Shown: positions 1 through 64,000 of the stretch, piece after piece
Layout: each line of letters starts with the position of its first letter
How positions within the stretch are numbered: the stretch's first letter is position 1
Source: Rhodobacterales bacterium
GTDB lineage: Bacteria; Pseudomonadota; Alphaproteobacteria; Rhodobacterales; Rhodobacteraceae
Assembly: GCA_002747035.1 (NCBI GenBank)
Contig: PDRZ01000026.1
Coordinates: 1-64,000 of the forward strand
Length of the DNA: 64,000 nucleotides
Reading direction: 5' to 3'
The notes under the pieces: model-generated
What the model was told of the DNA's origin: nothing
The model's input: only the letters and a program-made list of their open reading frames with translations
Database searches by the model: none
Position numbers and translations under genes: made by a program

Positions 1-1
1 C

Positions 2-61
2 TTTCGCGCTACTGAAAAAGGCAGACAGTATGTCCTCAAATTTTTCGACGACCGGATATAG
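2..61 (+). CDS. C-terminal end of an unidentified protein (partial)
   Basis: The first bases of the window read as an open frame of 19 codons ending in TAG, with the residues FRATEKGRQYVLKFFDDRI. The charged, helical tail with a TEKGR element would fit the end of a winged-helix regulator, but too little is present to name it. The gene would start upstream of the window. From 62 to 171 I see no gene. Confidence 0.35.
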   Translation, partial: FRATEKGRQYVLKFFDDRI

Positions 62-171
62 AAGCTAGGCGAGGTGGGTCACATACGTATATAAGCCCCC
101 AAAGAATGGCGCAACGTGGTGGGGGAACTGCGGGGCGGGGCCAAAAGCGCCGCGTGTCACGCGAGGCGCGG

Positions 172-726
172 TTACTTGACCGTGATCTTGCGGGATGATC
201 CGGGCGCAAGCCCGGAGAGCGACCAATCCCCGATCCGCACCCGGATCAACCGCAGGGTCGGGTGTCCCACGGCAGCGGTCATGCGGCGCACCTGTCGGTT
301 GCGCCCTTCGGTGATGGTCAATTCGATCCAGGTATCGGGAATGGCCTTGCGCACCCGGATCGGCGGATCGCGCGGCCAGAGCCAGTCGGGTTCGGGCACG
401 ATCCGTGCCCTGGCGGGCCGGGTGAGACCGTCCTTGAGCGAGACGCCGCTGCGAAGCGCGGCGAGCGTTTCGGCACCGGGGCTGCCTTCGACCTGTGCCA
501 GATAGGTTTTGGCCATCTTGTGGCGCGGGTTGGAAATGCGCGCCTGTAGCTTGCCGTTGTCGGTCAAAAGCAACAACCCCTCGCTGTCCCGATCCAGCCG
601 CCCGGCGGGATAGACCCCCGGTTCGTCGATAAAATCGGACAGGGTGGCGCGCGTTGTTTTGCTGCCCCTGTCGGTGAATTGCGACAGGACATTCATGGGT
701 TTGTTGAACAGGATCAGGCGGGGCAT
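172..726 (-). CDS. rRNA large-subunit pseudouridine synthase, RluE/RsuA family
   Basis: Converts a uridine in ribosomal RNA to pseudouridine in the cytoplasm. The 184-residue protein carries the family motif [17 protein letters not shown] (about residues 42-58), in which the Asp of GRLD (D45) is the catalytic residue, and the C-terminal [15 protein letters not shown] block. It has no N-terminal S4 RNA-binding domain, which points to the RluE-like branch rather than RsuA or RluB. The start codon is immediately followed by PRLILFNKP, the usual beginning of the catalytic domain, so the start is well placed. It lies downstream of trpE on the same strand, about 100 bases away. The exact target uridine cannot be told from the sequence. 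Confidence 0.9.
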
Positions 727-828
727 GGTGTGACAGGGCCGGGCGCGAGAGGTCGCCCCCCCGCGTTTCCCGGCATATTCGGGGGCGAAACAAGGGGCGG
801 GGACGCGTTGCCCTGCCCAGGGTTCAGA

Positions 829-2340
829 TCAGGAATTGCCATTGCCGGTAAAGCGCGCGGCGTCGGCGGCAGCGCGGCGGATGGCGTTGGATTTATGGAC
901 GGTTTCCATATACTCAGCCTCGGGGTCGCTGTCATAGACCACGCCTCCACCGGCCTGAATATAGAGGGTTTCATCCTTGACCACCGCCGTGCGCAGGGCA
1001 ATGCACATGTCCATATCGCCATTGGCCGCGAAATAGCCGCAGCCGCCGCCATATATGCCGCGTTTTTCCGGCTCAAGCTCGTCAATGATTTCCATCGCCC
1101 GCACCTTGGGCGCGCCGGACACCGTGCCCGCAGGCATGCCCGACAGAAAAGCGCCCAGCGCGTCCTGATCCGGGGCCAGTTCGCCCACCACGTTGGACAC
1201 GATGTGCATGACGTGGGAATAGCGTTCGATGATGAATTGTTCCGTCGGGCGGACGGTGCCGATTTTTGACACTTTGCCGGTGTCGTTGCGCCCCAGATCA
1301 AGCAGCATCAGGTGTTCGGCCATTTCCTTGGGGTCATTCAGCAAATCCTGTTCCAGCGCCTTGTCTTCTTCTGCTGTTGCGCCGCGGGGGCGGGTGCCGG
1401 CGATGGGGCGGATGGTGACTTCGTCGCCGAACACGCGCACAAGGATTTCCGGGCTGGCCCCGACCACCTGAAACCCGCCGAAGTTGAAATAGAACATGAA
1501 GGGCGACGGGTTGGTGCGGCGCAGCGACCGATAGAGCGCAAAGGGCGGCTGGTGAAAAGGCTGCGCCCAGCGTTGGCTTGGCACCACCTGAAAGATATCT
1601 CCGGCGCGGATATAGTCCTTGGCCTTTTCCACGGCCTGTTTATACCCGTCGCGGGTAAAGTTCGACGTCGGCGGCGCGTCTTCATGGGCGTTGCCCAGAT
1701 CGCGGCTGGCCCGGGGCAGGGCACGTTCAAGGTCGCGCACGGCGTCCATGACGCGTTCGGCGGCCTGTGCATAGGCGGCGCGCGCCGATTGGCCATCGCT
1801 GACCCATGCGGGGGAAACCACCGTTACCTCGCCCTTGACCCCGTCGAGCACGGCCACCACCGTGGGGCGCAGCAACATGGCGTCCGGCACGCCCAGGGGA
1901 TCAGGATTCACATCCGGCAAATCTTCGACCAGCCGGATCATGTCATACCCGAGATAGCCAAACAGCCCGGCCGAGGCGGCGGGCATATCGTCGGGGGTGT
2001 TGATCCGGCTTTCGGCAATCAACGCGCGCAGGTTGGCGAGGGGATCGCCGGGCTGGTCCTCGAAGGCGTCGCCATCAAACCGGGCGTGGCGGTTGATCCG
2101 CGAGGTGGTGCCGTGACATTGCCAGATCAGATCCGGTTTCATGCCGATCATCGAATAGCGACCGCGCACTTCGCCGCCGGTGACGGATTCGAGCATGAAC
2201 GCATCTTTGGCCGCGCCGGTCAGTTTGAGCATCAGCGACACGGGCGTATCGAGATCGGCGGCCAGCCGGGCATAGACGATCTGGTTTTCACCGGCCTCAT
2301 AGGCGCGGGCGAAGTCGTCAAAGGAAGGGATCAGGTCCAT
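829..2340 (-). CDS. trpE: anthranilate synthase component I
   Basis: Forms anthranilate from chorismate, using ammonia delivered by the TrpG subunit; this is the first step of tryptophan synthesis. The 503-residue length is normal. The chorismate-binding domain is clear in the second half: PIAGTRPRGATAEEDKALE, LLDLGRNDTGKVSKIGTV, ERYSHVMHIVSNV and GTVSGAPKVRAMEIIDELE are all family blocks. The N-terminal half holds the regulatory region. It starts 9 bases after the stop of the PpiD-like gene, so the two are probably co-transcribed. trpG/trpD are not adjacent on the downstream side, where a pseudouridine synthase gene follows. Confidence 0.95.
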   Translation of the reverse strand: MDLIPSFDDFARAYEAGENQIVYARLAADLDTPVSLMLKLTGAAKDAFMLESVTGGEVRGRYSMIGMKPDLIWQCHGTTSRINRHARFDGDAFEDQPGDPLANLRALIAESRINTPDDMPAASAGLFGYLGYDMIRLVEDLPDVNPDPLGVPDAMLLRPTVVAVLDGVKGEVTVVSPAWVSDGQSARAAYAQAAERVMDAVRDLERALPRASRDLGNAHEDAPPTSNFTRDGYKQAVEKAKDYIRAGDIFQVVPSQRWAQPFHQPPFALYRSLRRTNPSPFMFYFNFGGFQVVGASPEILVRVFGDEVTIRPIAGTRPRGATAEEDKALEQDLLNDPKEMAEHLMLLDLGRNDTGKVSKIGTVRPTEQFIIERYSHVMHIVSNVVGELAPDQDALGAFLSGMPAGTVSGAPKVRAMEIIDELEPEKRGIYGGGCGYFAANGDMDMCIALRTAVVKDETLYIQAGGGVVYDSDPEAEYMETVHKSNAIRRAAADAARFTGNGNS

Positions 2341-2349
2341 GGTCCGGCC

Positions 2350-4194
2350 TTATTGAAACTGTGCGTTCACGGCGTTGATCGCGGCCTGATCCAACGCAAT
2401 GCCCGAGCGTTTCTGCACATCGGTGATGAAATATTGCAGAAGGTCCTGGGCCTGATCCGAGGTGGCTTGATCCATCAGCTGTTCTCGCGCGGCAGCCATT
2501 TCGGGGTCGGCAAGGTCAACCGGGGTGATGGCGTCCAGACGGACCAGAATTGCCCCTTCGGGTGTCTGGATCGCCTTGGCCGTGCCGGGGTCCATCGCGA
2601 AGATGGAGGTCAGCAAATCACGCGGCGCGGTGGCCACAAAGGCGGTGCGGGGCAGGTCGGTTTCCATCTGGGCGGTCAGCCCCAGCGCGGCAATATCGGC
2701 CCCGGGCACCATTTGCGGCAGCAGGGTTTCGGCCTGTGCCATCAACGCTTTGGCGGTTTCGGCGGTGGTCCAGGCCGCGGCCACCTGATCGCGAATGTCG
2801 GCCAGCGGTTGCAGGCGGGGTTCCTGCACCTCGTCCAGCCGCAGGGCCGCAATGCCCCCGTCATCCAACCGGATCACCGCCGGGAAGTCATCCTGCGTCA
2901 CCTTGGCCGCTTCGTCGCGGAAGGCGGCATAGTCCGTGGCCCCATCGCTGCTTTCCGCGGTCAGGCCCGTGGTCGCGAGCACCATGTCGGTTTCCTCGGC
3001 CACTTCTTCCAGGGTGGCTCCACCGGCCAGCAGATCGTCAATATGGCTGCTTTCGCCTTCGATCACGCGGCGGGCGCGATCTAGAGCCAGATCGGCATGG
3101 AGGGCATCGCGCGCCTCTTCAAAGCTTTGCGAGCGGGCGGTGAGAATGGCGTTGACCCGGAACAGGGCCGGACCCAGATCGGTGTTGAAGGGGCCAACCA
3201 CGTCGCCGCTTTCGGCGCTGAAGGTGGCCGGGCCTGCTTCGCCCAGATCGGATTGCAACACGTCGCCCATATCCACATCGCCCAGTTCAAGGCCACGGCT
3301 GGCGACCACGTCTTCGAAGCTCTGCTCGCCCGCCTCAATCGCGATTTTGGCGGTTTCGGCGGCGGCCTCATCGGCAAAGCCGAGCCGCTCGACAAGGCGG
3401 CGTTCGGGTTGGTTGAACTCTTCCTTGCGGGCCTCGTATTCGGCGCGCAGGTCGGCCTCGTCCACGGTGACGGTGTCCAGGATCATGTCCGGGGTCAGCC
3501 ACACATAGGTGAGCTGTCGGGTTTCGGGCAGGGTGAACTGTGCCGCGTTTTCCTTGTGAAACGCCTCAAGCGCCGCATCATCCGGGGCGGGTACAGGCGT
3601 GGTCAGGTCATCGGCCCCCAGCGCGGCCCAGGTAAAGCTGCGGGTTTCGCCGAAATAGCCCAGCAGCGTATCGGCATAAACGGGCGAGGCGGGGGTGCCG
3701 CCCACGATCGACGCCTGTAGCAGGCCACGCGCGGTTTCGGCACGGATGGAGCGTTCGAATTCCGCCTCAGACTGGTTCTGACGATCCAGATAGAAGCGAT
3801 AGGCCTCGCGGTCAAAGCTTCCGTCCAGCCCCTTGAACGCATCAATCCCCATCAGGGTGTCGCGCAGGTTTGCATCGCCCACGGAAATCCCCAGCCGGGC
3901 GGTTTCATCTTCAAGCGCCTTGGTCGACACCAGTTGAGCCAGCGCCATCTGGTCAATCCCGGCGGCCTTGGCGTCGGCAAAGCTGATCTGTCCGCCGGTC
4001 TGGGCCTCAAGCGCGGAGATGTTGTTCTGCACCGCGCGGAAATAGTCGTCCACGCTGATATCCTGTTCTCCGACCGCGCCCACGCTGCGTAAGGAGCCGC
4101 CAAGGTTGGTGACGCCAAAGCCGCCAAGACCAAGGATCAACAGGGCCATGAGGATCCAGACCAGTGTTTTCGAAGTGCTGCTGCCGCGTGCCAT
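2350..4194 (-). CDS. PpiD-like periplasmic folding chaperone (peptidyl-prolyl isomerase family)
   Basis: Membrane-anchored periplasmic chaperone related to PpiD/SurA that helps newly exported proteins fold. Residues 12-30 (VWILMALLILGLGGFG) form one N-terminal transmembrane anchor. A SurA_N-like helical region follows, up to about residue 170 (ISVDDYFRAVQNN, DREAYRFYLDRQNQSEAEF), and a parvulin-like region with weak conservation lies near 240-370. I chose the ATG at 4194, giving MARGSSTSKT and 614 residues, because an AGGGGG ribosome site precedes it; a 38-residue longer frame reads into low-complexity upstream DNA. Its stop lies 9 bases before the trpE start. Isomerase activity is uncertain, since E. 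coli PpiD itself is mainly a chaperone. Confidence 0.88.
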   Translation of the reverse strand: MARGSSTSKTLVWILMALLILGLGGFGVTNLGGSLRSVGAVGEQDISVDDYFRAVQNNISALEAQTGGQISFADAKAAGIDQMALAQLVSTKALEDETARLGISVGDANLRDTLMGIDAFKGLDGSFDREAYRFYLDRQNQSEAEFERSIRAETARGLLQASIVGGTPASPVYADTLLGYFGETRSFTWAALGADDLTTPVPAPDDAALEAFHKENAAQFTLPETRQLTYVWLTPDMILDTVTVDEADLRAEYEARKEEFNQPERRLVERLGFADEAAAETAKIAIEAGEQSFEDVVASRGLELGDVDMGDVLQSDLGEAGPATFSAESGDVVGPFNTDLGPALFRVNAILTARSQSFEEARDALHADLALDRARRVIEGESSHIDDLLAGGATLEEVAEETDMVLATTGLTAESSDGATDYAAFRDEAAKVTQDDFPAVIRLDDGGIAALRLDEVQEPRLQPLADIRDQVAAAWTTAETAKALMAQAETLLPQMVPGADIAALGLTAQMETDLPRTAFVATAPRDLLTSIFAMDPGTAKAIQTPEGAILVRLDAITPVDLADPEMAAAREQLMDQATSDQAQDLLQYFITDVQKRSGIALDQAAINAVNAQFQ

Positions 4195-4407
4195 GAGGCC
4201 CCCTGTTGGTATTCCGGGTATATGGTTTGGGCGAATGTCTATGCGGTTGCTGCGGCAGGGGCAAGGGGCGTTGCGGGGGCGTGGCCCACGGCAGGTTTTG
4301 CAGAACACCGGCCGGAAAGCCGGAAACGGGTCGTCGGGGGCGCGCAGGAGAATTCCACGGGTCTGTTTGACGCGCCGACCCTCTGAATGTGCGTCAGGGG
4401 CAGGGGG

Positions 4408-5586
4408 TCAGAGTGTGACGGCGGCCAGGCGGGTGAAAAGTTCGGCAATTCCCGCGCGGTCCACATTGGCGAATGCAATGCGCAGCTGGCGTTTGCCCGC
4501 GGGGTCCGAGGCGGGCATGAACATGGTGCCGGGCAAAAGCAGCACGCCTGCCGCCTGCACCAGACGCGGGGCCAGTTCATCGGAGCCCGGATCAAAGGGA
4601 TGTTCCACATAGGCGAAGTAGGCACCAACCCCAAGCAGTCGCCAGCCCTTGTCTGCCAGTTGCCCGAACTCTTGGGAAATCGCGGCGCGACGATCCAGGA
4701 TTTCGGCGCGTTCCCCCGCCAGCCAGTCGTCAAGGTTCTGCATCCCCCACAGCGCGCCGTGCTGGCCGATCTGGTTGGGGCAGATTGTCACCGTGTCGAG
4801 GAATTTCTCAACCTCGGAAAGCGTTTGCGCCGAGGCGGTGAGCGCCCCCACGCGGTGCCCGGTCAGCCGGTAGGACTTGGAAAAGCTGTAAAGCTGGATC
4901 AGGGTGTCGGCCCAGTCGGGATCGGTAAAGAGGTCATGGGGCGCGCCGGCCTGGGCGTGAAAATCGCGATAGGTTTCGTCGAGGATCAGCTTGATCCCGC
5001 TGTCCCGCGCAAGGTCAAAGAAGGCCCGGATCAGAGCGGCGGGGTATTCCACGCCGCCCGGATTGTTCGGGGTGACAAGCACGATGGCGCGGGTGCGGTC
5101 GGTGATCAGCGCGCGCGCCGCTTCGGGATCGGGCAGCAGGTCAGGCCCGGTGGCCAGCGGGGTGGCGGTAACCCCCACCATATCCAGCCACATCTTGTGA
5201 TTGAAATACCATGGCGTGGGCAGGATCACCGCGTCGCCTTCGCCGGTCAGGGTTTCAATGGCGGCACAGAAGGCCTGATTGCAGCCCGAGGTGATGGCCA
5301 CGTTTTGCGCACCGATTTCGCCGCCGTAAGAGGCGCGCCACCGCGCCGCCACCTGTTCCCGCAGGGCAGGCAGGCCCAGAACGGGGCCATAAAGGTGGGA
5401 TTCGGGTTGGTTGAGCAGGGTGTCGGCCATGGCCCGGCGCATCGCTTGCGGGGGCGGGTCCACCGGCGCGGCCTGGCTGACATTCAACAGCGGGCGGTCG
5501 GGAGGAAAGGTGACGCCTTCGATCCAGCGCCGCGCCTCCATCACCGGGGGCGGGTTGGTTGCAGAGGTGCGGGTGTCAATAGCCAT
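4408..5586 (-). CDS. class I/II pyridoxal-phosphate aminotransferase
   Basis: PLP-dependent transaminase of fold type I, 392 residues. Visible family elements are SGCNQAF near 100-106 (phosphate-binding region), VTPNNPGG at 171-178, LDETY at 202-206 (Asp that contacts the PLP ring nitrogen) and YSFSKSYRLTGHRVG at 233-247, with K237 as the Schiff-base lysine. The substrate cannot be decided from sequence; roseobacter relatives are usually annotated simply as aminotransferase. The gene stands alone on the minus strand, with about 210 bases to the PpiD-like start and about 130 bases to gpt. The 4195-4407 gap holds a small CCGGC/GCCGG hairpin near 4308 but no gene. Confidence 0.88.
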   Translation of the reverse strand: MAIDTRTSATNPPPVMEARRWIEGVTFPPDRPLLNVSQAAPVDPPPQAMRRAMADTLLNQPESHLYGPVLGLPALREQVAARWRASYGGEIGAQNVAITSGCNQAFCAAIETLTGEGDAVILPTPWYFNHKMWLDMVGVTATPLATGPDLLPDPEAARALITDRTRAIVLVTPNNPGGVEYPAALIRAFFDLARDSGIKLILDETYRDFHAQAGAPHDLFTDPDWADTLIQLYSFSKSYRLTGHRVGALTASAQTLSEVEKFLDTVTICPNQIGQHGALWGMQNLDDWLAGERAEILDRRAAISQEFGQLADKGWRLLGVGAYFAYVEHPFDPGSDELAPRLVQAAGVLLLPGTMFMPASDPAGKRQLRIAFANVDRAGIAELFTRLAAVTL

Positions 5587-5720
5587 GATGGAATCCTGTG
5601 GTTGGGGCGGGAGCCTCTGGCGCGGAAATCATGGTCAGATGCTTCGGATGATTCAGATGGTCACGGGGGCGCTGTTTCCTCTGACCACAAATATTCCATG
5701 CGGGCGTCTGGTGATGTCGA

Positions 5721-6227
5721 TCAGTCCTTGCCGCGATAGGGTTCGACATATTGCAGCGCCATATCCCAGGGGAAGAAGATCCACGTATCCTGGCTGACTT
5801 CGGTGATGAAGGTATCAACCATGGGCCGACCTTTGGGTTTGGCATAGACGGTGGCGAAATGCGCCTTTGGATACATGGTGCGGACCAGTTCGAGGGTTTT
5901 GCCGGAATCCACCAGATCATCGAGCACGAGGATGCCGGTGCCATCGCCCATCAGGTCCGCATCCGGGGCCTTGAGCACCTGGGCCTTGCCCTGATCCTGA
6001 TGGTGATAGGATTGCACGCTGATCGTATCGACGGTGCGCACATCAAGTTCCCGCGCCACGATCATGGCCGGGGCCATGCCGCCGCGGGTGATGGCGACGA
6101 TGGCCTTCCACGCCCCGTCCTTGGGGCCCTGACCATCCAGTCGCCAGGCCAGGGCGCGGCTGTCGCGGTGGATTTGATCCCAGCTGATGTGAAAGCCCTT
6201 TTCGTGGGGCAGGCGCGTATCGCTCAT
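5721..6227 (-). CDS. gpt: xanthine phosphoribosyltransferase
   Basis: Purine-salvage enzyme that joins xanthine or guanine to PRPP to form the nucleotide. The 168-residue protein has the PRPP-binding motif [13 protein letters not shown] (about residues 98-110), the [10 protein letters not shown] loop near 45-54, and the tail [18 protein letters not shown] characteristic of bacterial Gpt. The start is preceded by an AAGGGA ribosome site. The LysE-type gene ends 15 bases upstream, so the two are probably co-transcribed. Confidence 0.93.
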
Positions 6228-6242
6228 GGCGGGGTCCCTTTA

Positions 6243-6851
6243 TCATCGTTCAAGCAGCAACCGCAGCCCCAGCGCGCCCAGAACGGCGGCGGCGACACGG
6301 TCAAACAGAGGTTTGAGCGCCAGATAGCCATCTCGGGCCGGGGGAGTCGAGAGGGCAAGGGCAAAAAGCGTATAAGCGGCCAGCTCTACGGCAAGGTGAT
6401 TGGCGACGATCAGCGCCTTTTCGGTCAGTGTCAGATCGGCGGGAAAGATCACCACCAGCACCGAGGCGGCGAAGATCACCGATTTCGGGTTGGCAAGGTT
6501 GACCTTGACACCCGTGAGGACGGCGTGTCGGTGTGGCAGGTCGTTCCGGGCCGGACAAAGCGGCGAGGCCGCGTTGCGCCACATGCCGATCGCGATCCAG
6601 ATCAGATAGACCGCCCCGGCCAGCTTCAGCACCAGATAGGCCCATGGAAAAACCGAGAACAGCCCATCAAGCCCCAGCATGGCAAGCAGGGTCCAGCCCG
6701 CAGCCATGGTGCCAAGACCCAGCCCCGTAGCGATCCCCTGGCCCCGCCCCCCGGTCAGGGTGGCGCGCAGGGTCATCAACATGGCCGGGCCGGGGCTGGC
6801 CAGCGCGGCGAACAGGGTCAGATTGAATGCGATCAGGTGGGTGAGGGTCAT
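6243..6851 (-). CDS. LysE/RhtB-family amino-acid exporter
   Basis: Inner-membrane exporter of the LysE/RhtB family, which moves amino acids such as lysine, threonine or homoserine lactones out of the cell. The protein is 202 residues with about six hydrophobic helices. The N-terminal LASPGPAMLMTLRATLTGGRGQG block (residues 17-39) is the family signature region, and NLANPKSVIFAASV near 137-150 is also typical. Substrate is unknown. It sits just upstream of gpt with a 15-base gap. Confidence 0.88.
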   Translation of the reverse strand: MTLTHLIAFNLTLFAALASPGPAMLMTLRATLTGGRGQGIATGLGLGTMAAGWTLLAMLGLDGLFSVFPWAYLVLKLAGAVYLIWIAIGMWRNAASPLCPARNDLPHRHAVLTGVKVNLANPKSVIFAASVLVVIFPADLTLTEKALIVANHLAVELAAYTLFALALSTPPARDGYLALKPLFDRVAAAVLGALGLRLLLER

Positions 6852-7253
6852 TCTGCCATGTCTCCGGTGTCGGATATGGGTCCTGGATCAGGCGTCGCGT
6901 TCCGGCACCGCAGGATCACGCCGCCGGGCACGCGCGTTTTCCGGCCGGGAGGGAGCCGGGGAGGGTGCCTGAACGATTTGAGCGCAGCGCCCGGCGTCTT
7001 ACAAGCCATGCGTCGCTCATGGCCACAGGTTTCGCTCGGGTTTCGGCAGATGTGGTGATTTTTCAGGCACCAGGCCGTGGCAGGGGTCACGGGGGGCGGG
7101 GAATGCGACGGGGGGGCTTTGGGGGGGACAGGGGGGCTTTGCCCCTCCTGCCATGCCCAAACGGGGGGAGGGGTATCTTTGATGCCCTGACCCCGGGCGG
7201 GAGCGCCCTGGCACCCAAAAGCGCGGGGAGCACCTGGTTATTCCCCTGCCGCG
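6852..7253. other. intergenic region without a recognisable gene, G-rich
   Basis: About 400 bases between the fabI stop and the LysE-type start, both on the minus strand. I see no credible ORF. Long G-runs occur around 7091-7135, and an imperfect hairpin (GGGGGGC, then TTT, then GCCCC; about 7133-7152) lies next to them. Read on the minus strand this could help end fabI transcription, but no T-tract follows, so I do not call it a terminator. Confidence 0.5.
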
Positions 7254-8075
7254 TTATCCCTTGCGGCCGGTCACGGCGTCGATGTCCGGGGCGTCCACGG
7301 CCTTCATGCCGACCACGTGATACCCCGCATCCACATGCAGGTTTTCCCCGGTTACGCCGCTGCCCAGATCGGACAGGAGATAAAGCGCGGAGTTGCCCAC
7401 ATCCTCGATTGTCACATTGCGACGCAGGGGCGAGTTCAGTTCGTTCCACTTCAGGATATAGCGGAAATCCCCAATGCCGCTTGCCGCCAGCGTCTTGATC
7501 GGCCCGGCGGAAATGGCGTTGACCCGAATACCATCCTTGCCCAGATCTTCGGCCAGGTATTTCACCGAGGCTTCCAGCGCGGCCTTGGCCACACCCATCA
7601 CGTTGTAATGGGGCATGACCTGTTCAGCACCATAATAGGTGAGGGTCAGCATAGAACCACCTTCGGTCATCAGCTTTTCGGCCCGCTGGGCCACTGCGGT
7701 AAAGGAATAGACCGAGATGTCCATGGTCATCAGGAAGTTGTCCTTGGACGTATCCACATAGCGTCCACGCAATTCGGTCTTGTCCGAAAACCCGATGGCG
7801 TGTACCAGGAAATCAATCCTGCCCCATTTCGCCTCGATCTCGGCAAAAGCGGCATCTACCGATGCCGGGTCGGACACATCGCAGTCAATCAACGTGTCAA
7901 CGCCAAGCTGATCGGCAAGGGGAGCCACCCGTTTGCGGAACGCGTCGCCCATATAGGTGAAGACCATTTCGGCCCCGGCATCGGCACAGGCCCTGGCAAT
8001 ACCCCAGGCGATGGATTTGTCATTGGCGACACCCATGATGACACCGCGTTTTCCTGCCATGAGATTGTTGGACAT
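7254..8075 (-). CDS. fabI: enoyl-ACP reductase (NADH), FabI
   Basis: Reduces trans-2-enoyl-ACP in the last step of each fatty-acid elongation cycle; cytoplasmic short-chain dehydrogenase family. The 273-residue protein has the modified nucleotide-binding segment GVANDKSIAWGIA (residues 15-27), HAIGFSDK (about 92-99), and the catalytic Tyr/Lys pair in YYGAEQVMPHYNVMGVAKAALE, which is the Y-x6-K pattern that separates FabI from ordinary SDRs. The C-terminal SGIGDFRYILKW and GVTGENLHVDAGYHV blocks are also typical. It is divergent from pdxH, with about 160 bases between the starts that must hold both promoters. Confidence 0.96.
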   Translation of the reverse strand: MSNNLMAGKRGVIMGVANDKSIAWGIARACADAGAEMVFTYMGDAFRKRVAPLADQLGVDTLIDCDVSDPASVDAAFAEIEAKWGRIDFLVHAIGFSDKTELRGRYVDTSKDNFLMTMDISVYSFTAVAQRAEKLMTEGGSMLTLTYYGAEQVMPHYNVMGVAKAALEASVKYLAEDLGKDGIRVNAISAGPIKTLAASGIGDFRYILKWNELNSPLRRNVTIEDVGNSALYLLSDLGSGVTGENLHVDAGYHVVGMKAVDAPDIDAVTGRKG

Positions 8076-8238
8076 GCGCCTCTCCTGTTCGGGTCTTTAT
8101 ATTCTGTCTGCAAATCCGGTCTGCATTTATGACAGCGTTAACGTATTTGATTTCCTTAAGCGATTGGCTAGGGTGCATCAAGGGTGAGGTTGCCCAACGG
8201 CATTCCGTCGGCGGGCTGGAAATATGGAGCGTATCGCC

Positions 8239-8844
8239 ATGAGCGACCGAAGTGGCATTTTCGCCGGTGACGACCCGTTTGAAATCGCCCGCATCTGGCT
8301 GAGCGCGGCGGAAGCGAGCGAAGTGAACGACCCCAATGCCATTGCCCTGTCCACGGTCGACGCGGACGGGTTGCCGAATGTGCGCATGGTTCTTCTCAAG
8401 GACATCGAAGATGATGGGTTCGTGTTCTACACCAATTACGAAAGCGCCAAGGCACAGGAATTGGACGGCGCCGGCAAGGCGGCTTTCGTGCTTCACTGGA
8501 AATCCTTGCGCCGTCAGATCCGGGTGCGGGGGACCATCACCCGCGAAGAGGGAGAGAAGGCAGACGCGTATTATGCCTCGCGTTCTCTCAAAAGCAGGCT
8601 TGGGGCTTGGGCTTCGCGCCAGTCCCAGCCGTTATCCTCGCGCGCGGCGCTGATGGCAGAGGTTGCAAAGGTCACCGCGCAGAAGGGACCTAACCCCGCC
8701 CGTCCTCCTTTTTGGGGCGGGTATCGGATTTCGCCTTTAGAGATTGAGTTTTGGGCGGATGGCGCATTCCGGTTGCATGATCGCTATCGTTGGCGGCGCG
8801 CTGGAGAGGGCGAAACCTGGGAGGTTCAGCGCCTGAATCCCTGA
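8239..8844 (+). CDS. pdxH: pyridoxine/pyridoxamine 5'-phosphate oxidase
   Basis: FMN-dependent oxidase that makes pyridoxal 5'-phosphate, the last step of vitamin B6 synthesis and salvage. The protein has the PdxH blocks [39 protein letters not shown] and [14 protein letters not shown], and ends with the dimer-forming C-terminal domain [15 protein letters not shown] plus the terminal RLNP. I place the start at the ATG of [10 protein letters not shown] (201 residues), because GGAG at 8225-8228 stands at ribosome-site distance; an ATG at 8224 would add five residues. It is divergent from fabI. Confidence 0.94.
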
Positions 8845-8939
8845 CACTCACGTAACGTGAATTTTAAATGGTTGAATAAAATGCAATTTTTCTCCTTGCA
8901 ACTGGCGTGATGTTTGCGCATCACAGTGGGTGTCTGGGG

Positions 8940-9500
8940 ATGAGAATTAACGGAAAGCAGGACTTGAAACAGGATGCGACGAACGCTCGTAAAGTGAACG
9001 GACAGGTTAAGTGGTTTGATCCCGTGAAGGGATTTGGTTTCGTTGTCGCCGATGAAGGCGGCCCCGACATTTTGCTCCATGCCAATGTGTTGCGCAACTT
9101 CGGGCAAAGCTCGATTGCAGATGCGGCACGTATTGAAATTCTTGTGCAGGAAACCGATCGCGGGATTCAGGCGGTTGAGGTGCTGAGCATCGCTCCGCCC
9201 GAGGGCGCAGAGGAAACAACCCTCGCGGATTTCGAGGATATTGACCCCGAACTCATCCGCAATGCGCCTCTGGAACCTGCCCGGGTGAAGTGGTTTGACA
9301 AGGGCAAGGGCTTTGGCTTTGCCAATGTGTTTGGCCGCGAAGAGGATGTCTTTGTGCATATCGAGGTCCTGCGCCGGTCCGGGCTGGCCGACCTTCAACC
9401 GGGTGAGGCGCTGGCCTTGCGGGTCATTGACGGCAAGCGCGGCCGTATGGCGACCGAGGTTTGTGCCTGGGAAGCGGCGTTAAAGCCCCGCGACGAGTGA
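8940..9500 (+). CDS. two-domain cold-shock protein
   Basis: Nucleic-acid binding protein made of two cold-shock (OB-fold) domains joined by an acidic linker. The first domain has the RNP-type motif VKWFDPVKGFGFVV and then DILLHANVL. The second, about 95 residues later, has VKWFDKGKGFGFAN followed by DVFVHIEVLRRSG. Single-domain Csp proteins are about 70 residues; this double form (186 residues here) is usual in alphaproteobacteria. The start is uncertain: GTG at 8907 and ATG at 8910 are in frame and would add 10-11 residues. The 8845-8939 leader is AT-rich and holds a small TCACGT/ACGTGA palindrome at 8848-8860. The DUF192 gene follows after about 13 bases, so they are likely one transcript. 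Confidence 0.9.
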   Translation: MRINGKQDLKQDATNARKVNGQVKWFDPVKGFGFVVADEGGPDILLHANVLRNFGQSSIADAARIEILVQETDRGIQAVEVLSIAPPEGAEETTLADFEDIDPELIRNAPLEPARVKWFDKGKGFGFANVFGREEDVFVHIEVLRRSGLADLQPGEALALRVIDGKRGRMATEVCAWEAALKPRDE

Positions 9501-9513
9501 TCGGGACGGTGTG

Positions 9514-10014
9514 ATGGGATACCCTGCGGTTGTGAAACGCATGTTTCCGAATTGGATCGCGGGGGTCTTCTGTCTGCTTCTCTGGGTGCTTCCCGGTCAC
9601 GCGGAGTCCTGTCGGACAAACACGGTCACGCTGCGCGGTGATTGGGGACAGGCGCGGTTCAACGTTGAGGTTGTCGATACGATCGAGACCCGCGCGCGCG
9701 GGTTGATGTTTCGCGAAACCCTGCCCATGAGCGCAGGAATGCTGTTCGTGTACCAGCGTCCCCAAAAAGTTGCATTCTGGATGAAGAACACCCTGATCCC
9801 TCTGGACATGATTTTCGTGGACCCGCGCGGGGTGGTCCAACGGGTTCATCACAACGCGGTGCCCGGGGACATGACCGAGATCCCGGGGGGGCGCAACATC
9901 ATGGTGGTTCTTGAAATCAACGGTGGATTGGCGCGTCGGCTGGGTATTTCCGAGGGCAGCGAGATGCGCCACCCGGCCTTTGACGGCCGGAACGCTGTAT
10001 GGCCGTGCCCCTGA
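9514..10014 (+). CDS. exported DUF192 family protein
   Basis: A protein of the DUF192 family, which forms a small beta-rich domain of unknown function. The first 31 residues contain a hydrophobic core (WIAGVFCLLLWVLPGHA), a likely Sec signal peptide cut after GHA, so the mature protein should be periplasmic. The conserved core is ARGLMFRETLPMSAGMLFV, FWMKNTLIPLDMIFVD and GGRNIMVVLEINGG. The start could be GTG 9511, ATG 9514 or ATG 9541; all keep the signal peptide. It follows the cold-shock gene closely, a pairing I would expect to be conserved in related genomes, but I cannot check this. Confidence 0.88.
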   Translation: MGYPAVVKRMFPNWIAGVFCLLLWVLPGHAESCRTNTVTLRGDWGQARFNVEVVDTIETRARGLMFRETLPMSAGMLFVYQRPQKVAFWMKNTLIPLDMIFVDPRGVVQRVHHNAVPGDMTEIPGGRNIMVVLEINGGLARRLGISEGSEMRHPAFDGRNAVWPCP

Positions 10015-10798
10015 AACCCTGCGGTCTTGGGCCGTTCGAACAGGGCAAAACCGATTCGGGTAAACGATTCGTTTGAAATGTGGCGGATTTGGTCTCAAAT
10101 TGTGTTCAATCTTCCAAAACCCGGCTTATTGATCGCATAACACCGGGATTGGGCGGGGAAAAGTGACGCGGTTCAGAACCCTGAGGCGATGCTGGAAATT
10201 TACCCGCATCGTTTCCAACCTGGAAACGGCCCTCCGTCGCCATTCCGGTTGGAACACCCCCTTCACCCCTCCCTCTAAACCCCCGGCCAAACCCAAGCCA
10301 GGTGCCTTGTTTTGTTAGACAAAAGCGAGTTGGGACAGCGGCGATTCAGAGGCGTGGTTTGGATGAGGAAATGGAAACAATCCCTCAAAAAACGAAGGTT
10401 GAACTCCGCCTTTTGCCTGTCAAAAAAGGGGCGTAAAGGGGGCGTTACACTCATTTTCGCGAGAAATTTATGTTTCGGCAGGGCCGGAGCAGGGGTATTA
10501 ATAAGCATGCCCGACTGGGGGGCATGTCTGTTGGCTGTGGGGCGGCCGCTGAAATCGTTACGCATCCTGCCGGATGTGGAAGGAAGTGAAAATGGTGATC
10601 TGCACACCTATTTTCGCGACCGTTGCTGCCTGTGCCGTGCGTGTCTCGCGTACGCAATCTGCTTGCAATTCCTTTCATCACCGGTCCGTGCGCTAACAGC
10701 AAATGGGATAGGCGCGCAACTTCCCGAACATTACCGGGGCGCGCAACCGCAGCAAGCGGTCGGGGATTGCCCCGGGTAAAATGAAAGGGTCTTGAAAT
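10015..10798 (+). other. long leader or intergenic region before the RTX/Hint gene
   Basis: About 780 bases with no long gene that I believe in. It contains a near-repeat GGGGCGTAAAG/GGGGCGTTACA around 10429-10450, a CATGCCC/GGGCATG hairpin at 10506-10525 and one short ORF with a good ribosome site (annotated separately). The size of the gap suggests complex control of the downstream surface protein gene. Confidence 0.45.
10592..10696 (+). CDS. possible 34-residue small ORF upstream of the RTX/Hint gene
   Basis: ATG to TAA frame of 34 codons plus stop, preceded by AAGGAAGTGAAA, which is a good ribosome site at normal spacing. The product has a short hydrophobic, Cys-containing start (MVICTPIFATVAACAVRV) and a polar tail. 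It could be a small secreted or leader peptide, or chance. It ends about 100 bases before the RTX/Hint start. I know no family for it. Confidence 0.25.
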   Translation: MVICTPIFATVAACAVRVSRTQSACNSFHHRSVR

Positions 10799-13700
10799 AT
10801 GGCTGATCTGGTACTTGATTGGGGGCTTTTTGGAGCCTACGGAACCGCCTTTGGGTCGTCGCAATCTATTGACACAGGTGGTGTCCAGGTAACCGTTGGA
10901 TTCGTGGATGAAGACGAGGGCGCGCAGGCCGTCACCTATAATGCCGACGGATACGTGGCGGAGGGGGAGCCTTTTGACCCCAAATCGCACCTGAAACTGT
11001 TCGGAGAGGGCGGCGAAGGCGGTGTGGACGATACATCGACCACCACGATCGATTTCTCGTCCAGCGACGAAATGTTCGGGGATGAGGTTCAGAACGTGAG
11101 CTTCCGCCTGAATGACGTGGACGCCGGAGGCCAGGGAGAGCCCAGCCTCGATATCATCACCATCCGTGCCTATGACGCCAACGGCAACCTGGTGCCCGTC
11201 ACCGTCACCCCCGGTGGCATGGTCAACACGTCAGGGACGCAGATGTCCGGTGGCGGCGACGATTATGATGCGACCGATCCCAGCGCCTCGGCGCTGGTCC
11301 AGATCGCTGGCCCGCTGTCGCGGATTGAAATCGACTATGACAATGGCCAACTGTACGAACAGCGCGTTCTGGTGTCGGATATTCATTTTTCGACCGTGGA
11401 CGTGCATGACGAGATTCCGGATGCCAATGACGACACCGACACCACGTTGGAAGGCGTTGCGGTGGATGTGGATGTTCTGGGCAATGACAGCGACCCGAAT
11501 GGCGATCCGCTGACCGTGACCATCGCGACCGGCCCGTCCAACGGCACGGCGACCGTGAACCCGGATGGCACCGTCCACTATGTGCCCGATGCAGGGTTCA
11601 CCGGCACGGACACGTTGCAATACACGATCACCGACCCGGATGGAAACACCGACACGGCGACCGTGACCATCACGGTGCGTCCGGATCACGGCGGCAACAA
11701 CGCCCCGGTGGCGGCCGACGACACCGACACCACGCTGGAAGGCGTTGCGGTGGACGTGGATGTTCTGGGCAATGACAGCGACCCGGATGGCGATCCGCTG
11801 ACCGTGACCATCGCGTCCGGCCCGGCCAACGGCACGGCGACCGTGAACCCGGATGGCACCATCAACTATGTGCCCGATGCAGGGTTCACCGGAACGGACA
11901 CGGTGGAATACACCATCACCGATCCCGATGGTGCCACCGATACGGCGACCGTGACGATCACGGTGGAGCCGAACAACCCCACCCGCGACGGTTATGTTGA
12001 CGGGACCGGCGGCGATGATCTGATTGATCCCGGTTACACAGGTGACCCGGATGGGGATTACATCGACAATAACGATGCAATTCTGCCCGGCGAAGGTCCG
12101 AATGATGACATTGTGCGCGCTGACGAAGGCAATGATACCGTGTACGCCGGTGAGGGCGATGACGAGATCCTTGGCGGCGGCGGCAATGACGAGTTGCATG
12201 GCGAAGCTGATAACGACAGCATCATCGGCGAAGAGGGTAATGACATCCTGGACGGCGGTGACGGCGACGACACGCTGCGCGGTGGTGACGGCAACGACAC
12301 GGCCACGGGCGGCGAAGGCGACGATGTGATTGATACTTCGGGCAGCCGTCCGGCGATCGACGTGGTGACCCTGCCGGGTGTGCCGGTTGATGCCAACCCG
12401 GGCGATGACCTTGATTCTGTTGACGGCGGCGCCGGCAATGACGTGATTGAAACCGGCGACGACCGCGATACTGTCGATGGTGGCACCGGCGATGATACGA
12501 TCAACGCAGGTATCGACGACGACATCGTGCGCGGCGGAGACGGCAACGATTACATCATCGACCCGCAAGGCGCGGATAATGTCGATGGCGGTGACGGCGA
12601 CGACACCATTCTGGTTGGTCTCGACACGTTCTCGGATTACACCGGCGATGATCGCAATCTGCCAATCGGCTCCATCGTGACCGACCCCAACACCACCGAT
12701 GGCATGGACACCGTGCATGGTGGTGCGGGCAACGATTCGATCATGACCGGCGACGACGCGGACTGGATCGACGGCGGCACCGGTGCGGACACCATCGTAT
12801 CCGGCATCGACGATGACACCGTCATCGCGGGTGACGGTGACGACAGCGTCATCGGCGGCCACGGCTCGGACAGCATTACCGGCAACGCAGGCGACGACTA
12901 TATCGACGCCAGTGCGGAAACCTCGGGCTATCTCTTCCCGAACGAACCGGATGCAACCGATCCGATCCCGGAAAACGACATGGACACCGTTTTTGGTGGC
13001 ACGGGCAATGACACGATCATCACCGGCGACGATGATGACAGCGTGGATGGCGGCACCGGCAATGACATGATCGACGGTGGGATTGACGACGATATCCTGC
13101 GCGGTCGCGCAGGTGACGACAGCATCACCGGCGGTCTGGGTGCCGATACTGTGACCGGCGGGCTTGGTGAAGACGTGATCTATGGCGACAACGAGGGTGA
13201 GGTTTACCTGACCGACGATGTCGACCCGGATCCCGATGACAACCGCGACCTGTTGGATGGCCGTCAAGACAATGACACCATCTATGGTGGCGACGACGAC
13301 GATACCTTGTTGGGTGGGCTTGGCGACGACTATCTGGATGGCGGCATCGACGAGGACAGCATCGAAGGCGGATCCGGCGACGATACCATCGTTGGTGGTC
13401 AGGGTGCCGACAGCATCTATGGTCAAGGTGGTCGCGACAGCATCGTTGGCGGCAACGGCGGGGACTTTGTCCACGGTGGCAGCTCGCCCACAGGGATTGC
13501 GCCCGATGGTCGGCCCTTTGACTATGATACGCTGGACCTGAGCGGATCGACCCCAGCGGGCGGCCGGATCGACATCACCTATACCTCTGCGGATCGCGAG
13601 GATGGGCATGTTGATTTCTTCGATGCCGATGGCAACGATCTGGGCCGGTTGGAATTCCGGGATATCGAGAACGTCATCCCCTGTTTCACCCCCGGCACCG

Positions 13701-14263
13701 CGATTGCGACGCCCAAGGGCGAACGGTTGGTCGAAGAGCTCAAAGTGGGTGACAAGATCATCACCCGCGACAACGGGATCCAGGAAATCCAGTGGATGGG
13801 CACCCGTGCCCTGACCGGTCACGACCTGGCCCGCGCGCCGCATCTGCGTCCGGTTCTGATCCAGAAGGGCAGCCTTGGCAACAACCTGCCAGAGCATGAC
13901 ATCCTGGTCAGCCCGCAGCACCGCATGTTGCTCAACAACGAGAAAACCGCGCTCTACTTCGAAGATCGCGAGGTTCTCGCCGCCGCCAAGCACCTGACCG
14001 ATATGCCGGGTGTGGACGAGGTGGGGACATTGGGGGTCACCTATGTGCACTTCATGTTCGAGCGTCACGAGGTGGTTCTGTCCAACGGCGTGTGGTCCGA
14101 AAGCTTCCAGCCCGGTCAGTCGGTCATGGATGGCATGGGTGAAGAGCAACGGAACGAGATCTTTGAACTCTTCCCCGAGCTGAAGACTCGTGAAGGTCTG
14201 GATGATTATGCCGCCGCGCGCCGTTCGTTGAAAAAGCACGAAGCGCGTCTGCTGGTCCGCTAA
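10799..14263 (+). CDS. large cadherin-like / RTX / Hint-domain protein
   Basis: A 1154-residue, very acidic, probably secreted calcium-binding protein. Residues 1-205 are an N-terminal domain that I do not recognise (MADLVLDWGLFGAYGTAFG). Residues about 210-390 hold two near-identical cadherin-like or bacterial Ig repeats (VDVDVLGNDSDPNGDPLTV). Residues about 415-950 hold many RTX nonapeptide repeats of the GGxGxDx type, which bind Ca2+ in beta-rolls. Cys962 opens a Hint domain (CFTPGTAIATPKGERLVEEL), followed by the block with VSPQHRML and the FERHEVVLSNGVWSESF strands. RTX proteins commonly leave by type I secretion, and the Hint domain is a self-cleaving fold in relatives, so C-terminal processing is possible. 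No type I secretion genes are in the window. The 11-bp-stem terminator at 14358 follows. Confidence 0.9.
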   Translation: MADLVLDWGLFGAYGTAFGSSQSIDTGGVQVTVGFVDEDEGAQAVTYNADGYVAEGEPFDPKSHLKLFGEGGEGGVDDTSTTTIDFSSSDEMFGDEVQNVSFRLNDVDAGGQGEPSLDIITIRAYDANGNLVPVTVTPGGMVNTSGTQMSGGGDDYDATDPSASALVQIAGPLSRIEIDYDNGQLYEQRVLVSDIHFSTVDVHDEIPDANDDTDTTLEGVAVDVDVLGNDSDPNGDPLTVTIATGPSNGTATVNPDGTVHYVPDAGFTGTDTLQYTITDPDGNTDTATVTITVRPDHGGNNAPVAADDTDTTLEGVAVDVDVLGNDSDPDGDPLTVTIASGPANGTATVNPDGTINYVPDAGFTGTDTVEYTITDPDGATDTATVTITVEPNNPTRDGYVDGTGGDDLIDPGYTGDPDGDYIDNNDAILPGEGPNDDIVRADEGNDTVYAGEGDDEILGGGGNDELHGEADNDSIIGEEGNDILDGGDGDDTLRGGDGNDTATGGEGDDVIDTSGSRPAIDVVTLPGVPVDANPGDDLDSVDGGAGNDVIETGDDRDTVDGGTGDDTINAGIDDDIVRGGDGNDYIIDPQGADNVDGGDGDDTILVGLDTFSDYTGDDRNLPIGSIVTDPNTTDGMDTVHGGAGNDSIMTGDDADWIDGGTGADTIVSGIDDDTVIAGDGDDSVIGGHGSDSITGNAGDDYIDASAETSGYLFPNEPDATDPIPENDMDTVFGGTGNDTIITGDDDDSVDGGTGNDMIDGGIDDDILRGRAGDDSITGGLGADTVTGGLGEDVIYGDNEGEVYLTDDVDPDPDDNRDLLDGRQDNDTIYGGDDDDTLLGGLGDDYLDGGIDEDSIEGGSGDDTIVGGQGADSIYGQGGRDSIVGGNGGDFVHGGSSPTGIAPDGRPFDYDTLDLSGSTPAGGRIDITYTSADREDGHVDFFDADGNDLGRLEFRDIENVIPCFTPGTAIATPKGERLVEELKVGDKIITRDNGIQEIQWMGTRALTGHDLARAPHLRPVLIQKGSLGNNLPEHDILVSPQHRMLLNNEKTALYFEDREVLAAAKHLTDMPGVDEVGTLGVTYVHFMFERHEVVLSNGVWSESFQPGQSVMDGMGEEQRNEIFELFPELKTREGLDDYAAARRSLKKHEARLLVR
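11429..11965 (+). repeat. tandem 249-bp duplication encoding two cadherin-like repeats
   Basis: Bases 11429-11677 and 11717-11965 align without gaps over 249 positions with about 18 differences by my count. Each unit encodes one cadherin-like/Ig domain of the large RTX protein. Both open with the same protein segment (DDTDTTLEGVAVDVDVLGN) and end with TDTATVTITV. The identity at third positions suggests a fairly recent duplication or gene conversion. Confidence 0.85.
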
Positions 14264-14282
14264 ACTTTACCGATATCAGGTT

Positions 14283-14302
14283 GGGCACCCTCCGGGGTGC
14301 CC
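14283..14302 (+). terminator. hairpin just after the RTX/Hint gene
   Basis: GGGCACCC and GGGTGCCC form an 8-bp stem around a 4-base loop, 20 bases after the stop codon. No T-run follows, so it may protect the 3' end or act together with the stronger terminator 55 bases further on. Confidence 0.5.
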
Positions 14303-14357
14303 ACCAACGAAATATGCAGCTGCAATGTGTGGACCAAGACCCCCACACATGCAGACA

Positions 14358-14390
14358 GGGAAGAGATGTGCGATCATCTCTTCCCTTTTT
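14358..14390 (+). terminator. strong intrinsic terminator of the RTX/Hint gene
   Basis: GGGAAGAGATG (14358-14368) pairs perfectly with CATCTCTTCCC (14375-14385) around a 6-base loop, and TTTTT follows directly. This is a textbook rho-independent terminator on the plus strand and closes the RTX/Hint transcription unit. Confidence 0.9.
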
Positions 14391-14656
14391 GTATTTGTGG
14401 CTGTGTTGGAGGTCTGATCCGGGAACCGGGTCGGGTCTGGTTGAGAGTCGGCAGCGGGGCACAGGAGGGGAAAGGCTACAGGCTTACCCGCCAGAGGGTG
14501 TATTTTCGCAGAATAACCCGGGGATCGCCATTTCGCTGCCCTTGTTGGGCCATAGAATGGCCGCAGGGTGACGCTAGTTTGTGACTCGTGGTGGAGCGGC
14601 CGTTGTATTGGTCGATCCCGGAGTGGGTTAAAAGTTAAATTTGGTAAGAAGTGAAA

Positions 14657-14941
14657 ATGTATAACAGCCAGATGTACAACATCCAAAGGCACGACACTCC
14701 CTGGCCGGATCAGGCGGGGGATACGTATGAAGTATCCCCGCGCTGTTTTGGGCTTGGCGAAGACGTGATTATCGGTGGCGCGATCGGCCCATGTTACAGG
14801 TCGATTGATCTGAGTGCCCTGACCTTTCCGGTCAATATTTATTGGAAAGACAACGCCTCGGGCGTCATCACGGATGGCGCGGACAGCATCGTTTTTCAGG
14901 GCGTCGATCACATTATCCTGCCCGATTGCATGGCAGAATAA
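14657..14941 (+). CDS. 94-residue orphan resembling the segment before a Hint domain
   Basis: I do not recognise a named family. The ATG at 14657 has TAAGAAG as a ribosome site; a GTG at 14651 would add two residues. The C-terminal part (NASGVITDGADSIVFQGVDHIILPDCMAE) looks like the stretch that runs into a Hint domain in roseobacter proteins: compare DNGRLEF-type strands and RDIENVIPCFTPGT in the large protein upstream. Here the frame stops just where the Hint catalytic Cys would be, in PDCMAE. It contains three cysteines and no signal peptide. It could be a truncated duplicate of a Hint protein or a small protein in its own right. It converges with the MobA-like gene 6 bases away. Confidence 0.5.
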   Translation: MYNSQMYNIQRHDTPWPDQAGDTYEVSPRCFGLGEDVIIGGAIGPCYRSIDLSALTFPVNIYWKDNASGVITDGADSIVFQGVDHIILPDCMAE

Positions 14942-14947
14942 ACGAGG

Positions 14948-15553
14948 TCAGCCTGGACTGCGCGCGGCGCGCCAGGTGGCCCAGTCTTCGGGAGTGTCAA
15001 GATCGCGTGTGGCGCGTGTGCCGGGCAAGGGTACAGGCACCACGTGATCGCGATTGGCGCGCAGGATATCCCGCGCCCCCCGGTCTTTGGTCACAGTCTG
15101 CAATGCCCCAAAGACCGCGCGCGGGAAAATCACCGGGTGTCCCCCGGTTCCGGCGTCGTCCTGTGCCTGCAGGAGGGCGCCGGGCTGCGTTTTGGCCGCA
15201 TCCAGCAGGGTTTCGAAATCCGCGGTTTCAAGTTCGGGCAGGTCGGCGGGGGTGATCATTACGGCGCGGATCGCGGCGGGCAGGGCCGCCACCCCGGCGC
15301 GCAGCGAGGCGGACATGCCGTTGGCCGCATCCGGCACTGCAATCGGGGTGGTGCCGTGGGCAAGAAGCTGTGAACGGGGATGATCCAATGCGGGCAGGGT
15401 GACAAAGACCGGCGCGCCGGTGGCCTTGGCCTGGGTTGTGATGTGACGCAGAAGGGGCGTGCCGTTGATATCTTCGCACAGCTTGTCCCGTCCACCCATG
15501 CGCGACGACGCGCCTGCGGCAAGGATCAGGATTGCGATTTGATGTCCCATCAT
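14948..15553 (-). CDS. MobA-like NTP transferase (molybdenum cofactor nucleotidyltransferase family)
   Basis: A 201-residue protein of the MobA/MocA family, which joins CTP or GTP to molybdopterin. The N-terminal ILAAGASSRMGGRDKL (residues 9-24) is the NTP-binding signature, and TPADLPELE near 100 is the metal-binding Asp region (PADxP). Its C-terminal GTRATRDLDTPEDWATWR is also usual in the family. I chose the ATG pair at 15550/15553; the longer open frame upstream translates a decayed gene in another frame. In roseobacters such genes often sit near xdhC or coxF-type genes, but none is seen here, so the cofactor form is unknown. Confidence 0.85.
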   Translation of the reverse strand: MMGHQIAILILAAGASSRMGGRDKLCEDINGTPLLRHITTQAKATGAPVFVTLPALDHPRSQLLAHGTTPIAVPDAANGMSASLRAGVAALPAAIRAVMITPADLPELETADFETLLDAAKTQPGALLQAQDDAGTGGHPVIFPRAVFGALQTVTKDRGARDILRANRDHVVPVPLPGTRATRDLDTPEDWATWRAARSPG

Positions 15554-15629
15554 TCCCCGAAGTGCCGGAGGGGAGGTTGCGTGTCTCCGGTGGGCGTATT
15601 TTCGGGAAAGAGCACGGGCAGGTAAAGGG

Positions 15630-15832
15630 TCAACCGCGCATCCGGGCTCCATCAGCGTCAAAGAGCGGGGTGGTGATCCGCCTGGCCTTGCGCATTTGGC
15701 CGAGGATTTCGATTTCGCCCTCAGGGCCGGCGGCGGCACGGGCGCGGGGGACAAACCCTTGCGCGATGGATTTGCCGGCGTGGTGCGCAAAGGCCGTGCG
15801 GGGTGGCGAGACCTGTGGCCATACCGCAGGTG
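15630..15832 (-). pseudogene. C-terminal remnant of a dimethylglycine/sarcosine dehydrogenase-like protein
   Basis: On the minus strand a frame reads HHAGKSIAQGFVPRA, then EGEIEILGQMRKARRITTP and LFDADGARMRG before a TGA at 15630-15632. This matches, by eye, the C-terminal barrel of glycine-cleavage-T-type dehydrogenases (pattern GKSIALGFVP ... VEILG ... PLFDPDGxRMRG). Upstream of HHAGK the frame breaks: the neighbouring frame gives GLATPHG, which would fit the expected sequence, so a frameshift is likely. The rest of the gene is replaced by aroB. I therefore call it a remnant of a once longer gene, not a functional CDS. Confidence 0.55.
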
Positions 15833-16957
15833 TCAGTTTCGCATGGACAGGGCGTCGGTCAGCACCGCGCGGACAAGGCCCGGGTCCACATCTGCCGTCA
15901 CGAAGGCGTCGCCGATGCCGTGCGCCAGAATGAAACGCAGTTTGCCATCTACCACTTTCTTGTCCTGGGCCATGAGCGCGATCAGGGCGTCCGCATCCGG
16001 CAATTCCCCTGAAATATCAGAAAGATCGACCTTCATGTTCATGTCGCGCAGGTGCTGGCGCACCCGGCTTGGGGCCTCTTGGCTGCACAGCCCCATCCGG
16101 GCGGAGAGTTCAAAGGCAAGCGCACAGCCGATCGCCACGCCTTCGCCATGCAACAGCCGGTCGGAATAGCCCGTTGCCGCCTCGAGCGCGTGACAGAAGG
16201 TGTGGCCGAGGTTCAACAGCGCGCGGTCGCCCTGTTCCGTTTCATCGCGCGCGACGATGTCGGCTTTCATCTTGCAGGAACGTTTTACGGCGTGAACCCG
16301 CGCCGCCATATCCCCGGCGGCCGCATGGGGGGCGTTCTGTTCCAGCCAGTCAAAGAAGGCGGCGTCCCCCAGCAGCCCGTATTTCACAACCTCGCCATAT
16401 CCGGCCAGAAAATCGCGTTCGGTCAGCGTGCCCAACACGCCCGTATCCGCGATGACCAGAGAGGGTTGGTGGAATGCGCCGATCAGGTTTTTGCCATGCG
16501 GGGTGTTGATGCCGGTTTTTCCGCCGACCGAGCTGTCCACCTGTGCCAGCAGGCTGGTGGGAATCTGGACGAATCGCACGCCCCGGCGCAGCACGGCAGC
16601 GGCAAACCCCACAAGGTCGCCGATTACCCCACCGCCAAAGGCGACCACGATGTCGTTGCGTTCCACCTTTTGGTCCAGCAACCATTCCACGGTCCGGGAA
16701 AAATGCGGCCAGGATTTGGTGGCTTCGCCCGCGGGCAGGGTCAGGGACACCATGTCGATCCCCGCCGCGCCCAGCCCCGAGCGCAGGCCGTCAAGATGCA
16801 GCGCACCGACGTTTTCATCGGTGATCACGGCCACACGGGGGCGGCGCAGCAACGGGGCGATCAGCCCGCCGCATTCGGCCAGCAGTCCGGGACCGATATG
16901 GATGTCATAGGACCGTGCGCCAAGATCCACATGGACGAGTTCACGCGGTCGGGTCAT
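15833..16957 (-). CDS. aroB: 3-dehydroquinate synthase
   Basis: Second enzyme of the shikimate pathway: converts DAHP to 3-dehydroquinate with NAD+ and a divalent metal in the cytoplasm. The 374-residue protein shows the NAD-binding GGGVIGDLVGFAAAVLRRGVRFVQIPTSLLAQVDSSVGGKTGIN stretch in its middle (quoted here only in part by its core, GGGVIGDLVGF), the metal-binding LLNLGHTFCHALE block with its His, and LLHGEGVAIG. Its ATG overlaps the aroK stop by four bases (ATGA), so aroK and aroB are translationally coupled, the usual alphaproteobacterial order. Confidence 0.96.
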   Translation of the reverse strand: MTRPRELVHVDLGARSYDIHIGPGLLAECGGLIAPLLRRPRVAVITDENVGALHLDGLRSGLGAAGIDMVSLTLPAGEATKSWPHFSRTVEWLLDQKVERNDIVVAFGGGVIGDLVGFAAAVLRRGVRFVQIPTSLLAQVDSSVGGKTGINTPHGKNLIGAFHQPSLVIADTGVLGTLTERDFLAGYGEVVKYGLLGDAAFFDWLEQNAPHAAAGDMAARVHAVKRSCKMKADIVARDETEQGDRALLNLGHTFCHALEAATGYSDRLLHGEGVAIGCALAFELSARMGLCSQEAPSRVRQHLRDMNMKVDLSDISGELPDADALIALMAQDKKVVDGKLRFILAHGIGDAFVTADVDPGLVRAVLTDALSMRN

Positions 16958-17517
16958 GGCGTATCTCCGTGAGTTCTGGTGAGCACGTCGGGGCGCGTTT
17001 CCAGCGCCGAGAGGACGAGATCGGTGGTGTCTTTAATCGAAAGGTCCGCGCGGGGTTTCACATTCAGATCGGCCAGGGCATAGATCGGGGTCCGCGCGGT
17101 GTAGAGGTCTGTTAATGTGGCCAGAGGGTTAGCTGTGCGAAGTAAGGGCCTGGTATCTTTGTGTTTTACCCGGTCCCACAGCAGATCGAGATCGGCATTG
17201 AGACAGACCGACACCCCCATGCGCGAAATCAGTTCGCGATTGGTGGGCGACAGAAACGCCCCGCCCCCCGTAGAGAGCACCCCCTTGTCCGGCGCAGCCA
17301 GCAGGCGCTGGATCACCTCGGTTTCACGCGCGCGGAAAAAGGCTTCGCCGTCGCGTTCGAAAATTTCGGCGATGGTCATGTTGGCGGCGGTCACGATTTC
17401 GGCGTCGGAATCCATGAACCCAACCCCAAGACGGGCCGCGAGCGACTTGCCCACTGCGGTTTTTCCCGCGCCCATCATGCCAACCAGAACGATGGTTTTG
17501 GACACATTCCAGCCCAT
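16954..17517 (-). CDS. aroK: shikimate kinase
   Basis: Phosphorylates shikimate at the 3-hydroxyl with ATP. The 187-residue protein has the P-loop GMMGAGKTAVGKSLA (residues 13-27), the shikimate-binding DSDAEIV and EAFFRARE segments, and STGGGAFL. The start at 17517 (MGWNVSKTIVL) puts the P-loop at the normal place; an ATG at 17604 would add 29 residues of unlike composition. An AGGGGG ribosome site precedes 17517. It is first in the aroK-aroB unit. Confidence 0.94.
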   Translation of the reverse strand: MGWNVSKTIVLVGMMGAGKTAVGKSLAARLGVGFMDSDAEIVTAANMTIAEIFERDGEAFFRARETEVIQRLLAAPDKGVLSTGGGAFLSPTNRELISRMGVSVCLNADLDLLWDRVKHKDTRPLLRTANPLATLTDLYTARTPIYALADLNVKPRADLSIKDTTDLVLSALETRPDVLTRTHGDTP

Positions 17518-17676
17518 GAAATTTCCGCGCCCCCTGTACTGTGCCCTGTACCGCGCCCACAAGCCCGTGTCGGCAGGAGGACGCCAATTCGACATTTGTG
17601 ACACTGAATGACGTGATCTTGGGGAAAAGGCCAGTTATAAGTATTGCAAAACACGAACCGAGGCTACGGATTATTT

Positions 17677-17826
17677 ATGGGGCGCATCATCAAGCTTTTG
17701 GTATTACTGGTCATTCTGGGCTTTGTCGGCTTGGTGGGATATGCGTATCTGGGGCCATTTTTCGGGGCGGATTTCAATCCGCCCAGCGAGGAGATTCGTG
17801 AGGTCATCGAGCTGGACGTTTCCTGA
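17677..17826 (+). CDS. small single-span membrane protein
   Basis: A 49-residue protein: MGRIIKLLVLLVILGFVGLVGYAYLG is one transmembrane helix with a positive N-terminus, then an acidic tail with FGADFNPPSEEIREVIELDVS. A GTG/ATG 33 bases upstream is also in frame. Its last 29 bases overlap the start of the next gene, which points to translational coupling. Similar short proteins precede a secreted helical protein and xerD in what I recall of roseobacter genomes, but I cannot verify this. Function unknown. Confidence 0.7.
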   Translation: MGRIIKLLVLLVILGFVGLVGYAYLGPFFGADFNPPSEEIREVIELDVS

Positions 17827-19402
17827 CCGGGTTTTTTCTGTGTTTGTGGCGGGTGTCGCGGCGGCTGTGGCTGTTGCCGGACCGGGGCGCGCACAGGAAC
17901 CGTTGTCGGCCATTGACTGGTTGAATGACCCCCTGCCGACGGTTGTCCGCCGGGTGGCACCTTCTGTGGCTCCGGGCCTGAAACCAATGGACCCGGGTCA
18001 CATTGGCCCGGAGCCCCCGGTGACCCGGTCCGCCACGGTGCCCGAGGTCAGCGTGGTGGCGTTGGATGCGGTCACGGCAAACGCTGTGGGGTTGTTACCC
18101 TCTTCGGTCACGGGTCTGCCGCGCAGCCTGTGGCAGGGCAGTCGCAGCGAGGTTGTAAACCGACAGATCGCGCGTATGGATGTGGCTCATGCGCCGGCGC
18201 TTCAGTCTTTGCTTTACACGCTTTTGTTGGCCGAAGCGGATCCCCCCGCAGGGGCGCGGACGGGGCATAGCGTTCTTGAGGCGCGGTTGCGCAAGCTGAT
18301 CGACCTTGGCGCGGTGGAACCGGCAGAGGCGCTGTTGGATCGTGCGGGGGATGTGGCGCGTGACCTGTTCCCGATCTGGTTTGACCTGGCCCTGTTGACC
18401 GGGGATGAGGACAAGGCCTGTGACGGGGTGATGGCGAAACCGCATCTGGCCCCGGATATGGCATCGCGTATTTTCTGCACCGCGCGCAAGGGGGATTGGG
18501 CGGCCGCGGCGGTGAGTTACGACACTGCGCGCGCGCTTGGTATGCTGTCCGCCGCCGAAACGCGGATGCTGGCCCTGTTCATCGACCCGGAATTGGCCGA
18601 AGGCGCGCCGGACCTGCCGCCCCCGGCAAAGATCACGCCACTGCTTTACCGGCTTTACGAGGCGGCGGGGACGCCGTTGCCAACTTCGTCCTTGCCTCTG
18701 GCTTATGCCATGGGGGATTTGCGGGGCACCTCGGGGTGGAAAGCCGAGCTGGACGCGGCCGAGCGGCTGGCGCGCACCGGGGCCCTGTCCGAAAACCGGC
18801 TGATCGAGCTTTATACGACCCGGAAACCCGCCGCCTCGGGCGGGGTGTGGGACCGGGTTGCTGCGGTTCAGAGGTTTGACGCGGCCCTGTCCGCACAGGA
18901 CGCGGCAAAGATGTCGCAAACGCTTGGCCCGGCATGGGATGCGATGAAGCGCGCAGAGTTGGCGATGGGGTTCGTGCGGCTTTATGCGGAGGCGCTTGCC
19001 AAAGTCGAGTTGGCGGGCCCTGCCGCCGGGGATGCGTTTGAAATTGCAATGCTTTCGGATCAGGCCGAAACCGAGGCGGCGAAGGTGACCGCAACAACCG
19101 GGCAGCGCGCCTTTCTTGCCGCGCTGGCGCGCGGAGTACCGGGGGAGGTGCCTGTTGACGATGCTCTGGGCCGGGCGATACAGGCCGGGTTTGCCGCCAA
19201 CGTGCCCGATCGTGTGGCGACATTGGCGCGTCAGGACCGGTTGGGCGAAGCGATCCTTTGGGCCATGGTACGCTATCGTCACGGGATGTCGGGGGACCGC
19301 CTTGGATTGCAACTGTCGCTGGCGGCGTTTCGCGCGCTTGGGTTGGAGGAGACCGCCCGCCGGGCCGCGATCCAGATGATTCTGTTGGGGCAGGCGGGGT
19401 AG
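17798..19402 (+). CDS. exported alpha-helical protein of unknown function
   Basis: I know no function. The start is a GTG at 17798: AGGAG at 17790-17794 stands at ideal distance, and the start gives a clean Sec signal peptide (basic MRSSSWTFPDR, hydrophobic VFSVFVAGVAAAVAVAG, cut after GRA). A longer ATG frame from 17723 would lack this logic. The 534-residue mature chain is rich in Ala, Leu and Glu and predicted helical, with repeated helix pairs that suggest a TPR- or Sel1-like solenoid. It lies inside a small unit: membrane peptide (29-base overlap), this gene, then xerD 5 bases later. A periplasmic role is inferred only from the signal. Confidence 0.8.
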   Translation: MRSSSWTFPDRVFSVFVAGVAAAVAVAGPGRAQEPLSAIDWLNDPLPTVVRRVAPSVAPGLKPMDPGHIGPEPPVTRSATVPEVSVVALDAVTANAVGLLPSSVTGLPRSLWQGSRSEVVNRQIARMDVAHAPALQSLLYTLLLAEADPPAGARTGHSVLEARLRKLIDLGAVEPAEALLDRAGDVARDLFPIWFDLALLTGDEDKACDGVMAKPHLAPDMASRIFCTARKGDWAAAAVSYDTARALGMLSAAETRMLALFIDPELAEGAPDLPPPAKITPLLYRLYEAAGTPLPTSSLPLAYAMGDLRGTSGWKAELDAAERLARTGALSENRLIELYTTRKPAASGGVWDRVAAVQRFDAALSAQDAAKMSQTLGPAWDAMKRAELAMGFVRLYAEALAKVELAGPAAGDAFEIAMLSDQAETEAAKVTATTGQRAFLAALARGVPGEVPVDDALGRAIQAGFAANVPDRVATLARQDRLGEAILWAMVRYRHGMSGDRLGLQLSLAAFRALGLEETARRAAIQMILLGQAG

Positions 19403-19407
19403 GGGCC

Positions 19408-20352
19408 GTGGAGAACCGTTTGAACGCCCGTTGGATTTCCACCTTTCTGGATGCCCAGTCCGCCGAGCTGGGCGCGGCCCGGAACACGGTGGCGGCCTAT
19501 GCCCGCGACCTGATGGATTTCAGCGGCTGGCTTGGCGGCAGGACGCAGGATTTCGAGGGCGCAACGCGTGAGGATATCGAGGCCTATCTGGTGTCGCTCG
19601 ACGATGCGGGCATGGCCCAGTCCACCCGGGCGCGGCGGTTGTCTGCGATCCGACAACTTTACCGGTTTGCCTTTGAAGAGGGGTGGCGCGAGGAGAATCC
19701 GGCGATTGAAATCCGGGGACCGGGGCGGGCGAAACGCCTGCCCAAAACGCTGAGCCATGACGAGGTGGATCGGTTGCTTGTCTCGGCACAGACCCACGGG
19801 CGCGAGGCGGCGCGGGTGCGTAACACCTGCCTGATGCAGTTGCTTTACGCGACGGGAATGCGGGTGACCGAGTTGGTTTCGCTTCCCGTGGCCGCCGTGC
19901 GGGGCGATCCGCAGATGATCATGGTGCGCGGCAAGGGGGACAAAGAGCGTATGGTGCCCCTGTCGCCGCCCGCGCGGCAGGCCGTGGCCGATTGGCTGGT
20001 CCAGCGGGACGCCGGGGAAGAGACGGGCAAGGCCAGGGGCAAGCCGGTGTCCCCCTTCCTGTTCCCCTCGCGCGGCAAGTCCGGGCATGTCACACGCCAC
20101 CGCTTTTACCTGTTGATCAAGGAACTGGCCGTGGCCGCAGGTGTGTCCCCCGACAAGGTCACCCCGCACACGTTACGCCACGCTTTTGCCACACATCTGT
20201 TGGCCGGGGGCGCGGACCTGCGCACGATCCAGGAGCTGTTGGGCCATGCGGATGTGTCGACCACTGAAATATATACCCATGTGCTGGACGAACGTCTGCG
20301 CGATCTTGTTCTGATGCATCACCCGATGGCGCAGAAGGGCGAAGGCTCTTGA
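19408..20352 (+). CDS. xerD: site-specific tyrosine recombinase XerD
   Basis: Resolves chromosome dimers at dif during division, with XerC and FtsK. The N-terminal SAM-like domain (about 1-95) has TVAAYARDLMDF; the catalytic domain carries ATGMRVTELVSL (first Arg), GKGDKERMVPL (Lys), HTLRHAFATHLL (His and Arg), LLGHADVSTTEIYTHV (His and the nucleophilic Tyr). The Tyr in IYTHV fits XerD. The start is GTG at 19408; 314 residues is slightly longer than E. coli XerD. It follows the exported protein gene by 5 bases, so expression is probably shared. Confidence 0.93.
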   Translation: MENRLNARWISTFLDAQSAELGAARNTVAAYARDLMDFSGWLGGRTQDFEGATREDIEAYLVSLDDAGMAQSTRARRLSAIRQLYRFAFEEGWREENPAIEIRGPGRAKRLPKTLSHDEVDRLLVSAQTHGREAARVRNTCLMQLLYATGMRVTELVSLPVAAVRGDPQMIMVRGKGDKERMVPLSPPARQAVADWLVQRDAGEETGKARGKPVSPFLFPSRGKSGHVTRHRFYLLIKELAVAAGVSPDKVTPHTLRHAFATHLLAGGADLRTIQELLGHADVSTTEIYTHVLDERLRDLVLMHHPMAQKGEGS

Positions 20353-20407
20353 ACCACGCCCCGGTCGGCCCCATAACCGGGGCAGTTACGCAGGATATGA
20401 CATAACC

Positions 20408-21715
20408 ATGGACATCACCCAGACCACGCTGGACAGCGCATTCTGGATCACCTCGGGGACGATCCTGTTCCTGTTGATCCTTTCCGGGTTCTTTTCGGGC
20501 AGTGAAACCGCGTTGACGGCGGCGTCACGGGGCAAGCTGCGCGCGCGCGCGGACAAGGGCGAGCGGGGCGCGGGCCGGGCCCTTGAGATCACCGAGGACA
20601 ATGAGCGGCTGATCGGGTCGGTCCTGTTGGGCAACAACCTTGTCAACATCCTTGCCACATCCCTGGCCACCGCGTTGTTCACGCGGGTGTTGGGGGAAAG
20701 CGGGGTGGCGCTGGCCACTCTGGTCATGACCCTGCTGGTCCTGATCTTTGCCGAGGTGTTGCCCAAGACCTATGCCATCACCAATGCCGAGGCCGCGGCC
20801 AGCCTTGTGTCGCGCCCGATCCAGATCGTGGTGACGATCTTTGCCCCGATCGTCAGCGCGGTCCGCTGGCTGGTACGGGCGATTTTGCGGGTGTTCGGGG
20901 TGGAAACCGATCCTGACTGCCACGTGTTGGCGGTGCGCGAAGAAATCGCCGGGGCCATATCGCTTGGCCATTCCGAGGGGATCGTGGAAAAGGAAGACCG
21001 CGACCGGATTCTTGGCGCTCTGGACCTTGGGGATCGCGTGGTGGAGGAGATCATGCTGCACCGTTCGGGCATCGAGATGATCGACGCCGACACCGACCCC
21101 GAGGCGATTCTGGGACAATGTCTGAAAAGCAACCACACGCGGTTGCCGGTGTTCCGGGATGACCCGGACAATATTATCGGCGTGGTTCATGCCAAGGACC
21201 TGTTGCGCGCGATGTACAAGCTTGCCTTTGGCGGCAACGGGTCAAGGGCACGGTTGCAGAAATTCGACGTGGCCAAGGTGGCGATGAAACCCTATTTCGT
21301 GCCCGAAACCACCACTCTGGATGACCAGATGCGGCAATTCCTGCGCCGTCGCACGCATTTTGCGTTGGTGGTGGATGAATATGGCACCTTGCAGGGGTTG
21401 ATTACACTGGAAGATATTCTGGAAGAGATCGTCGGGGAAATCACCGATGAATTCGATCCCGATGCCGAACAGGAAATCCGTAAATCCGAAGATGGGCAGT
21501 TTTTTATCGACGGGGCGATGACGATCCGCGATCTGAACCGCGCCACGGACTGGGCTTTGCCGGACGAACATGCCAACACCGTGGCCGGGTTGGTGATCCA
21601 CGAGGCGCAGATGATCCCGACCGTTGGGCAGGTGTTTGCCTTTTACGGGTTCCGCTTTGAGGTGACCGAAAAAGAGGCCAACCGGATCAGCCAGTTGAAA
21701 ATCCGCCCGTTGTAA
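20408..21715 (+). CDS. HlyC/CorC-family membrane protein with CBS domains
   Basis: Inner-membrane protein of the CNNM/CorC family, linked to Mg2+/Co2+ homeostasis. Residues about 10-190 form the DUF21 membrane domain (LLILSGFFSGSETALTAASRGKL core), about 205-330 two CBS domains (ILGQCLKSNHTRLPVF, FALVVDEYGTLQGLITLEDILEE), and about 345-430 the CorC_HlyC domain (DGAMTIRDLNRATDW). Length 435 is normal. It is transcribed alone after xerD, 55 bases downstream, and its stop is followed by the palindromic repeat array. Confidence 0.92.
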   Translation: MDITQTTLDSAFWITSGTILFLLILSGFFSGSETALTAASRGKLRARADKGERGAGRALEITEDNERLIGSVLLGNNLVNILATSLATALFTRVLGESGVALATLVMTLLVLIFAEVLPKTYAITNAEAAASLVSRPIQIVVTIFAPIVSAVRWLVRAILRVFGVETDPDCHVLAVREEIAGAISLGHSEGIVEKEDRDRILGALDLGDRVVEEIMLHRSGIEMIDADTDPEAILGQCLKSNHTRLPVFRDDPDNIIGVVHAKDLLRAMYKLAFGGNGSRARLQKFDVAKVAMKPYFVPETTTLDDQMRQFLRRRTHFALVVDEYGTLQGLITLEDILEEIVGEITDEFDPDAEQEIRKSEDGQFFIDGAMTIRDLNRATDWALPDEHANTVAGLVIHEAQMIPTVGQVFAFYGFRFEVTEKEANRISQLKIRPL

Positions 21716-21768
21716 GGGGCCGTGGGCGCTGCGTGTGGCAAAGCGCCGCCCAGCGCCTTTTCCGCGCA

Positions 21769-21879
21769 GCGTTTCCACATCATGCTGTGTCAACGTAATG
21801 CGGAAACGCAGCGTGTCATTTATGTGTTTCGCGCGTCCTGCCAAAAACCCGTGATTCAGGTTTTTGGCAGGACGCTTTA
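21769..21879. repeat. palindromic repeat mosaic, copy A (modules Z and Y)
   Basis: Module Z (21769-21809) has arms GCGTTTCC and GGAAACGC around CACATCATGCTGTG. Module Y (21817-21879) contains a perfect 17-bp stem, GCGTCCTGCCAAAAACC (21833-21849) against its complement at 21859-21875, with a 9-base loop. Module Y recurs almost unchanged at 31404 and 50588; Z recurs at 50721. The copy lies between two convergent genes. Its final TTA (21877-21879) is the stop codon of the minus-strand peptidase remnant. Confidence 0.85.
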
Positions 21880-23873
21880 GGGAAACAGATACCGCGCGCC
21901 GATCTCGACGTAATCGAACCCGCCTGACCGCCCGCCCAGATGGGTGGCGAGGAACTCTTCCAGGCTGCGGAAAAACCGGACTCTGGTTTGCCAGCGGTGC
22001 CAGCCATGGCCTTCGCGTTCATAATAATGAACCTCGTGAACTTTGCCCAGCTCGGCCAGCCGCCGGGCCATGCGTTCAGTGTCGGCCCGATCCACGACCC
22101 GGTCGTTGATCCCATGGGCCAAAAACACCGGAGCCACGATGTTTTCCACGTGGTTGATCGGGGAATAGCTACGCATCTCAGCGCGGTCTTCGGGGTTGTC
22201 CGGGTCGCCAATCACCTAGGTCCATTCGGTTTTATCCGCCCCCCAGAAATGCGGCGCATTGACGGTTTGATGCTCCAGATCCATGACCCCGATCCAGGAG
22301 AGACCAGCGGCATAGGTGTCGGGATCGCGGGCCAGCCCCATCATCGCCGAATAGCCGCCAAAGCTTCCGCCCATGATCGCCACCTTGTCGGGATCGGCAA
22401 TGCCCCGGGCCACCGTCCAGCGCACCGCATCCTGAATGTCATCCTGCATGGCACGGCCATATTGGCGATCTCCGGCACGTTGAAAGCTGCGGCCATGGCC
22501 GGTTGAACCGCGATAATTCACCCGCAATACGGCATACCCTCGGTTGGCAAGGAACTGAGTATAAAGCCCGAAATGCCAATCGTCACGCGACGCAGGGCCG
22601 CCATGGATCAGCGCCACCATCGGGCCGGGGCCGGTCACGCCATTGGGGCGGGTGACAAGAATGGGAATCCGAAGCCCGTCACGGGCGGGAATTTCATGGT
22701 ATTCCGTTTCAGCGAATTTTTCGGAATGGCGGGTTAGATCCTCGGCGCCGATCCAATCAATCCGCCCCGTTGTCAGATCAACAAGCGCATAACGCCAGCC
22801 ATCTTCCTGCGAATTGATGGCAAGGGTCAGCAAGCGGCCATCGCGGGTGCGGGACAGGATGTTCATGTTGAAGGGTTTGGGAATACCGCCCAGCGTATCC
22901 ACGAGTTTCTGACCCAGCGGCGTAAGCGGTTTGAGGTCTGGATAGCCGCCCCCAGCACCACGATGTCTATCTGGCGGCTGTTGGGTTTGATTTCATAGGC
23001 GCGCACCACGCTGCGGGTGGGGTGTTCATAGATCAGGGTTTTGGTGCCTTGGGCCAGATCATAATCAAAGATCGCGGTATGTTCGCGGCCAAGGTTGCTT
23101 ATGGCTGTGGCGTGGCCATCATCGCGTGGGGCATTGATCCAGAAATAGTCCTGAGAGGTTGTGTTTTCGAACGTGGTCCATCCGGCGTCATCGGCGTCGG
23201 CATCATATTGCATCTCGAATTGGCCCGGGCCGGTGCGCAAGGCGCGAAGTGTGATCTCGCCCTGTGAACCGGGCAACCAGAATTCGACATTTCCGGGGTT
23301 CTTGCGCAACAGGGTTTTGCCATGCCCGTCCGTGTCAATGGTGTAAATATCCGCAAATTCGCGCGAGCGATCAAAGCTGCGCAGGATCACGGGATCATCG
23401 GCATGGTTTGGCGTTGTGACAAAGTGATAGTTGCGAAACCCGCGCGGGGTCACTTCGGTCCAGTTGGCGGTGACATCGCGGGCGTCGATCCGCCAGTCAG
23501 ACCAGCGATTGTCGCTATAGTGGGTCAGGATCAGGGCGTTGTCATCATAACTCCAGCGGTGTCTGGCGGATTGCCCTTCAGAGGGGCGGATCACCTGAAC
23601 CGGGCCGCCGGAGCGTTTGCGGATGTTGAGCACGGTGTCGGTGCCTTCGACGCTCCACCAGCTGAGCCATGTGCCATTTGCCGAGAGCGAATAGCCCCAT
23701 TTGTTGCTGCGGTTGGCCCAGAAATCGCGCAGAGGGATCAGCGGGGCAAGGTCGGAGGAGGTCAGCGTGGGATGGGTGGGGCCGCGATCACGCGCCAGCC
23801 AAAGATAGCTGCCCGCGGCAGCGAGCCCCGTAACAAGAAGGCCAAGGCCCAGAAATTTCAGAACTCGTTTCAT
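21877..23873 (-). pseudogene. broken S9 family prolyl-oligopeptidase-like peptidase
   Basis: One ancestral gene of about 660 codons is split in three. The first part (start 23873) has an N-terminal membrane anchor (RVLKFLGLGLLVTGLAAAG) and beta-propeller-like segments. Near 22949-22953, a run of five C on the plus strand, the frame shifts: frame 1 ends in unrelated residues, while another frame continues with GGYPDLKPLTPLGQKLVDTLGG. The second part carries the nucleophile elbow GGSFGGYS. It stops at an in-frame TAG (22216-22218), after which the same frame goes on with VIGDPDNPEDRAEM and the catalytic Asp (NDRVVD) and His (GHGWH) regions. Thus any truncated product lacks the full Ser-Asp-His triad. 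Two independent lesions argue for real decay, though a sequencing error in the C5 tract is possible. Confidence 0.8.
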
Positions 23874-23963
23874 CGCGCGTACCTGTTTGAACGTTACAGG
23901 TTTGAATGTGTGCGAAGATGGACCCGACGGCAACCTATGGCTGGGCCGCCGCCGGGGGGTGTG

Positions 23964-25217
23964 TTAGTCGGCCAGCTTCACCAACGCATGGCGTTTTCTA
24001 CCAGCCGACAGTTTGATGGGAGAGGACAGTGCGGCGGCGTCAAGCATCATCCCTGCATCGGTGAGCGGCGCGTCGTCGATCCGAGCACCGTTTTCAGCGA
24101 TCAGGCGCTTGGCCTCTTTCCCCGATTTAGCAAGCCCGGATTTCACGATCAGTTGCACGATGGAAATCCCATCGCCCAGATCCGCAGCAGAGAGGTCCAG
24201 CGTGGGCAGGTCATCCCCGACGCCGCCCTTTTCGAACACCTCGCGCGCGGTGGCTTCGGCGGCTTTGGCCGCGTCGGCCCCATGCAGAAGGGTTGTCACC
24301 TCGTTGGCGAGCATGATCTTGGCCTCGTTGATCTCGGCCCCCTCAAGCGCGCCAAGGCGGTCGCATTCGTCCAGCGGCAATTCGGTATAGAGTTTCAGGA
24401 ACCGGCCCGTATCCGCATCTGTGGTGTTGCGCCAGAACTGCCAGAACTCATAAGAGCTGAGCATTTCATTGTTCAGCCAGACCGCGCCATCCAGGCTTTT
24501 GCCCATCTTTTTGCCATCGGACGTGGTCAGAAGCGGAGAGGTCAGCCCATAGATTTCATTGTCCAGCACCCGGCGGGTCAGGTCGATCCCATTGACGATA
24601 TTGCCCCATTGATCGCTGCCGCCCATTTGCAGAAGACAGCCATAGCGGCGGTTCAGCTCGAGGAAGTCATAGGCCTGTAAGATCATGTAGTTGAATTCGA
24701 GGAAGGACAGGGATTGTTCCCGGTCCAGCCGCGATTTCACCGATTCAAAGCTGAGCATCCGGTTGACCGAAAAATGCCGCCCGATGTCGCGCAGGAAATC
24801 GAGGTAATTGAGATCATCGAGCCATTCGGCATTGTTGATCATCAAAGCCCCCGTCGGCCCGTCATTGTAATCCACATAGGCCGCGAACACCTTCTGGATG
24901 CCCGCGATATTGGCGTCGATCTGCTCAGGGGTCAGCAGCGGACGTTCATCGGCACGGAAAGAAGGATCGCCGACCTTGGTCGTGCCGCCGCCCATCAAAG
25001 TGATCGGTTTATGCCCGGTCTTTTGCAGCCAGCGCAGCATCATGATCTGGATCAGCGACCCGACATGCAGCGATTTTGCGGTGGCGTCAAATCCGATATA
25101 GGCCGGGACCACCCCTTTGGTCATCGCCTCATCAAGGCTTTGATAATCGGTGCAGTCGGCCACGAAGCCGCGTTCCATCATGACACGCATGAAGTCCGAT
25201 TTGGGGTGGTAGGTCAT
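23964..25217 (-). CDS. tyrS: tyrosyl-tRNA synthetase
   Basis: Class I synthetase that charges tRNA-Tyr. The 417-residue protein shows the HIGH-like motif as KSLHVGSL in the N-terminal Rossmann domain, the KMSKS-like loop as KKMGKS (in [15 protein letters not shown]), and the C-terminal S4 RNA-binding domain ([20 protein letters not shown]). The start is ATG at 25217 ([10 protein letters not shown]); a longer frame to 25268 is read into the divergent promoter region. Divergent from anmK with about 60 bases between, which must hold both promoters. Confidence 0.96.
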
Positions 25218-25279
25218 GGCATGTTTCCCGTACTGTTTGCGCGGCTTGTATAGGGTGCGAACGGGCAAAGGAAAAGGCT

Positions 25280-26383
25280 ATGTTGAAGGGCAGAACGTTC
25301 AAAACCTTGGGCGCGATGAGCGGAACCTCGTTGGACGGGGTGGATGTGGCCATGGTTGAAACCGATGGCGAGTCGATTTCCGGGTTTGGCGAAAGCCTGT
25401 ATCGCCCCTATTCCGACGCGGAGCGCGCGGTGCTGCGCGCCGCTCTTGGCCGGTGGCCGGGCGAGGATGTGGCAGACGCGCAAAATGTGATCGAGGCCGC
25501 GCATGTGGAGGCATTGGGCGGGATCAAGGGGGCCGGGCTGATCGGGTTTCACGGTCAGACCCTGGCCCATGATCCGCGCGGGCGGGGCACGCACCAGATC
25601 GGAGACGGGAGCGTGTTGGCCGACGCCTTGCAGATCCCCGTGGTCTGGGATTTTCGCAGCGCGGATGTGGAGATGGGCGGCGAAGGAGCGCCACTGGCCC
25701 CGTTTTTCCATTTCGCCTGTGCCAAATGGATGGGGGCGGAAACGCCTGTGGCATTTCTGAACCTTGGCGGGGTGGGGAATATCACCTGGGTGGACCCGAC
25801 GAAGGCGCGACCCGAAGACGAGGGCGCCTTGCTGGCCTTTGACACCGGTCCGGCCAACGCGCCAATCAATGATCTGGTGCAGGCGCGGTGCGGCGTGCCC
25901 TTTGACAGGGACGGAGCGATTGCCAGCGGGGGCAAGGTCGAGGACGGCGCGTTGGAGCTTTTTCTTGAGGACCCCTATTTCTTTCGCATCCCGCCCAAAT
26001 CGCTGGACCGGGATGCGTTTTCCGAAATGATCGGATTGGTGCGCGAATTGAATGACACGGACGCGGCGGCCACGTTGACGGCCATGTCGGCGGCGGCGGT
26101 GATGCGGGCGATGGAGCATTGTCCCTCGCGGCCCTCCCAGGTGTTGGTCACCGGGGGCGGGCGGCACAACCCGGTCATGATGCAAATGCTGCGCGCCGCG
26201 CTGGATTGCCCGGTGGAACCGGTGGAAAGCGTCGGGCTGGATGGCGATATGCTTGAGGCGCAGGCCTTTGCCTTTCTCGCCGTGCGTGTGGCGCGGGGGT
26301 TGCCGACATCGTGCCCCGGCACCACCGGTGTGCGCGCCGCGATTGGCGGCGGGGTCGTAAGCTATCCGGCGGCGGACGGGTAA
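25280..26383 (+). CDS. anmK: anhydro-N-acetylmuramic acid kinase
   Basis: Phosphorylates and opens 1,6-anhydro-MurNAc released in peptidoglycan turnover, feeding it back as MurNAc-6-phosphate. The 367-residue protein of the ASKHA fold has the ATP-binding [14 protein letters not shown] (residues 11-24), [12 protein letters not shown], and [13 protein letters not shown] blocks, all characteristic. It is divergent from tyrS and converges with the radical SAM gene 27 bases away, across a GGTCC/GGATCC hairpin. Confidence 0.95.
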
Positions 26384-26409
26384 AGGCCGGGTCCGTTGGC
26401 AGGATCCGG

Positions 26410-27360
26410 TTACGCGGAACAGGAGGCCCCGCCCAGCACACAGAATTTGGCGCAATGGGGGTGGTTGAGCTGTACCGGTTGCTCGGCCTCTTCCAGAGAT
26501 TCACCCAGTTCAAAAGCCTTGTCATAGGCCAGAAGGGTGCAGGCCAGAACAGTGGGACGCGCGGCCCCCTTGCGTTTGACCACCATGCGCGAACTGGAAC
26601 ACATCACGTCATCGGGGGATTTGCCAAGGATGCCCCAACAGGCGGTGGTGATCTCGGGTACCTCGACGCTCATGTCCATTTCGGGAAACAACACGGTCTG
26701 GCCGGGATTGTCCGCGTCGATGTCGAACCGGTGTTCGGCAAAAAGCGCGGCGAAACCGGCGCGGCTGTCGGGGTCGGATTCCCCAAACGAGGTACGCCCG
26801 GCCACGGCCATGGCCACCCCGGCGTCGCGCAGCCACTGCATCCCCTGCAGGGTGATGTCGAAACTGCCGCTGCCACGCTCTTCGTCATGGCGCGCGCGGG
26901 AGTGATGGTCCAGAGATATGCGGAAGGTCAGCTTGCCCGGATAGGCGGCATTCAGTTCTTCGATTCCCGCCAAAAGGCGTTTGCGCATCATCGGGCGCAT
27001 GGCATTGGTCAGGACCAGAACCTCGAACCCGGCCTGTAACGACACGCGCAGGATGTCGATGATATTGGGGTTCATGAACGGTTCGCCCCCGGTAAACCCG
27101 ATTTCACGGATCGGCCAATTGCGCGCGGCGATCTGGGTCAGGAACTCCTGAACCTCCTCCGCAGTGAGATAGACCAGCGCGTCATTGGTGGGAGAGCTGT
27201 CGATATAGCAATTGGCACAGGTGATATTGCACAGCGTACCGGTGTTGAACCACAGGGTTTCGGGGTGGGTCAGGGCAACCTCGGCGCGGGTCTGGCCATC
27301 AGCGGTGACAAACGGGTCGGCAAATTTTCCCTTGTTGGCCTCGGTCACTTGATCTTTCAT
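26410..27360 (-). CDS. radical SAM protein of unknown specificity
   Basis: A 316-residue radical SAM enzyme. The CNITCANC motif (residues 43-50) has the C-x3-C-x2-C spacing that binds the 4Fe-4S cluster used to cleave S-adenosylmethionine; GFTGGEPFMNPN (about 88-99) is the GGEP motif. The chain ends in a cysteine-rich tail (CAKFCVLGGASCSA), which may bind a second cluster. No SPASM-domain pattern is obvious. It is transcribed toward anmK and away from zwf, with the possible LacI-type operator at 27403 in between. It has no adjacent precursor peptide, so a peptide-modifying role is not supported; other roles such as coenzyme or tRNA modification cannot be judged. Confidence 0.85.
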   Translation of the reverse strand: MKDQVTEANKGKFADPFVTADGQTRAEVALTHPETLWFNTGTLCNITCANCYIDSSPTNDALVYLTAEEVQEFLTQIAARNWPIREIGFTGGEPFMNPNIIDILRVSLQAGFEVLVLTNAMRPMMRKRLLAGIEELNAAYPGKLTFRISLDHHSRARHDEERGSGSFDITLQGMQWLRDAGVAMAVAGRTSFGESDPDSRAGFAALFAEHRFDIDADNPGQTVLFPEMDMSVEVPEITTACWGILGKSPDDVMCSSSRMVVKRKGAARPTVLACTLLAYDKAFELGESLEEAEQPVQLNHPHCAKFCVLGGASCSA

Positions 27361-27402
27361 GGTATACTCGCGCTTCTACCCATTGTTTTTTCCTAGCTAA
27401 CT

Positions 27403-27414
27403 GCTAACGCTAGC
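27403..27414. promoter_or_regulatory. possible LacI-type operator between the radical SAM gene and zwf
   Basis: GCTAACGCTAGC has half-sites GCTA/TAGC around an ACGC centre, which is the style of LacI/GalR-family operators. A second copy of GCTAAC lies just before it (27396-27401). Direct repeats GATCGACCG occur twice from 27452. The position, between a minus-strand gene and zwf, would suit a carbon-control regulator. No regulator gene is in the window. Confidence 0.35.
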
Positions 27415-27561
27415 GAGGAAAAGGGACAGCGGGGCGACTGACAGTTTTGTGATCGACCGGATCGACCGCATCGACGGTCATGTGGGAACGGCGAGGGTCC
27501 CGGAAGCTTACTGTCCGTGCAAAACGGGGTCGAAACAAGGTTAACAGAAGGGGCCAGGCCA

Positions 27562-29016
27562 ATGGTTTCACGCGTCATTCCGGTTGAGCCTTTCGATCTT
27601 GTCATCTTTGGCGGGACCGGGGATCTGGCCCGGCGCAAGATCCTTCCGGCCCTGTTCCGGCGGTTCCGTGCCGGACAGATGGAGGGGGGCAGCCGGGTGA
27701 TCGGCGCGGCGCGAACCGAGATGGATTCAGCCGCCTATCGCGGGTTCGTGCGCGATGCGCTGAGCGAATTCGGGGCCGCCGGGGACGATGACCCGCGGAC
27801 CTTGAACGAATTTCTCAGCATCCTCGATTATGCGACGCTGGATGCACGGGGAGAGTCGGGTTGGCAGGAACTGGCGGACAAGATCAATCCCGATCACATT
27901 CAGGCCTATTATTTTTCGGTCGGTCCCGGCCTGTTTGGCGATCTGGCGGAACGGCTGCGTCTACATGGCATGGCCGGGGATCAGACCCGGATCGTGGTGG
28001 AAAAACCCTTTGGCCGCGATCTGGACACCGCGCGGGATCTGAACCGCACGCTGGCCTGTCATTTTGACGAGACCCAGATTTACCGGATCGACCATTATCT
28101 TGGCAAGGAAACGGTGCAGAACCTGATGGCGATCCGGTTCGGCAACATGCTATTCGAACCGCTTTGGAATTCCCAGTATATCGACCATATTCAGATCACG
28201 GTGGCCGAAACCGTTGGTGTCGCGGGGCGCGAGGGGTATTATGATCGCGCGGGTGCCATGCGGGATATGGTGCAGAACCACCTGATGCAGCTTTTGTGCC
28301 TGATCGCGATGGAGCCGCCGGCCAAGTTCGAACCCGACGCGGTGCGGGACGAAAAGCTCAAGGTGATCCGGGCGCTGGACGCGGTGGACCCGACCGAGAT
28401 TGTCCGGGGGCAATATGTCGGTGACGAGACCCAGCCGGGCTACCGTGCCGAAGTGGGGAATGAGAGTTCGACCACCGAGAGTTTTGTGGCGCTCAAGGCG
28501 CATCTGAGCAACTGGCGGTGGGCGGGCACGCCGTTCTACCTGCGCACGGGCAAGCGGCTGCGGGCCCGCACCTCGGAAATCGCGGTGGTGTTCAAGGACG
28601 CCCCCCATTCGATTTTCGGGGCCGAGGCGGGGCGGCACCGCAATATCCTGACGATCGTTTTGCAACCCAACGAGGGGATCGAGCTTGGCGTGACGATCAA
28701 GGAACCGGGGCCGGGGGGGATGCGCCTGTTGGATGTGCCTTTGGATATGTCTTTCGCCGAGGCGCTGGGTCCCGGGGTCGAAGATGTGCCGGATGCGTAT
28801 GAGCGGTTGATCATGGATGTGATCCGGGGCAATCAGACCCTGTTCATGCGCGGAGACGAGGTTGAGGCGGCCTGGGCTTGGACCGATCCGATTATCTCCC
28901 GGTGGGAGGAGCAGCGCGAGCCGCCCCTAGCCTATGATCCGGGGACGGCGGGACCGGTGGATGCGCTTGCCCTGATGCATCGCGATGGGCGCAAATGGAG
29001 AGAGATCCCCAAATGA
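27562..29016 (+). CDS. zwf: glucose-6-phosphate 1-dehydrogenase
   Basis: Oxidises glucose-6-phosphate to 6-phosphogluconolactone with NADP+, the entry to the Entner-Doudoroff and pentose phosphate routes. The 484-residue protein has the nucleotide-binding FGGTGDLARRKILPALF near the N-terminus and the active-site segment RIDHYLGKETVQNLMAIRF. The start is the ATG at 27562 (MVSRVIPVEPF) with AAGGGG as ribosome site; a GTG at 27517 would add 15 residues without support. It heads the zwf-pgl-pgi unit: its TGA overlaps the pgl ATG. Confidence 0.95.
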   Translation: MVSRVIPVEPFDLVIFGGTGDLARRKILPALFRRFRAGQMEGGSRVIGAARTEMDSAAYRGFVRDALSEFGAAGDDDPRTLNEFLSILDYATLDARGESGWQELADKINPDHIQAYYFSVGPGLFGDLAERLRLHGMAGDQTRIVVEKPFGRDLDTARDLNRTLACHFDETQIYRIDHYLGKETVQNLMAIRFGNMLFEPLWNSQYIDHIQITVAETVGVAGREGYYDRAGAMRDMVQNHLMQLLCLIAMEPPAKFEPDAVRDEKLKVIRALDAVDPTEIVRGQYVGDETQPGYRAEVGNESSTTESFVALKAHLSNWRWAGTPFYLRTGKRLRARTSEIAVVFKDAPHSIFGAEAGRHRNILTIVLQPNEGIELGVTIKEPGPGGMRLLDVPLDMSFAEALGPGVEDVPDAYERLIMDVIRGNQTLFMRGDEVEAAWAWTDPIISRWEEQREPPLAYDPGTAGPVDALALMHRDGRKWREIPK

Positions 29017-29687
29017 AGATGATCGAATACCCCGATTCCGAGATGATGATGATTGATTTGTCCCAGATGATGGCCAGGGAGTTGGAAAGTGCATTGCTGC
29101 ACGAACCCCGCGCCACGTTGGTGGTGCCGGGGGGCAGCACGCCGGGGCCGGTTTTCGACACGCTCTGTGCGATCGATCTTGATTGGGCGCGGGTAGACGT
29201 TTTCCTGTCGGACGAACGGTGGCTGCCCGAGGTTCATGTACGCTCCAACGCCCGGCTGGTAAAGGAACGGCTGTTGACCGGTCGCGCCGCGGCCGCCCGG
29301 TTCCATCCGCTCTACGTGCCTGCGGACCGGCCCGAAGACGTTCTGGCCGAAATCGAATCCGGGCTTGTCCCCTGTTTGCCCATATCGGTACTTTTGTTGG
29401 GAATGGGGACGGATATGCACACCGCGTCGCTGTTCCCCGGGGGGGACAACCTTGCGGATGCGCTGGACCCGCGCCATGCGCCGATCCTTGTGCCCATGCG
29501 GGCAGAGGGTACGCCGGAACCGCGTGTAACCCTGTCGGCCAGGGTGTTGAACGGCGCGATGGCCAAACATCTCGTGATCACGGGGGCGGCCAAGAAAAGC
29601 GCGCTGGAACGGGCACAGGGCAAGACCGCGATGGACGCCCCCGTGATGGCGATCCTGCGCGATACCACGGTACATTACGCCCCTTGA
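29013..29687 (+). CDS. pgl: 6-phosphogluconolactonase
   Basis: Hydrolyses the lactone made by Zwf to 6-phosphogluconate. The 224-residue protein has the family blocks [32 protein letters not shown] and [17 protein letters not shown]. The ATG at 29013 overlaps the zwf stop by four bases (ATGA), so the two are translationally coupled. pgi follows after 28 bases. Confidence 0.94.
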
Positions 29688-29715
29688 GCGGGCCATTCAT
29701 AATCGGAGATTTTTC

Positions 29716-31338
29716 ATGAAAACCTATTGGGACAGGCTGGGTAAGGCTGTTGAGGCAACACAGGGACAGCATATCCTTGATCTGTTTGACAGGGACGGGG
29801 CGCGGGCCGAGGCGTTTTCACTCACCACGCTTGATATGCGGTTTGATTATTCCAAAACCCTGATCGACGACACCGCGCGTGCGGCGTTATGCGAACTGGC
29901 GCGCGGTGCAGGGGTCGAAGCGCGGCGGGACGCGATGTTCACCGGCGCGCCGATCAACGAAACCGAAGGCCGCGCGGTTCTGCACACGGCATTGCGCAAC
30001 CCCGAGGCAGGGCCGGTGATGGTCGAGGGGCAGGACGTGATGCCCGAGCTGCGCCAGACGCTGGAGCGGATGCGCGGTTTTGCCCGAGACCTGCGCGATG
30101 GCACATTCACGGGACAGGGGGGACGGATCACCGATGTGGTGAATATCGGAATTGGTGGGTCGGACCTTGGACCCGTGATGGCCGTTGGGGCGCTGACACC
30201 CTTTCACGATGGCCCCCGCATCCATTTCGTATCCAATGTGGACGGGGCGGATATTGCCGACACATTGGCCGGGCTGAACCCGGAAACCACTTTGATCATC
30301 ATTGCGTCCAAAACCTTTACCACCATTGAAACCATGACCAATGCCGATACGGCGCGCCGTTGGATGGGACGACAGGTGGCCGATGTGGGGGCACAGTTTG
30401 CGGCCCTGTCCAGCAGCGCGGAAAAAACCGCCGCCTATGGCATTGCCCCGGATCGGGTGTTTGGGTTCGAAGACTGGGTGGGGGGGCGCTATTCGGTCTG
30501 GGGCCCCATCGGGTTGAGCGTGATGATCGCCATCGGACCCGAACGGTTTGACGAATTCCTGTCTGGCGGGGCGGCGATGGATGCGCATTTCCGCTCTGCG
30601 CCGCTGGAACAGAATATGCCCGTGCTTCTGGCTCTGGTCGGGATCTGGCACAATCAGGGGTTGGGCTATCCAACGCGGGCCGTGTTGCCATATGATCAAC
30701 GTCTGGCGCGGTTGCCAGCCTATCTGCAACAGCTTGAGATGGAATCAAACGGCAAGCGTGTGGCGATGGACGGCACCGCCTTGTCCCACCGCTCGGGTCC
30801 GATTGTGTGGGGCGAGCCGGGCACGAACGGGCAACACGCCTTTTACCAATTGCTCCATCAGGGCACCGAAGTGGTGCCGAGCGAGTTTTTGATTGCCGCC
30901 AGAGGGCATGAACCGGAGCTGGCCCATCATCATACCCTGCTGGTGGCCAATTGCCTGGCCCAGTCCGAAGCGCTGATGCGCGGGCGCTCGTTTGAAGAGG
31001 CGCGCGCGCGTATGGCTGCCAGGGGCTATGAGGGGGCCGAGTTGGAACGACAGGCCGCGCACCGGGTGTTCCCGGGCAACCGCCCCTCGACCACGCTGGC
31101 CTATCCGCAACTGACGCCAAGGATGCTGGGCCAAATCATCGCGCTTTATGAACACCGGGTGTTTGTGGAAGGGGTTGTGTTGGGCATCAACTCGTTTGAC
31201 CAGTGGGGGGTCGAACTGGGCAAGGAGTTGGCCACGATGCTACAACCGATCCTTGAAGGCAAGGACGCGGGCGCGCAGAAGGATGGTTCTACCCGTGCGC
31301 TGGTTGCCTTTGTCGGGCAAGAGACAGATCAGGGGTGA
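29716..31338 (+). CDS. pgi: glucose-6-phosphate isomerase
   Basis: Interconverts glucose-6-phosphate and fructose-6-phosphate. The 540-residue protein has [13 protein letters not shown] (about residues 144-156), the phosphate-binding [12 protein letters not shown] block, [16 protein letters not shown] with its catalytic region, the His-containing ESNGKRV...[18 protein letters not shown] region and the Lys-bearing [12 protein letters not shown] near the end. It closes the sugar-phosphate unit; after its stop lies the repeat copy B and the convergent xth gene. Confidence 0.96.
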
Positions 31339-31352
31339 CGCACCGGGACCCT

Positions 31353-31465
31353 AAAACGTTCGACCTTTGACCTGAGACAGGGAAAAGGGCGAACCCAGCG
31401 CGACATTTATGTGTTTCGCGCGTCCTGCCAAAACCCGTGAGTCAGGTTTTTGGCAGGACGCTTTA
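31353..31465. repeat. palindromic repeat mosaic, copy B (modules X and Y)
   Basis: Module X (31353-31400) has imperfect arms GTTCGACCTTT and AAAAGGGCGAAC around CCTGAGACAGG. Module Y follows from 31404 to 31465 with arms at 31420 and 31445; one arm has four A against five T in the other, so one base bulges. It lies between the convergent genes pgi and xth. The terminal TTA (31463-31465) serves as the stop codon of the minus-strand xth gene, as in copy A. Confidence 0.85.
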
Positions 31466-32242
31466 GTTGTCCAGCGTGATCCAGACAGGCACATGATCGG
31501 ACGGCTTTTCCCGGCCCCGGATTTCCTTGTCGATTCCGCAATCGATCATCAGGTCCGCGCATTGCGGGCTAAGCAGGAAATGGTCGATACGGATGCCGTC
31601 GTTGCGGGTCCAGGCACCCGCCTGATAATCCCAGAACGTATAGGTTTCCGGGGCAGGGGTGTGGGCGCGGATCGCTTCGGTCCACCCCTGTGCCAACAAT
31701 CGGCGAAAGGCGGCGCGGCTTTCCGGGCGGGCCAGCGCGTCTTCCTGCCACGCCTCGGGGCGGGCGGCATCCTCATCCTGCGGAATGATATTGTAATCCC
31801 CGGCCATCAAAACCGGTTCTTCGCCCGCCAACAGGTTTGCGGCATGCGCCTGTAGGCGCGCCATCCAGGCAAGTTTGTAGTCATATTTTGGCCCGGGCAC
31901 CGGGTTGCCGTTGGGCAGGTAAAGCCCGCAGAGCCGCACCGGATGCTTGCCGATTACCGTCGCTTCGATCCAGCGGGCCTGTTCATCGCTGTCATCGCCG
32001 GGCAGACCCCGAGAGATGTCTTCCAGCGGCAGTTTCGACAGGATCGCCACGCCATTGAAGGATTTCTGGCCGTGGGTTTCCACCTGGTATCCCATGTCCT
32101 CGAAATGGGCGCGGGGAAAGGTGTCATCGGTCGATTTGATTTCCTGAAGCAGGGCTACATCAGGGGCGGCTTCGTTCAACCAATCCGTCAAAGCCGTGAT
32201 CCGCGCCTTGATCCCATTGATGTTGAAGGTTGCGATTTTCAT
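31463..32242 (-). CDS. xth: exodeoxyribonuclease III
   Basis: Mg2+-dependent AP endonuclease/3'-5' exonuclease of base-excision repair, EEP family. The 259-residue protein begins MKIATFNINGIKARI, with the metal-binding LLQEIK, the catalytic MAGDYNIIPQDEDAARPE (Asp and Asn), and RNDGIRIDHFLLS and KPSDHVPVWI (Asp-His pair). The start is ATG at 32242; the longer track to 32371 is not supported. The stop codon TAA is supplied by the last bases of repeat copy B. Confidence 0.95.
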   Translation of the reverse strand: MKIATFNINGIKARITALTDWLNEAAPDVALLQEIKSTDDTFPRAHFEDMGYQVETHGQKSFNGVAILSKLPLEDISRGLPGDDSDEQARWIEATVIGKHPVRLCGLYLPNGNPVPGPKYDYKLAWMARLQAHAANLLAGEEPVLMAGDYNIIPQDEDAARPEAWQEDALARPESRAAFRRLLAQGWTEAIRAHTPAPETYTFWDYQAGAWTRNDGIRIDHFLLSPQCADLMIDCGIDKEIRGREKPSDHVPVWITLDN

Positions 32243-32594
32243 GCCTGTTTCCCCCGGAGTCGCCGCGACTTCTTCTGGGGTTGGTTTGCGGCAGCACTGT
32301 CCAAAGATCAAGTGTGCCCCGGAGAATCGCGCGAGGGAGTCGCATGTGATTCGCCGGTGCAATACGGCCATATCCTGTGGATAACTCTCAATATCACTCT
32401 ACCTATGGTAATATCAAAAAAATTTTCTGATTTGAGATTTGGAGTCACTAATTCATATAAAACAACTAGTTCAGTATAAAACTTAAACTGAAAACTCGCG
32501 TCATATTGCCCGCAATCCGGTCTTATCCCTCTATTCAAATACCGTTAAACGTGCATTCATTTTCCATGCACAAACACCAAAGGGAGAATGAAAA
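32243..32594 (+). other. AT-rich promoter region of the repeat-protein gene
   Basis: About 350 bases with no gene I can support. From 32380 the DNA is much more AT-rich than anything around it. It carries a sigma70-like promoter (annotated), an inverted repeat TTCAGT/ACTGAA at 32470-32492 and a GTGCAT/ATGCAC repeat at 32551-32571, just before the ribosome site. The two inverted repeats are operator-like. This composition shift marks the boundary of the three-gene unit. Confidence 0.5.
32432..32461 (+). promoter_or_regulatory. candidate sigma70 promoter of the 21-residue-repeat unit
   Basis: TTGAGA at 32432-32437 and TATAAA at 32456-32461 are separated by 18 bases, close to consensus. A TTCAGT/ACTGAA palindrome starts 8 bases downstream, in the position of an operator. 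Transcription would start near 32468. Confidence 0.45.
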
Positions 32595-32957
32595 ATGATT
32601 GCACTGAAGAAAAATCAAACTGCGACCGAAGCCCGGATCCTGTCGGGGGACGCCAATGATCTGCACCGGGGAGAAGGGACCATGATGTTCACATCCGGTG
32701 CCGCGCCTTGCGCCGACAGCTCGCTGTTTGACGGAGAGGCGGTTGCGCTGTTCACGTCGGGGGCCGCCCCGGTTTTGAGCGGCGATGCCGGAACCGGTGA
32801 AGCTGTCGCGCTGTTCACCTCGGGCGCGGGTCCGGTGGCCATCGCCAGCGCCGCGGCGGGCGAAGCGGTGGAACTGTTTACCTCGGGGGCGGGTCCCGTG
32901 ACCGACGCTACGGCAAGCACGGGTGTGGCCACGGGGCTGTTCACCTCGGGGGCCTGA
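32595..32957 (+). CDS. 120-residue protein of exact 21-residue repeats (possible precursor peptide)
   Basis: I do not recognise it. After a 25-residue leader (MIALKKNQTATEARILSGDA...), four units of exactly 21 residues follow, then an 11-residue last unit at the stop. The consensus is GEAVxLFTSGA[AG]PV plus a variable seven-residue spacer. FTSGA is spelled with five different synonymous codon sets in the five copies, so the motif is kept by selection on protein, not by recent copying. There is no signal peptide, no membrane helix and only one Cys (unit 1). Gene start: AGGGAG 8 bases before the ATG. Two genes of unknown and transport function follow within 65 bases, which suggests a unit. A leader plus repeated cores is the shape of a multi-core precursor peptide, but a structural repeat protein is an alternative. 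Confidence 0.75.
   Translation: MIALKKNQTATEARILSGDANDLHRGEGTMMFTSGAAPCADSSLFDGEAVALFTSGAAPVLSGDAGTGEAVALFTSGAGPVAIASAAAGEAVELFTSGAGPVTDATASTGVATGLFTSGA
32670..32954 (+). repeat. 63-bp coding repeats of the FTSGA protein
   Basis: Units at 32670-32732, 32733-32795, 32796-32858 and 32859-32921, then a partial unit 32922-32954 ending at the stop. Unit length is constant at 63 bases. The segment GEAVALFTSGA is shared by units 2 and 3 exactly at the protein level. Silent differences between units are frequent. Confidence 0.9.
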
Positions 32958-33019
32958 GGCCTTTCTTACCGGTCCCGGGATAGGCGGTTCCACAACTCTT
33001 GCATGAGGGAGATATGCAC

Positions 33020-34105
33020 ATGTCAAATGTCATCAAGTTGAACATCCTGTCCCGGCACCCGGAACCACGGGCGCGCCACGCCGCGCTTTTGTCTTGTTTT
33101 GCCCGGCACCGGCAAGCGGAAGACAATGTGTTCTGGCTCAAGGAAAATGCCGAACTGTTGAACATTCTGGAATGCACGGGAGCCTCTCTTGCTCCCGATG
33201 CGCTTGCCCCGTTGAGCGAATTCTACGAGACTCTGGAAAACCGGTTGGCGTTCTTTCCCCAATACTATCGGTTCCTGTTGTCGATCTGTCTGGATATGGA
33301 AGACCTCGGATATCCGGGTAACAAAGGCGAGATGGCGGTGAACTGGGCCTGTCGTCAGGGCCTTGCCGGGGCCGAATTATCCGATCTGCAGCGGGCCGAA
33401 GCCCGGCGGTTGATGCTGCGCCGGGGGCGGGACCCGATGGCGCAGGATCCCGGGCTGGATGACCGCCTGCGCGGATTTACCGAACACTCTGACACCTTCG
33501 CCATGCCGAACAAGAAGGCGGCTTACGAGTTGACCCATATCGTGTTTTACCTCAGCGAATATGGCCGCGAGGACCCTGAATTGGGACCGGGCGCGCGCCG
33601 CAGCCTTGGCTATGTGGGCACGCTGGCCTTTCTGGATCAGGACGCCGACCTGCTGGCCGAGGTTTGTGTCGCCATGGGGTTTGCGGGGATTGAAATCCCC
33701 GATCAGTGGGAAAAATGGCTGGCCCGGGTCACCCAGGCCTTTGACCTGCGCGCAACGCCGCAGGCCGGGCACGACCATTACCACGAATATCTCGTCTGTA
33801 ATTGGGCGATGATCCGGCGCGGGACGCCCGGGTTTGAACATGCTTTGCGAAAAGAGGCGCTGAGCTTTCGCCGTCCGGCCATGCCCACGGGTCCTTTGCG
33901 TCAGATCTCCGAGCTTCTGTTTCATCTGGAGGCAGACCGGCGGGAAGACTGGCAGGTGATGAAACCCATCGTGGAACAGCGGCTGGATCTGCCGGCCATG
34001 GATGTGCTGCACAGTGCCGAACGGGCCGTGCCGGATTTCGATCGGTTTTTCGCGGGATTCAGCCGTGCCGCGCCCCTGCGGGAGCAGACGGAGAGGTTGG
34101 CATGA
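33020..34105 (+). CDS. 361-residue protein of unknown function downstream of the repeat protein
   Basis: I do not recognise a function; it may fall in a roseobacter domain-of-unknown-function family (possibly the one listed as DUF6902), which I have not checked. The start is the ATG at 33020 (MSNVIKLNIL), with GAGGGA 9 bases before it; a TTG at 32999 is a worse choice. The chain is predicted all-alpha with no membrane span. Two conserved-looking blocks stand out: YELTHIVFYLSEYG at 169-182 and a His-rich HDHYHEYLVCNWAM at 251-264, which could bind metal. It starts 62 bases after the repeat-protein stop and its TGA overlaps the next ATG, so it is coupled to the permease gene. Confidence 0.7.
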   Translation: MSNVIKLNILSRHPEPRARHAALLSCFARHRQAEDNVFWLKENAELLNILECTGASLAPDALAPLSEFYETLENRLAFFPQYYRFLLSICLDMEDLGYPGNKGEMAVNWACRQGLAGAELSDLQRAEARRLMLRRGRDPMAQDPGLDDRLRGFTEHSDTFAMPNKKAAYELTHIVFYLSEYGREDPELGPGARRSLGYVGTLAFLDQDADLLAEVCVAMGFAGIEIPDQWEKWLARVTQAFDLRATPQAGHDHYHEYLVCNWAMIRRGTPGFEHALRKEALSFRRPAMPTGPLRQISELLFHLEADRREDWQVMKPIVEQRLDLPAMDVLHSAERAVPDFDRFFAGFSRAAPLREQTERLA

Positions 34106-35013
34106 CCCGGTTGGCGCGGGGCGGGGTTGCGCTTGTCCTGCTTTACACGGTGTTGATCACCGGGGCGGATGCGATTGTAAAGACCCTTGGTCAAAGCTAT
34201 TCCGCCGCCCAGATGTTCGCGGTCTCTGGCTTTGTGGTCGTGCTGCTCTGTCTTGTGTGCGGGCGGGCTTCGGGGGAACCGTTGACGCTGCTGACGCTGC
34301 GGCCTGTGACGCCGGGCCTGATGGCGCTGCGGTCCGGGGCGACAGTGGTTGCGGCGGTTGCCTTTTTCGAAGCCTTCCGCCAACTGCAATTCGCCGAGGT
34401 GTTCCTGTTCGTTGGCCTGATGCCGTTGATTTCGGCCCTGATGGCGGGGCCGGTTTTGGGCGAGCGGATCAGAATGAGCAGTTGGATCGCGCTTGGCTTT
34501 GGGGGGATTGGCATGATGTGCCTGTTTCCCCAAGGGTGGAGTAGCGTGGGCTCCGGGCACCTTGTGGCCTTGCTTGCCGCGATCTCGGGCACCTATTCCA
34601 TGGTGCTGGCCCGGTTGATTTCCCGTCAGGAAACACGCGCGACGCTACAGGTGCTGTATCCCAATCTGGCGCTGGCGCTGGTCATGTTGCCGCCGCTGTT
34701 TGGTCTTTGGGTTCCGATGAGCGCGGCACATCTGGGGATTGCCGTGCTTTATGGGGTGCTTCTGTTTGCGGCGCGCCTTGTTCTGGTCCGGGCCTTGACC
34801 GATGTGCCCGCCCATGTGGCCACATCGTTGATGAAGCTGCAATTTGTCTGGATGGTGGTGATCGGCTTTGCCCTGTTTGGCGAGGTGCCGGGGCTGCATG
34901 TTTTTGCCGGTGTGATGCTTGTCATCGGGTCCGGGCTGTTGCTGGTTTACGAAGACCGGCTTGAAGGGGCATGGCGCGCGGTGGCGCGGGATTTTAGCCC
35001 GGGGCGTGGGTGA
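34102..35013 (+). CDS. DMT-superfamily (EamA) permease
   Basis: Inner-membrane permease of 303 residues with about ten transmembrane helices in two EamA halves (AVAFFEAFRQLQFAEVFLFV and the later half near ARLVLVRALTDVPAHVATSL). Family members export amino acids, nucleosides or small metabolites. The ATG overlaps the stop of the 361-residue gene (ATGA), so it is translationally coupled to it. If the unit makes a small product, this permease is the obvious exporter; DMT proteins are not known as peptide exporters, so the link is only inferred. A convergent erpA lies 20 bases downstream. Confidence 0.85.
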   Translation: MTRLARGGVALVLLYTVLITGADAIVKTLGQSYSAAQMFAVSGFVVVLLCLVCGRASGEPLTLLTLRPVTPGLMALRSGATVVAAVAFFEAFRQLQFAEVFLFVGLMPLISALMAGPVLGERIRMSSWIALGFGGIGMMCLFPQGWSSVGSGHLVALLAAISGTYSMVLARLISRQETRATLQVLYPNLALALVMLPPLFGLWVPMSAAHLGIAVLYGVLLFAARLVLVRALTDVPAHVATSLMKLQFVWMVVIGFALFGEVPGLHVFAGVMLVIGSGLLLVYEDRLEGAWRAVARDFSPGRG

Positions 35014-35033
35014 GGAAAGCCGGAGCAGAGAGG

Positions 35034-35357
35034 TTAGATCGAAAACGAGGTGCCACAGCCACAGCTGCTTGAGGCATTGGGATTGTCGATCACGAACCGT
35101 GCCCCGATCAGTTCTTCGGTGAAATCAATAGTTGCTCCGGCCAGAAAAGGCAGGCTGACCGAGTCCACGACCACCTTTTCGCCCTGACCCTCAAGCACGA
35201 GATCCTCGGCATCCGGTTCGGCCAGCGTGATTTCATATTGAAACCCGGAACATCCGCCGCCTTCGACTGCAACCCGCAGCGCCTGACCCTGATCCGCAGC
35301 GCCAATTTCGGCAAGGCGGGCAAAGGCGCGGTCGGTGACTTTCGGAGGAAGCTGCAT
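35034..35357 (-). CDS. erpA: A-type Fe-S cluster carrier protein
   Basis: Delivers iron-sulphur clusters to apo-proteins in the cytoplasm. The 107-residue protein has the three conserved cysteines in GGGCSGFQY (one) and SSCGCGTSF (two), plus the VVVDSVSLPFL strand. The start at ATG 35357 (MQLPPKVTD) has AGGAT upstream. ErpA and IscA are hard to tell apart by eye, so the symbol is tentative. It is divergent from dgt across about 90 bases. Confidence 0.88.
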   Translation of the reverse strand: MQLPPKVTDRAFARLAEIGAADQGQALRVAVEGGGCSGFQYEITLAEPDAEDLVLEGQGEKVVVDSVSLPFLAGATIDFTEELIGARFVIDNPNASSSCGCGTSFSI

Positions 35358-35450
35358 ATCGGTATCCTGCTTTGACGCGGTTGAGGTTTCGTTACTCCGG
35401 TTCCTGCAATATAAGAAGCCCCGAGGCAACCAGCAAGGACAGGCAGAAAC

Positions 35451-36599
35451 ATGCCCTCAGATATCGCGCGTTACGCAAGTTTTCCCGATCAAAGCCGCGG
35501 GCGGCTGTTCCCGGAGGAGGAAAGCGCCTTTCGGTCCTGTTTTCAACGGGATCGCGACCGGATCATCCACGCATCGGCGTTCCGGCGTTTGAAACACAAA
35601 ACGCAGGTCTTCATTGAACATGAAGGGGATTATTTCCGCACCCGGCTGACCCATTCCATCGAGGTGGCTCAGGTGGCACGCACGATTTCGGGCACGCTGG
35701 GGTTGAACGCGGAACTGACCGAAGCGGTGGCGCTGGCCCATGATCTTGGACATACGCCGTTTGGCCATACGGGCGAGGATGCGCTGGATGCGCTGATGGC
35801 GCCCTATGGCGGGTTTGATCATAATGCCCAGGCGGTTCGGATCGTGACCGCGCTGGAGCGTCATTACGCCGAATGGGACGGGTTGAACCTGAGCTGGGAA
35901 ACCCTGGAAGGCATTGCCAAGCATAACGGTCCGGTGACCGGCACCTTGCCTTATGCTCTGGCCGATTACAATGCCCGCCACGATCTTGAGCTTTTCACCC
36001 ATGCCGGGGCCGAGGCGCAGGTGGCGGCCCTTGCCGATGACATCGCCTATAATAACCACGATCTGCATGACGGGATTCGGGCGGAGCTGTTTTCAACTGA
36101 AGAGTTGACCGAACTGCCGATATTGGACGCCTGTTTCGCCGAGGTGGATGGCAAATACCCCGGGCTGAACCACTACCGTCGCCGCCATGAGGCGTTGCGC
36201 CGGTTTTTCGGGGTATTGGTCGAGGATGTGATCGCGGTCTCGCGCGCGAACCTGACCGAATTGGCCCCGGTGCGGGTGGACGATATCCGTACGGCCGGGC
36301 GGATGATGGTTCAGTTCAGCCCCGAATTGTGGCGTGACCTGAAACAGATCCGCGCCTTCCTGTTCCAACGCATGTACCGCGCGCCCAGCGTGGTTGAAAT
36401 GCGCGAAAAGGTGACGGGCGTGGTAAACGACCTCTTTCCGCTTTATCTTGCCCGGCCTGACCTGTTGCCAAAACAATGGCGCAAGGATGTGGCCGACGCG
36501 CGGGACGAAACCGCATTGGCGCGGATCGTGGCGGATTATATCAGCGGCATGACGGATCGGTTTGCCCTGCAACAACATGCGCGGCTGTGTTCGGCATGA
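35451..36599 (+). CDS. dgt: deoxyguanosinetriphosphate triphosphohydrolase-like HD protein
   Basis: dNTP triphosphohydrolase of the HD superfamily; 382 residues. The HD metal site is visible in FRTRLTHSIEVAQVART and EAVALAHDLGHTPFGHTGED (His-Asp), and later in DDIAYNNHDLHDGI. RDRIIHASAFRRLKHKTQVF at the start is typical. Its last 59 bases overlap the convergent acetyltransferase gene. Divergent from erpA. Confidence 0.92.
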   Translation: MPSDIARYASFPDQSRGRLFPEEESAFRSCFQRDRDRIIHASAFRRLKHKTQVFIEHEGDYFRTRLTHSIEVAQVARTISGTLGLNAELTEAVALAHDLGHTPFGHTGEDALDALMAPYGGFDHNAQAVRIVTALERHYAEWDGLNLSWETLEGIAKHNGPVTGTLPYALADYNARHDLELFTHAGAEAQVAALADDIAYNNHDLHDGIRAELFSTEELTELPILDACFAEVDGKYPGLNHYRRRHEALRRFFGVLVEDVIAVSRANLTELAPVRVDDIRTAGRMMVQFSPELWRDLKQIRAFLFQRMYRAPSVVEMREKVTGVVNDLFPLYLARPDLLPKQWRKDVADARDETALARIVADYISGMTDRFALQQHARLCSA

Positions 36600-37518
36600 C
36601 ATGTCGGGCAAGACGTCCAAGCGGGGCGGTCAGGGCGGTGTAAACACAGGTCGCGCCAAGCGGATGCGGGGTTGCGCCGCTGCCCAGTTTGAACCTCGCC
36701 AAGCTGGCCCCGGCCGGTGTTTCTGTTTCCACGGGGCCAAGGTCAAGCCAGCGATGCCCCTGATCCGCCAGCCAGTTTGAACCACGCCAGAGCAGCAGAT
36801 TATGGGCCGACAGCCTGCGCCCCAGATCGCTATTGTGCCCGATCAGGTAGCTTGACCCGATGCCATGGCGAAAAAACAGCATCGAGGCGATTGCTTTGCC
36901 GCGATATCGGGCCTGGAACAGGCGGGCGTGATCCGGGGCCAGCGTGGTGAGGGTTTCAAGAAAAGCCAGGGGCAGGGCGCGATAGCCGCGGCACTGCCGT
37001 TGGCGCGCCTCTTGCAGCAACACATCGCGATGGCGGGCCGGGTCAAAGGGGCGGTGCGTGACGGTCATCCCCACGGATTCGGCACGCACCAGCCGGTTGC
37101 GCCATTTCTGGTGCTGGCGCGCGCGACGGGCGTCGGGGGGGCCTTCGAGAACAAGCCGCGCCAGAACCTGTCCGGTCACAACGGGCAGATAACCAAAGTC
37201 ACCAAGGGTGCAGGCAATCTGGGGGGTTGGCGCATTGACAATCATCGCGAGGGGGCGCAACGCGCGAACCCCGTCATGAAACCGTGCGCAAAGGGTCCGC
37301 CGATCCGCCCCTGACAGGTTTTCGGTGGGAAACGGTGCCAGGGGGGCATAGCCCACAGAGCCGACTACAGTCCGGCGCAGGGTTATCTGCGCATGACCCA
37401 GTTCGCCCAGGGGAATATTGCGCAGATCGTTGCCCAGCGCCCGTTGGGCATCCGCATAGGGCGGGGATTGCGCAAGGGGCAGGGGGAGAGCCCCGGCAGA
37501 AGGCGAAGAATCAAACAT
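36541..37518 (-). CDS. GNAT/BioF2-like acetyltransferase
   Basis: A 325-residue protein related to the acetyltransferase_6/FemAB-like group. Supporting elements are GQVLARLVLEG, the HQKWRNRLVRAE block near the middle, IASMLFFRHGIGSSYLIGH, and RWLDLGPVETETPAGASLARFKLGSG, where the RFK-LGSG part fits FemAB/BioF2 proteins. I start at ATG 37518 (MFDSSPSAGALP), since the longer frame to 37620 is atypical. Its 3' end overlaps dgt by 59 bases, tail to tail. Substrate unknown. Confidence 0.7.
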   Translation of the reverse strand: MFDSSPSAGALPLPLAQSPPYADAQRALGNDLRNIPLGELGHAQITLRRTVVGSVGYAPLAPFPTENLSGADRRTLCARFHDGVRALRPLAMIVNAPTPQIACTLGDFGYLPVVTGQVLARLVLEGPPDARRARQHQKWRNRLVRAESVGMTVTHRPFDPARHRDVLLQEARQRQCRGYRALPLAFLETLTTLAPDHARLFQARYRGKAIASMLFFRHGIGSSYLIGHNSDLGRRLSAHNLLLWRGSNWLADQGHRWLDLGPVETETPAGASLARFKLGSGATPHPLGATCVYTALTAPLGRLARHVMPNTAAHVVAGQTDPSCR

Positions 37519-37565
37519 GTCCCGATTAACCGCAAAATAACCTAAACCATGGTTAATATGATGGC

Positions 37566-37703
37566 ATGAAACAGAAGTGTCAGTCCGTCCATGGCCACCA
37601 GATCGCCGCCTCACGCCCAACTTTATGGGTGCCGCTGCTTCTTGCTCTGGCGCTGTCTTTGGTTTTTCTGATCGCGTTGGGGGGCTGGGTTTTGCTTGCC
37701 TGA
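37566..37703 (+). CDS. possible 45-residue membrane peptide
   Basis: ATG to TGA of 46 codons. Residues 1-20 are basic and polar (MKQKCQSVHGHQIAASRPTL), then LWVPLLLALALSLVFLIALGGWVLLA forms one convincing transmembrane span (given here by its core LLLALALSLVFLIAL). The ribosome site is not clear. It lies 50 bases before a phosphatase gene and may be co-transcribed with it. Confidence 0.4.
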   Translation: MKQKCQSVHGHQIAASRPTLWVPLLLALALSLVFLIALGGWVLLA

Positions 37704-37753
37704 AACGCGACGTTGCGCTGGCGCTGTGATCCGTCCAAGGGTAGGAGTACGCT

Positions 37754-38329
37754 ATGACCTATCCGCCGCTTTACCTGCTTCGCCATGGCCAAACCGATTG
37801 GAACCGGGAACGCCGGATACAAGGGCAAAGGGAGTCGACCCTGACCCGTTTGGGAGAATCTCATGCAAAGGCTCAGGCGGGTATCCTTGTCCGGCTTGGG
37901 CTTCCCGCCGGAATGCGCTGCTATTCAAGTCCCCAGAAACGGACCCGGCAAACCGCAGAACTCGCGCTTGGGCCTTTGGGGATTACACCCCGGTTCGACG
38001 ACCGGCTCAAGGAGGTCTGCCTTGGCGCATGGGAAGGTCAACTTTACGCAGATGTCATGGCAAGCGATCCCGCACGGTTTGAAAACATGGGAATCGTTGC
38101 GTTTTGCCTGTCCAGCCCGGGGGAAACCGAGGCCGCGATGCGGGATCGTGTGGGGCGCTTTCTGGATGAGCTTGCCGGACCCGCGCTTATCGTTTCGCAC
38201 GGAATCACCTTGACCATCCTGCGCGCCATTGTGCTTGGGCTTGATCTTGAGCAGATGGAGAAACAGGACCGCAGCCAGGGCACCGTCAGTATTTTGCGCA
38301 ACGGCATAGAAACACGTCACGCGGAATGA
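37754..38329 (+). CDS. histidine phosphatase family protein
   Basis: Phosphatase of the phosphoglycerate-mutase/RHG superfamily, 191 residues. The catalytic LLRHGQTDWNRERRIQG (residues 8-24) carries the RHG motif; CYSSPQKRTRQTAELA holds the second Arg, and VSHGITLTILRAIVLG the second His. Substrate is unknown. It ends about 60 bases before tRNA-Val. Confidence 0.92.
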   Translation: MTYPPLYLLRHGQTDWNRERRIQGQRESTLTRLGESHAKAQAGILVRLGLPAGMRCYSSPQKRTRQTAELALGPLGITPRFDDRLKEVCLGAWEGQLYADVMASDPARFENMGIVAFCLSSPGETEAAMRDRVGRFLDELAGPALIVSHGITLTILRAIVLGLDLEQMEKQDRSQGTVSILRNGIETRHAE

Positions 38330-38353
38330 TGTGAAATTTGGCGAATTTTTGGG

Positions 38354-38382
38354 TTGCAAGCGGCGGAGGGGTTGGGTAATCA
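38354..38382 (+). promoter_or_regulatory. sigma70 promoter of tRNA-Val
   Basis: TTGCAA at 38354-38359 and TAATCA at 38377-38382 are separated by 17 bases, and the tRNA begins 11 bases after the -10 element. Confidence 0.5.
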
Positions 38383-38392
38383 CCCCTCACTC

Positions 38393-38468
<76 letters not shown>

Positions 38469-38793
38469 TTCAGCCCCCGTGTCGTTACGCATTCACCGCC
38501 GTTCAGAGCGGATTTGGGGAGTTGCTTATAGGTTCGGGAAACCTTTAAGGGTGTCCCCCAGCCATCGCGAAAATCAAAATTCCGGCGGCCAGTTGAGGGT
38601 TTGAAGCGCTAGGTTGATGTCGTCCAGCTCTTGGCCACGCTGGACCCGACGGTCGTGGTATGCGCCGCGCGTGTGGCGTGCATGATCCCTGCAACCCGGT
38701 TTGTAACCTTACGGAATTTGCCGCTGTTGCACGTGACAGGGCGCGGTGTTCGGCACCATTGTAGACCCGGAGATACCAGGGAGGAGTGCCGGG

Positions 38794-40296
38794 ATGGAGC
38801 GTGTACACGAACTGTTGCGAGAGGCGCATGAGAATTGCGGGGGCAAGCTTGCCCTGATTGATCATAGCGACCGGCGCGCGACCTGGTCCGGGCTGTGGCA
38901 GGCCACGCAAGAGGCCCGGGTGGTGTTGGCGAACGCAGGCGTTGGACCGGGGGACCGTGTTGTCATCATGCTTGAAAACTCGATCTCTGCGCTGTCGTTC
39001 TTCTTTGCCACGGGCATGTTGGATGCGGCGGCGGTCATGATAAATGCGCGGCTTACGGGGGCAGAGTTGGATCGGATCCTCGCCCATTCCGATCCTTCGG
39101 CGGTGGTGTTCACCACGGATGTGTCCGCCATGGCCCGCGATCATGCCGGGGCGCGCGGCGCGGTCTCTCATGCGGGGGCCTATGGCGCTGTTGGTGTGTT
39201 GTCGCGCGACGGGTCGGTTCCGGAACCGGTTGCAGCCGGTGCAAGCGCCACGGCCTTGTTGCTTTACACATCGGGGACAACCGGTGCCCCCAAGGCGGCG
39301 ATGTTGAGCCATGGCAACCTGATCGCGGGGGCCGAGGCGTCGGTTGAATTCCGCGGTATCCATCCCGGCGACATGTCGTTCCTTGCCTTACCGCTCAGCC
39401 ACGTGTTCGGGCTTGTCACCCTTTTGGCCATTACGATGGCACACGGTGCGATGCGGCTTGAGGCGAAATTCGACGTGGCGCGGCTTTATGAGGCGCTGAA
39501 TACGGATGTGACCCTGTTTTCCGGCGTGCCGCAGATGCACGCCCACCTGTTTCATTATGCCCGGGAGCGGGGGCATGAAACCTGTGATCAGGCGCTGATG
39601 CGGTTCGCGTCTTCGGGGGGCGCGCCGCTTGACCCCGCCTGGAAACGCGAAGCCGAAGCGTTTTACGGCATTCCCTTGCAGAACGGTTATGGGTTGACCG
39701 AAACCACCGCCGGGGTCTGTGCCACGAAAAGTGAACTGGGCGACCCGGATGTCAGCGTAGGGCTGCCCATGAAGGGATCGGTGCTGCGCATTGATATGGA
39801 GGCACCCGGGTCCCATCCCGAACAGGGAATTGGCGAAATTCAGGTCTCTGGACCGCAGATCATGCAGGGGTATTTCCGTGATCCGGATCAAACGGCAGAG
39901 GTGATCACGGAAGATGGGTTTTTTCGCACCGGCGATCTTGGGCGGATCGACGATCAGGGGCGGCTGCATATTTCGGGCCGCAGCAAAGAGTTGATCATCC
40001 GTTCGGGGTTCAACGTGTATCCGGTCGAGGTTGAAGCGGCCTTGATCGAACATCCCGACGTGATTGTCGCCGCCGTGGTGGGTCGTGCTGTTGAGGGGAA
40101 CGAAGAGGTGCTTGGGTTCGTCAAGGTTTCACCCGGGGTTACGGTGGACGAGGCGGCATTGAAAACCTTCCTCAAGGATAAGCTTGCCCCTTATAAACGT
40201 CCGGCGCGTATCATCGTGGCGCATGATCTGCCTGCCGCTCCTACGGGTAAACTGCTTAAGGCGCAGATGATCCCGCATTTCGCCGATTTACTGTGA
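38794..40296 (+). CDS. AMP-binding acyl-CoA synthetase/ligase
   Basis: ANL-superfamily enzyme that activates a carboxylic acid as acyl-AMP and then acyl-CoA. The 500-residue protein has LLYTSGTTGAPKAAMLSHGNL (P-loop-like A3 motif), NGYGLTETTAG (A5), GFFRTGDLGRIDDQGRLHISGRSKELIIRSGFNVYPVEVE (A7/A8, cited here by GFFRTGDLG) and the terminal Lys in PTGKLLKAQ (A10). I start at ATG 38794 because GGGAGGAG precedes it; a longer frame begins 48 bases upstream. Chain length of the substrate is unknown. Confidence 0.9.
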   Translation: MERVHELLREAHENCGGKLALIDHSDRRATWSGLWQATQEARVVLANAGVGPGDRVVIMLENSISALSFFFATGMLDAAAVMINARLTGAELDRILAHSDPSAVVFTTDVSAMARDHAGARGAVSHAGAYGAVGVLSRDGSVPEPVAAGASATALLLYTSGTTGAPKAAMLSHGNLIAGAEASVEFRGIHPGDMSFLALPLSHVFGLVTLLAITMAHGAMRLEAKFDVARLYEALNTDVTLFSGVPQMHAHLFHYARERGHETCDQALMRFASSGGAPLDPAWKREAEAFYGIPLQNGYGLTETTAGVCATKSELGDPDVSVGLPMKGSVLRIDMEAPGSHPEQGIGEIQVSGPQIMQGYFRDPDQTAEVITEDGFFRTGDLGRIDDQGRLHISGRSKELIIRSGFNVYPVEVEAALIEHPDVIVAAVVGRAVEGNEEVLGFVKVSPGVTVDEAALKTFLKDKLAPYKRPARIIVAHDLPAAPTGKLLKAQMIPHFADLL

Positions 40297-40324
40297 TGTG
40301 ACGACGTACGAAACGGGAGGCATG

Positions 40325-40348
40325 AAAAAGGGCCGCGAAATGCGGCCC
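40325..40348 (-). terminator. intrinsic terminator of ssb
   Basis: On the minus strand GGGCCGC-ATTTC-GCGGCCC (40330-40348) has a perfect 7-bp stem and is followed by TTTTT (40325-40329). It ends the ssb transcript and may also stop the convergent acyl-CoA ligase transcript. Confidence 0.85.
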
Positions 40349-40383
40349 GATTTGCAAGGGTTTTCGGGGGTTTGGGACAGGGG

Positions 40384-40878
40384 TCAGAACGGGATTTCGT
40401 CATCGAAATCGCTGCCGCCGCCCTGGGGCGCTTCGCCACCCTGGGGTCCGGGGCCGCTGTCATAGCCGCCGCCACCATAACCGCCGCCGCCATAGTTGCC
40501 GCCGCCACCACCGCCGCCGCCTTCGCCACGGCCGTCAAGCATCACCAGGGTGCCGTTGAAGCCCTGCAATACGACTTCGGTGGAATAGCGATCCTGACCG
40601 CTCTGGTCCTGCCATTTGCGGGTTTGAAGCTGGCCTTCGATATAGACCTTGGACCCTTTGCGCAGGTATTGTTCGCACACCCGCACCAGACCTTCGGAGA
40701 AAATGGCAACCGAGTGCCATTCGGTGCGTTCCCGGCGTTCGCCGGTATTACGATCTTTCCAGGTTTCCGACGTGGCGATACGCAGATTGCACACTTTGTT
40801 GCCGTTCTGGAATGTCCGCACTTCGGGATCACGGCCCAGATTGCCCACCAGAATTACCTTGTTAATCGAACCGGCCAT
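40384..40878 (-). CDS. ssb: single-stranded DNA-binding protein
   Basis: Coats single-stranded DNA in replication, repair and recombination. The 164-residue protein opens with the OB-fold start [20 protein letters not shown], has the EWHSVAIF strand near residue 55, and a Gly-rich linker ([19 protein letters not shown] type). It ends with the acidic tip DFDDEIPF, which recruits partner proteins. Divergent from the lytic transglycosylase gene; the 178 bases between hold no clear SOS box. Confidence 0.96.
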
Positions 40879-41056
40879 GTTGTTCTCCTCAAGAATCCCC
40901 TGTCATTCAGGGCAGGTTACAACACCCCAGCGCCATGAAGGAAAGCGAAAATCAGCGGTTCTGCGCTTTTGCTTGCGAGTTTGGCCGCCACATCTGGAAG
41001 AATCGACAGGTTTCCATATATTGTGCGCAGAAATCGCTTTGGGGGCAGATTGGGCA

Positions 41057-41644
41057 ATGCGTAAGAGTTTATTGATTGCGGGTTTGGTGGCGGTGGTGAT
41101 GCCGGCCACAGCCTATGCGGATTTGTTCAGTTCGAAATCACGCAGTGCGGTATTCCGGTCGCAGAAGAAAGTTTTGGATACGCGGGCGAGCACCCAATAC
41201 AAGAGTTCGGTTCGTCTTAGACCCAAATCCATTGTAACGCCTTCAAAACACGGGTCTTCCCCGGCCTATCGCGGCAAGTATCGCGGCATCTATCTTGGGA
41301 TGGCGCGGGAAGCGGCGCGGCGGAACGGTGTGCCCGAGGACCTGTTTCTGCGCCTCGTTCAACAGGAATCCAACTGGAAACCCAATGCGAAATCCCACGC
41401 CGGGGCGATTGGGTTGGCCCAGTTGATGCCTGGCACGGCCCGGGTTCTGGGGGTCAACCCGCGCGATCCTCATGAAAATCTCGACGGCGGCGCGCGTTAC
41501 CTGAAACAACAGTATCGCAAGTTCGGGTCCTGGCGGCTTGCCCTTGCGGCGTATAATGCCGGCCCCGGAGCGGTCGAGAAACACGGGGGCGTGCCGCCCT
41601 ATCGCGAAACCAGAAACTATGTGCGCAAGATCTGGGGCAGTTAG
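41057..41644 (+). CDS. lytic transglycosylase (SLT family), exported
   Basis: Cleaves peptidoglycan glycan strands and makes 1,6-anhydro-MurNAc, which AnmK (in this window) can recycle. The start at 41057 gives a signal peptide ([21 protein letters not shown]). The catalytic domain starts about residue 85, with [26 protein letters not shown] holding the catalytic Glu in the first three residues, and [10 protein letters not shown] near the end. A longer frame from 40649 is not the gene. 195 residues. Confidence 0.93.
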
Positions 41645-41738
41645 AGGTTTCTGACCAAAACACTTTACTATTGACCGAAATCAAAGCAAGGAGGCGCAGC
41701 GCGTGGCACGACACGGGCACCAAAAGGAAGTGAACATC

Positions 41739-42869
41739 ATGCGCCCCCTGATCCTGACTCTTGCAACCGTCATCGCATCGCCTTTGTTGGCCGACCCATA
41801 CCCACGTCTGGAAACCCTTGGGGAGGCTCTGTTTTTCGACGAAAACCTGTCCAGGAACCGCACCCAGTCCTGTTCCACCTGTCATGACCCCGACCATGGG
41901 TTCGTGGACCCGCGGGAAACGGATGTAGGGCGTATGGCGTCGCTTGGCGATGACGGGGTGTCATTTGGGGATCGCAACGCGCCGACGGTGGCCTATGGCG
42001 TCTTTAGCCCGCGGTTCGGTCAGGACGCGGACGGCAGCTATTTCGGGGGGATGTTCCATGACGGGCGCGAACCGGACCTTGAGGGGCAGGCGGGCGGACC
42101 ACCTTTGAACCCCATCGAAATGGGAATGCCTGACAAGGCCAGCGTTGTGGCGCGGATACAGGAAAACGCAGACTATGTTCAGTCTTTCAACACGTTGTTT
42201 GCAAAAGAAATCCTGAGCGACCCTGAGCGTGGTTATCGGGCGATGACCCAAGCGATTGCAGCCTTTGAACGTACCGACCTTTTTGCGCCGTTCGATTCAA
42301 AATACGACCGCTACCTGCGTGGCGAAGTGGCGTTTACCCGAGAGGAAGAGTTGGGGCGGTTATTGTTCTTTTCCGAACAGTTCACCAATTGCAACCTGTG
42401 CCACCAGCTCAGGACCAGCCAGATGGACCAACGGGAAACCTTCACCGACTATCAATACCACAATATCGGGGTGCCAGTAAACCATAAGCTGCGCGCGGTG
42501 AATGGCGCAAAAGGCACCCTGGACAAAGGCTTGGCGGCCAATCCTCATGTGGACCCCGAAGGGCAGATGGGCAAGTTCAAAACCCCGACCCTGCGCAATG
42601 TCGCCGTCACCGGGCCCTATATGCACAACGGGGTGTTTCAGGATTTGCGTACCGTGGTGCTGTTCTACAACCGCTATAACAGCAAGGCCGAGGCCCGTCA
42701 GATCAACCCGGAAACGGGCAAGGTGTTCGGAAATCCGGAAGTGCCACAGACATTGGCGGTAAAAGAGCTGACCCACGGTCCGGCGTTGGAAGATGAACGG
42801 ATCGACGCCTTGGTCGCGTTCATGAAAACCCTGACCGACAAGCGGTACGAACACCTTTTGGACGAGTGA
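41739..42869 (+). CDS. di-haem cytochrome c peroxidase / MauG family protein
   Basis: Periplasmic peroxidase-like protein with two c-type haems. The signal peptide MRPLILTLATVIASPLLA is clear from the ATG at 41739 (ribosome site AAGGAAG). Haem-binding CSTCH (about residue 45) and CNLCH (about residue 205) are present, and the conserved YMHNGVFQDL region follows. 376 residues. It may destroy H2O2 or modify a partner protein as MauG does; no methylamine dehydrogenase genes are near, so peroxidase is the safer call. Confidence 0.92.
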   Translation: MRPLILTLATVIASPLLADPYPRLETLGEALFFDENLSRNRTQSCSTCHDPDHGFVDPRETDVGRMASLGDDGVSFGDRNAPTVAYGVFSPRFGQDADGSYFGGMFHDGREPDLEGQAGGPPLNPIEMGMPDKASVVARIQENADYVQSFNTLFAKEILSDPERGYRAMTQAIAAFERTDLFAPFDSKYDRYLRGEVAFTREEELGRLLFFSEQFTNCNLCHQLRTSQMDQRETFTDYQYHNIGVPVNHKLRAVNGAKGTLDKGLAANPHVDPEGQMGKFKTPTLRNVAVTGPYMHNGVFQDLRTVVLFYNRYNSKAEARQINPETGKVFGNPEVPQTLAVKELTHGPALEDERIDALVAFMKTLTDKRYEHLLDE

Positions 42870-42984
42870 GGCGGGATCGGTCAGGGAACGGGCCGGGCGC
42901 GATAGCGGGCGCTGACGTTTGCGTTGCCCCCCATCGGGGGACAACACCAGCCCCGGCGCATTTCCGGGAAAGGTAAAAGGGCGA

Positions 42985-43527
42985 TCAGACGTCGCTCAGT
43001 TCTTTCTTGTGCATCCATTCGGCATGTTTTGGCGCCTTCTTGGTCTTGCTCCACTCGTCCAGCATGTCCCACTTGACCTCGTTCAGGCGCGCAAGCATGG
43101 CGTCTTCTTCGGGATCGGGACAGGCCAGTTCGACGCGGTGGCCATTGGGATCAAAAAAATAAATCGAGTGGAAGATCGAGTGGTCGGTCACGCCCAGAAC
43201 CTCAACACCTTCTGCTTCAAGATGTTCTTTGAATTCAATGAGTTCAGCGCGGTCTTTGACCTTGAACGCGATATGCTGAACCCAGATCGGTGTGTTTGGA
43301 TCGCGGCTCATTTCCGGCTTGGTTGGCAGTTCGAAAAAGGCCAGAACGTTGCCATTGCCCGCATCCATGAAAATATGCATGTAGGGATCGGGTTCATGGG
43401 TCGAAGGAACGTGGTCTTCGGCAATGGCCAGGATGAAATCCATATTCAGCATTTTCTGATACCATTCAACGGTTTCTCTGGCATCCTTGCAGCGATAGGC
43501 GACGTGGTGAATTTGTTCGATCTTCAT
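42985..43527 (-). CDS. VOC-family (glyoxalase/dioxygenase fold) metalloprotein
   Basis: 180 residues with one vicinal oxygen chelate domain: EQIHHVAYRC (first metal His), LAFFEL, QHIAFKVKD (second His) and GHRVELACP (metal Glu). The start is ATG 43527 (MKIEQIHHV) after AAGGACAG. It lies just downstream of the ABC importer operon on the same strand, 110 bases away, and might act on the imported compound, but this is only a positional guess. Confidence 0.85.
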   Translation of the reverse strand: MKIEQIHHVAYRCKDARETVEWYQKMLNMDFILAIAEDHVPSTHEPDPYMHIFMDAGNGNVLAFFELPTKPEMSRDPNTPIWVQHIAFKVKDRAELIEFKEHLEAEGVEVLGVTDHSIFHSIYFFDPNGHRVELACPDPEEDAMLARLNEVKWDMLDEWSKTKKAPKHAEWMHKKELSDV

Positions 43528-43594
43528 GGTCTGTCCTTTCCTCGGGAGATACCTTGTCATGATAGTTGCACATGTAACCATCAAGGGAAAATTT

Positions 43595-43620
43595 GCCGGG
43601 ACGCGCCTTGTCGCCCCGGC
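43595..43620 (-). terminator. possible terminator of the ABC importer operon
   Basis: GCCGGG (43595-43600) and CCCGGC (43615-43620) form a 6-bp stem across 14 bases; AAATTTT follows on the minus strand. Weak T-run, so the call is moderate. Confidence 0.4.
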
Positions 43621-43637
43621 ATGGATGTCGTGTGACC

Positions 43638-45731
43638 CTATTCGGCGGCCTCAGGGATTTTGATCACAGGGGTCATCTCACCAAGCACATCGTCGGCCAG
43701 GTGGCATTTGACCTGATGGCCATCGGCCAGATGACGCACGGGGGGCACCTCTTGTTCGCACAAGTCCCCGGCCACCTTTTCCTTCCAACGGCACCGCGTC
43801 TGGAACGGACAGCCCGGCGGCGGGTTCATGGCCGAAGGGATATCTCCCTCCAACACGATATGTTCCTTTTCGATCTTCGTGTCGGCAATGGGCACGGCCG
43901 ACAGCAACGCTTCGGTATAGGGGTGATAGGGGGGCGCGAAGACCTGATCCGTGCTGCCCAGTTCCACCACATGTCCAAGATACATGACCATGACCCGATC
44001 GCTGAGATAGCGCACAATCGACAGATCATGCGAGATGAACAGCAGGGTTGTCTTCTCTTCGCGTTGAATTTCCATTAACAGATCGGTCACCGCCGCCTGA
44101 ACCGACACGTCCAGCGCCGATACGGGTTCGTCGGCGACCACGATCCGGGCGCCACCTGCAAAGGCACGGGCGATGCCCACGCGCTGTTTCTGGCCCCCCG
44201 ACAATTGTCGGGGCATACGGTCGGCAAAGGCGCGGGGCAGTTTGACCAGATCGAGCAGTTCCAACATGCGGTTGCGGCGGGCGTCGTCATTGTCGCCAAT
44301 TTGGAAAATCTCAAGCGCACGAATGAGTTGGCGGCCAACGGTCATGGAGGGGTTGAGCGTGTCGAACGGGTTCTGGAACACCATCTGAACATCCGCGACG
44401 GTTTGGGTGTCGCGGTCTTGGATCGCCGTCGCCTCGATATTGTTGCCATCCAGCAGGATTTCGCCATCCGTCGCGGTTTCCAGCCCCATCAGCACCTTGG
44501 CGAAGGTGGATTTACCGCACCCGGATTCCCCGACAATGGCCAGGGTTTCGCTTTCATGGGCCTCAAATGACAGGGTTTCGTTGGCTTTCACCACCTTCCT
44601 GTTGCCTCCGCCAAACAGGGCGTTGGCCGCAACTTCGTAGTATTTCCTGAGGTTGTCCATTTTCAGAACCACCTTGCCGATTTCCGCTTTTTCCTTTTTT
44701 TCTCCGACGGTTATCGGCGCGTTCCAATCAATCTCCTGATATTTCAGACAGCGGCTTTCATGGGTGCTGTCGCCTTCGACATCCTCCATGGGAATGAACC
44801 CCTGATCACAGCGCCGCTCTTCGAAATAGTCGCAGCGCGGGCCAAAGTTACAGCCCGGAGGCCGTTCATGGGGCAGGGGGAAGTTGCCGGGGATCGCCAC
44901 CAGCGGGCGGGCGTTCTTGTCCGCACCGGGCAGGGGGATCGAGCGGAACAGCGCCTGTGTATAGGGGTGCTGCATGTTGTTGAACACGGTTTCGATGTCA
45001 CCGCGTTCGACCGCTTCGCCGGAATACATCACACAGATCCGGTCACAGGTTTCAAGCACAAGCCCAAGGTTGTGGGAGATGAAAAGCATTGATGTTCCAT
45101 ACTTTTTTCCCAAATCCCTGACCAGTTCGACCACCGCCGCTTCGACCGTCACGTCAAGCGCGGTGGTGGGTTCATCCAGGATCAGCAGCGCAGGTTTGGA
45201 CATCAGGGCCATGGCGATGACGATGCGTTGCTGTTGTCCGCCAGAGAGCTGGTGAGGGAAGGATTTCAGAATCCGCTCGGGGTCGGGAAGTTTCACGTCC
45301 GTGACCACCTCGAGTGCGCGTTGACAGGCTTCTTCCTCGGTCACGCCTTCGTGGATCATCGGCACTTCCATCAACTGTTTGCCGATCCGCATGGCGGGAT
45401 TCAATGAGGCCATAGGCTCTTGATAAATCATGGCAATTTCGTTTCCACGAATATCGCGAAGGTCTTCGTCGGACATCTGGGCCATGTCGCGGCCCTTGAA
45501 TTTGATCCGCCCGCCGACGATGTGGCCGTTCTTGCCCAAATCGCGCATTATGCCCAGCGCCACGGTGGATTTGCCACAGCCGGATTCGCCAACAAGGCCG
45601 ACCGCCTCGCCGGGGGCCACCTTGACCGAAAAATCCATCACCGCCGGGATTTCCCGCAGCCGGGTAAAGAAGGAAATCGAGAGTTTGTCGATTTCAAGGA
45701 TGGGGCCCTGATAGTCCAGAATCTTAGACAT
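43638..45731 (-). CDS. fused two-cassette ABC transporter ATPase (peptide/opine type)
   Basis: A 697-residue protein with two complete nucleotide-binding domains in one chain, like a DppD-DppF or GsiA fusion. NBD1 (about 1-330): GLVGESGCGKSTVALG Walker A, LSGGQQQRIVIAMAL signature, LILDEPTTALD Walker B, then a C-terminal oligopeptide-type tail with CDYFEERRCDQGF. NBD2 (about 355-690): AIVGESGCGKSTFAKVL, LSGGQKQRVGIARAF, IVVADEPVSALD, and a Cys-rich tail with CPFQTRCRW. Such tails can bind an Fe-S cluster in relatives. The start is ATG 45731. It powers the two permeases upstream in the operon. Confidence 0.93.
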   Translation of the reverse strand: MSKILDYQGPILEIDKLSISFFTRLREIPAVMDFSVKVAPGEAVGLVGESGCGKSTVALGIMRDLGKNGHIVGGRIKFKGRDMAQMSDEDLRDIRGNEIAMIYQEPMASLNPAMRIGKQLMEVPMIHEGVTEEEACQRALEVVTDVKLPDPERILKSFPHQLSGGQQQRIVIAMALMSKPALLILDEPTTALDVTVEAAVVELVRDLGKKYGTSMLFISHNLGLVLETCDRICVMYSGEAVERGDIETVFNNMQHPYTQALFRSIPLPGADKNARPLVAIPGNFPLPHERPPGCNFGPRCDYFEERRCDQGFIPMEDVEGDSTHESRCLKYQEIDWNAPITVGEKKEKAEIGKVVLKMDNLRKYYEVAANALFGGGNRKVVKANETLSFEAHESETLAIVGESGCGKSTFAKVLMGLETATDGEILLDGNNIEATAIQDRDTQTVADVQMVFQNPFDTLNPSMTVGRQLIRALEIFQIGDNDDARRNRMLELLDLVKLPRAFADRMPRQLSGGQKQRVGIARAFAGGARIVVADEPVSALDVSVQAAVTDLLMEIQREEKTTLLFISHDLSIVRYLSDRVMVMYLGHVVELGSTDQVFAPPYHPYTEALLSAVPIADTKIEKEHIVLEGDIPSAMNPPPGCPFQTRCRWKEKVAGDLCEQEVPPVRHLADGHQVKCHLADDVLGEMTPVIKIPEAAE

Positions 45732-45880
45732 TAACTTTTCCCTGTTGGAGCAGAAACGGGGGGGTGACTTTTGCGCCGCAAAGGGGCACCGCAAGGGCAC
45801 CCCTTGGTGACGTTTGCAAACCTTGGGTCGGATTAACCACTGGCGTTCTTCCCGTTTTCCGTTTCTTTATCTTTGCATTG

Positions 45881-45904
45881 GGGCGGCAGGCAGGTCCGCC
45901 GCCC
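45881..45904 (-). other. intergenic hairpin between permease and ATPase genes
   Basis: GGGCGGC (45881-45887) pairs with GCCGCCC (45898-45904). It sits between the second permease stop and the ATPase start in the operon, a common place for mRNA-stabilising or partly terminating hairpins. A second pairing, AAGGGG/CCCCTT, lies near 45780-45805. Confidence 0.4.
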
Positions 45905-45914
45905 GGGGCGTGCG

Positions 45915-47612
45915 TCAGTCGCGCAGCGATTCTTCGCGCAGACCGTCGGCCAGCAGGTTCAGACCCAGAACAAGGGTCAGAAGCGCAAAGGCAGGCGGCA
46001 GGGCAGGGTGCGGATAGATCGAAAGCAGTTTACGGCCTTCGTTGATGGTTGACCCCCAATCCGGGCTTTCCGGAGGCAGGCCAAGGCCAAAGAAGCCAAG
46101 CGTCCCCAGAAGGATGGTGGTATAGCCAATCCGCAGACAGAAATCGACGATCAGAGGCCCGCGCGCATTGGGCAGGATTTCCCACAGCATGATGTACCAT
46201 GGCCGTTCGCCCCGGGTCTGGGCCGCCGCGACGTAGTCGCGCGTCTGGATATCAAGCGTCAGGCCGCGCACGATACGGAACACCGTGGGCGAATTGACAA
46301 AGACCACCGACACGAACACCACCAGGATCCCGCCGGGGATCGAAATCGGATCGGCAAAGGCGGGCCAGACATGGACCGGCGTGCCCTTTTGCGAGATGAT
46401 CATCAGATAGAGCAGCGACAGCGGCACCATGGTGATCAGCAGGTTGCGCATGTTTTTGGCCGGCTGGGTGCGGAACCGGGAATGGATCAGCACGGCCACG
46501 AAGACCAGAGGGAACACAAACAGCACCACTGCCATGAAGTTGGGCAGGCCGGTCTTGATGATCTCGGGGGTCACCAGAAGATAGAACAACAGGATCACCG
46601 GGAAGGCGAGGATCAGGTTGGCGAGGAAGCTGAGGAATGTGTCCAGCCTGCCTCCGTAATACCCGGCCGGAAGCCCAAGCGTGATCCCGACCATGAAGGC
46701 AAACAGCGTCGCCAGCGGCGCAATCGCGATCACGATGGTTGACCCCGCCACCATGCGCGAGAACACGTCACGCGCCAGGTTATCGCCACCCAGCAGGTAA
46801 TAGGGGTAATCCCCGGCCCCGGCACCACGCATGGGCGTGCCGGGCAGTTTGTTCTTCATCCCCGACAGCTGGCCCAGCGCATCATGGGTGGTGATCCAGT
46901 CAAAGAGACCAACAAAGACCGCGGTGAACACCCAGAACATCACCAGACCAAAGCCGATCATGCCAATGGTGCTGTCAAACAGTTTGCCATAAAGCCCAAG
47001 CCGCCGTTTAAAGGTGATGGACAGGGAAAAGAGCGCGATGAGCGCGATCCAGACTGGCAGGAAGCGCATCAAGATCGACACCATGATGCCGCGCCCCTGT
47101 AACACGCTCAGGCGGCGCATCCGGTCCAGCTCTTCCGCCGGGGGCAGGTCGTCGCCCATGGCCACCACCGCATCGCGATACCCAGTCCCGGCAAAAAGCA
47201 GGGTCCAGACCAGCCAGAGTCCGATCAGCGCGGCAATGCCGGTGATGGCGTATTTGAACAGGGTGGTCAGCATGGCCACCGGATCGTCAAAGAACTGATC
47301 CATGAACCACGCCAATGCCGCCGTGAAGCCACCAATCGTGGCAATGCCGATCACCACGTTGATCATGCGTGCCATGGGGATGAGGTTGCCGCCGTGGGCA
47401 AACACGCCGAATGCGTAGGTAAACCCGACGCCCAGCAGGAACAGCACCGCCATGCCATTGGCGATCACAAAGGCGGTGCGGGGCCGCGACGCTGCCACCG
47501 CCAGCAGCATGGCACAGACACCGGTCAGCAGGGCAATCGCGGCAAGGGTTGCAAGAGGAAGGCCAAAGCCCGCGCCATAGGCACCAAACCAGGTAAGAGG
47601 TTCCATATCCAT
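45915..47612 (-). CDS. ABC transporter permease, enlarged DppC type
   Basis: A 565-residue permease, about twice the usual DppC size. The C-terminal half (about 270-560) is an ordinary BPD_transp_1 domain with the EAA-type loop (DYVAAAQTRGERPW near 475) and ends with GLGLPPESPDWGSTINEG. The N-terminal half (1-260) holds about six extra transmembrane spans (LATLAAIALLTGVCAMLLAV, MINVVIGIATIGGF, GITGIAALIGLWLVW and others). A 50-residue loop joins the two parts. The extension has no match I recognise. The gene starts 15 bases after the first permease stop. Confidence 0.85.
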   Translation of the reverse strand: MDMEPLTWFGAYGAGFGLPLATLAAIALLTGVCAMLLAVAASRPRTAFVIANGMAVLFLLGVGFTYAFGVFAHGGNLIPMARMINVVIGIATIGGFTAALAWFMDQFFDDPVAMLTTLFKYAITGIAALIGLWLVWTLLFAGTGYRDAVVAMGDDLPPAEELDRMRRLSVLQGRGIMVSILMRFLPVWIALIALFSLSITFKRRLGLYGKLFDSTIGMIGFGLVMFWVFTAVFVGLFDWITTHDALGQLSGMKNKLPGTPMRGAGAGDYPYYLLGGDNLARDVFSRMVAGSTIVIAIAPLATLFAFMVGITLGLPAGYYGGRLDTFLSFLANLILAFPVILLFYLLVTPEIIKTGLPNFMAVVLFVFPLVFVAVLIHSRFRTQPAKNMRNLLITMVPLSLLYLMIISQKGTPVHVWPAFADPISIPGGILVVFVSVVFVNSPTVFRIVRGLTLDIQTRDYVAAAQTRGERPWYIMLWEILPNARGPLIVDFCLRIGYTTILLGTLGFFGLGLPPESPDWGSTINEGRKLLSIYPHPALPPAFALLTLVLGLNLLADGLREESLRD

Positions 47613-47627
47613 GATCTAAGCCCTCGC

Positions 47628-48716
47628 TTAAGATACGCGGATGCGCGGGTTGAGGAAGACATAGCCGATATCGGAAATCAGCTGTGTCATGAGAACAACG
47701 ACAACAGAGACCACCGACACCCCAAGCAGGAGTTCGATGTCATTGTTGCCCGCCGCCTGGACCAGGGTCCAGCCAAAGCCTTTGTAGTTAAAGAGCGTTT
47801 CAACAATCACCACGCCGTTCAACAGCCACGGGATTTGCAGCATGATCACCGTAAACGGGGCGATCAGCGCGTTGCGCAGGGCGTGTTTCATGACGATGTT
47901 GCGAAAGCTGACGCCTTTGAGCCGTGCGGTGCGGATATATTGCGCTGTCATCACCTCGGCCATCGAAGCGCGGGTCATGCGGGCAATATAGCCCATGCCA
48001 TAAAGCGAAATGGTCAGCACCGGCAGGAAGAAGTTGTTGAAGTTCGCGCCGTCCATGGCCGAGGTGGCGGTGCCCTTGAACAGGGTCCTGCCTTCGATCA
48101 GCCCGGCCTCGGCCAGCATCGGCGAGAGGCCAAAGCGTGAGCTGGCCAGCAAGGCGATGAAGATCACCCCCGACACGTATTCCGGCGTGGCCGTGGTGGC
48201 GATGGAAAAGGTCGACAGGGTGCGGTCGGTGGCCGACCCTTCGCGCATCCCCGCCAGCACCCCGACGATCAGCGCCGACGGCACCATGAGCAGCATGACC
48301 CAGAGCATGAGCCAGCCGGTCAGCCCAAGGCGCACGCCGATGATCCTGGTCACCGATTCCCTGAAAACGGTGGAATGGCCCCAGTCCCCCTGAAGGATGC
48401 CACAGAACCGCGGTGCCTCTTCCGGTGTCATACCAGGGCGGATACAGCGGCCCAGTACCTTGCCGTCGTCGTTCGGTTCGCCAACAAACCCGGGCATCAC
48501 GCCCAGCCATTGGCCGTATTTCACCGGCAGGGGTTGAAGATACCCCCGGTTGGCGAGATAGCTTTCGACCTGTTCATCCGACATCCGGAAGTTGCCTTGG
48601 GTTTTGGCAAGCTTTTCCAGGTTCGGATAAAGGTTGGTCAGGAAGAAGACGATGAACGTCAGGCATAGCGCCGTGAGGAGCATGACCCCTAACCGGCGTA
48701 AGATGAACAGTCCCAT
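47628..48716 (-). CDS. ABC transporter permease, DppB type
   Basis: A 362-residue inner-membrane permease with six spans and the EAA loop IRTARLKGVSFRNIVMKHALRNA (core ARLKGVSFRNIVMKHALRNA). The N-terminal region RRLGVMLLTALCLTFIVFFL is the usual start of DppB proteins. It pairs with the enlarged permease, 15 bases away. It follows the substrate-binding gene by about 125 bases. Confidence 0.9.
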   Translation of the reverse strand: MGLFILRRLGVMLLTALCLTFIVFFLTNLYPNLEKLAKTQGNFRMSDEQVESYLANRGYLQPLPVKYGQWLGVMPGFVGEPNDDGKVLGRCIRPGMTPEEAPRFCGILQGDWGHSTVFRESVTRIIGVRLGLTGWLMLWVMLLMVPSALIVGVLAGMREGSATDRTLSTFSIATTATPEYVSGVIFIALLASSRFGLSPMLAEAGLIEGRTLFKGTATSAMDGANFNNFFLPVLTISLYGMGYIARMTRASMAEVMTAQYIRTARLKGVSFRNIVMKHALRNALIAPFTVIMLQIPWLLNGVVIVETLFNYKGFGWTLVQAAGNNDIELLLGVSVVSVVVVLMTQLISDIGYVFLNPRIRVS

Positions 48717-48841
48717 GGGGAGCCCCTGTCAGGTTGGTGAATGGCGGGTTTCCTGAACGCCCCCCGTCCGTTTTTGCCGGCGCACCTCTGCCACCGGACG
48801 AAAAGGGCGCGCGGAGACCCCCGCACGCCGGTTGGGTTACA

Positions 48842-50509
48842 TCAGGCCTTGATGCCCCATTTGTAGATCTGCGGCAGATAGGCAATGTGCATATCCACAC
48901 CCACAAGAGTGTCCTTGTGGTGACGCTGGATCGAGCGCCAGTAGGGTTGGCAGGCGACGCCTTCGTCGATGATGATGGCCTGGATCCGGCCCATCACCTC
49001 GCGGCGCTTGTCGGCATCGGCCAGGCTGTTGGCTTTGGCCAGCAGCGCGTCGAATTCGGCGTTGGACCAGCCAAATTCGTTCCAGGCCTCGCCCGATTTA
49101 TAAGCCAGGCCCAGAACCTGTGTCCCCAGCGGGCGGTGGTTCCAGTTGGTCGAGGAATAGGGGTATTTCGCCCAGTCGTTCCAGAAGGTCGAGCCGGGCA
49201 TCACGGTGCGCTTGACCTTGAACCCTGCATCGCGCAGCTGGGCCGCCACCGCATCGGTGGTATCCTTGCGATAGCCGCCGTCGATCGAGATGATTTCATG
49301 TTCGAAATCCAGCATACCCGCTTCTTCCATCAGCGCCCTGGCCTTGACCGGATCATAAGGCGTGCGGGTCACGGCGGGATCATGTTCCGGGTGGATCGGA
49401 CCCACGTGACAGTTGTCACCGGTCAGACCGTTATTGGCATAGCCCAGCTCAAGACAGACATTGTTGTCGATGGCCATTTGCAGCGCCTGGCGTACTTTCT
49501 TGTCCGCATAAGGCGTCTTGCCGTCGATTTCAGCCAGCTGGTTGGGACGGATCACGATGGTTGCGCCCGAAACCACGGTCGATCTGGTCAGACCAAGCGA
49601 ATCCATGATGTCGATGAACTCGCCCTCGGATTCCCAGTTCATGTCGATCTCGTCGGCCTCGAAGGCGGCAACGAAGGCCGCCGGGTCGGTGCCGTAATCG
49701 ATGAATTCGATCCGATCCAGATGACCGCCTTTGCCCGCCGCATAGCCCCACCAGTCGTGGTCTTCGTTGCGTACCAGCACGCCCTTGACGCCCACTTCGA
49801 GGCTTTCGGGTTTCATGTAGCCGGTGCCGACCGGGTTGCCCAGCATGTTGTCGGCATTGAACGAGCTATGCACGATGGCCGCCGGATAGTCGGCCATGCC
49901 CGGAACGATGGTGATGTCGGGGCCAGCCAGGGACAGCTTCACGGTGTGGCTGTCGACAACGGTGATGCCGCCTTTGCGCGCCTTGCCGGTTTCCGCATCC
50001 ACCAGCGTACCCATGCGGGCGGCCATGGAGTTGCCTTCCACCGACTTGTCACACCAGCCTTCGATATTGCGGGCCACGTCTTCGGCGGTGAAATCGTCGC
50101 CGTTGTTCCATTTGACGCCCCTGCGCACAATCAGCGTGTATTCGGTGGCGTCGTCATTGGCTTCCCAGCTTTCCAGCAGCATGGGCTCAAAGGAGCCGTC
50201 GCTGTTGTATTCAACAAGATATTCCAGCCAGCCGGCGGTGTAGGTCGCGATCTGGGTCCAGTCATAAGTGCGCGGGTCCTTGAGGGCGCGCACCTCCATC
50301 TGCATCCGTACAGAGCCACCTTTCCGGGCCTGGCCTGCCGCCTGGGCCGGTTCGGCACCAATCAGCCCATAGGCCGCGACCGAGCTCAGACCCAATGCGG
50401 TGGTGCGGGCCAGAAACTCGCGCCGGTCAAGCAGACCGGCCTTGTGTTCCCTGGCGTACATCCTGGCGGCTGGATGGATGGACTTGTGAGTGGTGGGGGG
50501 CGTCATCAT
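48842..50509 (-). CDS. ABC transporter substrate-binding protein, family 5, Tat-type signal
   Basis: A 555-residue periplasmic binding protein of the SBP_bac_5 (peptide/opine/nickel) family. The N-terminal [19 protein letters not shown] (about residues 28-46) has a twin-arginine motif, so folded export through Tat is likely; the signal ends near QAAG. Family elements are [38 protein letters not shown] and the terminal [12 protein letters not shown]. It is the first gene of the importer operon, after a 518-base gap that holds repeat copy C. Confidence 0.9.
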
Positions 50510-51027
50510 TATCTCCCTGTGACACTTGAATTCTCTAAAGCGTTCGCCCTTTCACCTGAGACAGGGAAAAGAGCGAAGGCAGCGCGACATTTATGTGTTT
50601 CGCGCGTCCTGCCAAAAACCCGTGAGTCAGGTTTTTGGCAGGACGCTTTAAAGCGTTTCCGGGTATTGCTGGGTCACAGCAATAGCTGGAAGCGCCCACA
50701 CTCCTGATATGTTGCGCGGCATTTTCCACATCACGCTGGTTCAACGTAATGCAGAAACGCTTTAGGTGGTTTTGCCCGGCTTTTGCCGGTTCGCGACATT
50801 TCATTTTGCGGCCCCGGGTGGTCGGAGCCGGACATGCCGCATGTGATCCCTCTTTTGTCGTGTTCCTGTTTCATTCGGCACGTTTTTTTCCCGCGCGTCA
50901 ATGAGGGGTATCGGTATTCCCGGTAAAAAAGCGACATTTTCAGAGTTTAAAAGCGACATGCCCCGGGGGGCGGGATTATGCCCCGATGAAAACCGGTTTT
51001 GCGTCAAGTCGTGTGGAGTCGCGTGTT
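50510..51027 (-). other. long leader region of the ABC importer operon
   Basis: No gene seen. 50537-50764 is repeat copy C. The rest has two AAAAGCGACAT repeats (50924-50938 and 50947-50960) and a GCCCCGG/GGGGGC stretch. The AraC gene lies upstream on the same strand, so its product may act here, but I see no defined operator. Confidence 0.4.
50537..50764. repeat. palindromic repeat mosaic, copy C (modules X, Y, W, Z)
   Basis: The longest copy. X is 50537-50580 (GTTCGCCCTTT and AAAAGAGCGAA arms). Y is 50588-50650 with the perfect 17-bp stem, GCGTCCTGCCAAAAACC at 50604-50620 against 50630-50646. W is 50650-50694, with TATTGCTG/CAGCAATA at 50664-50684. Z is 50721-50764 with TTTCC/GAAACGC ends and the shared CAACGTAATGC. 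Copies A and B contain subsets in the same relative orientation, although Z precedes Y in copy A. Unlike A and B it is not at a gene's 3' end. Confidence 0.85.
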
Positions 51028-51831
51028 TTAACCCGCGCGGCGCAGATCCGTGGGGGAATGCCCGGTGTGGTGATGCACGAACCGCGTGAAATAGGCGGGG
51101 CTGCCAAATCCGAGATGTGCGGCGATCTGGCGGAAGGGGTGGTCGGTTGAGCAGAGCAGATCGCGGGCGGCGTACAGGCTGCGTTCGGTCAGGATGTTGG
51201 CGGCGCTTGTTCCGGCCGAAGATTTGCAGCACCGGGCAAGGTGGGTTGGCGTCACGCCGAGGATCTCCGCATATTGCGCCATGGAGCGGCCGGACCGATA
51301 GTGGCGCACCACGAGATCACAGAACCGGGCCGCCAGCCGCGCGTCGGCGCGGGCGGGCGGTGCCGGAGGTCTTTGGGCCAGCGCCCGGTTCATCCAGACC
51401 GCGATCAGCACGACATGGGCTGTCATTGCGGCCTCATGCAGCGGTTCCTGGATCTCTGATTCCATCGACGCGGTTTCAATCATGCGCGACAGATCGGCCT
51501 GATCATGCAGGTCGCGCACCCGCAATAGCGCCTCGGTTTCAGGAAGCAGGCCCGAGAGCGTGGCATCTGTGTCGGGAATGCGGATGATATGGCCCAAGGG
51601 CTTGACCCCGGCATCCACCGAAAACAGGGTGTTGGCCGGGACATAAATCAGGCTGTGCGGCCCGAACCGGGTTTCGCGTCCGCGCAACACCGCGCGACCC
51701 TGACCCCGGGTGATCCACAGGATCACGGCGTGTTTGCGGCTGTGTTGCAGGGAAAGCCGCCACTGGCGTCCGGCCAGACTGCGGGCCAGCGGCGAAAGGG
51801 TCGGGCAATTGGACAGGTCAACACTGGTCAT
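51028..51831 (-). CDS. AraC-family transcriptional regulator
   Basis: A 267-residue regulator. The N-terminal cupin-like domain (about 20-90, with ILWITRGQGRAVLRG and HSLIYVPANTLF) senses an effector. The C-terminal two-helix-turn-helix domain has MAQYAEILGVTPTHLARCCKS and then FRQIAAHLGFGSPAYFTRFV, the AraC consensus. It is upstream of the ABC operon on the same strand and is the likely local regulator of it. The AT-rich 51832-51949 gap holds its promoter. Confidence 0.9.
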   Translation of the reverse strand: MTSVDLSNCPTLSPLARSLAGRQWRLSLQHSRKHAVILWITRGQGRAVLRGRETRFGPHSLIYVPANTLFSVDAGVKPLGHIIRIPDTDATLSGLLPETEALLRVRDLHDQADLSRMIETASMESEIQEPLHEAAMTAHVVLIAVWMNRALAQRPPAPPARADARLAARFCDLVVRHYRSGRSMAQYAEILGVTPTHLARCCKSSAGTSAANILTERSLYAARDLLCSTDHPFRQIAAHLGFGSPAYFTRFVHHHTGHSPTDLRRAG

Positions 51832-51949
51832 GGCCGGACCATAGGGATTTTGTTCGTATTTGTAAATTAGCCCCGCCTTTTTTCGATATATTCTCGTGAA
51901 AAAATCCGTTTTGTGAATGTTTCGCAGGTGATCCGTTTCAGGTTTCCGA

Positions 51950-52822
51950 TCAGATCCCGGGGCTGTGGCGCAGCCAGTTTTTCATACGGGCGCGAAACCA
52001 TGTGCGTTGGCGTTTGGCATATTGGCGCGTGGCGATGGTGGCGGCCTTTCGGGCCTGATCCAGCGTCAGCTCTCCGTTCAGATGGGCCATCAGTTCGGGC
52101 GCGCCAATGGCACGGGAGGACGGGCGCGCGGGGTCATAGGTGGCAAGGTTGGCACGGGCCTCGTCCAGCGCGCCCCGGGCCAGCATCAGGTCAAAGCGCC
52201 GTTCGATCCGGGCGGTCAGCCAGTCGCGCGGCGCGTCAAACAGGATCGGCGTCACCCGGTCCAGCGGCAGCAGCGGCGGTGGTGTATCATCCTGCCAGGC
52301 GGCAAGGCCGCGCCCGGTGGTTTGCAGCACCTCCCAGGCCCGTTGCACCCGCATCGGATTGAGCGTGTCGATGCGGGCGCGGGTGGGCGCGTCCAACTGG
52401 TTCAGCATGGTTTCAAGATCCGATTGGCGCAGACTGTCCGCCGCCGCCCGGATCGGGGCCGGGGTCGGCGGAATGTCGGCCAGCCCTTCGGTCAGAGCCG
52501 TGAAGTAAAGCCCGGTGCCGCCCACGATAATGGGCCGGTCGCCGTCCAGCATCGGAGCCAGATCGCGCAACCAATGGCCCACGGAATACTCCTGATCCCA
52601 GGCCACGTGACCATAAAGCGCATGGGGTGCCAGGGCCAGATCCGACGCCGGGGGGCGGGCGGTCAGCACGTCCCAGTTGCCATAAACCTGCAACGCATCG
52701 GCATTCAGGATCACGCCCCCCTGAACCTGCGCGATCTCTAACGCCAGCGCGGATTTGCCCGAGGCCGTGGGCCCGGCAATCAGAACCGGGCGCGCCGGAT
52801 CAATGTCATCAAGTTGCACCAT
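51950..52822 (-). CDS. miaA: tRNA dimethylallyltransferase
   Basis: Adds the isopentenyl group to A37 of tRNAs that read UNN codons. The 290-residue protein has the P-loop [18 protein letters not shown], the [16 protein letters not shown] segment, the H-x6-D-x4-Y type [20 protein letters not shown] region, [13 protein letters not shown] and the C-terminal [16 protein letters not shown]. Divergent from pyrH across about 140 bases. Confidence 0.95.
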
Positions 52823-52964
52823 GGTGCCAATTTACCCCGAAACGCGGGGAAAATTAAGCAGGCAGCAGCAGAAATCGTGCAAGGGTACAATCACGTATTG
52901 AAACCGCCCCCGGTTTACGACATTTTGCGCACAGCTTTCCAACACCGATACGGAGCCCAGACGC

Positions 52965-53696
52965 ATGGACAACGCCGACCAGCCCGCGACCAAATTCAAC
53001 CGTGTCATGCTCAAGATTTCGGGCGAGGCGTTGATGGGGGATCAGGGGTTCGGGCTGCACCCGCCCACGGTGCAGCGAATCGCCGAAGAGGTGAAATCGG
53101 TGCATGACCTTGGTGTCGAGATCTGTATGGTGATCGGCGGCGGCAACATTTTTCGCGGCCTTCAGGGCAGCGCGCAGGGCATGGAACGCACCACTGCCGA
53201 TTATATGGGGATGCTCGCCACCGTGATGAACGCTTTGGGTATGCAAAGCGCCCTGGAAGATATTGGCGTTTTCACGCGGGTGATCAGCGCGATCCCGATG
53301 GATCAGGTCTGTGAACCCTATATCCGCCGCCGCGCGGTGCGCCATCTTGAGAAAAAGCGGGTCTGTATTTTCGCCGCCGGCACCGGCAACCCCTATTTCA
53401 CTACGGATACCGCCGCCACGCTGCGGGCCAGCGAAATGTCGTGTCAGGCCATCTTCAAGGGCACCAAGGTGGACGGGGTTTATGACAAGGACCCGGTGAA
53501 ACATGACGATGCCGTGCGCTATGACACGGTCAGCTATGACGACGTTCTGGCCAAACGTCTGGGGGTGATGGACGCCAGCGCCATTGCCTTGGCGCGGGAC
53601 AACAACCTGCCCATCATCGTGTTCAGCCTGGATGAACCCGGCGGGTTCCGCGGCATTCTGGCCGGTGAAGGCACCTATACCAGGGTGGGCGGCTAA
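52965..53696 (+). CDS. pyrH: uridylate kinase
   Basis: Phosphorylates UMP to UDP; hexameric, aspartokinase fold. The 243-residue protein has [12 protein letters not shown] at the start, [41 protein letters not shown] (core [15 protein letters not shown]) and [11 protein letters not shown]. It leads the envelope cluster; frr follows after 127 bases. Confidence 0.96.
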
Positions 53697-53823
53697 GACG
53701 CAGAGGCCGCTAAGGCCCCAAAGACCCACGCGTTTCGGGAAATTCTGTGTTTCAAGTTTGTCCTGAAACGGCGTAGACACATCTAAAGGGCACATACCAG
53801 GCCCGCCAAGAGGAGGCAGACCC

Positions 53824-54393
53824 ATGTCCGACGAAGAATTCATGCTGGATACCGACGATCTGGAACGGCGTATGAACGGGGCGATGAACGCGCTCAAGAC
53901 CGAGTTTTCATCCCTGCGCACCGGACGGGCCAGCGCCAATATGCTGGAACCTGTGATGGTGGACGCCTATGGCTCGCAAACCCCGATCAACCAGATCGGC
54001 ACGGTGAACGTGCCCGAACCGCGCATGGTGACGATCAACATCTGGGATAAATCGCTGGTCGGTCCGGCAGAAAAGGCGATCATGAACAGCGGTCTGGGCA
54101 TCAACCCTCAGACCAACGGCACCATCATCATGCTGCCCATCCCCGAATTGAACGAAGAACGCCGTCGCGAGCTGACTCGCGTGGCGGCGCAATATGCCGA
54201 ACACGCCCGCGTGTCGGTGCGCAACGCCCGCAAGGAAGGCATGGACCAGATCAAGAAGGCCAAATCCGACAGCAACCTTGGAGAGGATGACCAGAAATTC
54301 TGGGAATCCGAGGTGCAGGACATGACCGACAAGTTCATCAAGCTGGTGGACCAGGCGCTGGAGACCAAGCAAGCCGAGATCATGCAGGTCTGA
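53824..54393 (+). CDS. frr: ribosome recycling factor
   Basis: Splits ribosomes from mRNA after termination, with EF-G. The 189-residue protein has [39 protein letters not shown] and [29 protein letters not shown] (core [11 protein letters not shown]). The ATG is preceded by AGGAGGC. A stem-loop with GCGTTTC/GAAACGG arms lies between pyrH and frr (about 53729-53774). Confidence 0.95.
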
Positions 54394-54417
54394 TCACCAA
54401 ACCGGGGAGCGGATCAC

Positions 54418-55149
54418 ATGGCCGCAACGAACCAGGACAGCGACCGTCAGGGACCGCGCCACGTTGCCATCATCATGGATGGCAATGGCCGGTGGGCGAC
54501 CCAACGGGGACGGCCGCGCCTGTTTGGCCACCATGCCGGGGCCAAGCGGGTACGCGAGATTGTTGAGGCCTGTCCCGGTCTTGGGGTCAAATACTTGACC
54601 ATCTTTGCCTTTTCGACCGAGAACTGGAAACGGACCCAGGTCGAGGTGGCCGGGCTGATGTCGTTGTTCCGCCGATATATCACCAAGGAGGCCCAGGCGT
54701 TGAAGGTCGAGGGTGTGCGGGTGCGGTTCATCGGCGACCGGGTGCGGCTTGACAACAAGCTGACCGGGTTGATGGACGAACTGGAAGAGCTGACCTCGGA
54801 AAATGACCGGGTGCATCTGACCATCGCGCTGAACTATGGCGGGCGGGACGAGGTGGCACGGGCCACCAAACGGTTGGCTCAGGATGTGGCCGCAGGGGTG
54901 TTGGACCCGGAAACCGTGGATGAAGAAACGCTTCCAAAGTATTTGGATACTTGTGTTTTACCCGATCCTGACCTTGTGATTCGCACCAGCGGCGAGGCGC
55001 GGATTTCCAATTTCCTGCTGTGGCAGTCGGCCTATGCGGAATATGAATTCATTGATACGCTATGGCCTGATTTCACGGCCGAGATTTTCGCCGATCTGCT
55101 GCGCGGCTACGGCGCGCGCGACCGGCGGTTCGGAGGGGTTAAGTCATGA
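54418..55149 (+). CDS. uppS: undecaprenyl diphosphate synthase
   Basis: Cis-prenyltransferase that makes the C55 carrier lipid for peptidoglycan and other glycans. The 243-residue protein has HVAIIMDGNGRWATQRG (residues 16-32, the catalytic Asp region), GAKRVREIVEAC, TIFAFSTENWKR and RTSGEARISNFLLWQSAYAE. Its stop overlaps the cdsA ATG (ATGA). Confidence 0.95.
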   Translation: MAATNQDSDRQGPRHVAIIMDGNGRWATQRGRPRLFGHHAGAKRVREIVEACPGLGVKYLTIFAFSTENWKRTQVEVAGLMSLFRRYITKEAQALKVEGVRVRFIGDRVRLDNKLTGLMDELEELTSENDRVHLTIALNYGGRDEVARATKRLAQDVAAGVLDPETVDEETLPKYLDTCVLPDPDLVIRTSGEARISNFLLWQSAYAEYEFIDTLWPDFTAEIFADLLRGYGARDRRFGGVKS

Positions 55150-55910
55150 GCATCTGGAGCGATCTTCGCCCGCGTGTCGGGTCGGGGCTGGCCATGCTGG
55201 CCGTTGGTGGCGCGGCGCTTTGGGCCGGGGGCATGTGGTTTTCGGCGCTGGCCATTGTGATTGTCGGCCTGTCGGTCTGGGAACTGGTGCGGATGATCCG
55301 CCCGGGCCATGACACGGCAGCCATTCAGGAAGCAACGCTGGCGGCGGCGGTCTTTGCCGTCGCGCTTTACCTGCCCTTGGGCATGATGCCGATTCTGTTG
55401 GGCGTTCTGCTGGTGGTGCTGGTGGGGCGCACGGGGCGCGAGCCTGTGCGCGTGGCGCTTTATGCGGCGGCGATTTTCCTGGCGTCTTTCGCTCTGGTTG
55501 AGCTGCGGGATGAGGGCGTGCGACCGGCGCTGTTTCTGGTCGCGGTGGTCGTGGTCACCGACGTGGCCGGGTATTTTGCTGGGCGTATCTTTGGCGGGCC
55601 CGGGTTCTGGCCCGCGATCAGCCCGAAAAAGACGTGGTCGGGCACCGTTGCGGGGTGGATTGGTGCGATTCTTGTCGGGCTGGTGCCGGGTTTTGCTCTG
55701 GCGGATGGCATGGGCCTGGTGATTGCTGCGCCGTTCCTGTCCTTTGCCTCGCAAATGGGGGACATCGCCGAAAGCGCGTTGAAACGTCGGACGAAGGTCA
55801 AGGACAGTTCGAACCTGATTCCCGGTCATGGCGGTGTGCTGGACCGGTTTGACGGGATGGTCGGCGCGGCGTTGATGGTTGGGCTGTTGATGCTTGTGGG
55901 CGTTTTATGA
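55146..55910 (+). CDS. cdsA: phosphatidate cytidylyltransferase
   Basis: Makes CDP-diacylglycerol for phospholipid synthesis. A 254-residue membrane protein with about seven spans. The CdsA signature is complete: SPKKTWSGTVAGWIG, then QMGDIAESALKRRTKVKDSS and PGHGGVLDRFDGM. ATGA overlaps join it to uppS upstream and dxr downstream, so the three are coupled. Confidence 0.94.
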   Translation: MSIWSDLRPRVGSGLAMLAVGGAALWAGGMWFSALAIVIVGLSVWELVRMIRPGHDTAAIQEATLAAAVFAVALYLPLGMMPILLGVLLVVLVGRTGREPVRVALYAAAIFLASFALVELRDEGVRPALFLVAVVVVTDVAGYFAGRIFGGPGFWPAISPKKTWSGTVAGWIGAILVGLVPGFALADGMGLVIAAPFLSFASQMGDIAESALKRRTKVKDSSNLIPGHGGVLDRFDGMVGAALMVGLLMLVGVL

Positions 55911-57079
55911 GGCGCGTTTCGATCTTTGGTGCCACCGGGTCGATTGGGCAGTCAACGATTGATTTGATCGCGCGGACCCCTGATGACTATGACGTGGTGG
56001 CGGTGACCGGCGGGCGCAATATCGCGCGGCTGGCGGCCGATGCGGTGCGGTTGCGCGCCGATGTGGCGATCACGGCGCATGACGCGTTGCTGGGCGATCT
56101 GCGCGCGGCGTTAGACGGAACGGGGATCGGGGTGGCCGCCGGGGCCGGGGCCATCGAAGAGGCGGGGACCCGCCCTGCGGATTGGGTAATGAGTGCCATT
56201 GTCGGGGCTGCTGGCCTGCCCCCCGGGTTGAAAGCACTGGAGCAGGGGGCGACCCTGGCGCTGGCCAACAAGGAAACCCTGGTCACGGCAGGGGCTTTGG
56301 TTTTGGACACGGCGCGGACCCATGGCGCAACCCTGCTGCCGGTGGACAGCGAACATTCCGCGGTGTTTCAGGGGCTGGTGGGCGAAGACATGGCCGCGGT
56401 CGAGCGGATCATCATCACCGCCAGTGGTGGTGCATTCCGCGATTGGCCGCTGGAAAAGCTGGCCAGCGCCACGGTGGCCCAGGCCAGCGCCCATCCCAAT
56501 TGGGATATGGGACAGCGGATCACGATCGACAGCGCCTCGATGTTCAACAAGGCATTGGAAGTCATTGAAACCCGGGAATTTTTTGGCGTGGACCCGGAAC
56601 AGATCGAAGTGCTGGTTCACCCGGAATCCATGGTGCATGCGCTGGTCGGGTTTAATGATGGCGCGCTGATGGCGCATCTGGGCGCGCCGGATATGCGCCA
56701 CGCCATCGGGTATGCGCTGCATTGGCCCAAGCGGCGCGATCTGCCGGTGCAACGGCTTGATCTTGCAAAACTGGGCCAGCTCAATTTCCGCGCACCGGAC
56801 ATGGGCCGCTATCCCGCACTGCGTCTTGCGCAGGAGGTGATGCAGCGCGGCGGGCTGATGGGGGCGGTGTTCAACGCAGCCAAGGAGGCGGCGCTGGACG
56901 GGTTCATCGCCGGTGAGATCGGGTTTACCCAGATGGCCCGGGTGGTTGAGACCGCAATGGCCCGGGTTGAGGCCGAAAACGGCCTTATTGATGCCACCAT
57001 GACCCTTGATAATATCCGTGCGGCGGACCACATGGCCCGTATCCGTGCCGGTGAGGCGATGGCGGCGCTGGCCGCCTGA
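55907..57079 (+). CDS. dxr: 1-deoxy-D-xylulose 5-phosphate reductoisomerase
   Basis: Second step of the MEP isoprenoid pathway, NADPH dependent. The 390-residue protein has the NADP-binding FGATGSIGQSTIDLI (residues 7-21), ALANKETLVTAG, PVDSEHSAVFQGL (metal-binding) and the TASGGAFRDWP region. It supplies precursors for UppS, its neighbour. Overlaps the cdsA stop by four bases. Confidence 0.96.
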   Translation: MRRVSIFGATGSIGQSTIDLIARTPDDYDVVAVTGGRNIARLAADAVRLRADVAITAHDALLGDLRAALDGTGIGVAAGAGAIEEAGTRPADWVMSAIVGAAGLPPGLKALEQGATLALANKETLVTAGALVLDTARTHGATLLPVDSEHSAVFQGLVGEDMAAVERIIITASGGAFRDWPLEKLASATVAQASAHPNWDMGQRITIDSASMFNKALEVIETREFFGVDPEQIEVLVHPESMVHALVGFNDGALMAHLGAPDMRHAIGYALHWPKRRDLPVQRLDLAKLGQLNFRAPDMGRYPALRLAQEVMQRGGLMGAVFNAAKEAALDGFIAGEIGFTQMARVVETAMARVEAENGLIDATMTLDNIRAADHMARIRAGEAMAALAA

Positions 57080-57133
57080 TCGTATCCCCGTCACGCACGG
57101 GGCAAGACAGAACAAAAGAAAAAGGCAGGCGCT

Positions 57134-58471
57134 TTGGATATCTGGACTTTCATCGAAATGGCAGGCGGGATTCCCCATGCCGTGATTGCATTTGTCGTGG
57201 CCCTGTCGGTCATCGTGGCTGTGCATGAATATGGTCACTACATCGTCGGCCGTTGGTCGGGGATTTCTGCCGAGGTGTTCAGCATCGGGTTTGGCCCGGT
57301 CCTGTGGTCGCGCCACGACAGGCGTGGCACGAAATGGCAGCTCGCGGCGATCCCTTTGGGCGGCTATGTGCGGTTTCTTGGCGATGCCAATGCGGCCAGC
57401 GCCGGGAAAAGCGATGACGTGGGCGAGATGTCGCCCGAGGATCTGCGCCGCACCATGGCGGGGGCACCGCTTTGGGCACGGGCGGCAACGGTGTTTGCCG
57501 GGCCGCTGTTCAACTTCATTTTCTCGATCGTGGTGCTGTTTGGTCTTTACCTGTTCATCGGGGCCCCCGGTCATCCGCCCAAGGTGGTCGACATGTACCC
57601 GCTTCCTTATGAGGGGATCGAGATTCAACCCGGTGATCGCATTCTGAAGATCGCTGGCACCGACTATCCCGAAACCGGGCTGCGCGAGATTGTGGACGGG
57701 TTGCCGGGGCAGGGGGCGTTGATCCCTTATGAGGTTGAGCGCAATGGTCAGGTGATCGAGGTCCAGGGTCCGCGCCTGTTCCCATCGCGAATCGGAGAAG
57801 TCTCCCAACGGATGCCGGGCGAGAGGGCCGGGTTGCAGGTGGGCGACGTGATCCTGAGCGCGGATGGACAGGAAATTGTTCGTTTTCTTGAGCTGATCGA
57901 TATTGTCGAGGCCTCTAATGGCGCCCCCGTCGCGTTGACGGTCTGGCGTGATGGTGAGGTGATGCAGTTTGCGATTTCGCCGCAACGCAAGGATTTGCCC
58001 AAGCCGGACAACACGTTTGAAACCCGGTGGTTGATCGGAATCGGCAATGGGCTTTTCTTCTCTCCTGAAATGGAGCCGATGGGGATTGGCGCGGCGGCCA
58101 GAAACGCGGTGCAGCGCACCTATGAAGTGGGCGCGCAAAGCCTGTCGGGGCTTTATCACATCGTGGCGGGCAAGATTTCGACCTGTAACCTTGGTGGTGC
58201 GGTGGGGATTGCCCGGGTCTCTTCGGCCATGGCCAAGGCGGGGCCGACCGAATTCATCGGGTTCATTGCGTTCCTCAGCACGGCAATCGGGTTGCTGAAC
58301 CTGTTCCCGATCCCGGTTCTGGATGGCGGGCACCTTGTGTTTTACGCTTACGAAGCGGTGACGCGGCGCAAGCCGAATGAAAAGATCATGGGCGTTTTGG
58401 TGACCATCGGGCTTGTCTTTGTTCTGTCGGTCATGCTGTTCGGGTTGAGCAACGATTTCCTGTGCCCCTGA
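57134..58471 (+). CDS. rseP: RIP metalloprotease RseP
   Basis: Membrane-embedded zinc protease (site-2 protease family) that cuts anti-sigma factors and other membrane proteins. HEYGHY (about residue 35) is the zinc motif, LNLFPIPVLDGGHL near 395 the second active-site part. A PDZ domain lies near 130-220 (VGDVILSADGQEIVRF). About four membrane spans. The start is a TTG at 57134, as GGCAGG precedes it; the next ATG is at 57161. 445 residues. Confidence 0.92.
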   Translation: MDIWTFIEMAGGIPHAVIAFVVALSVIVAVHEYGHYIVGRWSGISAEVFSIGFGPVLWSRHDRRGTKWQLAAIPLGGYVRFLGDANAASAGKSDDVGEMSPEDLRRTMAGAPLWARAATVFAGPLFNFIFSIVVLFGLYLFIGAPGHPPKVVDMYPLPYEGIEIQPGDRILKIAGTDYPETGLREIVDGLPGQGALIPYEVERNGQVIEVQGPRLFPSRIGEVSQRMPGERAGLQVGDVILSADGQEIVRFLELIDIVEASNGAPVALTVWRDGEVMQFAISPQRKDLPKPDNTFETRWLIGIGNGLFFSPEMEPMGIGAAARNAVQRTYEVGAQSLSGLYHIVAGKISTCNLGGAVGIARVSSAMAKAGPTEFIGFIAFLSTAIGLLNLFPIPVLDGGHLVFYAYEAVTRRKPNEKIMGVLVTIGLVFVLSVMLFGLSNDFLCP

Positions 58472-58647
58472 TGGGGGGGCGCGTGGGGCGGTTTGCGAAA
58501 GGGGCGTGGAGACCGTGTAATCGGCGCTCTTCCCATGAGGCGTATCCTCATGAGGGCATCGTCACATTCTTGCCTTGTTTGCGTCCCAAGTCGCGCCACA
58601 ATCGCATCCCATGATCAGGGTCAAGGAACACGGACAGGACCAGTATC

Positions 58648-58773
58648 ATGCACACCATTCAGAACGGATATCGCGGATTGCACCTGCTTTGGGATCTGAA
58701 TTGGGATCGGATTCTGTATCTTGCCACAATCTCCGTGGCGCTTTTGGCCGGGGCGTGGGTCGGATCACTTTGA
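58648..58773 (+). CDS. small conserved-looking membrane peptide, 41 residues
   Basis: Below the usual gene-calling size. The ATG at 58648 has CAGGAC upstream. MHTIQNGYRGLHLLWDLNWD is followed by RILYLATISVALLAGAWVGSL, a single transmembrane helix. The aromatic, Trp-rich first half (LLWDLNWDR) and clean ribosome site suggest a real gene. It stands between rseP and the bamA promoter and is followed by a strong terminator at 58815. Confidence 0.6.
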   Translation: MHTIQNGYRGLHLLWDLNWDRILYLATISVALLAGAWVGSL

Positions 58774-58814
58774 CGATCACTTTGATTTCGGGCTAACTCT
58801 TTGAAAATTGAGAG

Positions 58815-58845
58815 AAAAGGCGCTTTTTTCCCACGCGCCTTTTTT
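58815..58845 (+). terminator. intrinsic terminator after the 41-residue gene
   Basis: AAAAGGCGC (58815-58823) pairs with GCGCCTTTT (58835-58843), with the loop between and T-run ending at 58845. It separates the pyrH-rseP part from the bamA part of the cluster. Confidence 0.8.
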
Positions 58846-58851
58846 GGGCTT

Positions 58852-58880
58852 TTGACAAGCCTTTCGGATAGCTTTAGTCA
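58852..58880 (+). promoter_or_regulatory. candidate bamA promoter
   Basis: TTGACA (58852-58857) is a perfect -35 box just after the terminator. The -10 box is less clear; TTTAGT or TAGTCA at 58873-58880 fits a 15-17 base spacer. It would start a transcript for bamA-skp-fabZ-lpxA-lpxI. Confidence 0.45.
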
Positions 58881-58915
58881 GAACATCAAACGGGGTGTCT
58901 GACTGGGTTGACCAA

Positions 58916-61261
58916 ATGACAAAGATTAAGAGGGGCCTGACAACGGGTCCGAGCGGTAAAACTAAATCCATTCGCAACCTTTGGGTGGCGGTTTTCCTTG
59001 CAATATCAACGGTTTTCTTTGGAGGTGCGGGGGACGCACAGGCCCAGAATTACCGGTTCACATCGGTAAAAATCGAAGGCAACAAACGCGTGGAGCAGGG
59101 TACGATCCTGTCCTATGCGGGAATCGCCAAAGGGCAAACGGTGAGCGGCGGCGCGCTGAACAGCGCCTATCAGCGGATCCTGGGCAGCGGATTGTTCGAA
59201 ACGGTTGAAATTGAACCACGGGGCAACACGCTTGTCATCAAGGTCCGCGAATTCCCGACGATCAACCGCATCAGTTTCGAAGGCAACCGGCGGATCAAGG
59301 ATGACGAACTGTCCGGGTTCATCGAATCCCGTTCGCGGCTGGTTTACAGCCCCACCAAGGCCGAACGCGACGCCGCGACCATCACCGAAGCCTATGCCCA
59401 GAACGGGCGGCTGGCGGCGCGGGTCTCGCCCAAGATCATTCGCCGCAGCGACAACCGGGTCGATCTTGTTTTCGAAATTTTCGAAGGGGGTCTGACCGAA
59501 GTTGAGCGCATCAGCTTTGTGGGCAACCAGGTGTTTTCGGACCGTCGTCTGCGTCGGGTTCTGGAAAGCAAACAGGCCGGGGTTCTGCGGGTTCTGTTCA
59601 AACAGGACACTTTTGTCGCCGACCGGTTGGAGTTTGATAAACAGGTTCTGCGCGATTTCTATTTGAGCCGTGGATATATTGATTTCCGCATTCAGGCGTT
59701 GAATGCCGAACTGGCGCGGGAACGTGACGGGTATTTCGTGACTTTCAACGTGGAAGAGGGCCAGCAGTTCCGCTTTGGCGAAATCACCACGGTCAGCGAA
59801 ATGGACGAGGCCGACGAGGTTGAATTCCACGCGGTTCAGAACCTGAAGTCGGGGGCGGTTTATGCGCCAACGCGGGTTGAAAACGCAATTGCACGGATGG
59901 AGCGCCACGCGGTACGCGAGGGGATTGATTTCCTTCGGGTTGAACCGCGGATCACCCGGAATGACCGTGACCTGACGCTGGACATCGAATTCGTTCTGGT
60001 TCGGGGGCAACGGATTTTCGTGGAGCGGATCGACATTGAGGGCAACGCCACCACGCTCGACCGGGTTGTGCGCCAACAGTTCCGTATCGTCGAAGGTGAC
60101 CCGTTCAACCCGCGTGAAATCCGCGAAAGCGCCGAGCGTATCCGTGCGCTTGGGCTTTTTGAAAAGGCCGATGTGAATGCGCGCGAGGGGTCTTCGCCGG
60201 ACCGTGTGGTCGTGGACGTGGATGTCGAAGAAAAGAGCACCGGGTCGCTGACCTTTGGCGGGGCCTATTCGTCGTCCAACGGGTTTGGGTTGGTTGTGAA
60301 GTTCCAGGAGGACAACTTCCTGGGCCGGGGTCAGAAAGTGTCCCTGTCCGCTTCGGGGGCCACGGATAACAAGGTTTACGGGTTCGGCTTTGTCGAACCG
60401 GCCTTTCTTGGCCGTGATGTGGAGTTCCATTTCGACGCGTCTTACCGCGAAACGGAAGGGTTCAATTCGCTTTATGACACCGAGATGTTTTCATTGACCA
60501 CCGGGCTTGAGTTCCCGATCAGCGAAAGAGCGCGGTTTGGGGTGAACTACAAGGCGGGTCAGTCGAATATCACCAAATACACTGGCAACGGGCTGATCCT
60601 TGCCAACGAGGCGGCGCGGAGCGCGTGGACGACAAGCTCGATCGGTTACAACCTGACGTACGACACCCGCCGGACCGGGCTTGACCCCAACAAGGGTGTG
60701 TTTGTGCGGTTCGGTCAGGATTTCGGCGGTGTGGGCGGCGACGGCACCTTCGTGCGCACCGGGGGCAAGATCGTGGCCCAAACGCGCGTTTTCAACGAAG
60801 AGATCACGTTGCGGGCGTCGCTGGCCGGGGGGGCGCTTGTCTATAGCGATGGGCAATCCAGCCTTGTCACCGAGCGGTTCCTGTTCAGTGATGAAATCAT
60901 TCGCGGGTTTGCGCCCGACGGGATCGGGCCGCGTGAATATAATGCGGTCACAGGGGCCAATGACGCGCTTGGCGGCAACATGTTTGTCACCGCCAGATTC
61001 GAGGCCCAGTTTCCTATCGGGCTTCCTGAGGAATACGGCATCACCGGGGGGCTGTTCTATGACATCGGGTCCGTCTGGGGGCTGGATACGGTCAATAGCG
61101 ATGTGCTTTACGAAGGCGGTTCCATGCGCCACGTGGCGGGGATCTCGATCTTTTGGAAAACCCCTTTTGGGCCCTTGCGCATGAACTGGTCCAATGCCCT
61201 GAAAAAAGAACAGTATGACGAGGAACAGGAGTTCGAGCTGACGATCTCGACCCAGTTCTGA
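58916..61261 (+). CDS. bamA: outer-membrane protein assembly factor BamA
   Basis: Core of the BAM complex that inserts beta-barrel proteins into the outer membrane. After a signal peptide ending AQAQ (residues 1-44), five POTRA domains are expected from about residue 45 to 440 (VKIEGNKRVEQGT, ISFEGNRRI, ISFVGNQVFSDR, IDIEGNATTLDR). The C-terminal barrel spans about 450-781 and ends in STQF, the aromatic tip recognised by BAM. The start is placed at ATG 58916; a GTG at 58895 would add seven residues. Confidence 0.95.
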   Translation: MTKIKRGLTTGPSGKTKSIRNLWVAVFLAISTVFFGGAGDAQAQNYRFTSVKIEGNKRVEQGTILSYAGIAKGQTVSGGALNSAYQRILGSGLFETVEIEPRGNTLVIKVREFPTINRISFEGNRRIKDDELSGFIESRSRLVYSPTKAERDAATITEAYAQNGRLAARVSPKIIRRSDNRVDLVFEIFEGGLTEVERISFVGNQVFSDRRLRRVLESKQAGVLRVLFKQDTFVADRLEFDKQVLRDFYLSRGYIDFRIQALNAELARERDGYFVTFNVEEGQQFRFGEITTVSEMDEADEVEFHAVQNLKSGAVYAPTRVENAIARMERHAVREGIDFLRVEPRITRNDRDLTLDIEFVLVRGQRIFVERIDIEGNATTLDRVVRQQFRIVEGDPFNPREIRESAERIRALGLFEKADVNAREGSSPDRVVVDVDVEEKSTGSLTFGGAYSSSNGFGLVVKFQEDNFLGRGQKVSLSASGATDNKVYGFGFVEPAFLGRDVEFHFDASYRETEGFNSLYDTEMFSLTTGLEFPISERARFGVNYKAGQSNITKYTGNGLILANEAARSAWTTSSIGYNLTYDTRRTGLDPNKGVFVRFGQDFGGVGGDGTFVRTGGKIVAQTRVFNEEITLRASLAGGALVYSDGQSSLVTERFLFSDEIIRGFAPDGIGPREYNAVTGANDALGGNMFVTARFEAQFPIGLPEEYGITGGLFYDIGSVWGLDTVNSDVLYEGGSMRHVAGISIFWKTPFGPLRMNWSNALKKEQYDEEQEFELTISTQF

Positions 61262-61273
61262 TTGGTGCGACCC

Positions 61274-61900
61274 ATGTGGAGCAGTGTCAAAACAGTTTTG
61301 GTGGCCATGGCAGTGATGCTGTGGCCACTTGCCGTTCTGGCCCAGGAGTTCAGCGTGTCCGAACGCACGGTTCTGGTGATAGATCCGGCGCGGCTTTTTG
61401 CCGAAACGGAATTCGGGCGGCGCGTGGCCACCGAGGTTGAGGCCGAGGGTGCCGTTCTGGCTGCGGAAAACCGCCGGATCGAGGCCGAATTGACGACCGA
61501 GGAAAAGGCGTTGACGGAACGGCGCAAGACGATGGCACCGGATGAATTCCGCGCCGCTGCCGACGGGTTCGACCGCAAGGTTCAGCAGATCCGCAGCGAA
61601 CAGGAGGCCAAGGCCCGTGCCCTGGCGGATGCCGGCGAAAACGCACAGCGCCGGTTTTTGAGCGTTGCGCAGCCGGTTCTGGAAACCCTGATGCGCGAAA
61701 GCGGAGCCGAGGTGATGTTGGACCGGCGGTTCGTTCTGTTGCGTGACCCGCATGTGGATGTCACCGAAGAGGCGGTTCGGCGGATCGATGAGGCGATTGG
61801 TGATGGGCGGGAATATCTTGGGACCTCTGTGGAACCGGACGAGGGCACAGAGACACAGGACCCATCCGATGCAAACGGTGCCGGCGGGGGGACGGAATGA
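61274..61900 (+). CDS. OmpH/Skp-family periplasmic chaperone
   Basis: Holds unfolded outer-membrane proteins in the periplasm. The start at ATG 61274 gives a signal peptide ending VLAQ. The mature part has the OmpH start VLVIDPARLFAETEFGRRV and long charged helices (residues 50-130) of coiled-coil type, then an acidic, disordered tail (EGTETQDPSDANGAGGGTE). Directly follows bamA, the usual order. 208 residues, a bit long because of the tail. Confidence 0.9.
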   Translation: MWSSVKTVLVAMAVMLWPLAVLAQEFSVSERTVLVIDPARLFAETEFGRRVATEVEAEGAVLAAENRRIEAELTTEEKALTERRKTMAPDEFRAAADGFDRKVQQIRSEQEAKARALADAGENAQRRFLSVAQPVLETLMRESGAEVMLDRRFVLLRDPHVDVTEEAVRRIDEAIGDGREYLGTSVEPDEGTETQDPSDANGAGGGTE

Positions 61901-62046
61901 TCCCTGCTCACCGGGATAAGGTTTCCTGTTTCCTGCCCGCGTGAAAACGCATAGAGATAAGGCTGTGCCTGCTGAGGCCGCGTGCCGGTCGGTTCGGTGG
62001 GGTGCCCCCTGCCGCAGGCGCTTTACAAGACAAAGGAATGTGACCC

Positions 62047-62511
62047 ATGACCGAAACGCTTGCACGTGCTGACATTGGATTGATCCAGCGGATCATACCC
62101 CATCGCTATCCATTCCTTTTGGTGGATCGGGTGGAACAGATCGACGGCATCCAAAGCGCGCTGGGGATCAAGAATGTCACCATGAACGAGCCGCATTTCC
62201 AGGGCCATTTTCCGGGCAAACCGATCATGCCTGGGGTGACGATTGTCGAGGCCATGGCCCAGACCGCCGCCGTCATGGTGGGCGTGGCGCTTGACATGGC
62301 GGACCGCGAAATGCTGGTTTATTTCATGTCCATCGACAAATGCAAATTCCGCCGCATGGTGGTGCCGGGCGATGTGCTTGAGATGAAGGTGACCAGATTG
62401 CGCGGCAAACCCGGCGGCAAGGTGTGGAAATTCGGTGGCGTGGCCAGCGTTGAGGGCGAGTTGGTCTGTGAAGTGGAATTCACCGCAATGATGGATTTGC
62501 CAAAGGACTGA
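62047..62511 (+). CDS. fabZ: 3-hydroxyacyl-ACP dehydratase FabZ
   Basis: Dehydrates 3-hydroxyacyl-ACP in fatty-acid synthesis. The 154-residue hot-dog protein has [11 protein letters not shown] (residues 19-29), the catalytic [15 protein letters not shown] with its His, and [10 protein letters not shown] with the catalytic Glu. Lies before lpxA, six bases between. It draws on the same 3-hydroxyacyl-ACP pool as LpxA. Confidence 0.96.
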
Positions 62512-62517
62512 GCCGAG

Positions 62518-63300
62518 ATGAGCCAGATACATGCAAACGCCGTGATCGAGGACGGCGCGGTGATTGGAGAGGGCTGTGAGATCGGTCCGTTCTGTCTTGT
62601 CGGGGCCGGGGTGCGGCTGGGCCGGGGCGTGGTGTTGAAATCCCACGTGGTTGTCACCGGCGACACAGAGATTGGCGATGATACGGTGGTGTTTCCTTTC
62701 GCGGTGATCGGCGAGGTACCACAGGATTTGAAGTTCCGCGGTGAAAAAACCCGGCTGATCATCGGAAAACGCAACCGTATCCGCGAACATGTCACGATGA
62801 ATGCCGGCACCAAGGGCGGTGGCGGTGTTACCCGTGTCGGCGATGACGGTCTGTTCATGGCCGGCTGCCACATCGCCCATGACGCCCAGGTGGGCGACCG
62901 GGTGGTGATCGTCAACAGTTCGGCCATTGCCGGGCATTGCGTGATTGGCGATGACGTGATCGTGGGCGGTTTGTCCGGTATCCACCAATGGGTTCGGATC
63001 GGCGATGGGGCCATCATTGGTGCCTTGTCGATGGTGACAAATGACGTGATCCCCCATGGATTGGTTCAGGGGCCGCGGGGGCAGTTGGACGGGTTGAACC
63101 TTGTCGGGCTCAAACGCCGTGGGGTGGATCGGTCCGACATCACCGCGCTGCGCGCCGCGTTCCAGATGCTGGCCCAGGGGGAAGGCACATTTCAGGATCG
63201 CGCCCGCCGTTTGGGGCAAGAGACCGAAAGCGACTATGTGCGCCAGATCGTGGATTTCGTGACAGCGAGCAGCGACCGTTCGTTCCTGACTCCGGGTTAG
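62518..63300 (+). CDS. lpxA: UDP-N-acetylglucosamine acyltransferase
   Basis: First step of lipid A synthesis: moves a 3-hydroxyacyl chain from ACP to UDP-GlcNAc. The 260-residue protein is a left-handed beta-helix of hexapeptide repeats (IEDGAVIGEGCEIGPFC, IGKRNRIREHVTMNAG), with the catalytic His in GCHIAHDAQVGD. lpxI follows after four bases. lpxD is not in the window. Confidence 0.95.
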   Translation: MSQIHANAVIEDGAVIGEGCEIGPFCLVGAGVRLGRGVVLKSHVVVTGDTEIGDDTVVFPFAVIGEVPQDLKFRGEKTRLIIGKRNRIREHVTMNAGTKGGGGVTRVGDDGLFMAGCHIAHDAQVGDRVVIVNSSAIAGHCVIGDDVIVGGLSGIHQWVRIGDGAIIGALSMVTNDVIPHGLVQGPRGQLDGLNLVGLKRRGVDRSDITALRAAFQMLAQGEGTFQDRARRLGQETESDYVRQIVDFVTASSDRSFLTPG

Positions 63301-63304
63301 ACGC

Positions 63305-64000
63305 ATGTTGGCCGTGATCGCAGGGCGCGGGGAGTTGCCCGCCGTGGTGGCCGGGGCTGTTGACACGGCGCTGATCTGTACGCTTGAGGGCACGGAGCCC
63401 GACCGCGTTCCCGTGGAGTTTGCGTTCCGGGTCGAAACGCTGGGGACGGTTTTGAATGACCTTGCCGCGCGCGGGGTCAGCGAGGTCTGTTTTTGCGGTG
63501 CCGTGGCCCGTCCGGCGCTTGACCCGGCCCTGATCGACGCGGCCACGATGCCGCTTGTGCCTGTGTTCATGCAGGCATTGGGTCAGGGCGATGACGGGGC
63601 CCTGCGCGCCGTGGTCTCGATTTTTGAGGACAAGGGGTTCACGGTACGCGGAGCCCATGACATCGCGCCCGAGCTGTTGCCACGGCCGGGGGTGTTGACC
63701 CGGACCCAACCGGGGGCCGGGGCGGAGGCGGATGTGGCCGTCGCCCTGCAAGTGCTTGAGGAAATGGGGCAACAGGATTTGGGGCAGGCCTGTGTGATCC
63801 GCGAGGGCATCGTGATCGCCCGCGAGGTGGAAAGCGGGACGGATGCGATGCTGGCCAGTGTTGCTCTGTCCATGCCTGAGGGCGCTGAGGCTGTCGACCC
63901 TGATGGGGGGGCGAGTGGGACGGTTCTGGACCAGATTTCAGCCGCGCGGACGCACAACGCCCCGAACAGCGGACTGCTGTTCAAAGCCCCCAAACCCGGT
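63305..64000 (+). CDS. lpxI: LpxI family UDP-2,3-diacylglucosamine pyrophosphatase (partial, runs off the window)
   Basis: Cleaves UDP-2,3-diacylglucosamine to lipid X in lipid A synthesis; it replaces LpxH in alphaproteobacteria. From the ATG at 63305 the frame stays open for 232 codons to the end of the window. The start MLAVIAGRGELPAVVAGAV matches the LpxI opening (IAGxGxLP), then VCFCGAVARPAL and ACVIREGIVIAREV, GTDAMLA. The missing part is the C-terminal 40 or so residues. It follows lpxA by four bases, and lpxB would be expected next, outside the window. Confidence 0.88.
   Translation, partial: MLAVIAGRGELPAVVAGAVDTALICTLEGTEPDRVPVEFAFRVETLGTVLNDLAARGVSEVCFCGAVARPALDPALIDAATMPLVPVFMQALGQGDDGALRAVVSIFEDKGFTVRGAHDIAPELLPRPGVLTRTQPGAGAEADVAVALQVLEEMGQQDLGQACVIREGIVIAREVESGTDAMLASVALSMPEGAEAVDPDGGASGTVLDQISAARTHNAPNSGLLFKAPKPG

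What the first reader, a model, noticed from the sequence alone, without database searches (positions are those of the whole stretch)
32380..35013. Three-gene unit: 21-residue-repeat protein, unknown helical protein, DMT permease
An AT-rich promoter with operator-like palindromes drives a gene that encodes a 25-residue leader and five copies of a 21-residue unit, GEAVxLFTSGA[AG]PV plus spacer. The phase is exact and FTSGA is spelled with five different codon sets, so selection acts on the protein. A 361-residue unknown protein with YELTHIVFYLSEYG and a His-rich HDHYHEYLVCNWAM segment follows, then a coupled permease (ATGA). The layout (leader, repeated cores, possible modifying protein, exporter) resembles a multi-core precursor-peptide system, but no known maturase is present and DMT permeases are not peptide exporters, so other roles such as a stress-related repeat protein with a metabolite exporter are open. 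I know of no description of it.
Basis: partly seen in the sequence, partly recalled or inferred. Interest (0 to 1): 0.85.

Follow-up and report, generated by a model that had tools for sequence, protein, structure and literature searches.

The report
Multicore peptide gene with epimerase-like partner
Many bacteria of the Rhodobacteraceae carry, at one fixed chromosomal site, a gene for a protein made of repeated short peptides next to a gene whose distant relative is reported to flip amino acids in peptides, which looks like an undescribed two-gene pathway for making small modified peptides.

Summary
Window 32595-32957 encodes a 25-residue leader, four 21-residue units and a last 11-residue unit ending exactly in FTSGA. 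The five cores are identical in protein and spelled five ways (28 synonymous, 0 nonsynonymous of 50 codon comparisons). The 361-residue neighbour is Pfam DUF6902 and also passes the DUF6895 cut-off; one DUF6895 protein is reported as a lasso-peptide epimerase (title only). Recurring units lie within 700 nt upstream of DUF6902 in 79 of 81 sampled loci (control 1 of 453); 71 of 72 genomes hit by a repeat query carry DUF6902. Within a genome copies share one core, yet 38 core pentapeptides occur in 78 precursors. The permease was found in 61 of 80 loci. Of 10 distant DUF6895 loci, 7 have a small precursor-like gene directly before and 1 more one gene away. Best reading: a multicore RiPP-type precursor modified by an all-helical enzyme, most likely a peptide epimerase. 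Linkage and selection are shown; chemistry and function are inferred. Perfect DnaA-box sequences are concentrated at these promoters.

The parts
32376..32384 (-). Perfect DnaA-box sequence (TTATCCACA), 211 bp before the precursor start codon; the only exact one in the 64-kb window
   Evidence: enrichment among homologues; absent from 25 xth loci of genomes lacking the system. The box consensus is recalled.
32430..32594 (+). AT-rich promoter and leader region of the precursor operon, with an ACGTGCA-type element at about 32549 and a ribosome site AAGGGAG just before 32595
   Evidence: sequence; CGTGCAAGCGT-like element in homologues
32595..32957 (+). Multicore precursor: 25-aa leader, four 21-aa units and a last 11-aa unit ending in FTSGA-COOH
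33020..34105 (+). DUF6902 protein (361 aa), proposed core-modifying enzyme, predicted all-helical; candidate active-site residues H173, D210, E214, Y254, H255
34102..35013 (+). EamA/DMT permease, overlapping the DUF6902 stop codon by ATGA; frequent but dispensable partner
31463..32242 (-). xth (exodeoxyribonuclease III type), upstream boundary of the conserved site; not part of the system
   Evidence: gene name from recall of the protein family
35034..35357 (-). erpA/HesB-type iron-sulphur insertion gene, downstream boundary of the site; not part of the system
   Evidence: gene name from recall of the protein family

Best explanation
The genes are a ribosomal modified-peptide (RiPP-type) cassette. 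The 120-aa protein is a precursor carrying five identical FTSGA cores, each preceded by a recognition stretch G-[DE]-x-[VT]-x-[ML] and, if internal, followed by [AG]P. The DUF6902 protein binds these repeats and modifies each core, most likely by cofactor-independent inversion of an alpha carbon (L to D) by acid/base residues (two conserved histidines with acidic residues), as the title of a report on a member of the related DUF6895 family implies. A general protease then releases short peptides ending in F-x-S-x-x, and export is helped in most lineages by the DMT permease. Because all copies in a genome share one core while cores differ between genomes, the product probably acts as a lineage-specific signal or ligand made at high dose. 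Shown: gene pair, protein-level selection on the core, family relationship, conserved site. Inferred: modification, its type, cleavage, export, role.
For: Linkage: recurring units within 700 nt upstream on the same strand in 79 of 81 family-sample loci and 79 of 80 named loci, control 1 of 453 (the named miss, L199, has seven IMSAS units that my filter excluded). Co-occurrence over the same 295 genomes: DUF6902 in 82, repeat query in 72, 71 shared (lists compared by eye), Fisher p 3.5e-55. Selection: window cores 28 synonymous and 0 nonsynonymous differences in 50 codon comparisons, spacers 6 and 26 in 36. 38 core pentapeptides in 78 precursors, G at -6 in 96%, F at core position 1 in 72 of 78, period mostly 20 or 21; 45 of 75 precursors end exactly at the core. 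Enzyme: DUF6902 E 2.7e-152 and DUF6895 E 1.4e-20, both above cut-off; profile match to 11 DUF6895 proteins of 10 loci, probability 96.8, E 2.5e-10, with YELTH/YALTH, DLLAE/DMLGE and YHEYLV/YHTTLV aligned. Of 10 distant DUF6895 loci, 7 have a small precursor-like gene directly before and L212 one gene away, e.g. GPWYAY, GPWYIY, GPWFVL cores (judged by eye). DUF6895 epimerase: Shi et al. 2026, title in the reference list of PMC13352647.
Against: No product or modification is known. The epimerase link rests on a paper title, on a family only about 20% identical to DUF6902, and on conserved residues whose spatial arrangement I could not inspect. The cassette has no protease gene, and Pfam shows no recognition-element domain in its three proteins. 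The DMT family is not known (recalled) for peptide export, and the gene was not detected in 19 of 80 loci. Two loci (L093, L111) have DUF6902 without a detectable repeat gene. The fixed chromosomal site is unusual for an antibiotic-type RiPP. Two distant DUF6895 loci (L213, L214) show no clear precursor. Core copies in the all-locus part were selected for at most one mismatch, which biases that ratio; the window count is free of this.
Confidence: 0.58

Rival explanations
1. Multicore precursor plus DUF6902 as above, but DUF6902 installs another modification (for example a crosslink, dehydration or oxidation on Ser/Thr/Cys/Phe), not an inversion of chirality.
For: Cores are rich in Ser, Thr, Cys, Gly and Trp with an almost fixed F-x-S; no catalytic mechanism was tested; DUF6902 is only distantly related to DUF6895; no solved fold matches significantly.
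Against: No partner oxidoreductase in the window's cassette; the only reported activity that I saw for the related family is epimerisation (title).
Confidence: 0.25
2. The repeat protein is a multivalent binding partner or substrate trap and DUF6902 is a helical-repeat adaptor, not an enzyme; the pair forms an intracellular complex.
For: Foldseek's weak hits are largely armadillo and TPR peptide-binding proteins; the fixed chromosomal site suggests a housekeeping role; the permease is dispensable.
Against: Foldseek hits are not significant (best E 0.045, TM at most 0.32 in the 50 rows shown); enzyme-like near-invariant H, D, E, R, Y residues; 45 of 75 precursors end exactly at the core; precursor-like peptides of other sequence sit by DUF6895 genes.
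Confidence: 0.12
3. FxSxx-COOH type radical-SAM cyclophane system with the maturase encoded elsewhere.
For: Most cores are F-x-S-x-x and often C-terminal.
Against: None of 25 precursors matches that NCBIfam family at E 0.1; no FxsB match over cut-off in the window's genome (genome about 78% complete); cores MMCCS, LSPSC and YIAGL lack Phe.
Confidence: 0.03
4. Chance repeat or structural low-complexity protein with no link to its neighbours.
For: Repeat proteins of simple composition are common (general knowledge).
Against: Linkage, co-occurrence and codon evidence.
Confidence: 0.02

Closest known systems
DUF6895 lasso-peptide epimerase (Shi et al. 2026, ACS Catal., title only)
   Same: Same detectable protein superfamily by profile; conserved TH, D-x-x-x-E and YH motifs in the DUF6895 proteins compared here (not that protein itself); works on a ribosomal precursor.
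   Different: DUF6902 is a separate Pfam family, found here in one bacterial family only; the proposed substrate is a repeat precursor, and no lasso genes were noticed beside it.
MslH peptide epimerase of MS-271 (PMC10406935, abstract and outline seen)
   Same: Would perform the same reaction by His/Asp acid/base chemistry on a ribosomal precursor.
   Different: MslH has a calcineurin-like fold; DUF6902 is predicted all-helical.
Multicore RiPP precursors such as those of cyanobactins or dikaritins (recalled)
   Same: Leader followed by tandem cores between recognition sequences.
   Different: The cassette's only enzyme-like gene is DUF6902; core sequences differ (recalled).
FxSxx-COOH / FxsB system (recalled; NCBIfam TIGR04269 tested)
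   Same: C-terminal F-x-S-x-x.
   Different: No family match of 25 precursors, no FxsB over cut-off in this genome, tandem cores.

Membership tests
Pfam DUF6902 | Score above Pfam gathering cut-off over the full profile | tested here: met
   507.2 bits against cut-off 27, profile 1-351 of 351
DUF6895 peptide-epimerase family | Score above Pfam gathering cut-off | tested here: met
   74.3 bits against 23.8, residues 24-242
DUF6895 peptide-epimerase family | TH, D-x-x-x-E and YH residues conserved in the DUF6895 proteins compared | tested here: met
   A1 (41 sequences) and A2 (11 sequences) align at these motifs; that they are catalytic is inferred
DUF6895 peptide-epimerase family | Epimerase activity | not testable with these tools
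   needs expression and chirality analysis
RiPP (general) | Precursor-like gene (leader, core) next to a dedicated enzyme-like gene | tested here: met
   79 of 81 loci; leader and unit consensus; leader and core roles are inferred
RiPP (general) | Post-translational modification and proteolytic release | not testable with these tools
   no mass spectrometry; no protease gene in the cassette
Lasso peptides | Lasso cyclase and leader protease beside the precursor | tested here: inconclusive
   neighbours in the sampled loci are mostly xth, DMT, erpA and dgt; no lasso-specific search was made
FxSxx-COOH / FxsB | FxsB radical-SAM maturase in the genome | tested here: not met
   one sub-cut-off match, 21 bits against 370; genome about 78% complete
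MslH-type epimerase | Calcineurin-like fold | tested here: not met
   predicted all-helical, pLDDT 94.5; no such hit in the 50 Foldseek rows shown
Chromosomal replication origin (because of the DnaA boxes) | GC-skew sign switch at the site | tested here: not met
   no switch in the window nor in the three samples nearest the locus in G140 (20 samples of 20 kb in all)

The most novel reading that the evidence does not exclude
A minimal two-gene class of ribosomal peptides, seen here in at least four phyla, defined by an all-helical, cofactor-free peptide epimerase (DUF6895/DUF6902) and a leader-plus-core precursor. In Rhodobacteraceae it became a multicore, lineage-specific (pheromone-like) peptide whose promoter carries DnaA boxes, so that peptide production is tied to DnaA, that is to replication or growth state.
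Probability: 0.3. Interest if true: 0.88.

Novelty: new variant of a known kind. Interest (0 to 1): 0.76.

Why it matters
If right, DUF6902 is a new branch of peptide-modifying enzymes with a small, simple cassette that can be tested by co-expressing two genes. The 38 different cores that go with related enzymes are a natural specificity data set for making D-residue peptides. The conserved chromosomal site, the shared change of all cores in a genome, and the DnaA boxes point to a physiological peptide of a large bacterial family rather than to an accessory antibiotic.

Tried and rejected
Replication origin: DnaA boxes suggested one; GC skew in the window keeps one sign. In G140, 20 samples (noisy: two small negative values within the mostly positive half) put the sign switches near 0 and about 1.9-2.1 Mb, while the locus is at 2.57 Mb. 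DnaA boxes belonging to xth rather than to the precursor: 25 full-length xth loci, of 30 DUF6902-negative genomes searched, hold none. FxsB system: not met. Defence system: no PADLOC match. Phage proteins: one match near chance for the precursor (E 0.93), none for DUF6902. Plasmid carriage: no DUF6902 match in 72,556 records at E 1e-5. Known family for the repeat protein: none for the window's at E 1; matches to unrelated families in one or two of 25 precursors look like chance multiplied by repeats. Solved relatives: none by sequence for DUF6902 at E 1, only E 0.7 or worse for DUF6895; no significant fold match. Literature, PMC library only: DUF6902 in 0 papers; DUF6895 in 1, in its reference list only; core strings found one unrelated paper; listings only were seen for (15 of 203 listed). 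Papers: PMC13352647 passages; PMC11002830 passages (not used); PMC10406935 abstract and outline. A fold of the precursor was wanted and not obtained.

Dropped or hand-made steps: core pentapeptides were assigned by me from the outputs. The contig-end fragment of DUF6902 in G138 and the second piece of the split gene in G180 were not used as loci. L103 was left out of the codon and copy counts; L094 and L104 were not in the automatic precursor set either, so 75 of 78. The unit filter was written after seeing the repeats; its control is 453 positions elsewhere in the family-sample loci. Of the weaker DUF6895 loci, L202-L206 were printed on one strand only, though four of these five hits lie on the other strand, and L207 was not read, so they say nothing about precursors.
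Full report
What is there. The window holds xth (reverse strand), then the repeat gene 32595-32957, the 361-residue gene 33020-34105, an EamA/DMT permease gene 34102-35013, then erpA on the reverse strand and a dGTPase-type gene (the names of the flanking genes are recalled family names). The repeat protein is 120 residues: a 25-residue leader, four 21-residue units and a truncated last unit that ends the protein at FTSGA. The spacing is exactly 63 nt. The five FTSGA copies have five codon spellings. Over all pairs of copies in the window the core shows 28 synonymous and 0 nonsynonymous codon differences in 50 comparisons, while the spacer shows 6 and 26 in 36. Selection therefore acts on the core at protein level.

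Families. The 361-residue protein is Pfam DUF6902 (E 2.7e-152) and also passes the cut-off of DUF6895 (E 1.4e-20); the permease is EamA; the repeat protein matches nothing in Pfam or NCBIfam at E 1. Twenty-five precursors of different core types give only scattered matches in one or two members. The PMC library holds no paper with the word DUF6902 and one with DUF6895: a review whose reference list cites Shi et al. [quoted passage not shown] I saw the title, not the paper.

Linkage. DUF6902 occurs in 82 of 295 genomes drawn from the window's family, each from a different genus, and in 4 of 299 genomes drawn from the phylum, all four in the same family. It was not found in 72,556 plasmid records. 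A genome-contig scan gave 359 relatives; the titles of the 80 kept name genera or groups that I take (recall) to be Rhodobacterales, three being labelled only Alphaproteobacteria. I fetched 80 further loci of the 295-genome sample; with the window they cover 81 of the 82 genomes, the last (G138) being a contig-end fragment. A motif-agnostic repeat score first showed a repeat gene upstream in almost all. A final census with a unit filter finds at least two recurring units within 700 nt upstream on the same strand in 79 of 81 loci and in 79 of 80 named loci; the same filter at 453 other positions fires once. The misses are L093, L111 (a divergent DUF6902, 28% identical) and L199; L199 does have seven IMSAS units. 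In most loci the gap is under 150 nt, but it is larger in a few (for example 343 in L041 and 492 in L107). A repeat-protein query over the same 295 genomes hits 72; 71 of them are DUF6902 genomes, and the other (G017, E 1.6e-4 inside a 1507-aa frame) looks spurious (Fisher p 3.5e-55). The 11 DUF6902 genomes not hit are G138, the two without repeats (L093, L111) and eight whose cores are mostly far from the query, such as MMCCS and LSPSC.

Site. xth lies upstream on the opposite strand in 74 of 80 sampled and 76 of 80 named loci; erpA lies downstream in 69 and 71; dgt in 69 and 70; the permease in 61 and 70 (several misses are contig ends; the two sets share some genomes). In 14 of the 19 sampled loci without a detected permease erpA follows DUF6902 at once, so the permease is dispensable. 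On a tree of 80 DUF6902 proteins presence or absence of the permease changes at least 11 times (quick tree, 34 of 77 inner branches open). In 25 DUF6902-negative genomes erpA is still within the 1.5-kb flank of xth in 20. The system thus sits at one chromosomal site and has been lost or gained there.

Core diversity. My hand assignment gives 38 different core pentapeptides in 78 precursors, most often FSSGS (16) and FTSWS (9). Position 1 is F in 72, position 3 is S, T or C in 75. The unit consensus is G-[DE]-[AG]-[VT]-[EQ]-[ML]-F-[TS]-S-[GWS]-[SLAC]-[AG]-P with period 20 (226 intervals) or 21 (182). G at -6 is 96%. 45 of 75 precursors end exactly at the core, without the [AG]P that follows other cores (P 79%), which suggests that this dipeptide matters for release (inference). 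479 identical core copies in 69 loci have 352 distinct spellings, counted per locus. Cores change at least 49 times on the tree. A close pair shows all copies changed together: L041 has eight FCSAS, L042 eight FSSGS. Codon diversity argues that selection, not only recent duplication, keeps the copies alike.

Enzyme. Across 80 DUF6902 proteins many residues are nearly fixed, among them W39, E42, Y83, E119, D122, R125, E170, H173, D210, E214, D252, Y254, H255 and R349. A set of eleven DUF6895 proteins from ten distant loci has invariant Y176, H180, G189, D219, E223, Y271 and H272, and profile comparison aligns these with the DUF6902 motifs (probability 96.8, E 2.5e-10). AlphaFold2 gives a confident, almost all-helical model with two short strands (pLDDT 94.5, pTM 0.92). 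No solved structure matches significantly by fold (best E 0.045) or by sequence. The known epimerase MslH is calcineurin-like and uses two His/Asp pairs with calcium (PMC10406935, abstract); the two histidines with acidic residues here would permit a comparable acid/base mechanism, but I could not inspect the coordinates.

Distant relatives. DUF6895 was over cut-off in 6 of 299 phylum genomes and 6 of 229 genomes of the class of G474, so it is sparse there. I read ten distant loci. In Streptomyces L212 a 62-aa gene lies one gene further up. L213 and L214 are not clear (DUF6895 membership of ten of these proteins). Several small proteins share a leader of the form L..SG[IL]......L..L and a core with GPWYAY, GPWYIY, GPWFVL or YVLAW[ED][RK]YVLVV. 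In L201 the core-like stretch occurs twice. This was judged by eye, without a control, and supports a general role of the superfamily on ribosomal precursors.

Promoter. Exact TTATCCACA boxes (the DnaA consensus, recalled) number 58 in 33 kb upstream of 76 precursors and 8 in 762 kb of the remaining sequence of these loci (at least L039's two and L041's one lie upstream of the true start as well). In 86 dereplicated 200-bp upstream regions 40 have an exact box, 10 more a one-mismatch box and 36 none, the window among the 36 because its box is 211 bp away; pairs 76 bp apart in one orientation are commonest (11 cases); shuffled regions have a box with at most one mismatch in 5.5%. The window has one exact box, at 32376-32384, the only one in 64 kb. 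The site is not an origin. DnaA control is the plain reading; another factor with the same site is not excluded.

Conclusion. Shown: a repeat precursor and DUF6902 form a nearly obligate gene pair at a conserved site, with selection on a genome-specific core. Well supported: DUF6902 is related to DUF6895, which stands beside precursor-like genes elsewhere. Inferred: modification of the cores, most likely epimerisation; release; export; a signalling role; DnaA control.

Noticed in passing
window 32376-32384; upstream regions of precursors in L032-L111 and L120-L199: Perfect DnaA-box sequences are concentrated at the precursor promoters (58 in 33 kb against 8 in 762 kb elsewhere in 76 loci), often in pairs 76 bp apart, and absent from 25 xth loci of genomes without the system.
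   Followed up: partly
window about 32549; about 40-50 bp before the precursor start in homologues: A CGTGCAAGCGT-like element recurs in about a quarter of dereplicated upstream regions (8-mers in 21 to 25 of 86); its role is unknown.
   Followed up: no
L208, L209, L210, L211, L200, L201: Small genes, several with a shared leader pattern and GPWYxY or YVLAWxxYVLVV cores, stand directly before DUF6895 genes in several phyla, with no NCBIfam match.
   Followed up: partly
L212 2833-6688 and L214: Streptomyces plasmids with two tandem DUF6895 paralogues and a serine-hydrolase-type gene; in L212 a 62-aa peptide gene and a further unknown gene precede them.
   Followed up: no
L041 and L042: Closely related DUF6902 proteins whose precursors differ in every core copy (eight FCSAS against eight FSSGS).
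   Followed up: partly
L093: DUF6902 kept at the usual site but no repeat gene detected upstream and no permease found; possible decay of the system.
   Followed up: no
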